Positions 1 through 33,567 of a DNA stretch of 33,567 nt are shown here, piece after piece. The notes beneath the pieces are model-generated. The model did not search any database and was not told the origin of the DNA. It saw only the letters and a list, made by a program, of their open reading frames with translations. The stretch is from NCBI GenBank assembly GCA_944320775.1, contig CALUIV010000029.1, positions 1 through 33,567 on the forward strand, in the 5' to 3' direction. The translations under genes were made by a program, and so were the position numbers. How positions within the stretch are numbered: position 1 is the first letter of the stretch; every line of letters begins with the position of its first letter. This stretch comes from an uncultured Paraprevotella sp. (GTDB lineage Bacteria; Bacteroidota; Bacteroidia; Bacteroidales; Bacteroidaceae).

Positions 1-21
1 TTTTCTTAAGGACATTTTTAT

Positions 22-48
22 TTTATCGGCTGAAAAACAGCCGATAAA
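22..48. terminator. Hairpin, possible terminator
   Basis: An 11-bp perfect inverted repeat (TTTATCGGCTG and its complement) encloses a 5-nt A loop. There is no clear T-tract on either side, so termination is possible but not certain. It lies beyond the 3' end of mutS and could serve mutS or a gene left of the window. Confidence 0.45.
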
Positions 49-93
49 TTCATCGTGGCGGAAAATAGAATGGTTACAAACAGTTTTATAATA

Positions 94-132
94 TATTACA
101 CAACACTACATATTCTGTAGTGTTGTGTAATA
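94..132. terminator. Perfect 17-bp hairpin downstream of mutS
   Basis: The arms 94-110 (TATTACACAACACTACA) and 116-132 are perfectly complementary around the 5-nt loop TATTC. On the + strand a TAATTTTCT tract follows; on the - strand an AT-rich tract follows. It is probably a bidirectional terminator at the 3' side of mutS. The stem is unusually long and exact for a terminator, so a small palindromic repeat element is an alternative. Confidence 0.55.
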
Positions 133-218
133 ATTTTCTAGTATAATCTATATTAAAAATAAAACAAGAATTAAGCTCCAGTTTTGTTATATAATCATAT
201 CTAGAATTCATTTTTTAT

Positions 219-2837
219 TTATTTTCCACTGACAATCCGTTTAATGTCATTCAATTTATTTAAAGCCTCAACTGGAGTCAGATTGTTAATATCTAAATGT
301 AAGATCTCATCTCGAATCTGGCATAACACAGGATCATCCAATTGAAAAAAACTCAATTGAATGCCATCCTGAACTTCTTTATGATTAGAATCTGTACCAA
401 TCCCAAGTTGTTCTTTTCCACTCCCATGCTCTAACTCTTTCAGAATTACATTAGCTCGATTAACAATGGTTTTTGGCATACCTGCAAGTTTAGCCACATG
501 AATACCAAAAGAATGTTCACTTCCACCCCGTTCCAATTTACGTAAGAAAATAACTTTTCCATCAACTTCACGCACAGAAACATTATAATTCTTAATACGC
601 GGAAACAGTTTTTCCATCTCATTTAGTTCATGATAATGTGTTGCGAAAAGAGTACGTGCCCTACCCTTCTTATTCTCATGGATATACTCCACAATAGCCC
701 AGGCAATACTGATTCCGTCATAAGTAGATGTACCTCTGCCCAATTCATCAAAAAGCACCAAACTTCGTGAAGAAAGATTATTCAAAATATTGGATGCCTC
801 ATTCATTTCTACCATAAACGTACTTTCACCTAAGGAAATATTATCGCTTGCTCCAACACGAGTAAAGATTTTGTCAACCATTCCTATTCTAGCTCGTTCA
901 GCAGGTACAAAACAACCGATTTGAGCCATTAAAGTAATCAAAGCCGTCTGACGTAACAGAGCTGATTTTCCTGCCATATTTGGACCCGTAATGATAATAA
1001 TCTGCTGTTGATCCGTATCAAGACGAACATCATTAGCCACATAATGTTCTCCTACTGGCAACTGTTTTTCAATTACAGGATGACGTCCCTGAATAATCTC
1101 TAAAACATCACTATCTTCAATAACCGGACGTACGTAACAATTCTCCTGTGCCACAATTGCAAAAGAATACAAGCAATCCAAACGGGCTATTAAATTAGCA
1201 TTTATTTGTATGGCTGGTGTAAACTCTGTCAAGGATAAAATCAACTCGTTAAACAGACGCATCTCCAAAGATAAAATCTTATCTTCTGCTCCAAGAATTT
1301 TTTCTTCATATTCCTTTAATTCCTGCGTAATATAGCGCTCAGCATTTACCAATGTTTGTTTCCGAATCCATTCAGAAGGAACTTTATCTTTATGTGTATT
1401 ACGCACTTCCAAGTAATAACCATAAACATTATTATAACCTATTTTAAGACTAGGAATTCCTGTAAGTTCAGTTTCTCTTTGCTGAATTTTCAACAAATAA
1501 TCTTTTCCGCTATACGCAATCTGGCGCAGTTCATCAAGCTCGGCATTAACACCTTCTGCAATCACACCTCCTTTATTTGCCAGAAGAGGCGGATCTGCTT
1601 TTATCTCACGTGCTATCCGGTCACGTATAGAGGCACAAAGATTCAACTGCTCCCCTATCCGTTTTAAAGTTGCATCATCAGCTTGTTCACATGCCTTTTT
1701 AATTGGTTCGATAGCCTGCAAAGCTATACGGAGTTGAACTATGTCACGTGGAGAAACACGACCGACAGAGACCTTGGAAATAATCCGTTCCAAATCCCCT
1801 ATAAAATGTAACTGTTCCTCAATCAGATTTCTAAAATCAGGATCTTTAAAGAAATAATCAACAACATCCAAACGTTCGGTGATCGGCTTCTCATCTTTTA
1901 AAGGAAAGATAAGCCAACGTTTCAACAAACGGGCTCCCATTGGAGTTATAGTTTTATCTATAACATTCAATAATGAATTTCCACCTTCATTCATAGAACC
2001 AAGCAACTCCAAATTACGAACTGTGAACTTATCCAAACGTACATAACGTTCTTCTTCAATTCGTGCCAAAGAAGTAATATGTCCTATCTGACTGTGTTGC
2101 GTCATTTCCAAATATTGCAGAATAGCCCCCGAAGCTATAATTCCGCTTTTCAAATGATCAACGCCGAATCCTTTAAGATTTTTTACTTCAAAGTGTTTCA
2201 AAAGCTTATTCATTGCCGTTGTCTCCGTGAAAACCCAGTCATCTAATTCGAACGTAAGATATTTTAATCCGAAATTAGATTCAAAGACTTGTCTTTTTCC
2301 ACGTTCAAAAAGAACCTCTTTCGGCGAAAAATTAGCTAATAATTTATCAATATATTCATTATTTCCTTCTGACGTTAGAAATTCCCCCGTACTGATATCT
2401 AAAAAAGAAACACCACAGAGATTTTTTCCGAAATGAACGGCTGCTAAAAAATTATTTTCTTTATAATTCAACACATTATCTCCCATGGCTACACCAGGAG
2501 TAACTAATTCTGTTATTCCTCGTTTCACCAAAGTCTTAGTCAACTTGGGATCCTCTAACTGATCACAAATTGCTACTCGTTTACCAGCACGTATCAGTTT
2601 GGGTAAATAAGTATCTAAAGCATGATGTGGAAATCCGGCCATTTCTACAGGTGTACCATCTTTTCCTCCATTATTTCTTTTTGTAAGTGTTATTCCTAAA
2701 ATCTCAGAAGCTGTAATAGCATCCTGACTATATGTTTCATAAAAATCACCACAACGAAACAACAACACAGCATCAGGATGTTTTGCCTTCAAATCGTAAA
2801 ATTGTTTCATCATAGGAGTCAGTCCTTCTTTCGCCAT
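219..2837 (-). CDS. mutS: DNA mismatch repair protein MutS
   Basis: MutS binds mismatches and small loops in new DNA and, with ATP, recruits MutL. From the start chosen here the protein is 872 aa, normal for MutS1. The mismatch-reading Phe-Tyr-Glu is at residues 32-34 (context RCGDFYETY). The Walker A loop GPNMAGKS is at about 618-625, Walker B ends in D697-E698 ([14 protein letters not shown]), and a C-terminal ATPase motif FATHYHEL follows. The reading frame stays open 74 codons further upstream, to 3059. I reject that extension because MutS proteins begin about here ([13 protein letters not shown]) and a TAnnTTTG -7 box sits at 2865-2872, only 28 nt before this ATG. It is a single-gene unit with hairpins beyond its stop. 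Confidence 0.97.
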
Positions 2838-2864
2838 AATAAAAAGGTTTGTAATTGCTGGCCG

Positions 2865-2872
2865 CAAAAATA
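2865..2872 (-). promoter_or_regulatory. mutS promoter -7 box
   Basis: On the - strand this reads TATTTTTG, matching the Bacteroidetes -7 consensus TAnnTTTG, 28 nt upstream of the mutS ATG at 2837. I see no good -33 element. The box decides the mutS start, because a start at 3059 would lie far upstream of it. Confidence 0.6.
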
Positions 2873-2904
2873 CAATTATTTTTTCAGACCCTAAATATAG
2901 AAAC

Positions 2905-2940
2905 AAAAAAACGGGACAACTCTTTCGTTTAGAGTGCCCC
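2905..2940 (-). terminator. Intrinsic terminator upstream of mutS promoter
   Basis: Read leftward, GGGGCACTCT pairs with AGAGTTGTCCC (10 pairs, one G-U, one bulged U) around the loop AAACGAA, followed by G and seven Ts. This is a strong rho-independent terminator on the - strand. No leftward protein gene precedes it, so it probably ends the RNA described at 2905-3128, or attenuates a long mutS leader. Confidence 0.7.
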
Positions 2941-3128
2941 GAGCAATCAATCTTTAAATCTCTCAAAATTTCATTCACTAACGAAATTCTTTTGCTTTTT
3001 CCATAAACATGCCATTGTATCGCTACAATTCTAAGGCATTTGTTTCCAATAATTAACAATCAATCTACCATTATACCTTTAACTAGAAAACAACTTCTCA
3101 CGAAGTATTGTCGAATCATTTCTGATTG
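2905..3128 (-). ncRNA. Candidate structured small RNA, about 220 nt
   Basis: A leftward transcript is predicted from a TAACTTTG -7 box (3135-3142) to the terminator at 2905-2940. The 5' end CAATCAG (3122-3128) can pair with TTGATTG (2944-2950), joining the two ends. Inside, one hairpin (3091-3110) pairs CAA..CTTC with GAAGTTG around the GNRA loop GTGA. A second (3009-3039) pairs ATGCC with GGCAT and ATTGTA with TACAAT around the GNRA loop GCGA, with a 5-nt one-sided bulge. All pairing was found by eye. I do not recognise the family: it lacks the SRP RNA core and tmRNA features, and I could not fit it to 6S RNA. It could instead be a leader of mutS. Confidence 0.45.
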
Positions 3129-3134
3129 ACACTG

Positions 3135-3142
3135 CAAAGTTA
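3135..3142 (-). promoter_or_regulatory. -7 box for candidate small RNA
   Basis: The - strand reads TAACTTTG, a full match to the Bacteroidetes -7 consensus. It lies just before the 5' end of the end-joining helix of the candidate RNA. No -33 element is obvious. Confidence 0.4.
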
Positions 3143-3281
3143 TAGTGATAATTGAATATTGATGCAGAAAATCAGGAAAAACCTAAAAAAATATAGTTTT
3201 TCTTGACGTAAGTCAATAAAAACTGTGTGCCAACACAATTTTTATAAATTGAAACTAAATCAAGCTATTTTGGCACAATAT

Positions 3282-3302
3282 GGCTTTTTTAGTAAAAAAG
3301 CC
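3282..3302. other. Hairpin upstream of flavin reductase promoter
   Basis: GGCTTTTTT and AAAAAAGCC form a perfect 9-bp stem with the 3-nt loop AGT. It ends 21 bp before the -7 box at 3324-3331, where a -33 element would be expected. It may be a bidirectional terminator or an operator. Confidence 0.4.
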
Positions 3303-3323
3303 TTCTATTCTTAGTTTATTTGC

Positions 3324-3331
3324 TATCTTTG
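3324..3331 (+). promoter_or_regulatory. -7 box of flavin reductase / leuS operon
   Basis: TATCTTTG matches TAnnTTTG exactly, 27 nt before the ATG at 3359. The likely transcript covers the flavin-reductase-like gene and leuS and may run on through the yitT pair. Confidence 0.6.
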
Positions 3332-3358
3332 TACCTTATTAATAAATAGTCTTGAAAA

Positions 3359-3874
3359 ATGAGAAAAATAGAAATTTCAGAACTGAAAGAAAATTTTTTC
3401 GAAACAATAGGTAAGGAATGGATGCTGATTACAGCTGGTCAGGAAAAATCATTCAATACTATGACCGCATCTTGGGGTGGAATAGGATGGCTTTGGAACA
3501 GACCTGTAGTCTTTGTTTTTATACGTCCAGAACGTTATACTTATCAATTTACAGAAAAAAATGACTTTTTTACACTTTCTTTTCTGGGATTTGATAATCA
3601 AGCACGGAATACATACAATTTGTGTGGAACAAAATCGGGTAGGGAAATAGATAAAATAAAAGAAACAGGATTAAAGCCTCTAATTACTGAAAACGGAAAC
3701 ATAACATTTGAACAAGCAAGACTTACATTAGAATGTAGAAAACTCTATGTAAATGATATGAATACAGATTCTTTTTTAGAAAAATCTATTCTTGATAAAT
3801 GGTATGGAGGAAATCATGGAAATTTACATCATATCTATATAGCCGAAATTATTTCTGCTTGGACAAACGAATAA
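3359..3874 (+). CDS. Flavin reductase family protein
   Basis: This 171-aa protein looks like the FMN-binding split-barrel fold of the flavin reductase (DIM6/NTAB) family. Visible features are the N-terminal segment KEWMLITAGQEKSFNTMTASWGGIGWLW, typical of the flavin-contacting strand and loop, then a PVVFVFIRPERYTYQF strand and a C-terminal HHIYIAEI strand. Family members bind FMN or FAD and reduce it with NAD(P)H, or act as uncharacterised flavoproteins; the substrate here is unknown. No signal peptide is present, so it is cytosolic. It starts 27 nt after a perfect -7 box and ends 24 nt before leuS, suggesting cotranscription, although no functional link to leucine tRNA charging is evident. 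Confidence 0.85.
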   Translation: MRKIEISELKENFFETIGKEWMLITAGQEKSFNTMTASWGGIGWLWNRPVVFVFIRPERYTYQFTEKNDFFTLSFLGFDNQARNTYNLCGTKSGREIDKIKETGLKPLITENGNITFEQARLTLECRKLYVNDMNTDSFLEKSILDKWYGGNHGNLHHIYIAEIISAWTNE

Positions 3875-3898
3875 TAAAAACATAACATATTAAGAAAA

Positions 3899-6736
3899 AT
3901 GGAATACAATTTCAGAGAAATTGAGAAAAAATGGCACAAGAAATGGGTTGAAAACAAAACCTACAAAGTGACCGAAGATGAAAACAAGAAAAAGTTCTAT
4001 GTGTTGAATATGTTTCCTTATCCAAGTGGAGCCGGACTACATGTAGGACACCCACTCGGTTATATTGCAAGTGACATTTATGCCCGTTACAAACGTTTAC
4101 AAGGATATAATGTGTTAAACCCTATGGGTTATGATGCATATGGTTTGCCTGCGGAACAATATGCTATCCAAACAGGACAACATCCAGCTGTAACAACAGC
4201 TGCCAATATTAAACGTTATCGGGAACAGTTAGACAAAATAGGATTTTGTTTTGACTGGGATCGTGAAGTACGCACCTGTGAACCAAATTATTATCATTGG
4301 ACACAGTGGGCGTTCCAAAAAATGTTTGATAGTTATTACTGCAATGAAAAGAAACAGGCACGCCCTATTAAAGAACTGATTGAAAAATTTGAGAAACAGG
4401 GTAGTGTAAACCTTGATGTTGCTTGTAGTGAAGAAATTTCATTCACAGCTGACGAATGGAAAGCGATGAATGAAAAGCAACAACAGGAAATTCTGATGAA
4501 TTACCGTATTGCTTACTTGGGTGAAACGATGGTTAACTGGTGCCCGGCTTTGGGTACGGTGTTAGCTAACGATGAAGTAGTTGACGGAGTATCAGAAAGA
4601 GGAGGACATCCAGTTGTACAGAAAAAAATGCGTCAATGGTGCTTACGCGTAAGTGCGTACGCACAACGTCTGTTAGACGGATTGGATCATATAAATTGGA
4701 CCGATTCTCTAAAAGAAACACAACGTAACTGGATTGGAAGATCTGAAGGAACTGAAGTAGAATTCCATATTAAGGATTCAGACAAATCATTTACTATCTT
4801 TACCACCCGTGCTGATACTATGTTTGGTGTTACTTTTATGGTGTTAGCTCCTGAAAGTGAACTTGTAGAAACTGTAACAACACCAGAACAAAAGGCAGAA
4901 GTAGACGCTTATCTTGAAGCAACAAAAAAACGTACGGAACGCGAACGTATCGCTGATCGCCGTGTTACAGGTGTATTCTCCGGATCATATGCTATCAATC
5001 CATTTACAGGAGAAGCTAATCCTATATGGATCAGCGATTATGTACTTGCCGGATATGGCACTGGTGCCATTATGGCCGTTCCGGCACATGACAGTCGTGA
5101 CTACGCTTTTGCAAAACATTTCAACTTACCTATCATACCGCTTATTGAAGGCTGCGACGTCAGTGAAGAAAGTTTTGATGCAAAAGAAGGAATTGTCACA
5201 AACTCACCACGTCAGGGTGTTACACCATATATAGATTTCTCTCTCAACGGATTAACTGTAAAAGAAGCTATTGCAGCAACTAAAAAATACGTTCAAGAAC
5301 ATAAATTAGGCCGTGTTAAAGTTAACTTCCGTCTTCGCGATGCTATTTTCAGCCGTCAGCGTTATTGGGGTGAACCATTTCCTGTTTATTATAAGGATAA
5401 TATGCCTTATATGATTCCTGAAAATTGCCTGCCTTTAGAATTACCGGAAGTCAGCAAATTCTTACCAACTGAAACAGGAGAACCTCCATTGGGTCATGCA
5501 GAAATATGGGCATGGGATACAGTAAACAATCGAATTACAGAAAACAAATATATCGATAATAAAACTATTTTCCCTCTGGAATTGAATACAATGCCCGGAT
5601 TCGCCGGAAGTTCGGCCTACTATCTGCGCTATATGGATCCACATAACAATCAAGCACTTGTCGATCCGAAAATCGATGCCTACTGGCAAAATGTCGACCT
5701 CTATGTCGGTGGTACGGAACATGCTACCGGACACTTGATTTACAGTCGTTTCTGGAATAAATTTCTCTTTGATTACGGATACAGTTGTAAGGAAGAACCA
5801 TTTGAAAAACTGGTTAACCAAGGAATGATCCAAGGACGTAGTAATTTTGTCTATCGAATTAAAGATACCAATACTTTCGTATCGTTAGGTTTAAAAAACC
5901 AGTATGATACAACACCGCTTCATGTCGATGTTAACATTGTTACCAATGACATATTGGATTTAGAAGCGTTCAAAAACTGGCGTCCAGAATATAACAATGC
6001 CGAATTTATTCTGGAAGACGGAAAATACATCTGTGGATGGGCTATTGAAAAAATGAGCAAAAGTATGTTCAACGTAGTCAATCCGGACATGATTGTAGAA
6101 AAATTCGGAGCTGATACTTTGCGTCTTTATGAAATGTTCCTCGGACCGGTAGAACAGAGTAAACCATGGGATACCAACGGTATAGATGGTTGCCACCGTT
6201 TCCTTAAGAAATTCTGGGGATTATTCTATAACCGTGAAGGAGAATTCCTACCAATCGAAAAAGAAGCTGAAAAAGCAGAACTTAAATCATTGCACAAGCT
6301 CATAAAGAAAGTAAGCATTGATATTGAAAACTTCTCTTATAATACATCTATCAGTGCCTTTATGATCTGTACGAATGAACTAAGTCAGATGAAATGTCGG
6401 ACCAAATCAGTTTTGGAACAGCTTGTTGTTCTTATTGCTCCATTTGCTCCGCATATCGCTGAAGAATTATGGGAAAAATTAGGCCACGACACAACTGTTT
6501 GCGATGCACAATGGCCGGAATTCAATGAACAATATCTCACGGAAGACAATATGACACTAAGTATTTCTTTCAATGGCAAAACTCGTTTTACACTTAATTT
6601 CCCGGCTGATGCAGACAATGCTACAATCGAAAAAAGTGTACTGGCCGATGAACAAACAGCCAAATACATTGAAGGAAAACAAATAATTAAAGTGATTATA
6701 GTTCCGAAACGTATTGTCAATATCGTATTGAAATAA
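3899..6736 (+). CDS. leuS: Leucyl-tRNA synthetase
   Basis: LeuS attaches leucine to tRNA(Leu) using ATP and hydrolyses mischarged products in an editing domain. The protein has 945 aa. The class I signature HVGH is at 48-51 and KMSKS at 718-722. The editing (CP1) domain shows the threonine-rich [10 protein letters not shown] segment and the [13 protein letters not shown] segment with its conserved aspartate. [15 protein letters not shown] precedes the KMSKS loop. The C-terminus carries the anticodon-binding helical bundle and a small domain ending in [11 protein letters not shown]. It is somewhat longer than many bacterial LeuS proteins, partly through a lysine- and glutamate-rich insert near 150-190. 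It sits between the flavin reductase gene (24 nt) and yitT (9 nt). Confidence 0.98.
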
Positions 6737-6745
6737 TATATTGAT

Positions 6746-7669
6746 ATGTTCAACGATTTCATCAAAATAAAACCCCGGAAAATGAGCCGGAGTGAAATCA
6801 TGACTGAAATTAAAGATTTTATATTCATTAATTTCGGTTTGATTTGTTATGCCATCGGATGGGCAGCATTTTTGCTGCCCTACAAGATGACAACCGGAGG
6901 TTTGACTGGTCTTTGTGCCATTATATATTATCTGACAGATATCCCAATACAATTATCTTTTTGTGTTATCAATGTTGTCCTGTTAGTCTTAGCATTTAGA
7001 GAGCTTGGATATAAATTTGTCTTAAAGACTCTTTATGCTATCTTTATGCTATCAGTATTTCTAGATGTAGCACAAAATATCATGAAAGATGCCAATGGAG
7101 AATTTCTACAAATTCTCGGACCGGGCCAAGACTCTATGGCATGTGTACTTGGAGCCATTCTTTGCGGTTTTGGTATTGCCACAGTATTTATCAGTAATGG
7201 CAGCACGGGTGGATGGGATATTATCGCTGCTGTTATCAACAAATACCGAAATATCAGTCTTGGAAGAGTAATGCTCTATATTGATATATTCATTATTTCT
7301 TCCTGTTACTTTATTTTCGATAGTTGGCGAATGGTCGTTTTTGGATATGTCACTCTTGTGGTGTCTAATTATACCCTTGATATGATCGTAAACAGTACAC
7401 GTCAGGATATCCAATTCATTATTTTCACTAAGGATCATGTTAAACTTAGTGAACGTATTATCAACGAGACAGCTCATTCCGTAACTGTCATAGACAGTGA
7501 AGGTTATTATAGTCATACTCCTACCAAGGTAATGATTACTATCGTCCATAAAAACGAAGCAATACACATTTTACGCATGATTCATGAAGTGGATCCAAAT
7601 GCGTTTGTTTCACAAAGTAGGGCAGAAGGTGTTTATGGAAACGGATTCAATAAAATAAAACTCAAATGA
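6746..7669 (+). CDS. YitT family membrane protein, copy 1
   Basis: This 307-aa membrane protein belongs to the YitT family: an N-terminal membrane domain (DUF161) with several hydrophobic helices, followed by a soluble DUF2179 domain at roughly residues 220-307. Diagnostic stretches are LLPYKMTTGGLTGL, NGSTGGWDIIAA and, near the end, DPNAFVSQSRAEGVYGNGF. The molecular function of the family is not established; transport or signalling has been suggested. The gene starts 9 nt after leuS and overlaps the next yitT by 4 nt (ATGA), so the two are probably translationally coupled. In-frame ATGs at 6782 and 6800 are possible alternative starts, because the first helix begins only after MTEIKDF. Confidence 0.92.
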   Translation: MFNDFIKIKPRKMSRSEIMTEIKDFIFINFGLICYAIGWAAFLLPYKMTTGGLTGLCAIIYYLTDIPIQLSFCVINVVLLVLAFRELGYKFVLKTLYAIFMLSVFLDVAQNIMKDANGEFLQILGPGQDSMACVLGAILCGFGIATVFISNGSTGGWDIIAAVINKYRNISLGRVMLYIDIFIISSCYFIFDSWRMVVFGYVTLVVSNYTLDMIVNSTRQDIQFIIFTKDHVKLSERIINETAHSVTVIDSEGYYSHTPTKVMITIVHKNEAIHILRMIHEVDPNAFVSQSRAEGVYGNGFNKIKLK

Positions 7670-8556
7670 AAAAGCTTGAATTAAATTTATGGCAGGAAAT
7701 CAAAGATTACCTGTTTATCATGCTGGGATTACTTTGTTATACCGTTGGCTTTACGCTTTTCCTGCTTCCTTATGAAATCACAACCGGAGGAGTAGGAGGT
7801 ATATCCGCACTGATATTCTATGCCACGGGACTCAAGGTACAATATTCTTATTTGGCAATAAACACTTTATTTCTGATTTTTGCCATAAAAATACTTGGAT
7901 TCAAGTTCTGTTTGAAAACCATTGTAGCTATTGCAGCTTTAACCTTACTTTTAGGAGGAGCACAAGCTTTGATTTCAGACGAAAACGGAAATCTTCCACA
8001 TATCGTTGGAGACCAAGCTTTTATGGCAGCTGTCATTGGAGGTTGTCTTGAAGGAATCGGAGTTGCCATTGTCTTCCTTAATAATGGAAGTACAGGAGGA
8101 ACGGATATTATCGCAGCTATAATAAATAAATACAAAGATATCACGTTAGGTCGTGTCCTTATGTTCTGCGATATTGTTATTGTCAGTTCATGTTATTTCG
8201 TATTCCATGATTGGGAAAAAGTTGTCTTTGGTTTTTTCACGCTAATCGTTATGAATGTCATGCTGGATTATGTGATGAATAGTTCACGACAATCTGTTCA
8301 ATTTCTCATATTCTCCAACAAACATGATGAAATAGCTGAAGCCATATCTTCAAATGTATCACGTGGAGTGACCGTTCTTTATGGTGAAGGCTGGTATAGC
8401 AAAGAACCTAAAAAAATATTGGTCATTATGGCCCGTAGAAATGAAAGCATTAATATATTCAGAATCATCAACCAAATTGATCCGCACGCTTTCGTATCGC
8501 AAAGCAATGTAGTCGGTGTTTATGGAGAAGGGTTCGATCGTATCAAAGTAAAATAA
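7666..8556 (+). CDS. YitT family membrane protein, copy 2
   Basis: This is a 296-aa paralogue of the preceding gene with the same order of domains. Matching blocks include LLPYEITTGGVGGI, NNGSTGGTDIIAAIINKY, the LGRVL helix, SSRQSVQFLIFS and the end segment DPHAFVSQSNVVGVYGEGF. The pair clearly arose by tandem duplication and then diverged, and may act as a heteromer; that is inference. The start codon overlaps the stop of copy 1 (ATGA at 7666-7669). A good intrinsic terminator lies 10 nt after the stop, separating the gene from rdgB. Confidence 0.92.
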   Translation: MKKLELNLWQEIKDYLFIMLGLLCYTVGFTLFLLPYEITTGGVGGISALIFYATGLKVQYSYLAINTLFLIFAIKILGFKFCLKTIVAIAALTLLLGGAQALISDENGNLPHIVGDQAFMAAVIGGCLEGIGVAIVFLNNGSTGGTDIIAAIINKYKDITLGRVLMFCDIVIVSSCYFVFHDWEKVVFGFFTLIVMNVMLDYVMNSSRQSVQFLIFSNKHDEIAEAISSNVSRGVTVLYGEGWYSKEPKKILVIMARRNESINIFRIINQIDPHAFVSQSNVVGVYGEGFDRIKVK

Positions 8557-8566
8557 ATAAAAAGAT

Positions 8567-8615
8567 AAACCTGGCTAACAAATAGCTCTAATATTTGTAA
8601 GCCAGGTTTTTTATA
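8567..8615 (+). terminator. Intrinsic terminator between yitT copy 2 and rdgB
   Basis: A 17-nt arm (8567-8583, AAACCTGGCTAACAAAT) pairs with 8593-8609 with one mismatch and a 9-nt loop, and runs into TTTTTT. It ends the leuS-yitT transcript or lets part of it through to rdgB, whose ATG is only about 15 nt downstream. Confidence 0.8.
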
Positions 8616-8628
8616 CAAAATAATTATT

Positions 8629-9219
8629 ATGGAAAAAAGAAAACTGGTTTTTGCAACCAACAATCAACATAAACTGTGTGAAATAAGAGCTATCTTAGGT
8701 GATAAATACGAAATATTAAGTTTGGAAGACATTAATTGTCATACAGACATTCCCGAAACAGCAAATACCTTAGAAGGTAATGCACACATTAAAGCTAAAT
8801 TTATTTATGATCAATATGGGTTGGCTTGTTTTGCAGATGATACTGGATTAGAAGTAGAAGCATTAAATGGTGCACCCGGAGTTTATTCAGCCCGTTATGC
8901 AGGAGGAAACGGACATGACTCAGAAGCCAATATGAACAAACTTCTTCTTAATTTAAAGGAAAAAACAAACCGGAAAGCACAATTTCGTACCGTTATTGCG
9001 TTTATAGAAAATGGAGAAGAACATTTCTTCGAAGGTATCGTGAAGGGAGAAATAATAAAAGAAAAACAAGGTAACTGCGGATTTGGATACGACCCAATAT
9101 TCTGTCCGGAAGGATACACAGAAACATTTGCAGAATTAGGTAATGAAATTAAAAATAAAATAAGCCACAGAGCCAAAGCTGTAGAAAAACTTTGTGCTTA
9201 TCTGACTCATAAACAATAA
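8629..9219 (+). CDS. rdgB: Non-canonical purine NTP pyrophosphatase (RdgB/HAM1)
   Basis: RdgB hydrolyses dITP, ITP and XTP to monophosphates and so keeps deaminated purines out of nucleic acids. The 196-aa protein matches the family in length. The N-terminal [15 protein letters not shown] forms the nucleotide-binding loop. The [25 protein letters not shown] region carries the catalytic and metal-binding acidic residues, and [20 protein letters not shown] plus [10 protein letters not shown] bind base and phosphate. It begins just after a strong terminator and I see no clear promoter in the short gap, so expression may depend on read-through from the yitT genes. Confidence 0.97.
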
Positions 9220-9239
9220 CCTCTAATAAATTTGCCGTT

Positions 9240-11531
9240 ATGAAAAGAATCATATTATCCATAATAGCTTTCTTTTACTTTATATGTTTATTCGCACAGA
9301 AAACAGGTAGCTGGCATATTTATGCTTCCTATCATAATGCTACAGCAAATGTACCTGTAGAAAATAAAATATATACGCTCTGTAACGGCAATTTATTCGC
9401 TTATCATACTACGGATTCAGAAATTATCACATATGACAAAACAACATCACTAAATGATTATAATATCATTTTCGTAGATTATAACAAGTCGCTTGAAAAA
9501 ATTATATTAATCTACGAAAACGGAAATATAGATTTTCTTAATCTTAATGATGAAATAACAAATTTATCCTATCTGAAAGAATCAGATATTCAAAACAAAA
9601 AAATAAATAATCTGTCCTTATCAGGAAATAAGGCTTTCCTGGCTACCGATTTTGGTATTGTAACCATTAATATGGAAAAAGAAGAAATTAGCAATACATA
9701 TAATTTAGATCAGCAAGTTTTCTCAGCCATAGAATGGAATAACACGATTTATGCCGCTACCGAAAATGGTATTTATACAGGAAAAATTTCAGATAATCTT
9801 TTAGACAAGAACAATTGGTCAAAATCCAATGATACAAAAATAAAATGCTTCAAGATCTTCGATAATCAGTTGTTCGCAACAGGAAATTCATATTTATACA
9901 AATACGATGAACAAACATCATCGTTTCAGTCAGTTGTAAAAGGAAATTTTACATTTACTTCCTTAGCCAATAACAGATTGATTGTTGGAAACAATCAGTT
10001 AATATATATCTTTAGTAAAGCCAATGAATATAACAAAATAACTCAACAAAATAGCTTTAAAGAACTTACTTACGCCAATGGTATATATTGGGCTTGTCAA
10101 GAATATAACGGCTTACAAGGATTTAAAATAAACGCTTCCAATCAATTGGAATCAGCTGTAGAAGCCATCATTCCCAATAGCCCGATTCGAGATTATACTT
10201 ATTATTTAAAGTATCAGGGAAATCGTTTGCTCATTGCCGGTGGATTGCATAATTATAATGAAATATACAATCCAGGAACAGCAATGTATTATGAAGATAA
10301 TAAATGGACCAATTTTGAAGATGGAAGTAAGATTACCAGCCAGACCAAAATGAATTACGAAAATACAACTTCTATTGCTCAAGATCCGAATGATCCGGAC
10401 CATCACTTTGTATCTGCCGCAGGAACAGGTTTATATGAATTTAAAAATGGAAAATTTATCAAACAATATAATTATAAAAACAGTAACCTACAAACCATAC
10501 TTCCTAACGATATCAATCCATTCTATTATGTTCGAATTTCAGGAACAACTTATGATCATGAAGGAAATCTTTGGATGTTGAATAACGAAGTAGATACTAT
10601 TATCAAAATATATAAAAAAGATGGAAGCTGGAGTAAAATTTATTGTGAAAACATAAAGAAAAATCCAACATGCGATTTTATTATGTTCGATTCAAAAAAC
10701 AGAGTTTGGATTAATTCCAGAAGAATGCCCGGCGGACTACTTTGTCTTAATTATAACGGAACAATAGATAATACAGCCGATGATATAGCAACGTTCAAAA
10801 CACAAATCATTAATCAGGATGGTACTACATATAATCCAGAAGAATTCTATTGCATGGCAGAAGATAAAACTGGAACCATATGGATCGGCACAAATCTAGG
10901 CTTGTTTGTCATTTCTGATCCTGATCAATATGGAAACAATGATTTTCAGTTTACACAAATAAAAGTTCCCAGAAATGACGGAACGAACTTTGCCGATTAT
11001 TTACTTAACGGCATAGCAATTACAGCCATTGCTGTAGATGGAGGAAATCGTAAATGGATAGGAACATCCAACAATGGAATCTATCTGGTAAGTTCAGATG
11101 GAATTGAAACAATACATCATTTTACAACAAAAAACTCACCCATTTTATCTGACAATATTTATTCAATTGCTATAAATGACAATACAGGTGAAATCATGAT
11201 CGGTACTGACAAAGGATTAGTTTCCTATGCAGCTGAAGCTACAGAACCAGAACAATCACTGAAGAAAAATAATGTATTAGTATATCCAAACCCTGTAAAA
11301 CCGGATTATAATGGTTATATTACTATTAAAGGACTAACCGATAATGCAGTTATAAAAATAACATCATCTACAGGACAATTAGTTTATTCCGGGACCTCTG
11401 TTGGAGGTGGATTTACCTGGAATGGTCGCGATGCACAGGGTAGGAGAGTAGCCAGTGGAGTCTATCATATCATTTCTTCAACTGAAACCGGAACAGAAAG
11501 TGTCGTAAGTAAAATTGTATTCATCAAATAA
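9240..11531 (+). CDS. porZ: PorZ-like secreted beta-propeller protein with T9SS-type C-terminal domain
   Basis: This 763-aa protein has a signal peptide (about 1-20, ending LFAQ) and two stretches of beta-propeller repeats. Repeats of two-component-regulator-propeller type are visible (GTIWIGTNLGLFVIS, RKWIGTSNNGIYLVSS). The C-terminal domain starts at VYPNP (about 681-685) and contains GFTWNGRDAQGRRVASGVY, resembling type IX secretion sorting domains. Architecture and length match PorZ, a surface component of the Porphyromonas gingivalis type IX system that binds anionic lipopolysaccharide. The family assignment is by architecture; whether this organism has a working type IX system cannot be seen here. 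A response regulator follows after 11 nt. A TAAATTTG lies only 5 nt before the ATG, too close to be trusted as a promoter. Confidence 0.8.
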   Translation: MKRIILSIIAFFYFICLFAQKTGSWHIYASYHNATANVPVENKIYTLCNGNLFAYHTTDSEIITYDKTTSLNDYNIIFVDYNKSLEKIILIYENGNIDFLNLNDEITNLSYLKESDIQNKKINNLSLSGNKAFLATDFGIVTINMEKEEISNTYNLDQQVFSAIEWNNTIYAATENGIYTGKISDNLLDKNNWSKSNDTKIKCFKIFDNQLFATGNSYLYKYDEQTSSFQSVVKGNFTFTSLANNRLIVGNNQLIYIFSKANEYNKITQQNSFKELTYANGIYWACQEYNGLQGFKINASNQLESAVEAIIPNSPIRDYTYYLKYQGNRLLIAGGLHNYNEIYNPGTAMYYEDNKWTNFEDGSKITSQTKMNYENTTSIAQDPNDPDHHFVSAAGTGLYEFKNGKFIKQYNYKNSNLQTILPNDINPFYYVRISGTTYDHEGNLWMLNNEVDTIIKIYKKDGSWSKIYCENIKKNPTCDFIMFDSKNRVWINSRRMPGGLLCLNYNGTIDNTADDIATFKTQIINQDGTTYNPEEFYCMAEDKTGTIWIGTNLGLFVISDPDQYGNNDFQFTQIKVPRNDGTNFADYLLNGIAITAIAVDGGNRKWIGTSNNGIYLVSSDGIETIHHFTTKNSPILSDNIYSIAINDNTGEIMIGTDKGLVSYAAEATEPEQSLKKNNVLVYPNPVKPDYNGYITIKGLTDNAVIKITSSTGQLVYSGTSVGGGFTWNGRDAQGRRVASGVYHIISSTETGTESVVSKIVFIK

Positions 11532-11542
11532 TCCAGAATAGA

Positions 11543-12211
11543 ATGATAAAAATTATTTTGCTCGACAAACAAGATATTACGCGTGAAGGAATAAAATATA
11601 TCATACAAAACACAATTTCCAGTATTATCAAACAAACTATAATGCCGGAAATTCAATTTGATATAGAAGAAATTTCAGAAGAAAAACAATTAAGCCATTC
11701 ATTACAAAACAATCCAGAAACAATTCTCATCTTAGATTTTACATTAATCAATATCACTGCAGAAAATCTTATTGTCCTACAGCAACGTTTTCCAAAAGTA
11801 CGCTTCATCTTATTCAGTGATAATCTCAGCAAAGATTTTATCAGACGTATGCTCTTTACTAGCAAAGCTTTCAGTATACTGCTCAAAGATGCCAATATAG
11901 AAGAAATAACAGAATGTATCAGACAAGTCATTTATGAACGCCAATATGCTGCCCCAAAAGTAATTTCATGGATCGAACAGAAGGAAACTAAGGAACATAT
12001 TTCATTGACTGCTACAGAACGAGAAATACTAAAGGCAATGTCTCTTGGGAAAACCACAAAAGAAATTGCCTCTGAACGTTTCTCTAGTGTACATACAATC
12101 ATGACACACCGCAAAAATATATTCCGTAAATTAGATGTCAATAATGCCCAGGAAGCTATACGATGTGCACTCCGGGCCGGAATTATTGACGTCATGGAAT
12201 ATTATATCTAA
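11543..12211 (+). CDS. LuxR/NarL-type response regulator
   Basis: This 222-aa regulator has an N-terminal receiver-like domain and a C-terminal LuxR-type helix-turn-helix. In the receiver, D8 lies in the first acidic cluster, D65 (LILDFTL) fits the phosphoacceptor site, and K115 (ILLKDAN) fits the conserved lysine. The insert around residues 30-50 makes the receiver slightly long. The DNA-binding domain (about 153-212) has the classic LTATEREILKAMSLGKTTKEIA and VHTIMTHRKNIFRKL segments. No sensor kinase is adjacent. The 11-nt spacing from the PorZ-like gene suggests one operon, so the regulator may act on envelope or secretion genes; this is inference. It meets metY tail to tail with 2 nt between stops. 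Confidence 0.9.
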   Translation: MIKIILLDKQDITREGIKYIIQNTISSIIKQTIMPEIQFDIEEISEEKQLSHSLQNNPETILILDFTLINITAENLIVLQQRFPKVRFILFSDNLSKDFIRRMLFTSKAFSILLKDANIEEITECIRQVIYERQYAAPKVISWIEQKETKEHISLTATEREILKAMSLGKTTKEIASERFSSVHTIMTHRKNIFRKLDVNNAQEAIRCALRAGIIDVMEYYI

Positions 12212-12227
12212 ATTCAAATCTTAGATA
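12205..12227. terminator. Weak hairpin over convergent stop codons
   Basis: TATCTAA (12205-12211) and TTAGATA (12221-12227) form a 7-bp AT-rich stem with a 9-nt loop. It covers the stop codons of the response regulator and of metY, and is the only terminator-like structure available to this convergent pair. Confidence 0.3.
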
Positions 12228-13494
12228 ATGCTTGTTCCAAATCCGCCAATAAATCAACAATATGTTCTGTGCCTATAGATAAGCGTATCGTAGCTTGTGA
12301 AATCCCTTGTTCTTCTAATTCTGCATCATTCAACTGAGCATGTGTTGTACTGGCTGGATGGATAACCAATGACTTAGAATCAGCAACATTAGCCAATAAT
12401 GAAAAGAGTTTTAAAGCATCAATAAAACGGAAAGCTTCTTCTCTGCCACCATTTATCTCAATAGTAAAAATAGATCCTCCCCCTTTTGGAAAATAACGTA
12501 AATAAAGATTATGATCCGGATGATTTTCCAAAGAAGGATGATTTACTTTTTTAATTTTAGGATGTTTATTTAAGAAAGAAACAACCTGCAAAGCATTTTC
12601 TACATGTCTTTCCACTCGTAAAGATAAAGTTTCTAAACCTTGTAATAATAAAAAGGCATTGAATGGACTAATTGCAGCACCTGTATCACGTAATAAAACG
12701 GCTCGTATGCGTACAAGAAAAGCAAGCTCACCAGCTACATCAATAAAACGCATACCATGATAACCTGGATCTGGTTCTGTTAATTGAGGAAATTTTTTAG
12801 AATCAGCCCAATTAAACCGACCGGAATCAATAATAATCCCACCTAAACTTGTACCGTGACCGCCAATAAATTTTGTAGCAGAATGAACTACAATATCAGC
12901 ACCATACTCTATAGGACGAACCAAAAAAGGAGTTGCAAAAGTATTATCAACTATCAAAGGAATTCCATAACGATGGGCGACTTCAGCAACAGCATGAATA
13001 TCAACTATATTAGAATTTGGATTTCCCAAAGTCTCTATAAAGATCAGTTTCGTATTTTCTTGTATTGCTCTCTCAATATTACTTATTTCCGACGGATCTA
13101 CAAAAGTTGTAGTTACACCTGATTGTGGCAATGTATTTGCCAATAAATTATAGGTACCTCCATAAATCGTACGCGCCGCAACAATATGATCTCCTACACG
13201 GGTTATATTCTGAAAAACATATGATAGAGCTGCAGCACCAGAAGCAACAGCTAAAGCCCCTCGTCCACCTTCCAATGCAGCCACACGTTTTTCAAAAATA
13301 TCTTGTGTAGGATTTGTCAAACGTCCGTAAATATTACCTTCTTCCCGTAATTCAAAACGATCAGCTGCAGAAGCACAGTTTTTAAAAACATACGATGTAG
13401 TCTGATAAATAGGTACAGCACGAGCACCTGTTGTTTCATCAGCTGATTCTTGACCAGCATGCAATTGTAAGGTTTCAAAATGTAACGCACTCAT
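12214..13494 (-). CDS. metY: O-acetylhomoserine sulfhydrylase (MetY)
   Basis: MetY is a PLP enzyme that makes homocysteine from O-acetylhomoserine and sulfide, feeding methionine synthesis. The 426-aa length fits MetY and is longer than most MetB or MetC proteins. Typical segments are HFETLQLHAGQ at the start, GARAVPIYQTTSYVF, YGRLTNPT, the phosphate-binding ALAVASGAAA, and VVHSATKFIGGHG with the PLP lysine at K208. The frame extends 10 codons upstream, but a TATCTTTG -7 box at 13522-13529 places the transcription start inside that extension, so ATG 13494 (MSALHFETL) is chosen. Close specificity (acetyl- or succinylhomoserine, or cysteine synthesis) cannot be settled by eye. Confidence 0.95.
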   Translation of the reverse strand: MSALHFETLQLHAGQESADETTGARAVPIYQTTSYVFKNCASAADRFELREEGNIYGRLTNPTQDIFEKRVAALEGGRGALAVASGAAALSYVFQNITRVGDHIVAARTIYGGTYNLLANTLPQSGVTTTFVDPSEISNIERAIQENTKLIFIETLGNPNSNIVDIHAVAEVAHRYGIPLIVDNTFATPFLVRPIEYGADIVVHSATKFIGGHGTSLGGIIIDSGRFNWADSKKFPQLTEPDPGYHGMRFIDVAGELAFLVRIRAVLLRDTGAAISPFNAFLLLQGLETLSLRVERHVENALQVVSFLNKHPKIKKVNHPSLENHPDHNLYLRYFPKGGGSIFTIEINGGREEAFRFIDALKLFSLLANVADSKSLVIHPASTTHAQLNDAELEEQGISQATIRLSIGTEHIVDLLADLEQALSKI

Positions 13495-13521
13495 AATAAG
13501 AACTATTTTGTTTAATAAAAG

Positions 13522-13529
13522 CAAAGATA
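13522..13529 (-). promoter_or_regulatory. metY promoter -7 box
   Basis: The - strand reads TATCTTTG, a perfect -7 consensus, 27 nt upstream of the metY ATG at 13494. An ATTG sits 20 bp further upstream at the -33 position. Confidence 0.65.
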
Positions 13530-13584
13530 ATCTTACTGGAAAAAGGAAACAATACCAAATATGAGGTATTTTAAATATAGTGCT

Positions 13585-14076
13585 TTATAAATCCAATTGA
13601 TAAGCCAAGCGTGGTGTTCCGTTGGCTACATAAATAATACCGCAATAAACAAATCCATTTTTTTTAGCAATATGTTGCATGATCTTATTATCTTCGTGTG
13701 TATCTAAACGCAACGAAACTGCGTGATTTCGACACCAAGAAATACAAAAATCAGCTATGCCATGAATGCTTCCATCGGAGGCCAAACGATGAATTACATA
13801 ATAAGGTCTGTCCGAAAGCCAAGCACCTTCTATATGTGAATACGTCGGATCTGGACCTGGAAGAAAACAAAATGTAGCTAATATTTTTCCTGTTACATCA
13901 CAGCAGACCATACAAACCCTACGCTCTATTTGTTCTTTTATCAACTCTTCAGAAGGATAATTGTTAATCCATTGATTCGGGTTTCCTTGCTTTTTCATGA
14001 ATAACCGAGCCAAAGAAAACAAATGCATAATTTCTTTTAAATCATCCAATGTAGCATTTCTTACAGACAATGACAT
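13585..14076 (-). CDS. GNAT family N-acetyltransferase
   Basis: This 163-aa protein reads like a GCN5-related acetyltransferase. It begins SVRNATLDDLKEIMHLFSLAR, the usual first strand and helix. A central beta segment (VTGKILATFCFLPGPDPTY) and HRLASDGSIHGIADFCISWCR, the usual acetyl-CoA pyrophosphate-binding region, follow. The end, SLRLDTHEDNKIMQHIAKKNGFVYCGIIYV, is the typical last helix and strand. The acceptor substrate is unknown. It lies between metY and nadA on the same strand, but a 214-nt gap with a terminator separates it from nadA. Confidence 0.88.
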   Translation of the reverse strand: MSLSVRNATLDDLKEIMHLFSLARLFMKKQGNPNQWINNYPSEELIKEQIERRVCMVCCDVTGKILATFCFLPGPDPTYSHIEGAWLSDRPYYVIHRLASDGSIHGIADFCISWCRNHAVSLRLDTHEDNKIMQHIAKKNGFVYCGIIYVANGTPRLAYQLDL

Positions 14077-14237
14077 ATCAAAAACATTTATATTTTTATT
14101 AATACACGGAATATATAAATAAAGTATTTATCAAATAGTTATCAACAAGATACGAATAACTTATAAACACTTTAAACAAATAATATTCAATTAATTATGG
14201 ATATAAATATATTATTATCAACCATTTTTAAACAGAT

Positions 14238-14272
14238 AAAAAGACCCTGCTAATTCGAAGCTGAGTCTTTTT
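14238..14272 (-). terminator. Intrinsic terminator after nadA
   Basis: The 14-nt arms 14238-14251 and 14259-14272 pair with two mismatches around a 7-nt loop. Read leftward, the hairpin ends in TTTTTAT. It lies 19 nt beyond the nadA stop. Confidence 0.75.
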
Positions 14273-14290
14273 ATTGCCAATCATATTTAA

Positions 14291-15283
14291 TTATAAACCT
14301 AATTTTTCAGAAATTTCCAACATTCTATGAATCGGACGAATAGCTTTATCAGCAATTTCTTTATCAACAATTATTTCCGGCCATTCATATTTTAATGTAT
14401 TATAAAGTTTTTCTAAAGTAATCAGGCGCATATAATTACATTCATTACATGCACATGTACTATCAGATGGAGGAGCAGGAATGAATTTCTTTTGTGGACA
14501 AGATTTCTGCATTTCATGAAGAATTCCACTTTCTGTAGCCACAATAAATACATCAGCATCGTTTTTAATCGCATATTTCAATAAAGCCGCTGTCGAACCG
14601 ACAACATCGGCTAGTTTGACAACAGCTCCTTTACATTCCGGGTGCGCCAAAACTTTTGCTTGAGGATATGCTTTCTTTAACTCAATAATCTTCTCTACTG
14701 AAAATTTCTCATGTACATGACAAGCACCATTCCAAAGCAACATATTACGTCCGGTAATTGAATTAATATACCCACCTAAATTTTGATCTGGTCCAAAAAT
14801 AATAGGAGTGTCTGCTGGAAAGCTTTCGACAATCTGACGAGCATTGCTAGAAGTAACAACTACATCCGTTACTGCTTTTGTAGCAGCTGTTGTGTTTACA
14901 TAAGAAATTACGGTATGATTCGGATGTTCTGCTACAAATTTAGAGAATTCATCAGCAGGACAACTTTCAGCTAAAGAACAAGTAGCATTTAAATCGGGTA
15001 CAAGTACTTTTTTATTTGGACAGAGTATTTTATTGGTTTCTCCCATAAAATGTACACCACACATAACAATGATGTCTGCGTTTGTTTTAGCTGCTTTCTG
15101 AGCTAATGCTAAACTATCTCCTACAAAATCGGCTACATCCTGAATAACGCCTTCTGTATAGTAGTGAGCCATAATTACTGCATTTTTTTCTTTGCAGAGT
15201 TTTCTGATCTCAGTTTGCAAATTTAGAGAAGCATCTATAGGTTCACTGACAAACCCTTTTTCTAACCATTCTTTCTTAACCAT
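14291..15283 (-). CDS. nadA: Quinolinate synthase NadA
   Basis: NadA condenses iminoaspartate (made by NadB) with dihydroxyacetone phosphate to give quinolinate, the second step of NAD synthesis from aspartate. The protein has 330 aa. The three cysteines expected to hold its 4Fe-4S cluster are C75 (VMCGVHFMGET), C188 (WNGACHVHE) and C282 (CNECNYM). Other family marks are VIMAHYYTEGVIQDVADFVGDSL and VLAHPECK. Its partner gene nadB lies 13 kb away on the same strand, not in an operon with it, and nadC is not in the window. Its upstream region is unusually long; the nearest clear -7 box is about 230 nt before the ATG. Confidence 0.97.
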   Translation of the reverse strand: MVKKEWLEKGFVSEPIDASLNLQTEIRKLCKEKNAVIMAHYYTEGVIQDVADFVGDSLALAQKAAKTNADIIVMCGVHFMGETNKILCPNKKVLVPDLNATCSLAESCPADEFSKFVAEHPNHTVISYVNTTAATKAVTDVVVTSSNARQIVESFPADTPIIFGPDQNLGGYINSITGRNMLLWNGACHVHEKFSVEKIIELKKAYPQAKVLAHPECKGAVVKLADVVGSTAALLKYAIKNDADVFIVATESGILHEMQKSCPQKKFIPAPPSDSTCACNECNYMRLITLEKLYNTLKYEWPEIIVDKEIADKAIRPIHRMLEISEKLGL

Positions 15284-15510
15284 ATATATATTAATTATTT
15301 CTTTTTATCTTTTCAAAAAACTAATGATTATGGTGATTGCCTGTTGAAACTGTTCAGAAAAAAAATACCTATAATTTGCTTTTTAAGTTATTAAGAATAG
15401 AACTTTTTGTATTGACAGATAATCAACAGTTTATTTTTTGTCTTTTTGATTGATAATGAATAGATCTTATCTAGGTAAAACCTCTTTATTAACATCTTGT
15501 TGATAATGTG

Positions 15511-15518
15511 CAAAGTTA
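15511..15518 (-). promoter_or_regulatory. Possible nadA promoter -7 box
   Basis: The - strand reads TAACTTTG, a consensus -7 box. A transcript from here would have a leader of about 220 nt before nadA, in which I see no known riboswitch. A closer, weaker promoter is possible. Confidence 0.35.
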
Positions 15519-15711
15519 AAAACTTTATGCTAAATAATTGCTTGAAAACCGATGAAAATCATGTTTAAACTTCATTTTAATCTTTTGGTAACTTATTTTG
15601 TTTTCTCGTTTCTTTGTATAATTGATTCGTTGTTTTTTCATACCAAATTTATTTTTTATTTTCTATCATCTTTTTATAAACCTCTTTTTAACAAGTTTTC
15701 TTTTGATTCAT

Positions 15712-15719
15712 TATCTTTG
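15712..15719 (+). promoter_or_regulatory. trmH promoter -7 box
   Basis: TATCTTTG matches the -7 consensus and lies 21 nt before the ATG at 15741. It argues against the TTG at 15732, which would leave almost no leader. Confidence 0.6.
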
Positions 15720-15740
15720 TAAACAGAAAAGTTGAAAACA

Positions 15741-16274
15741 ATGAGAAAACTAAAAATTACGGAGTTAAACAGGATCAGTGTCGAAGAGTTTAAAATGGTG
15801 GATAAGATGCCTTTAGTAGTTGTTTTAGACCATGTTAGAAGCCTTCATAATGTGGGAGCTGTGTTTCGGACTTCCGATGCTTTTACTGTCGAACGTATTT
15901 GTCTTTGCGGAATTACGGCCACTCCTCCTCAGCCGGAAATACATAAAACAGCATTAGGAGCAGAAGAAACTGTTGATTGGACATATTATGAACGGACACA
16001 GGATGCTGTAATTGAGTTAAAACAGCTTGGATATGAAGTCCTTGCAATAGAACAAGTTGCGGGAAGTACTATGTTACAGCAACTTTGTTTAGACAAGCGG
16101 AAGAAATATGCAATTATTCTTGGAAATGAAGTAAAGGGAGTACAGCAAGAAGTGGTTGATTTATGTGACGGATGTATTGAGATTCCTCAGTTTGGAACGA
16201 AACATTCTTTAAATGTGTCTGTTACAGCTGGAATTTTAATATGGGAATTTGCTCGAAGACTTAAATTGGACTGA
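15741..16274 (+). CDS. TrmH/SpoU family RNA methyltransferase
   Basis: This 177-aa protein is a SPOUT-fold enzyme that transfers methyl groups from S-adenosylmethionine to RNA, most likely to a ribose 2'-OH. The three SpoU motifs are clear: NVGAVFRTSDAF (37-48, with the conserved Asn and Arg), AIILGNEVKGV, and IPQFGTKHSLNVSVTAGILIWEF, which forms the knot and binds the cofactor. The protein is short, a catalytic domain without an RNA-binding extension, so the target (tRNA or rRNA) cannot be predicted. It faces the DUF4294 gene across a 170-bp gap that holds origin-like repeats rather than a recognisable terminator. Confidence 0.93.
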   Translation: MRKLKITELNRISVEEFKMVDKMPLVVVLDHVRSLHNVGAVFRTSDAFTVERICLCGITATPPQPEIHKTALGAEETVDWTYYERTQDAVIELKQLGYEVLAIEQVAGSTMLQQLCLDKRKKYAIILGNEVKGVQQEVVDLCDGCIEIPQFGTKHSLNVSVTAGILIWEFARRLKLD

Positions 16275-16308
16275 TAGATCGTAATACTATGAAAAGCCGA
16301 ACAATGAA

Positions 16309-16317
16309 TTATGCACA
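16309..16317 (+). promoter_or_regulatory. Consensus DnaA box TTATGCACA
   Basis: A perfect match to TTATNCACA in the intergenic region downstream of trmH, 13 bp before a pair of TGTTGATAA sites. A second such box, in the opposite orientation, is at 16653-16661 inside the DUF4294 gene. Confidence 0.5.
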
Positions 16318-16326
16318 AATTATTTT

Positions 16327-16448
16327 CCTTGTTGATAACTGTTGATAATAGATTTATGAAAGATAGAATGTTAATTCAAATATACTTATTTTCAATGATT
16401 TAGATATGCATTTCCCTTTTATTAACCTTGTTGATAACAGTTGATTAT
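16327..16448 (+). repeat. Two near-identical 23-bp direct repeats
   Basis: 16327-16349 and 16426-16448 share the pattern CCTTGTTGATAAC, then T or A, then GTTGAT, then A or T, then AT. They are identical at 21 of 23 positions and start 99 bp apart. Copy 1 holds two TGTTGATAA 9-mers 10 bp apart; copy 2 holds one and a degenerate second. Copy 2 overlaps the DUF4294 stop codon. They look like protein-binding sites, most simply paired DnaA-type boxes. Confidence 0.6.
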
Positions 16449-17068
16449 AAGGCACCGCTTTCCACAAGTTGTACGACACGTTCAACCATACGGTCATCTG
16501 CTTCGGGATTATATTCTTTTTTCAGACTAGCGCCGAAAAGCCAGGCAAAGCTTTGATAAAATCCGGCTTTAAAATTTCCGAAAAAAGCTTTGACCAGTTC
16601 ATAAGATGATTGATTGCATTCTCGGTCAATTAATTTGATCAGCAGTTTACCTTGTGCATAAGTCAGTTTCTTCATTTGTGGAGTATATTGGGTTTTCAAT
16701 CCTTTTTCTACTGCACGCATGTGTTCATCTCTGGATTTTTGGTCAGGAAGACTTTGAAGAACTTGATAAGTTTCCAATATAGTACGATTAACCATTTGAG
16801 CGATTGGCAAGGTTTTTTTTACATTATAGACTAATCGGTTATAACGCATTGCTTCCCGCTTACTTTTAAATTTCATAGGAGGATATATAGGTAATTCCGG
16901 CATCACAATGACGGTGATGGAATCGCCTTTATAAATTTCCTTCTTTACTTTTTTATAGAAAGTAATTTGTACCTGCAATTCAGGATCATCCGAATTGTCT
17001 TGTGGCAAAGCAAATGAAGGAGTCAGATGCAGAGCAAGTAATAATATGGCTAGCCAGCTTCGTTTCAT
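16445..17068 (-). CDS. DUF4294 family exported protein
   Basis: This 207-aa protein begins with a clear signal peptide (MKRSWLAILLLALHLTPSFA), so it is exported to the periplasm or envelope. The mature part is rich in Lys, Arg and Tyr, with PELPIYPPMKFKSKREAMRYNRLVYNVKKTLPIA as the most conserved-looking block, followed by helices. I place it in DUF4294, a family of unknown function common in Bacteroidetes. A TAAATTTG -7-like box lies at 17079-17086, 10 nt before the ATG, which would give a very short leader. It is divergent from the helix-hairpin-helix gene (91-bp gap). Its 3' end touches a DnaA-box-like repeat and its coding sequence holds a consensus DnaA box. Confidence 0.85.
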   Translation of the reverse strand: MKRSWLAILLLALHLTPSFALPQDNSDDPELQVQITFYKKVKKEIYKGDSITVIVMPELPIYPPMKFKSKREAMRYNRLVYNVKKTLPIAQMVNRTILETYQVLQSLPDQKSRDEHMRAVEKGLKTQYTPQMKKLTYAQGKLLIKLIDRECNQSSYELVKAFFGNFKAGFYQSFAWLFGASLKKEYNPEADDRMVERVVQLVESGAL

Positions 17069-17159
17069 AACATCGATGCAAATTTATAAATTAATCTCTT
17101 ATCCTGATTGATTTGGACAAAATATCTATTTCATTTAATGTTTTAAAAGGATTGGATTT

Positions 17160-19223
17160 ATGAAAAACACAAGTTTTGAAAGTATAAACAGTTATCAACA
17201 TTGGTTGTTCTTAAAGGTTATAATGATATGTCTATTAGTATGTTATAATGTTGATAAATCTAGTGCACAAACTTTATCCTGGGATTATTTTGTTGAGAGT
17301 TTGTATGCCGATCAGGAATTAGATCAGGAATTGATTCAGGCCCATGTAGAAGAACTTTACGATTTGCATGAGCATCCTTTTAACATTAATACTGCTACTC
17401 GTGAACAATTGAAACAACTCATTTTTTTGACTGATCAGCAGATTGAGGATATTTTGTACTATTTATATCGTTATGGAGCCATGCAAACATTAGGAGAGCT
17501 AAAGTTGATAGAAAGTTTGGATTTTGAATCCCGTCAGTTTCTTCAGTTGTTTGTCTATGCTGTTGATAAACCTGTTGAAAATAGAAAAGTTTCGTTCAAA
17601 GAATTGTTTAAAGAAGGAAAGAATCTGTTGATAACTCGATTGGATATTCCTTTATATCAGCGTGATGGATATAAAAATTATCCAGATAGTGTATTGTTGA
17701 AAACTCCGGATAAAAAGTATTTGGGAAATGCTTTCTATCATAGTTTCAAATACCAGTATCAATTTCGGAATCGCTTATATTTAGGTTTTCATGCTGAAAA
17801 GGATGCTGGCGAACCTTTTGCCAATAATCTGAATAAACTTTACGATTCTTATTCTTTTCATCTCTTGTTGAAAGATTTTGGATGGATAAAGACTTTGGCT
17901 TTGGGCAATTATAAATTGGGATTTGGTGAAGGATTAATGATCAATACGAATTACACTATGGGAAAACTTTCTTCTTTGTCTACTTCATTTCGTAAACAAG
18001 TTATTAACAAACATGCTTCAACAGATGAATTTAACTACTTTCAAGGTGCTGCAATAACTTTCGGAAAATCTTTTTTCGAAACAACTTTATTTTATTCTTA
18101 TCGAAAACAAGATGCTAGTTTGAACGATGATGGTACTATTTCATCCATGAAATCAGATGGTTATCATCGTACATGGTTAGAATTTTCTCGAAAAAGAAAT
18201 GTTGAAAATCAAATGATGGGTTTTCATTTGGATTATTATTACAAAGATTTTCATTTAGGTACTACCGGATATTATCAACATCTGGATCATAAGTTTTCGA
18301 CAGGAACACAACTTTATCGACAGTATTATCAACAGGGAAATTCTTTTTGGGGATTAAGTATGGACTATGGTTTACGTTGGTATAAAATAATTTTTTCCGG
18401 GGAAACGGCTTATAGTGGAAATCGTTCGGCTTGGGCTTCACTTAATAAATTAATCTGGCAGATTTCTCCTGATTATCGGTTGGTTGGTCTACAACGTTTC
18501 TTCTCATATCGGTATTATTCCATGTTTGCCAATGCATTTTCTGAAGGAAGTGAAGTTCGCAATGAAAGTGGTTTTTATTTTGGAGTTGAAGCAACTCCCA
18601 AACGTTATTTAAAGTTGACGGCTTATTGGGATTATTTTTATTTTCCATGGCCTCGTTATGGCTTGTCACATACCAGTGACGGTTTCGATGGCGCTTTTCA
18701 AGTCAGTTATCAACATAACCGTCAATTGTCTTTTCGTGTTCAATACACGTTTCAGAAAAAGGAAAAGTTTGATCAGTATCATTATACCAATCGTACGAAA
18801 TTTAATTGGGAATATACACCGTCAGACTATTGGCGTTTACAAGGCTATTTTTCGAATATTATCGGGCGAAAAGCCGGTGAACATCATCAATGGGGTTTTT
18901 TATTGGGAAATACAGCAACCTGGCGGCTTAACGAATATCTTCGATCATCGTTTGTTTTGGCCTATATACAGGCAAAAGGCAGTTTATGTAGTCTTTCTTA
19001 TTATGAACCAGGATTGTTGAATACGTTCTCTTTTACTTCTTATTATGAACGTACTTGTCGTTTTGCCTGTACCTTACGTGCCGATTTGAGCAGTAACTAT
19101 ATGCTGATCGGAAAATACGGCGTAAGTTATTATCCGGATTCTGAAGAGATCAGTTCCGGACGTCAGCGTATACAAGGGCAATGGAAAAATGATATTTATT
19201 TACAGCTTAGAATTAAGTTTTAG
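17160..19223 (+). CDS. Helix-hairpin-helix protein with beta-rich, outer-membrane-like body
   Basis: This 687-aa exported protein has a hydrophobic leader ending in SSAQ at about residue 37. Residues 73-125 form a ComEA-like helix-hairpin-helix region (FNINTATREQLKQLIFLTDQQIEDILYY). The remaining 500 or so residues alternate aromatic and polar positions (for example YLGFHAEKDAG, FHLGTTGYYQHLDHKF) and end in LQLRIKF, like an outer-membrane beta barrel with a terminal aromatic. A role in DNA contact at the surface is conceivable from the HHH domain but not shown. Seven TTATCAACA-type 9-mers lie in its coding sequence, far more than chance predicts. The first ATG is used; ATG at 17223 is less likely because it would shorten the leader. 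Confidence 0.82.
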   Translation: MKNTSFESINSYQHWLFLKVIMICLLVCYNVDKSSAQTLSWDYFVESLYADQELDQELIQAHVEELYDLHEHPFNINTATREQLKQLIFLTDQQIEDILYYLYRYGAMQTLGELKLIESLDFESRQFLQLFVYAVDKPVENRKVSFKELFKEGKNLLITRLDIPLYQRDGYKNYPDSVLLKTPDKKYLGNAFYHSFKYQYQFRNRLYLGFHAEKDAGEPFANNLNKLYDSYSFHLLLKDFGWIKTLALGNYKLGFGEGLMINTNYTMGKLSSLSTSFRKQVINKHASTDEFNYFQGAAITFGKSFFETTLFYSYRKQDASLNDDGTISSMKSDGYHRTWLEFSRKRNVENQMMGFHLDYYYKDFHLGTTGYYQHLDHKFSTGTQLYRQYYQQGNSFWGLSMDYGLRWYKIIFSGETAYSGNRSAWASLNKLIWQISPDYRLVGLQRFFSYRYYSMFANAFSEGSEVRNESGFYFGVEATPKRYLKLTAYWDYFYFPWPRYGLSHTSDGFDGAFQVSYQHNRQLSFRVQYTFQKKEKFDQYHYTNRTKFNWEYTPSDYWRLQGYFSNIIGRKAGEHHQWGFLLGNTATWRLNEYLRSSFVLAYIQAKGSLCSLSYYEPGLLNTFSFTSYYERTCRFACTLRADLSSNYMLIGKYGVSYYPDSEEISSGRQRIQGQWKNDIYLQLRIKF

Positions 19224-19230
19224 TTTGAAT

Positions 19231-19260
19231 ATATTAAAGAAGTATTCGGTTTCTTAATAT
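19231..19260. terminator. Convergent hairpin terminator
   Basis: ATATTAA (19231-19237) pairs with TTAATAT (19254-19260), extended by three pairs after a bulged A, with a loop of about 9 nt. It lies between the stops of the helix-hairpin-helix gene and the convergent 680-aa gene. Confidence 0.4.
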
Positions 19261-21303
19261 TTATGGTTCAACTCCTATTTCAATAAACTTTGCAGCTGCA
19301 TTTAAAAAATGTGCAGTAATCCAGAATACGGTCCAACCTTCAGAATATCCGCCACGCAATTTGTACACGTTGCTCATATCGCCATGTTGTGCAAAATTAG
19401 TTTGTTGTAACTGCTCACCTTGTGAACCATAGGCATTAGTCAGTTGGAAACAGGAACGATACATGACTTTGGCTAGTCTTTTTAGCCTGTCGTCTTTTAA
19501 ATATTTTCCCATTTTATAGATTTCAGGAGCAAATAATACGCCGTATACGTCGATATGTTGGTTTTGTGGAGATACAACTGTCCAACCTGTTGTCTTGAAA
19601 TTATAGTCCGCTAATCTTCCGGCAGGCATAGGGATATTCCATACGACGACATAGCTTAAACAGACATCCATAGCATGTTTGGCCCATTCTAAGTATTGAT
19701 TATTGTGATATTGTTCGTACAATTCCAAAAAACCTTGAAAAGCTGCCCAGGCCCCTTCTTTATCTTCACAGGTTGCATCAAGGGTTCCGCCCCAATAACA
19801 TCCATTCATTTTCAGATGTCTTTCTGCGTATAGTGCCGCAGCTTTTCGAGCCGCTTCGTGATATTTTTTATTCTTGAATATTTTAGAGGCTAAAGTTAGA
19901 GGAGCAATATAAAATGCTTCTGCCGTTGACAGAGGATTCCAGTTGGCGTCCAGTATCCGCTTGCTTTGACCTTCACAACATTTCTGCAGGAACTCTTTCC
20001 ATTTTTGTGTCTGATATTTTTTATCCTTTTCTGCTGTTTTTATTGCTTTACAGAAATTATACATGGCCTGACCACAAGAAACATGATCACCTTTTCCTGA
20101 AAATTCTTTACCATTGAATATAACAGGAAACAGACCGGTTTCTTTATCGACAGGTGAACTGGAAAGAAAATCCAATGATTCTTGTATATAATGGTCTATT
20201 TCGTGATCATTCAGATATTTTTTTAGTAATTGCAAGGCATAACCGGGAGAATCAGCCTGTCCGCACCATCCCATGACAATATGTTTCGCCTGTGATGAAT
20301 CATACATGTTATAGCCGGAAATATTTTTATCGAATGTAATCCATCTTGTTTTTGCGAAACGATATTTTTCTCTGATAATTGTTTTGAAATCCGGGAATAT
20401 ATTTGAATCGTATGGTTGATATAGATCTAAAGTTGTATAAATCGGTTTTTGAAATCCGGTTCCTTCTTTTTGAAGAGGATTTACTTCCAGATAAAACTCT
20501 TTTTCAATAATTCTTCCGGGTTCCATGTTGATGTAGGTGTCGTGGTAATCCATAGGTTGAGTTTGCAAGGCTTTTGCTACTGCATGTTTTCCATTATAGC
20601 CTATCGGACCGGTATACAGGACTACATCTGTGTATTGGTTTCCTGCTTCAACCCCTAATGACCACCATTGGTCTGATAAAACAGCGCCTCTTACCGGACT
20701 GGGAGTCGTATGTAAAGCGGTTGCAAAATGATCTTTTGCGTTTTCCAGCATCACAAAAGGCATGGGAAACCGATGATCCTCAAATATGGCAAATTCTCCG
20801 GGTGTTCCGTTATAAACAGGTATGATATTCGGATTGATTTTTGCTCCATTTTTATTTCCATAATACAAGATTCCTGGCATAAAAGCCTCCATCTTATATC
20901 CATGTATTCTGAATCGTACAGAAAGATTGATATGATTTAGTGTTTCTTTACCTTTCCATTCAAATCTTCTTCGGCATTGGATCAGTCCCGATTCAAGTTC
21001 ACGGTAGAAGTCTTTGAGCAACATGGTTCCTTGGGGTAAATTGATTTCTCCACTTAAAATGGTCCATTCTTCCACTTTTTCTTTTTTACTGGGATTGGCA
21101 TAGATCCAGTCTGTCATCCATTGATTTTCCCATTTGAGTGATATGCCCCAAAGACCTTCATCCGGAGTCGTGATAATTTTTTTGTCTTTAAAAGAATATT
21201 CAGGCAACAAGGTTTGAGAATTTACGGAGAATTGTGCAAGTCCGTTTATATTTACAGCAAAATAAAGTAGTAATAAGATTAAATGTTTTTTCTTCATATT
21301 CAA
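19261..21303 (-). CDS. Secreted protein, probable (alpha/alpha) barrel carbohydrate-active protein
   Basis: This 680-aa protein has a signal peptide (MNMKKKHLILLLLYFAVNINGLAQ). The N-terminal 250 residues are beta-rich (for example LNHINLSVRFRIHG and KEFYLEVNPL), as in a sandwich domain. The C-terminal half has repeated helices with aromatic pockets (MGWCGQADSPGYALQLLKKY, DHVSCGQAMYNFCKAIKTA, EGAWAAFQGFLELYEQYH, WTVFWITAHFLNAAAKF), the look of a six-hairpin (alpha/alpha) toroid. This layout occurs in glycoside hydrolases and polysaccharide lyases, but I cannot name a family or catalytic residues. It stands alone, without SusC/SusD genes nearby. ATG 21297 is an equally possible start. Confidence 0.7.
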   Translation of the reverse strand: MNMKKKHLILLLLYFAVNINGLAQFSVNSQTLLPEYSFKDKKIITTPDEGLWGISLKWENQWMTDWIYANPSKKEKVEEWTILSGEINLPQGTMLLKDFYRELESGLIQCRRRFEWKGKETLNHINLSVRFRIHGYKMEAFMPGILYYGNKNGAKINPNIIPVYNGTPGEFAIFEDHRFPMPFVMLENAKDHFATALHTTPSPVRGAVLSDQWWSLGVEAGNQYTDVVLYTGPIGYNGKHAVAKALQTQPMDYHDTYINMEPGRIIEKEFYLEVNPLQKEGTGFQKPIYTTLDLYQPYDSNIFPDFKTIIREKYRFAKTRWITFDKNISGYNMYDSSQAKHIVMGWCGQADSPGYALQLLKKYLNDHEIDHYIQESLDFLSSSPVDKETGLFPVIFNGKEFSGKGDHVSCGQAMYNFCKAIKTAEKDKKYQTQKWKEFLQKCCEGQSKRILDANWNPLSTAEAFYIAPLTLASKIFKNKKYHEAARKAAALYAERHLKMNGCYWGGTLDATCEDKEGAWAAFQGFLELYEQYHNNQYLEWAKHAMDVCLSYVVVWNIPMPAGRLADYNFKTTGWTVVSPQNQHIDVYGVLFAPEIYKMGKYLKDDRLKRLAKVMYRSCFQLTNAYGSQGEQLQQTNFAQHGDMSNVYKLRGGYSEGWTVFWITAHFLNAAAKFIEIGVEP

Positions 21304-21491
21304 GGTAAATTAGATGGTACAATCATTTTTTTTGAATGATATATAAGTTTAATAGTTTTTCTACATATAAAATTATGAATAGATTATTGTCCTGACAAAT
21401 TTTTTTAGATATTTAAATGTTGTATTTATCTTAGAGATTGGTAACTGTTCCTAAAAATCATTTATTTTCTTTTTTTCTTTTGTGAACTGAT

Positions 21492-21499
21492 TAACTTTG
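21492..21499 (+). promoter_or_regulatory. -7 box upstream of lipocalin-like lipoprotein gene
   Basis: TAACTTTG matches the -7 consensus, 56 nt before the ATG at 21556. A T-rich stretch lies at the -33 position. The rest of the 252-bp divergent region shows nothing I can name. Confidence 0.55.
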
Positions 21500-21555
21500 T
21501 TCTCAATAATAAATAATTTATATGGTTTAATCTGATTTATCAACTATCGGCTATT

Positions 21556-22500
21556 ATGAGACACAAAAGTTTTTTAGGGTTATGTGCTTCGGTGTTCTTG
21601 GTCATTTCCTGCACCAATAAAAATTCAATCGCCAAGCAAGATTTTATAGGAAATTGGATTGAAGTCATGCCGGTCAATAAACATATTCGGCAGGGTATAG
21701 TTCTACATGAGGATGGAACTGCAGCCTCGATTGGAATGGCCACACTGCAGTATGAATCCTGGGATTTTTTGCCGTCAGACAATCAGATAGTCTTTTCCGG
21801 GAGGAGTATTGGCAACAAACAGACTATTGCATTTTCTGATACTTTGTCTGTTTGTTCTTTGAGTGCTGATACCCTGACCCTTGGTAAAGGTGACATGTAT
21901 CGTATTCAGTATGTACGCGATAATTCGGAAGTTCAGCCTATAGGAGGAAATGATGCTGCCATGGGATACACTTATTCCGATGTATTGAAAAAGAAAATTC
22001 GGATATTTGAAACCGGCGAACGGGTTCTTTCTGCAACTGACAAGGAAGCAACTATGGCTGGATATTTGGTTTTTGCTACTGATTCTTCACAAATAGAATT
22101 ATTTTTACCTGATGATAAAGTGGTACTCGACAGGCGTCAGCGTCCTGATGGTACTTCTGTATGGAATCAGGAAGATGATGATACTTATTTGGTGGAACAG
22201 TCAGAAGGAAAGTGGCTGGTTTCACGCAGAGGTCTTCTGCTTTATGCAACAGAAGGTATGGAAGATGCGCTTCAAGCTATTTTTTTGACTGATGACAATC
22301 AGGAAATTCAAGCTGTATTTTATCAGCGGGCTGGTGTAGTACAGCTGATGTTCGACACAGAAAAAATTCTTTTGAAGCAATATCGTACAGCTTCCGGCTA
22401 TGGTTATTCAAATCCTTTGTATGATTTGCGTGGTAAAGGTCGGGAAGCTTTATTGACCCGATTGTCTGACGGCAAGAAATATGCATTGAAGGAAAAATAA
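21556..22500 (+). CDS. Lipocalin-like lipoprotein with NlpE-like C-terminal part
   Basis: This 314-aa protein is a predicted lipoprotein: hydrophobic leader, then the lipobox FLVISC with C19 as the lipidation site. Residues about 30-115 (FIGNWIEVMPVNKHIRQGIVLHEDGTAASI ... YESWDF) look like a lipocalin-like domain of the kind common in Bacteroidetes. The second half (YTYSDVLKKKIRIFETGERVLSATDKEATMAGYLVF, LVSRRGLLLYATEGMEDALQAIF) has repeated beta motifs reminiscent of NlpE or MliC-type domains. Ligand and role are unknown. It has its own promoter and is followed after 115 nt by the radical SAM gene, which also has its own -7 box, so coregulation is not assured. Confidence 0.75.
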   Translation: MRHKSFLGLCASVFLVISCTNKNSIAKQDFIGNWIEVMPVNKHIRQGIVLHEDGTAASIGMATLQYESWDFLPSDNQIVFSGRSIGNKQTIAFSDTLSVCSLSADTLTLGKGDMYRIQYVRDNSEVQPIGGNDAAMGYTYSDVLKKKIRIFETGERVLSATDKEATMAGYLVFATDSSQIELFLPDDKVVLDRRQRPDGTSVWNQEDDDTYLVEQSEGKWLVSRRGLLLYATEGMEDALQAIFLTDDNQEIQAVFYQRAGVVQLMFDTEKILLKQYRTASGYGYSNPLYDLRGKGREALLTRLSDGKKYALKEK

Positions 22501-22540
22501 GAAAAAATACATAAGATTATGCGATTTGCATAGTTCTTAC

Positions 22541-22548
22541 TACCTTTG
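22541..22548 (+). promoter_or_regulatory. -7 box upstream of radical SAM gene
   Basis: TACCTTTG matches the -7 consensus, 67 nt before the ATG at 22616. A TTTG occurs only 12 bp upstream of it, too near to be the -33 element. Confidence 0.5.
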
Positions 22549-22615
22549 TGCAGCAGAAAGTCTGGAAATAATCGGGCGAACTGCTGCTAATTTTTTATTG
22601 TGAAGGAGAATTATT

Positions 22616-23392
22616 ATGTCGACTATCATTTATCCGTCTCCAGTGTTCGGTCCGGTTCACAGTCGCCGTCTTGGAGTGTCTTTAGGAATAAATTTATTGC
22701 CGGCTGATGGCAAGTATTGTACTTTCGACTGTATTTATTGTGAATGTGGTTTTAATCGGGATTTTAGGGCGCATCAGCCGTTACCGTCGCGTGAAGAAGT
22801 TTATCGTGCTCTTGAAGCCCGGCTTCAGGATATGTCGGTCAACGGACCGAAACCTGATGTGTTGACTTTTGCCGGAAACGGTGAACCCACAGCACATCCT
22901 CATTTTCCGGAAATTATAGATGATGTTATTCGTTTGCGTGACCGTTATTTTCCGGAGGCGCGGATCAGTGTGCTTACCAATGCCACACAGATTCTTAAAC
23001 AGCCGGTTTTTGATGCACTGAAGCGTGTAGACAATAATATACTTAAACTCGATACGGTCAACGAATCTTATATTCATTTTGTAGATCGGCCGACCGGACA
23101 TTATGATTTATCGCTTTTGGTCGAGAAAATGAAGGAGTTTAATGGACAGGCTATCATACAAACGATGTTCATGACCGGTTTTTCTGCAGGAAAAAGTGTA
23201 GACAATACAAGTGATGCTTATGTACTACCCTGGTTAGAGACTGTCAGAAAGATAGCTCCCAGACAGGTGATGATTTATACGATTGACCGGGAAACTCCAG
23301 ATCATGATTTGTGTAAGGCCTCTCCTGAACAGCTTGATCGTATTGCTGCCCTTATACGTGAGGCTGGTATTGATGTTTCGGTTTCTTATTGA
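22616..23392 (+). CDS. Radical SAM protein, COG0731-like
   Basis: This 258-aa enzyme carries the radical SAM cluster motif with C35, C39 and C42 (KYCTFDCIYCECGF), which binds the 4Fe-4S cluster that cleaves S-adenosylmethionine. The opening FGPVHSRRLGVSLGINLLP and the central VLTFAGNGEPTAHPHFPEII are marks of the COG0731 group, related to the wybutosine enzyme TYW1. The true substrate of the bacterial members is unknown. AAGGAGA at 22603-22609, 6 nt before the ATG, is a good Shine-Dalgarno, rare in this window, and fixes the start. trkH follows after 35 nt and may be in the same operon. Confidence 0.92.
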   Translation: MSTIIYPSPVFGPVHSRRLGVSLGINLLPADGKYCTFDCIYCECGFNRDFRAHQPLPSREEVYRALEARLQDMSVNGPKPDVLTFAGNGEPTAHPHFPEIIDDVIRLRDRYFPEARISVLTNATQILKQPVFDALKRVDNNILKLDTVNESYIHFVDRPTGHYDLSLLVEKMKEFNGQAIIQTMFMTGFSAGKSVDNTSDAYVLPWLETVRKIAPRQVMIYTIDRETPDHDLCKASPEQLDRIAALIREAGIDVSVSY

Positions 23393-23427
23393 TTTGTCTT
23401 GAAATATAAATTTCAAAAGGAAAAGTT

Positions 23428-24927
23428 GTGAAAACAAAAATATTCGGTATTCTGATTCTTATGGAGGCTGTTTTTATGTTGGTCTCCTGTGGAGTTTCTT
23501 TATATTATCATCAGATTTGTGGTGATGATGATTTGCCTGCTTTGGGTTGGTCCACTTTGATTACTTTGGGTATTGGTGGTTTGCTGACTCTGATGGGGGG
23601 GCGTACGGAGGCTACTAAATTGTCGCGCAAGGACAGCTTTCTTATCGTGGCACTTGTGTGGGTCGTTTTTTCTTTTTTAGGTATGCTTCCTTTTATTTTT
23701 TATGGAACAACCGAAACACTTGGAGGAGCTTTTTTCGAGACCATGTCGGGATTTACTACGACAGGAGCTTCAGTTTTGAATAACATCAACGATCAGCCAC
23801 ATGGTATTTTGTTCTGGCGAAGCATTATTCAGTGGTTGGGTGGTTTGGGAATTGTTGTTTTTTCCTTTGCATTAATACCGGCCTACGAATTGAAAAATAC
23901 GCAGATATTTTCGGCTGAAGTGACCGGATTGGATGTCGATAAGCTTCGTCCAAAGATTGGTGATACGGCCCGTCGGTTGCTGGTTATTTATATTTTTATC
24001 ACGTTGCTTTGTACGATAGCCTATTGGATTGGTCCGATGAATTTTTTTGATGCCGTATGTCATGCCATGACTACAATCGCAACAGGAGGATATGGTACGC
24101 ATCAGAATAGTCTGGCTTATTTCGATTCTCCTTATATTGAATATGTCTGCAGTTTCTTTATGCTCTTGGCCGGTGTCAATTTCTCACTGTATTATTATTT
24201 GAGTATCGGCAAACGGCGCACGGTATTCAAGAATGAAGAATTGCGATGGTATATTTATTATACGGTCGGAATGGTTGTTCTGTTTGTCGGTTTGTTCTAT
24301 TATGGTAATTATGTTCAGCAGACCGATCCCGGACAATACAGTTCATTGCCTCAAGGAGCAGAAGAAACTTTCCGTACGGCACTTTTTCATGTGTCTACGT
24401 TGATAACCTCTACCGGTTTTCAGGCTTCCAACTACGATTATGTGGCCTGGGGGCAAGCTTTTTGGATGCCAACTTTAGTTCTTCTGGCAACAGGAGCCTG
24501 TGCCGGTTCTACAAGTGGAGGGTTGAAAGTGATTCGTATGTTGGTTTGTCTAAAAGATGCGCAGAATGAGTTCAAGCAGCAACTTCATCCGCGTGCAGTC
24601 ATTCCGGTACGTCTTTCCGGTACGGTTGTTCCCGAGAATAAAGTTTTACGTGCATTGGCTTTTCTGTTTCTTTATATGATTTTGATTATTCTGGGAACTT
24701 GGATATTGACTTTAATGGGGCTTTCTTTTGATTCTGCGTTGGGATCTTGTGTGACGAGTATTGGTAACGCAGGTCCCGGTATGGGATCTACTGGTCCGGC
24801 ATCGAATTTTTCAGCTGTTCCTGAAGCCGGAAAATGGTTGCTTAGTTTCTTGATGCTAGTAGGTCGTCTGGAAATTTTTACGGTGCTTTACTTGTTTATG
24901 CCGGCATTCTGGAAAGAAAATATCTGA
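23428..24927 (+). CDS. trkH: TrkH family potassium uptake protein
   Basis: TrkH is the membrane subunit of the Trk potassium transporter, usually gated by the cytosolic NAD-binding protein TrkA. The 499-aa protein has about ten hydrophobic segments and the four pore loops of the family: SGFTTTGASV, TTIATGGYGTH, STLITSTGFQ and SIGNAGPGMG, each with its selectivity-filter glycine. The start is GTG, preceded by AAAAGGAAAAG. The usual partner gene trkA is not adjacent; a radical SAM gene is immediately upstream instead, so TrkA must be encoded elsewhere if it is used. A bidirectional terminator follows. Confidence 0.96.
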   Translation: MKTKIFGILILMEAVFMLVSCGVSLYYHQICGDDDLPALGWSTLITLGIGGLLTLMGGRTEATKLSRKDSFLIVALVWVVFSFLGMLPFIFYGTTETLGGAFFETMSGFTTTGASVLNNINDQPHGILFWRSIIQWLGGLGIVVFSFALIPAYELKNTQIFSAEVTGLDVDKLRPKIGDTARRLLVIYIFITLLCTIAYWIGPMNFFDAVCHAMTTIATGGYGTHQNSLAYFDSPYIEYVCSFFMLLAGVNFSLYYYLSIGKRRTVFKNEELRWYIYYTVGMVVLFVGLFYYGNYVQQTDPGQYSSLPQGAEETFRTALFHVSTLITSTGFQASNYDYVAWGQAFWMPTLVLLATGACAGSTSGGLKVIRMLVCLKDAQNEFKQQLHPRAVIPVRLSGTVVPENKVLRALAFLFLYMILIILGTWILTLMGLSFDSALGSCVTSIGNAGPGMGSTGPASNFSAVPEAGKWLLSFLMLVGRLEIFTVLYLFMPAFWKENI

Positions 24928-24964
24928 TTCTGGGAACAATAAAAATGATATTTTCTCATGCAAT

Positions 24965-25004
24965 AAAAACGACTCTATCAGAATTAACGATAGAGTCGTT
25001 TTTT
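24965..25004. terminator. Bidirectional terminator trkH / GH27
   Basis: AAAAACGACTCTATC (24965-24979) pairs perfectly with 24989-25003 around a 9-nt loop, and A/T tracts at both ends give T-tails on both strands. It serves the convergent trkH and alpha-galactosidase genes. Confidence 0.85.
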
Positions 25005-25022
25005 ATATCTGAAAGGATTTTA

Positions 25023-26630
25023 TCAGTTTCTGTTCAGTTCTATATAATCAATATTTGGAGCCGATTTTTGCGTATTGAATAGTTTTATTTTGTTCAGACC
25101 GCGTTTCAGTTCCACTGTAATGGTCGTTTTTTTAGTTTTAGTCCAGTCGCCGGAATTAAGATTTTTCAATACGACAGGCGTGTTTTCATTGATTTGGCAT
25201 TCCAGATCCCGATTTTCAGCTGAAGCGTAGACAATGGTCAGTTCGTATGTTCCTCCTTTTTTGCTGTAGACTTCCTTCCATTCTAGGAAGTTGTTTTCCA
25301 CTTCCGTGTCTCCCAAATAACCGACGTAGGCTCCGCAGGACATATTTTTATCGTAGACAACTCGCGCAAAATCTTCGGTCCGAATGGCCGAATATTTCTC
25401 CAGCCAGGCATTCTCTGCTTCATAGCGCACTTGTTCCCGTCGTTTGGCAGCTTCAAGGCGATATATTCGTGTTCCATGTGCCGGAACCGTTACTTTGATG
25501 ATGCCGTCTGTAACTGGTGATAAATTTTGGTGTTCAAACAAATCCCGTATATGAATGTTTCCGTCGAGATCAAGGCGTTCGACGGGGATGGAGATTTGTT
25601 TTTCCGATTCTGTCGGGTTGTAAAAAGCAACGGCGCGCAGTTTTCCGAATCGTTTTTTTAAATCCTTCACCAGAATATAACAATCGTTTTGTTTGTCTAC
25701 GACGTATGCCTGAAGGGCCAGCGGATCTTGGTTCAGGGCGATCAGTTCTTCGTTTTTCAGCAAATTCAGGGTTTCATCCGTCAGGGTGGTCATGTCGCAT
25801 CCGATCATCAAGGGTGAACAAAGAATACACCACATGCCAAAATGTGTTTTATCTTCCTCAGTCGTTAATCCTCTGCCTACTTCCATCATGTCCATATCGT
25901 TAAACTTACCTTCTGTTGCATAGGCCGACAGAAAGAGATTCTTGTCGATGATTCGTTTTACTGCCTTCCATGAAGGATTGATATCGGCGTCAATACGCCA
26001 GGATGAGGCCACTTCGTGTACCCAGGTTCCGGGAAATGCCCAGCGGCATACGTTCATACGTACTTCTTTTCGTCCGGTCTGGTCAATAGCTTTCCGGATA
26101 TCCCGATAGCGTGTTTCTTCGTCCAGACTGAGCCGTTCCGAATTTTGTCCGGCATCGCCCCCACAAAAATCTACTTTGATAAAGTCAAAACCAGTTTCTT
26201 TGAAAAAGTAATCGGCATCCTGCTGGTCGTGTCCGTACAGTCCTACGCCGATACCAGCCTTGTCCTGATCCCAATACGAACCGCAAGTGTTTCTTCCGGC
26301 ATCCGAATAAATGCCGGCTTTGAATCCGAAACTGTGGATGTAGTCGACTACGGGTTTCAGTCCGTTTGGAAAGCGTTCCGGATGGATTTTCAGATTTCCG
26401 TTTGCGTCGCGTCCGCCGAAATATCCGTCGTCGATGTTGATATAACGGTAGCCTGCTTTGTCCAGACCTTTTTCGTGCATGGTTCGTGCCTGCAGTTTGA
26501 TGATGTTTTCGCTGATGTTCACGCGATAAGTGTTCCATGAACTCCAGCCCATAATCGGGGTTTCATCGGCCGCGACAGTCAAGGCCGACAGACAGAAAGT
26601 AAATAGCAGTGTTAGTTTCTTGTTTTTCAT
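25023..26630 (-). CDS. GH27 alpha-galactosidase-like protein with C-terminal CBM
   Basis: This 535-aa secreted enzyme (signal peptide MKNKKLTLLFTFCLSALTVA) has the glycoside hydrolase family 27 barrel: PIMGWSSWN after the leader, YINIDDGYF, the nucleophile D154 in FIKVDFCGGD, and the likely acid/base D216 in SWRIDADINPSW. GH27 retains the anomeric configuration and removes terminal alpha-galactose or alpha-N-acetylgalactosamine, or beta-arabinopyranose. The last 135 or so residues (from VRYEAENAWLEKYSAI to NIDYIELNRN) resemble a CBM35/CBM6 sugar-binding module. The frame opens at 26657, but a TACTTTTG -7 box at 26655-26662 makes ATG 26630 the real start. No SusC/SusD pair is nearby. Confidence 0.93.
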   Translation of the reverse strand: MKNKKLTLLFTFCLSALTVAADETPIMGWSSWNTYRVNISENIIKLQARTMHEKGLDKAGYRYINIDDGYFGGRDANGNLKIHPERFPNGLKPVVDYIHSFGFKAGIYSDAGRNTCGSYWDQDKAGIGVGLYGHDQQDADYFFKETGFDFIKVDFCGGDAGQNSERLSLDEETRYRDIRKAIDQTGRKEVRMNVCRWAFPGTWVHEVASSWRIDADINPSWKAVKRIIDKNLFLSAYATEGKFNDMDMMEVGRGLTTEEDKTHFGMWCILCSPLMIGCDMTTLTDETLNLLKNEELIALNQDPLALQAYVVDKQNDCYILVKDLKKRFGKLRAVAFYNPTESEKQISIPVERLDLDGNIHIRDLFEHQNLSPVTDGIIKVTVPAHGTRIYRLEAAKRREQVRYEAENAWLEKYSAIRTEDFARVVYDKNMSCGAYVGYLGDTEVENNFLEWKEVYSKKGGTYELTIVYASAENRDLECQINENTPVVLKNLNSGDWTKTKKTTITVELKRGLNKIKLFNTQKSAPNIDYIELNRN

Positions 26631-26654
26631 GTGTATGCAAATCTTATTCTGAAG

Positions 26655-26662
26655 CAAAAGTA
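26655..26662 (-). promoter_or_regulatory. -7 box of the GH27 gene
   Basis: The - strand reads TACTTTTG (TAnnTTTG), 24 nt upstream of the ATG at 26630. No -33 element is clear. The remainder of the 232-bp gap to the propeller lipoprotein gene shows nothing recognisable. Confidence 0.5.
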
Positions 26663-26862
26663 AGAAATATTCTGATGATAATGGTTTATAATATTAAAAT
26701 ATATTATAAATATTGCTTCATGTAACAAGATATACTAATTTTAAGAACATTGAATTATATATTGATTTATATAAGAGTTGAAATCAAGAATTTCCACGGT
26801 AATCAACACCTAGAAATCAGAAACGATAAATGAGTAAATTCTATTATATTTTATAATTGTTT

Positions 26863-28014
26863 ATGATGAGAAAATTTATTTTGCCTCTACTTTTTTCAGT
26901 TAGTATCATATTCATATCCTGTCAGCGTATGAACTATACGAGAAATGAAAAAGACATCTATGTGAATATGGTCAAAAATGAAAATTCACTTGCTTTTTCC
27001 TCTTTTTTGAATGGGTACAAAGCGATTGTTCTTAGTAATAATATGCCAGATGCATTTATAGAAAATCCCGACAGATTGCTATTTACAGACAATAGAATCT
27101 TTGTTATGGATCGGAGCGGTAATAAAGTACTGATGTTCGATGGTTCTGGAAAATTTCTCCGTTCCACAGCCAATAGGGTAGGCAAAGGGCATAACGAATA
27201 TATTGGTGTGATGGATGCTGCTGTAGATGAAAAAGACGGGAAACTCTATGTGCAATGCGATGCGCCCTATCAAATGATGGTGTTCGACCTTGATCTGAAT
27301 TTGGAAAAAGTCATCCCTATGGATGATTATATGCGAGAAATTGCCGTAGATGATGATTATATTTATGGCATCTGCTATAATGATCAGGGAAAAGAAGGAT
27401 ATCGGTTGGTTGTCACGGACAAACATCATCCGGAAACAAAAGCAACTACTGTGATTTCATATGAAAATGTCATATCAGGCAGATGGACTTCAGGCAAGTC
27501 GTTAATGCCTTGCGCAAGCGGAGGAGTTTATGTTTGTCTTCCTTTTGATACTCATATTTATAAAGTAAAGGAAGGTGAAATCGTTGAATCATTCAACATG
27601 GATTTCGGTGCAGAAGGTCTTATTGAAAATCCCATCAGTAAAGGAGCCACTCCTCAGTGGTTTGACCGTAATTGCCGTGATTTGAATTGGTCTATTGTGA
27701 ACATGACAGGAAATGATTCTATCATGATTTTTAATACAAACAGAGAATATGCATTTATTATGGATATGTACCGGTCAGAATGCAAGGGCTACTTAAACTG
27801 GTATAACGATCTGCTTCCATTTTCCTGTTCCCGTATTATTCCGACAAGTGGAATAAAAAATGGAATCGTCTACTTATTCTATTCTGGGTCCATAGTTGAC
27901 GCATTGAAACAGGCCGAAAAGAAAGCTGCACCTTTGTCTCCGGTATTGAGAGATATTAAAGAAAAATTTGATCCTAACGGCAATCCACTCATCATCGTGT
28001 GGACTTTCCGATAG
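26863..28014 (+). CDS. 6-bladed beta-propeller lipoprotein
   Basis: This protein of about 383 aa is a predicted lipoprotein: hydrophobic leader then FISC with C20 as the lipidation site. The body has repeated beta-propeller strands of the kind seen in Bacteroidetes 6-bladed-propeller (BF3164-like) proteins: LLFTDNRIFVMDRSGNKVLMFDGSGKFL, GKLYVQCDAPYQMMVFDLDLNLE, VYVCLPFDTHIYKVKEGEIVESF. Such proteins are abundant in gut Bacteroidales, but their ligands are mostly unknown. The open frame begins at a TTG (26857); ATG 26863 (MMRKFIL) or 26866 is more likely. It is divergent from the GH27 gene, and a terminator follows. Confidence 0.85.
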   Translation: MMRKFILPLLFSVSIIFISCQRMNYTRNEKDIYVNMVKNENSLAFSSFLNGYKAIVLSNNMPDAFIENPDRLLFTDNRIFVMDRSGNKVLMFDGSGKFLRSTANRVGKGHNEYIGVMDAAVDEKDGKLYVQCDAPYQMMVFDLDLNLEKVIPMDDYMREIAVDDDYIYGICYNDQGKEGYRLVVTDKHHPETKATTVISYENVISGRWTSGKSLMPCASGGVYVCLPFDTHIYKVKEGEIVESFNMDFGAEGLIENPISKGATPQWFDRNCRDLNWSIVNMTGNDSIMIFNTNREYAFIMDMYRSECKGYLNWYNDLLPFSCSRIIPTSGIKNGIVYLFYSGSIVDALKQAEKKAAPLSPVLRDIKEKFDPNGNPLIIVWTFR

Positions 28015-28029
28015 GGGCAGATGAATAAA

Positions 28030-28079
28030 AACGAGAGTATATTAATTTGTAATAACATACATATTGATATACTCTCGTT
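28030..28079. terminator. Bidirectional hairpin between propeller gene and nadB
   Basis: AACGAGAGTATAT (28030-28042) pairs perfectly with 28067-28079 around a 24-nt loop. It lies between the convergent propeller lipoprotein gene and nadB and has A/T tracts on both sides. Confidence 0.65.
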
Positions 28080-28100
28080 GATTATTTATTTTGGTTTTTC

Positions 28101-29690
28101 TTATTTCTGGTCGTAAGCATGTTTCGGATAGTCGGTTGTATAATGCAATCCCCGGCTTTCCTTGCGTTCGATAGCCTGACGGGTAATCAGGTAACCTACA
28201 TTGATCATGTTGCGCAGTTCGCAAATGTCTTTGGTGGCCTTCACCCGTTTGAAGAGTTCCTCGGTTTCTTCATAAAGTAAGTCCAGGCGGGTCCAGGCAC
28301 GGCGCAGACGCAGGTCGCTTCTTACGATACCGACATAGTTACTCATGATCTGACCCACTTCCTTCATATCCTGTGCGATGAGCACTTTTTCTTCATTCGT
28401 CATTGTACCCTCATCATTCCATTCGGGAATACGTTCATTAAAGGTATATTCGTCAATGACGCTGAGGCTGTGTTTTGCAGCTGCATCGGCATAAACTACT
28501 GCTTCGATCAGGGAATTGCTGGCCAGACGGTTACCGCCGTGTAATCCTGTGCAGGAACATTCGCCGACAGCATAGAGACGCTTGATGCTGGATTCGGCAT
28601 TCAGATCTACTTTAATACCGCCGCACATATAATGAGCACAGGGAACAACCGGGATATACTCTTTGGTGATGTCGATTCCGATACTCAGGCATTTGGCATA
28701 AATATTCGGGAAGTGCTTCTTGGTTTCTTCCGGATCCTTATGCGTCACGTCCAGACAGACATGATCCAATCCGTGGATTTTCATTTCTCGGTCGATGGCA
28801 CGGGCCACGATGTCGCGCGGAGCCAGACTCAGTCGTTTATCGTATTTCTGCATGAATTCTTCTCCGTTAGGCAGACGCAGGATGCCGCCGTAGCCGCGCA
28901 TGGCTTCCGTAATCAGATAGGCCGGATGCGTTTCTCCTGGGTGATACAGAGCCGTGGGGTGGAACTGCACGAATTCCATGGCTTCAACGGTTCCTTTTGC
29001 CCGATAGACCATAGCGATACCGTCACCGGTAGCAATGTTCGGATTCGTTGTCGTTGCATAGACAGCTCCGGTTCCTCCGGTAGCAATTAAAGTGACTCGG
29101 GACAGGAAAGTATCGATTTTCTGTGTGTCCGGATCGAGAATATAGGCGCCATAACATTCTATGTCCGGAGTGCGTCGGGTCACTTCTATACCCAAATGAT
29201 GTTGGGTAATGATTTCCACAGCGAAATGATTTTCCAGAATCGTGATGTTTGGTTCGCGACGTACGGCTTCCATGAGTCCGCGCTGGATTTCAAATCCGGT
29301 ATCATCGGCATGATGCAGAATGCGGAATTCCGAGTGTCCGCCTTCGCGGTGCAGATCGAAATCTCCTTTATCGTTTTTATCAAAATTTACGCCCCATTTA
29401 ACCAGGTCGCGTATTCCTTGAGGTGCGTTCTTGACCACCATTTCTACGGCTTTCGGATCGCTGATATAGTCGCCTGCGATCATCGTATCCTTGATGTGCT
29501 TGGCAAAGTCGTCTACCTCCAGATTGGTTACCGAGGCAATACCGCCTTGTGCCTTGGCCGTGTTGGCCTCATCGAGTGTCGTTTTGCAAACGAGCGCTAC
29601 TTTACCTTTGCCCGAACGGGCTACTTTCAGGGCGTAGCTCATTCCGGCTACCCCTGATCCGATGATCAGGAAATCAAATTTGCGTATCAT
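28101..29690 (-). CDS. nadB: L-aspartate oxidase NadB
   Basis: NadB oxidises L-aspartate to iminoaspartate with FAD, the first step of NAD synthesis, and hands the unstable product to NadA. The 529-aa protein starts MIRKFDFLIIGSGVAGMSYAL, with the dinucleotide-binding GSGVAG at 11-16. Further marks are TLDEANTAKAQGGIA, GGHSEFRILHHADDTG, FVQFHPTALYHPG and CTGLHGGNRLASNSLIEAVVYA, the FAD and substrate segments shared with fumarate reductase flavoproteins. The C-terminal helical domain is complete. The frame opens at 29714, but a -7 box at 29712-29719 places the true start at 29690. It is a single-gene unit. Confidence 0.97.
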   Translation of the reverse strand: MIRKFDFLIIGSGVAGMSYALKVARSGKGKVALVCKTTLDEANTAKAQGGIASVTNLEVDDFAKHIKDTMIAGDYISDPKAVEMVVKNAPQGIRDLVKWGVNFDKNDKGDFDLHREGGHSEFRILHHADDTGFEIQRGLMEAVRREPNITILENHFAVEIITQHHLGIEVTRRTPDIECYGAYILDPDTQKIDTFLSRVTLIATGGTGAVYATTTNPNIATGDGIAMVYRAKGTVEAMEFVQFHPTALYHPGETHPAYLITEAMRGYGGILRLPNGEEFMQKYDKRLSLAPRDIVARAIDREMKIHGLDHVCLDVTHKDPEETKKHFPNIYAKCLSIGIDITKEYIPVVPCAHYMCGGIKVDLNAESSIKRLYAVGECSCTGLHGGNRLASNSLIEAVVYADAAAKHSLSVIDEYTFNERIPEWNDEGTMTNEEKVLIAQDMKEVGQIMSNYVGIVRSDLRLRRAWTRLDLLYEETEELFKRVKATKDICELRNMINVGYLITRQAIERKESRGLHYTTDYPKHAYDQK

Positions 29691-29711
29691 AACGATTGGT
29701 TTTAATTGAGG

Positions 29712-29719
29712 CAAAATTA
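29712..29719 (-). promoter_or_regulatory. nadB promoter -7 box
   Basis: The - strand reads TAATTTTG, a consensus -7 box 21 nt before the nadB ATG at 29690. It excludes the upstream in-frame ATG at 29714. Confidence 0.6.
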
Positions 29720-29834
29720 CAGATTTTTGCTGGATTTAGCGAGAAATAAAACCGTAACTTTTATTTCAGCATAAGATTATGTTGTAAGCGGTGTCTGAAA
29801 CTTGAATTTCAATCATTGCCATGTCGTCAAAATG

Positions 29835-29890
29835 AGTTGGGCAACTCATTAGAATCAGTTGGGCAACTTGTGATGATGAGTTGGTCATCT
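29835..29890. repeat. Three operator-like repeats, 22-bp period
   Basis: AGTTGGGCAACT occurs at 29835-29846 and 29857-29868, and the variant AGTTGGTCATCT at 29879-29890. The starts are exactly 22 bp apart, about two helical turns. The first two are near-perfect palindromes (AGTTG, GG, CAACT). This is the pattern of a multi-site operator for a dimeric regulator. It lies 42 bp before the -33 element of the PH-like gene and about 115 bp upstream of the nadB -7 box. Confidence 0.55.
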
Positions 29891-29931
29891 CCATTATAAG
29901 TTAAAAAAGCAAGAACTTTTCTCGAGTCCTT

Positions 29932-29963
29932 TTTGGGCATTTCGTCAATACTCGTTATTTTTG
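29932..29963 (+). promoter_or_regulatory. Promoter of PH-like gene
   Basis: TTTG (29932-29935), 20 bp, then TATTTTTG (29956-29963) is a full Bacteroidetes -33/-7 promoter with ideal spacing, the best in the window. The ATG lies 41 nt after the -7 box. Confidence 0.65.
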
Positions 29964-30004
29964 TCGGATGATAAACATGAAGAAAGTAAAACAATAAAGT
30001 AATT

Positions 30005-30415
30005 ATGATTCGTACGTTTCATTCCAAGATAGATCCGGTGATTTTGTTTGGCTGTATGTTGCCCTGTACAGTGCTGGCCGTTTATTTCTTTTGGATCAAG
30101 CTGGCTTTACTTGCTGCAGTTTTTATGATTTTCATGGTGATTTTGGTGGAGCGTATGATTCATTCTTCCTATACGTTGACTGATGACGGCCGTTTACTGG
30201 TTTATAAAGGCCGTTTTAGCCGGAGTGCAGTATATGCATTGGACGAAATAGCGAGTGTAGAACTCCATCGTCCTTCTTTTTTCTTTTTGTTTAAACGGCG
30301 TGATGCGGTTTTGTTGACTTTAAAAAACGGTCGTCAGGTCGTTGTTACCCCATTTCCAGCTGCCGAATTTTGCCATGCTTTATTAAAACGTCGGGAAGAT
30401 TTTCTTAGTAGGTAG
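30005..30415 (+). CDS. Small membrane protein with bacterial PH-like domain
   Basis: This 136-aa protein has two adjacent membrane helices at about residues 12-48 (VILFGCMLPCTVLAVYFFW and KLALLAAVFMIFMVILV). A cytosolic beta-rich domain follows (YTLTDDGRLLVYKGRFSRSAVYALDEIASVELHRP, AVLLTLKNGRQVVVTPF), which resembles bacterial PH-like domains of the YdbS/DUF1200 type. Function is unknown; such proteins sit in the inner membrane. It is preceded by three operator-like repeats and a strong promoter. Its 3' neighbour is the truncated LytTR gene in convergent orientation, so this small protein may once have belonged to the same locus; that is inference. Confidence 0.75.
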   Translation: MIRTFHSKIDPVILFGCMLPCTVLAVYFFWIKLALLAAVFMIFMVILVERMIHSSYTLTDDGRLLVYKGRFSRSAVYALDEIASVELHRPSFFFLFKRRDAVLLTLKNGRQVVVTPFPAAEFCHALLKRREDFLSR

Positions 30416-30433
30416 CAAGGATAATCGGAAGAT

Positions 30434-30638
30434 TTATTTCTGTTGGTTGTGTTGAACTACTTTCTCCCGAAAGTGGGCAGCATAGGTTCGTCCGATTGGT
30501 AAATTTCGTAATTTGGGATTTTGTATGGTCACCTCATTGTGGGTATAACGGACGATGTTCTTGTATGCCACAAGGAACGATTTGTGGATTCGGACGAAGT
30601 TTGTTTCCGGGAGCATGGCCTGAATCGTTTTTTGATAA
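30434..30638 (-). pseudogene. Truncated LytTR-type response regulator
   Basis: About 66 codons of a LytTR DNA-binding domain remain, ending in a normal stop. The conserved segment LPETNFVRIHKSFLVAYKNI is intact, as are VTIQNPKLRNLPIGRTYAAHFREKV. The frame continues upstream of the internal Met (30616) as YQKTIQA and is then cut by the left end of the IS element at 30639. The receiver domain and the first part of LytTR are gone. They are not on the far side of the IS, where the joined frame meets an immediate stop and then the dacB leader. The piece may be silent or may be translated from ATG 30616 as a 60-aa fragment. Confidence 0.8.
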
Positions 30639-32238
30639 CCTTAATTCCGCAACACCTTTCAAAAAAGATAATTTAAAGTACTGGGTAATAACATATTGCC
30701 GAGTACTTTGTTATGTCAGAAGATTCACTTAACTTAGTGTTGCATAAAAAAATCAAATAAATCTTCATCTGACATGGCTAAAGTACAAATAAAATCGGAG
30801 AAAATCATCCCTTTTGGCGGAATATTTTCAATCATGGAGCAATTTGATGCCCTTTCATCCAATGTGATTGATTCAACATTAGGCTTGCGAAGCCGAACCT
30901 TCGGTTACCAGTACAGTGAAATATTCCGTTCTCTTATGTGTGTGTTCTTCTGCGGTGGCTCTTGCATTGAGGATGTCTCCACACATCTTATGAGGCATCT
31001 TTCCTCTCACCCAAGACTCAGCACATGCAGCGCCGATACGATTTTACGTGCCATAAAGGAGTTGACAGTCTCAAACATAACCTATACGTCTCCTGTCTCC
31101 GGGAAATCATACGACTTCAATACATCTGATAAAATGAATGAGCTTCTGTTAAAGTCTCTTATATCTACCGGAGAGTTACGCAAGGGACAAAGGTATGATT
31201 TGGATTTTGACCACCAGTTCATTGCAACAGAGAAATATGATGCAAAACCGACATACAAGAAGTTTACGGGATACAGTCCGGGTATAGCTGCCATTGGTGA
31301 CCATATTGTCGGCATTGAGAACCGCGATGGCAACACCAATGTCCGTTTCCATCAACAGGATACGCTTGAAAGAATCTTTACCAGACTTGAAAATAACGGC
31401 ATCTTTATAAACAGGGCACGCATGGATTGTGGATCATGTTCCGAAGATATAGTGGACATGGTAAAAGCCAACTGTAACTATTTCTATATCCGAGCCAATA
31501 GATGTTCCGCTTTTTACGACGACATGTTCATTCTCAGAGGTTGGAGGACAGAGGAAATCAACGGAATTGAATACGAACTGAACTCTATGACCGTAGAAAA
31601 GTGGAAAGGCAAAGTGTACCGGCTGGTCGTTCAAAGACAAAGAAGAACAGACAACATACAGGAAATATGGGAAGGAGAATACACCTACAGATGTATTCTG
31701 ACCAATGATTTTGATTCGGATGTAAGGGAAATAGTGGAGTTCTACAACCTGCGCGGTGGAAAGGAAAGAATCTTTGACGACATGAACAACGGATTTGGTT
31801 GGAAACGATTGCCAAAGTCATTCATGGCTGAAAACACGGAATATATGCTGATGACTGCACTTGTAAGAAACTTTTACAAGACTATTATCAAAAGAATGAA
31901 CGTAAAGGATTTCGGACTATCTACAACGAGTCGTATCAGGACTTTCGTCTTCAAATTCATTTCTGTTCCGGCCAAATGGATTAAAACATCCAGAGAGTAC
32001 AGACTGAACATCTATACCGTTAATCCTGCTTATGCAAGAGTCTTTAATGCAAGTGATTGATTCTTTTCTCTTATGGGTTGTACAGCGTATTATCTCAAGT
32101 CGCTTTATGGGGTAAGGGGAAGATATGCTTAAAAAATATCAAACAGACTCTCATGTTATATATGGAACATTAAGATTGGAGATTTTTACAAAATATCCAT
32201 TAATAACACGAGAATCGAAATTATTTGCGGAAATTAGG
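30639..32238 (+). mobile_element. IS1380-family insertion sequence
   Basis: The element is 1600 bp, typical of IS1380. Its ends are imperfect inverted repeats: CCTTAATTCCGCAA on the left and, read inward on the other strand, CCTAATTTCCGCAA on the right (12 of 14 identical). It carries one complete transposase gene. The family usually makes a 4-bp target duplication, but here the flanks are ATAA (left) and TTAA (right), and shifting the ends by 1-2 bp does not produce a match. The intact gene and ends suggest it could still be mobile. Confidence 0.9.
30774..32060 (+). CDS. IS1380-family transposase
   Basis: This 428-aa DDE transposase is complete. The likely catalytic acids are D in YDLDFDHQFI, D in RARMDCGSCSEDI, and E in YNLRGGKERIFDDMNNGFGWKRLP. 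The last fits the Y-x2-R-x3-E signature of the IS4/IS1380 group. It also has the usual N-terminal helical region and the C-terminal ALVRNFYKTI and RIRTFVFKFISVPAKWIKTSREY segments. Base composition (about 40% GC) differs from the neighbouring GC-richer dacB. No frameshift or internal stop is seen, so the enzyme is probably functional. Confidence 0.95.
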   Translation: MAKVQIKSEKIIPFGGIFSIMEQFDALSSNVIDSTLGLRSRTFGYQYSEIFRSLMCVFFCGGSCIEDVSTHLMRHLSSHPRLSTCSADTILRAIKELTVSNITYTSPVSGKSYDFNTSDKMNELLLKSLISTGELRKGQRYDLDFDHQFIATEKYDAKPTYKKFTGYSPGIAAIGDHIVGIENRDGNTNVRFHQQDTLERIFTRLENNGIFINRARMDCGSCSEDIVDMVKANCNYFYIRANRCSAFYDDMFILRGWRTEEINGIEYELNSMTVEKWKGKVYRLVVQRQRRTDNIQEIWEGEYTYRCILTNDFDSDVREIVEFYNLRGGKERIFDDMNNGFGWKRLPKSFMAENTEYMLMTALVRNFYKTIIKRMNVKDFGLSTTSRIRTFVFKFISVPAKWIKTSREYRLNIYTVNPAYARVFNASD

Positions 32239-32377
32239 TTAAAAAGAAAACTTTCTTTATTCTTTTTCCTGTAGCTTCTTTGTATCTTTACCCTAGAAGA
32301 ATGAATTTATAAATTAGTAGTTCAGCTATTGGATATAAAATAAGTTCTTAGTATTCATAAAAATAAGGAAGAAGATA
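32239..32377 (+). promoter_or_regulatory. dacB leader, right flank of the IS
   Basis: Between the IS end and dacB lie 139 bp. TATCTTTA (32283-32290) is a one-mismatch -7 box, without a good -33 element. AAGGAAGAAG just before the ATG is a purine-rich ribosome-binding stretch. IS1380-type elements in Bacteroides can carry outward promoters, so the IS might influence dacB; I see no consensus outward box in its right end. Confidence 0.4.
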
Positions 32378-33567
32378 ATGAAAATCGTTTGGAAAAAAAT
32401 ATTGGTTTTGATACTCTGTGTGTTGAGTTATGGGTATTTTCCGTTGGCTGCGGCCGATGTTCCCGACGGATGGGCGCACCGTCTTTGTGCCTGTCTGGAT
32501 GCACTGCGGCAGGAGAGCCGCGTGGAAGATTCCACGCAGCTGGCCCTTTGCGTCTACGACCTGACAGCCGACAGTATGCTTTATGCCCATCATCCGTCGT
32601 GGAGGATGCGGCCGGCTTCGACAATGAAGCTGCTGACTGCCATCACGGCTCTTTCAGATTTAGGAGAGGATTTTCGTTTCCGTACATCGCTGTATGCTCG
32701 GGGAGAGGTGCGTCAAGGCGTTTTGTGGGGTGATTTATATGCTGTGGGCGGTTTCGATCCGCTTTTCGGTTACGACGATTTGCAGGGGTTGGTTTGTGCT
32801 GTCCGTGATGCGGGGATTGATTCCGTTTCCGGTCGGATTTATGCCGATATTTCCATGAAGGATACATTGAAATGGGGAAGTGGCTGGTGTTGGGATGATG
32901 AGGCTGAGCGCCTTACTCCATTACTTTATCGAGGACGTGATGAATTTATTCCCCATTTGAAAACAGCATTTGGTGATGCGGGTATCGGAATTGAAGAAAC
33001 CGCTTTGGAGTCGGATTCTTTATATACCGTCTGTCCGCCTGATGCCCGATTGCTGGGTCGACGCACACATGCGCTGACGGAAGTGCTTCTTCCGATGATG
33101 AAAGAAAGCGACAATCAATATGCAGAAGCGCTGTTTTATCAGTTGGCGGCCTTGAGTGGTCGTCCTTATGCTTCTGCTGAAGATGCGCGGGCGCGTATGG
33201 ATTCCTTGATTATTGGTTTTGGCTTTGAGCCGCAGCATTATGATTTGGTGGATGGCAGTGGGCTTTCGCTTTACAATTATGTTTCGGCCGAATTGGAAAT
33301 TGCTTTTCTGCGTTATGCTTATCAGCGTGATGGAATATTTCCGGCTTTATATGCTTCGTTACCAGTAGCCGGTGTGGACGGTACGCTGAAAAACCGGATG
33401 CGGCGTTCACCGGCCCGGGGCAAGGTACGGGCGAAGACGGGTACACTGACGGGAGTAGCTACGCTGGCCGGATATGTTCAGGTTCCCAATGGTCATTGGC
33501 TGGCTTTCTGTATCATGAATCAGGGACAGTGCAAGGCGCGTTCGGCTCGGGATTTTCAGGATCGGGT
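32378..33567 (+). CDS. dacB: D-alanyl-D-alanine carboxypeptidase / PBP4, partial at window edge
   Basis: The frame from ATG 32378 runs off the window after 396 codons without a stop. The product is a PBP4 (peptidase S13) enzyme that trims peptidoglycan stem peptides in the periplasm: D-Ala-D-Ala carboxypeptidase and endopeptidase. A signal peptide (ILVLILCVLSYGYFPLAAA) opens the protein. All three penicillin-binding motifs are present: S81-T-M-K84 (RPASTMKLLTA), S244-D-N246 (MKESDNQYAEALFY) and K353-T-G355 (VRAKTGTLTG). The coding sequence is strikingly GC-rich (40 of 60 bases in 32461-32520) compared with the left of the window. The IS lies 139 bp upstream. Confidence 0.95.
   Translation, partial: MKIVWKKILVLILCVLSYGYFPLAAADVPDGWAHRLCACLDALRQESRVEDSTQLALCVYDLTADSMLYAHHPSWRMRPASTMKLLTAITALSDLGEDFRFRTSLYARGEVRQGVLWGDLYAVGGFDPLFGYDDLQGLVCAVRDAGIDSVSGRIYADISMKDTLKWGSGWCWDDEAERLTPLLYRGRDEFIPHLKTAFGDAGIGIEETALESDSLYTVCPPDARLLGRRTHALTEVLLPMMKESDNQYAEALFYQLAALSGRPYASAEDARARMDSLIIGFGFEPQHYDLVDGSGLSLYNYVSAELEIAFLRYAYQRDGIFPALYASLPVAGVDGTLKNRMRRSPARGKVRAKTGTLTGVATLAGYVQVPNGHWLAFCIMNQGQCKARSARDFQDR

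Follow-up and report, generated by a model that had tools for sequence, protein, structure and literature searches.

Does a dense cluster of one 9-mer, TTATCAACA, mark the chromosomal origin of replication (oriC) in a Paraprevotella-like bacterium from the Bacteroidaceae, a family that ranks among the main gut bacteria? Origins are hard to find in the fragmented genomes of this phylum because they commonly lie far from dnaA (PMC4755523). A first-pass annotation of the window (the whole stretch of DNA that was analyzed, 33,567 nucleotides) had put the cluster forward as a candidate origin, and we examined it against the rest of its own genome and against related genomes.

A dense cluster of TTATCAACA in the window

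The window contains 14 exact matches to TTATCAACA, against a chance level of 0.94 (100 shuffles; largest 5). As annotated previously, a single copy (7233) lies outside the cluster. The other 13, rather than the 12 counted at first in what is indeed a dense cluster, fall within 14139..18715, where the frequency of the 9-mer over the remaining genome predicts 0.11, in line with the earlier estimate of about 0.1. The 13 copies occupy both strands and differ in their flanks. With variants included, 14000-18800 holds 21 TTWTNAACA sites.

The assembly of the organism's own genome (2.82 Mb, 61 contigs) carries 81 copies of TTATCAACA, compared to 29 of the reversed control. Outside the locus, the own-genome list shows at most 3 copies per ~5 kb, so the genome-wide count revealed no equally large cluster at other loci of this assembly, which is 91% complete. 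The two TTATNCACA boxes reported in the same interval are real, but they stand at chance level for the window (2 found, 2.0 expected). TTATNCACA was rejected as the main box by this count and by the enrichment in relatives.

Eight of the 13 copies are coding (seven in a helix-hairpin-helix gene, one in nadA) and five are intergenic. One exact box and two variants lie in an AT-rich stretch (14035..14234, 81.5% A+T) that is a possible unwinding element; AT-rich stretches also occur at 15282 and 15561, and those at 21325 and 26685 are just as rich. The quinolinate synthase gene nadA (14291..15283, minus strand; Pfam NadA, 2.8e-120) carries its box at 14361. The AT-rich intergenic region that follows (15284..15731), which we propose as the oriC core on the basis of box density in relatives, contains an exact box at 15498 (minus strand), TTATTAACA at 15486 and TTTTTAACA at 15685. 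Next comes a SpoU-type RNA methylase gene, here called spoU (15732..16274, plus strand; Pfam SpoU_methylase, 1.4e-35), which served as the anchor for comparison. A second intergenic region (16275..16444) holds three exact boxes, all on the minus strand (16330, 16340 and 16429), and leads to a DUF4294 gene (16445..17068, minus strand). Within the coding sequence of the helix-hairpin-helix gene (17160..19223, plus strand; HHH_3, 4.6e-4, under the curated cut-off), boxes are located at 17192, 17249, 17561, 17626, 18272, 18326 and 18707.

The boxes are conserved next to divergent nadA and spoU genes

The comparison set comprised 80 named loci, mutually related and selected by likeness of spoU. In 46 of these, nadA lies divergently ahead of spoU, and here TTATCAACA occurs 126 times near the pair (7.2 expected) and 16 times elsewhere; 40 of the 46 loci carry one or more near copies. 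Among all 9-mers it ranks first by z near nadA/spoU, and it has the highest count among the 1260 permutations of its own letters. The 34 non-divergent loci showed no cluster (14 near, 14 elsewhere). Box density in the relatives is maximal in the kilobase upstream of spoU; when a narrower span (-1.0 to +1.5 kb) was used in 13 relatives, TTATCAACA came tenth among 9-mers by z. The complete relative G009 has few exact copies near spoU, yet carries seven of TTATNAACA. Enrichment of the E. coli box TTATCCACA near the proposed origin was far weaker than that of TTATCAACA (20 vs. 7.2 expected).

GC skew around the locus

Cumulative G-C over the whole window reaches its minimum at 15715 (-258), inside the locus. 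This position agrees with the origin reading, but a second dip, at 3101, falls almost as low (-251), and the window taken by itself could not settle where the origin lies. In G009 (one contig, 2.99 Mb), 19 of 20 skew samples fit turns near spoU (435 kb) and at ~2.0 Mb; a sample at 400 kb (+0.019) ran contrary to the trend. On a contig of a relative from the same genus (G022), both samples before spoU (62 kb) were negative and all six after it were positive. The skew of G008 was noisy, with the wrong sign at 1000 kb and already positive values at 540 kb.

Among the usable loci, 29 of 40 divergent ones change from negative skew ahead of spoU to positive skew behind it, compared to 11 of 27 others. 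A local minimum within 1 kb upstream of spoU was found in 24 of the 40 (16 miss) and in 5 of the 27. A divergent arrangement of genes by itself pulls the skew toward such a minimum.

Identity of the box and the dnaA gene

The usual DnaA box consensus is TTWTNCACA (PMC7561715), from which TTATCAACA departs at one position, as pointed out at the start: A stands for C at position 6. Near spoU, the tolerated variation is that of the DnaA box, with W at position 3 and any base at position 5. At position 6, A is 17.4-fold over expectation and C 2.8-fold; the E. coli-type C is therefore not the preferred base of the cluster box. The best reading is a lineage-specific DnaA box, TTWTNAACA, with DnaA as the probable binder judging from the pattern of tolerated bases. 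In the accessible portion of the open-access literature, we found no paper that assigns TTATCAACA or TTWTNAACA to the Bacteroidales as their DnaA box.

The dnaA gene is located on a different contig from the cluster, and its separation from oriC is common in this phylum (PMC4755523). The 2 kb upstream of dnaA contain neither TTATN[A/C]ACA nor TTTTC[A/C]ACA, and autoregulation through such a box within this distance was rejected.

Box type was also compared with DnaA residue 435. Loci with Ala (42) had 270 TTATNAACA and 50 TTATNCACA near spoU, and loci with Ser or Thr (8) had 23 and 11, respectively (Fisher P = 0.028, uncorrected for kinship). These counts combine a 20-row set minus 7 non-syntenic rows with a 38-row set, hand-picked from the 80 named loci with divergent and other types mixed, minus one row without a readable motif. 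A clean match between residue and box was rejected; in G009, Ser goes together with A at position 6. The residue at 433, Asn in the present genome, does not follow the box type, since loci with Asp also have the box. The counts hint weakly at a link between the box shift and changes in the DnaA recognition helix.

A probable chromosomal origin and competing explanations

We consider it very probable that the stretch is the oriC of this Paraprevotella-like bacterium, where DnaA would bind, the DNA would unwind and replication would start. The origin reading of the first-pass annotation gained support from the box cluster kept at the nadA/spoU pair in relatives and from the skew turn near the pair (G009, G022). 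A parS-like site nearby in two of six relatives searched would fit this reading as well. With its core between nadA and spoU, the origin would offer DnaA an array of TTWTNAACA boxes, mostly TTATCAACA, that starts past the 3' end of nadA and reaches into the helix-hairpin-helix gene. Bound DnaA may then open the adjacent AT-rich DNA, and two forks would depart in opposite directions, a departure that the skew turn would record.

The locus resembles an oriC with E. coli-type boxes (TTWTNCACA) in its cluster of 9-mers on both strands, its skew turn, its AT-rich DNA and the bases accepted at positions 3 and 5, but it differs in the A at position 6 and in boxes that extend ~3 kb past the start of spoU. 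The predicted oriC of Prevotella intermedia, of the same phylum, shares a skew transition, multiple DnaA boxes and a distant dnaA (PMC4755523); it was predicted with E. coli boxes, one mismatch allowed, and the accessible part of that source gives neither a variant consensus nor the gene context. Together, the nadA/spoU pair and the box consensus would locate the origin in many assemblies, and an origin so located would anchor read-depth estimates of growth rate and supply sites for tests of DnaA.

That the copies stem from the encoded protein, the base composition or a family of repeats has next to no probability in our estimation. Seven copies do lie in a single gene, where stretches of YQH, YQQ and VDK favor TTATCAACA, and coding yields part of them (mean of 2.3 in synonymous-codon shuffles), contrary to the initial view that it explains none; seven were nevertheless reached in just 2 of 5000 shuffles, five copies are intergenic, and the 13 copies occupy both strands with unlike flanks. 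The enrichment at the same genes in relatives also persists with same-letter 9-mers as control. It is very unlikely that the locus titrates or inactivates DnaA as datA does, with the origin elsewhere. Like this locus, E. coli datA is a dense cluster of DnaA boxes, and it lies near oriC (PMC5742627); the spread of boxes across 4.6 kb, largely in coding sequence, and a window minimum scarcely deeper than the 3101 dip would suit such a role. The minimal datA measures 183 bp (PMC5742627). The skew turns of relatives near the same genes, however, are left unexplained by titration alone, and the assembly shows no second cluster of similar size, although one could lie in a missing piece. To our knowledge, E. 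coli datA is not located at a skew turn.

We regard it as unlikely that the locus is the origin but TTWTNAACA is bound by another chromosome-cycle protein, active too at the parA and HU promoters. The box departs from the DnaA consensus at a position read by the recognition helix (TnCACA; PMC5742627), and the strict spacing of the two tandem boxes upstream of parA would suit a dedicated regulator. On the other hand, W at position 3 and N at position 5 match DnaA box tolerance, and an origin stripped of TTWTNAACA boxes would be poor in DnaA sites because TTATCCACA is only weakly enriched. Precedents for the box exist: mollicute DnaA boxes, TT(A/T)TC(C/A)ACA, permit A at position 6 and W at position 3, although they belong to a distant phylum, flank dnaA in several mollicutes and permit both A and C (PMC3322544). 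In Cyanothece 51142, two DnaA boxes were predicted on the linear chromosome and one of them is TTATCAACA, compared to the large cluster here in an unrelated host (PMC4674748).

Boxes at parA and the position of parS-like sites

A TTWTNAACA box, often as a tandem pair with strict spacing, lies upstream of parA in many relatives. We lean slightly toward a broader model, in which the Bacteroidaceae DnaA box moved from TTWTNCACA to TTWTNAACA along with changes in the recognition helix, and initiation would be tied to segregation and nucleoid structure via two DnaA boxes placed in tandem at a distance of 20 bp. The parAB promoter would contain this pair, and other families of the order would have it upstream of an HU gene. 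With the parA box pair, laboratory Bacteroides offer a direct test of whether initiation and segregation are linked.

We also searched with a 14-mer derived from what we take to be the parS consensus. The window has six matches at two mismatches, which is below chance, and the parS-like site of its own genome is located on C23, a contig with no link to the present one. Among six genomes searched, an exact match was absent from three and present as a single copy in three. G048 has it on a contig other than that of spoU; in the other two carriers it shares a contig with spoU, at a distance of 39 kb (G022) and 22 kb (G032).

Clustering of TTATCAACA in the window and the genome

The stretch at 14139-18715, which the first-pass annotation had put forward as a candidate chromosomal origin, is very probably oriC, as borne out by box enrichment at the nadA/spoU locus of relatives and by the GC skew of two of them (G009 and G022). 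The 9-mer TTATCAACA occurs 13 times in this stretch, on both strands, and once in the remaining window; the cluster and the single outlying copy were thus described correctly, and the count of 12 was one too low. The genome-wide count amounts to 81 copies, compared to 29 of a reversed control, and at the rate of the remaining genome 0.11 copies would be expected in the stretch. With W accepted at position 3 and N at position 5, 21 sites were counted in 14000-18800 and 4 in the remaining window. Since the flanks of the copies proved unlike one another on comparison, we regard them as a set of short sites and not as a repeat family. Among the 61 contigs of the genome (the window being C29:1-33567), four other places with close copies were inspected: C2:22066/22086, C7:5651/5704 (within a long gene), C19:34237/34369 and C22:7752/8751.

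The gene order at the cluster is nadA (quinolinate synthase, 14291-15283, minus strand), the SpoU-type methylase gene spoU (15732-16274, plus), a DUF4294 gene (minus) and a plus-strand gene with a weak helix-hairpin-helix match. The dnaA gene is located on contig C3. The window also encodes a PorZ-like protein of the type IX secretion system (9240-11531) and, close to the right end of the contig, a DDE transposase (30774-32060).

Enrichment at spoU in relatives

Within the family, 60 genomes had a spoU match; we compared 20 of them, our own counted in, and took 13 as syntenic by hand, based on nadA, DUF4294, helix-hairpin-helix or rSAM genes beside spoU. With the window excluded, TTATCAACA ranked first among 9-mers by z in these 13 over the interval of -2 to +3.5 kb around spoU (24 copies near, 4 elsewhere) and tenth over a narrower interval. 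It was absent among the top 9-mers listed for the seven non-syntenic genomes.

A larger test covered the best 80 named loci, picked by spoU likeness; they are kin to one another and hence not independent. In 46 of the 80, nadA lies divergently before spoU, and here TTATCAACA was found 126 times near spoU (7.2 expected) and 16 times elsewhere, ranking first among all 9-mers by z and having the highest count when compared with 1260 permutations of its letters. One or more near copies were present in 40 of the 46; the 34 other loci held 14 near and 14 elsewhere. Binned by kilobase, hits peak immediately before spoU, with 49 over the 46 kb of the divergent loci; the bins downstream hold 34, 21, 12, 7 and 0.

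GC skew

The cumulative G-C curve of the window reaches its minimum (-258) at 15715, directly before spoU, and cumulative A-T its maximum at 14244. Because a second G-C dip at 3101 (-251, the curve climbing to -77 in between) is nearly equal, window skew alone does not pick out the spoU locus. The dip at 3101 adjoins the mutS start and has no boxes close by.

The genome of the relative G009 is a single 2.99 Mb contig that carries spoU at 435 kb. Skew sampled there at 20 places was negative from 2.1 Mb, across the contig start, up to 300 kb and positive between 470 kb and 1.95 Mb, with one sample at 400 kb (+0.019) opposite to the trend. G022, from the same genus, gave -0.10 and -0.09 in two samples before spoU and +0.07 to +0.12 in six after it; G008 is noisy and agrees in outline. 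A local minimum within 1 kb before spoU was seen in 24 of 40 usable divergent loci, compared to 5 of 27 others, and a change from negative before to positive after spoU in 29/40 and 11/27, respectively. The divergent genes themselves add to this local pattern. In three Dysgonomonas loci (L083, L103, L120), which have neither nadA nor TTATCAACA near spoU, the minimum precedes spoU by roughly 450 to 610 bp; perhaps this is the same origin with another box.

The box and its proposed binder

Every position was substituted in turn and enrichment calculated over the 46 divergent loci. Unaltered TTATCAACA was 17.4-fold enriched, T at position 3 7.1-fold, and any base at position 5 4.2 to 9.4-fold; C at position 9 (6.1-fold) and A at position 1 (3.8-fold) were partially tolerated, whereas C at position 6 gave only 2.8-fold. 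Compared with the E. coli DnaA box, TTWTNCACA (PMC7561715), these enrichments indicate a DnaA-box-like tolerance with position 6 altered. DnaA is the likely binder of the boxes. In the G+C-rich G008, six TTATNGACA lie near spoU (L036) and may represent another variant, one that has G at position 6.

The organism's own DnaA reads GKRNHATVLHS where PDB 8btg, a B. subtilis-type DnaA, has GGRDHTTVIHA. At the position of E. coli residue 435, Ala was found in 26 of the 29 readable sequences at order level (Ser in 2, Thr in 1; closest 30 of 56 genomes with a match, our own included), and in the 20 family genomes Ala, Ser and Thr numbered 11, 8 and 1. Other orders of the phylum carry Ser or Thr in 42 of 48 readable genomes; the six with Ala all belong to the same class. 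Ala435 was associated with A at box position 6 (Fisher P = 0.028, uncorrected for kinship), G009 being a clear exception, and we consider the two weakly tied. Published work describes E. coli DnaA T435M as defective in box binding (PMC5742627) and D433 as important for box position 7 (PMC8235120). A shift of DnaA specificity along with the helix changes is a lead to follow.

Boxes before parA and HU-type genes

The parS-like palindrome GTTTCACGTGAAAC lies on C23 in our genome and is present once in three of six relatives searched. Its distance to spoU is 39 kb in G022 and 22 kb in G032, where chance would place a site as near with a probability of about 3% and 1%, respectively; in G048 it is on a contig other than that of spoU. 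It was not found in G008, G009 and G027.

The C2 copies (G000:C2:22066-22094) form a tandem pair on one strand, 20 bp apart, at distances of 86 and 106 bp upstream of a gene for a ParA-type ATPase, which matches the Pfam families AAA_31 and CbiA. Among 27 readable of 30 family loci, a DnaA-type box occurs within 300 bp before parA in 19 (in two of them just a TTATCCACA) and was not found there in 8; two same-strand boxes are exactly 20 bp apart in 11, and 19 bp apart in a twelfth. As the box is found both at the spoU locus and before parA, one box would, judged by sequence, serve a segregation promoter as well as the origin. The tandem pair (also L310, L362) is kept in many relatives, nearly fixed in position and spacing.

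Order-wide, TTWTNMACA-N11-TTWTNMACA matched in 183 of 295 genomes, and its reversed control in 56 by hand count. Among 30 such loci listed, parA lies 77-84 bp downstream in 11 (three in the family, our genome included), a short gene for a bacterial HU-type DNA-binding protein (Pfam PF00216, 1.3e-34 to 2.8e-33) follows in 4, and 15 have neither. The pair precedes the HU-type gene in L353, L354, L371 and L373, from other families of the order.
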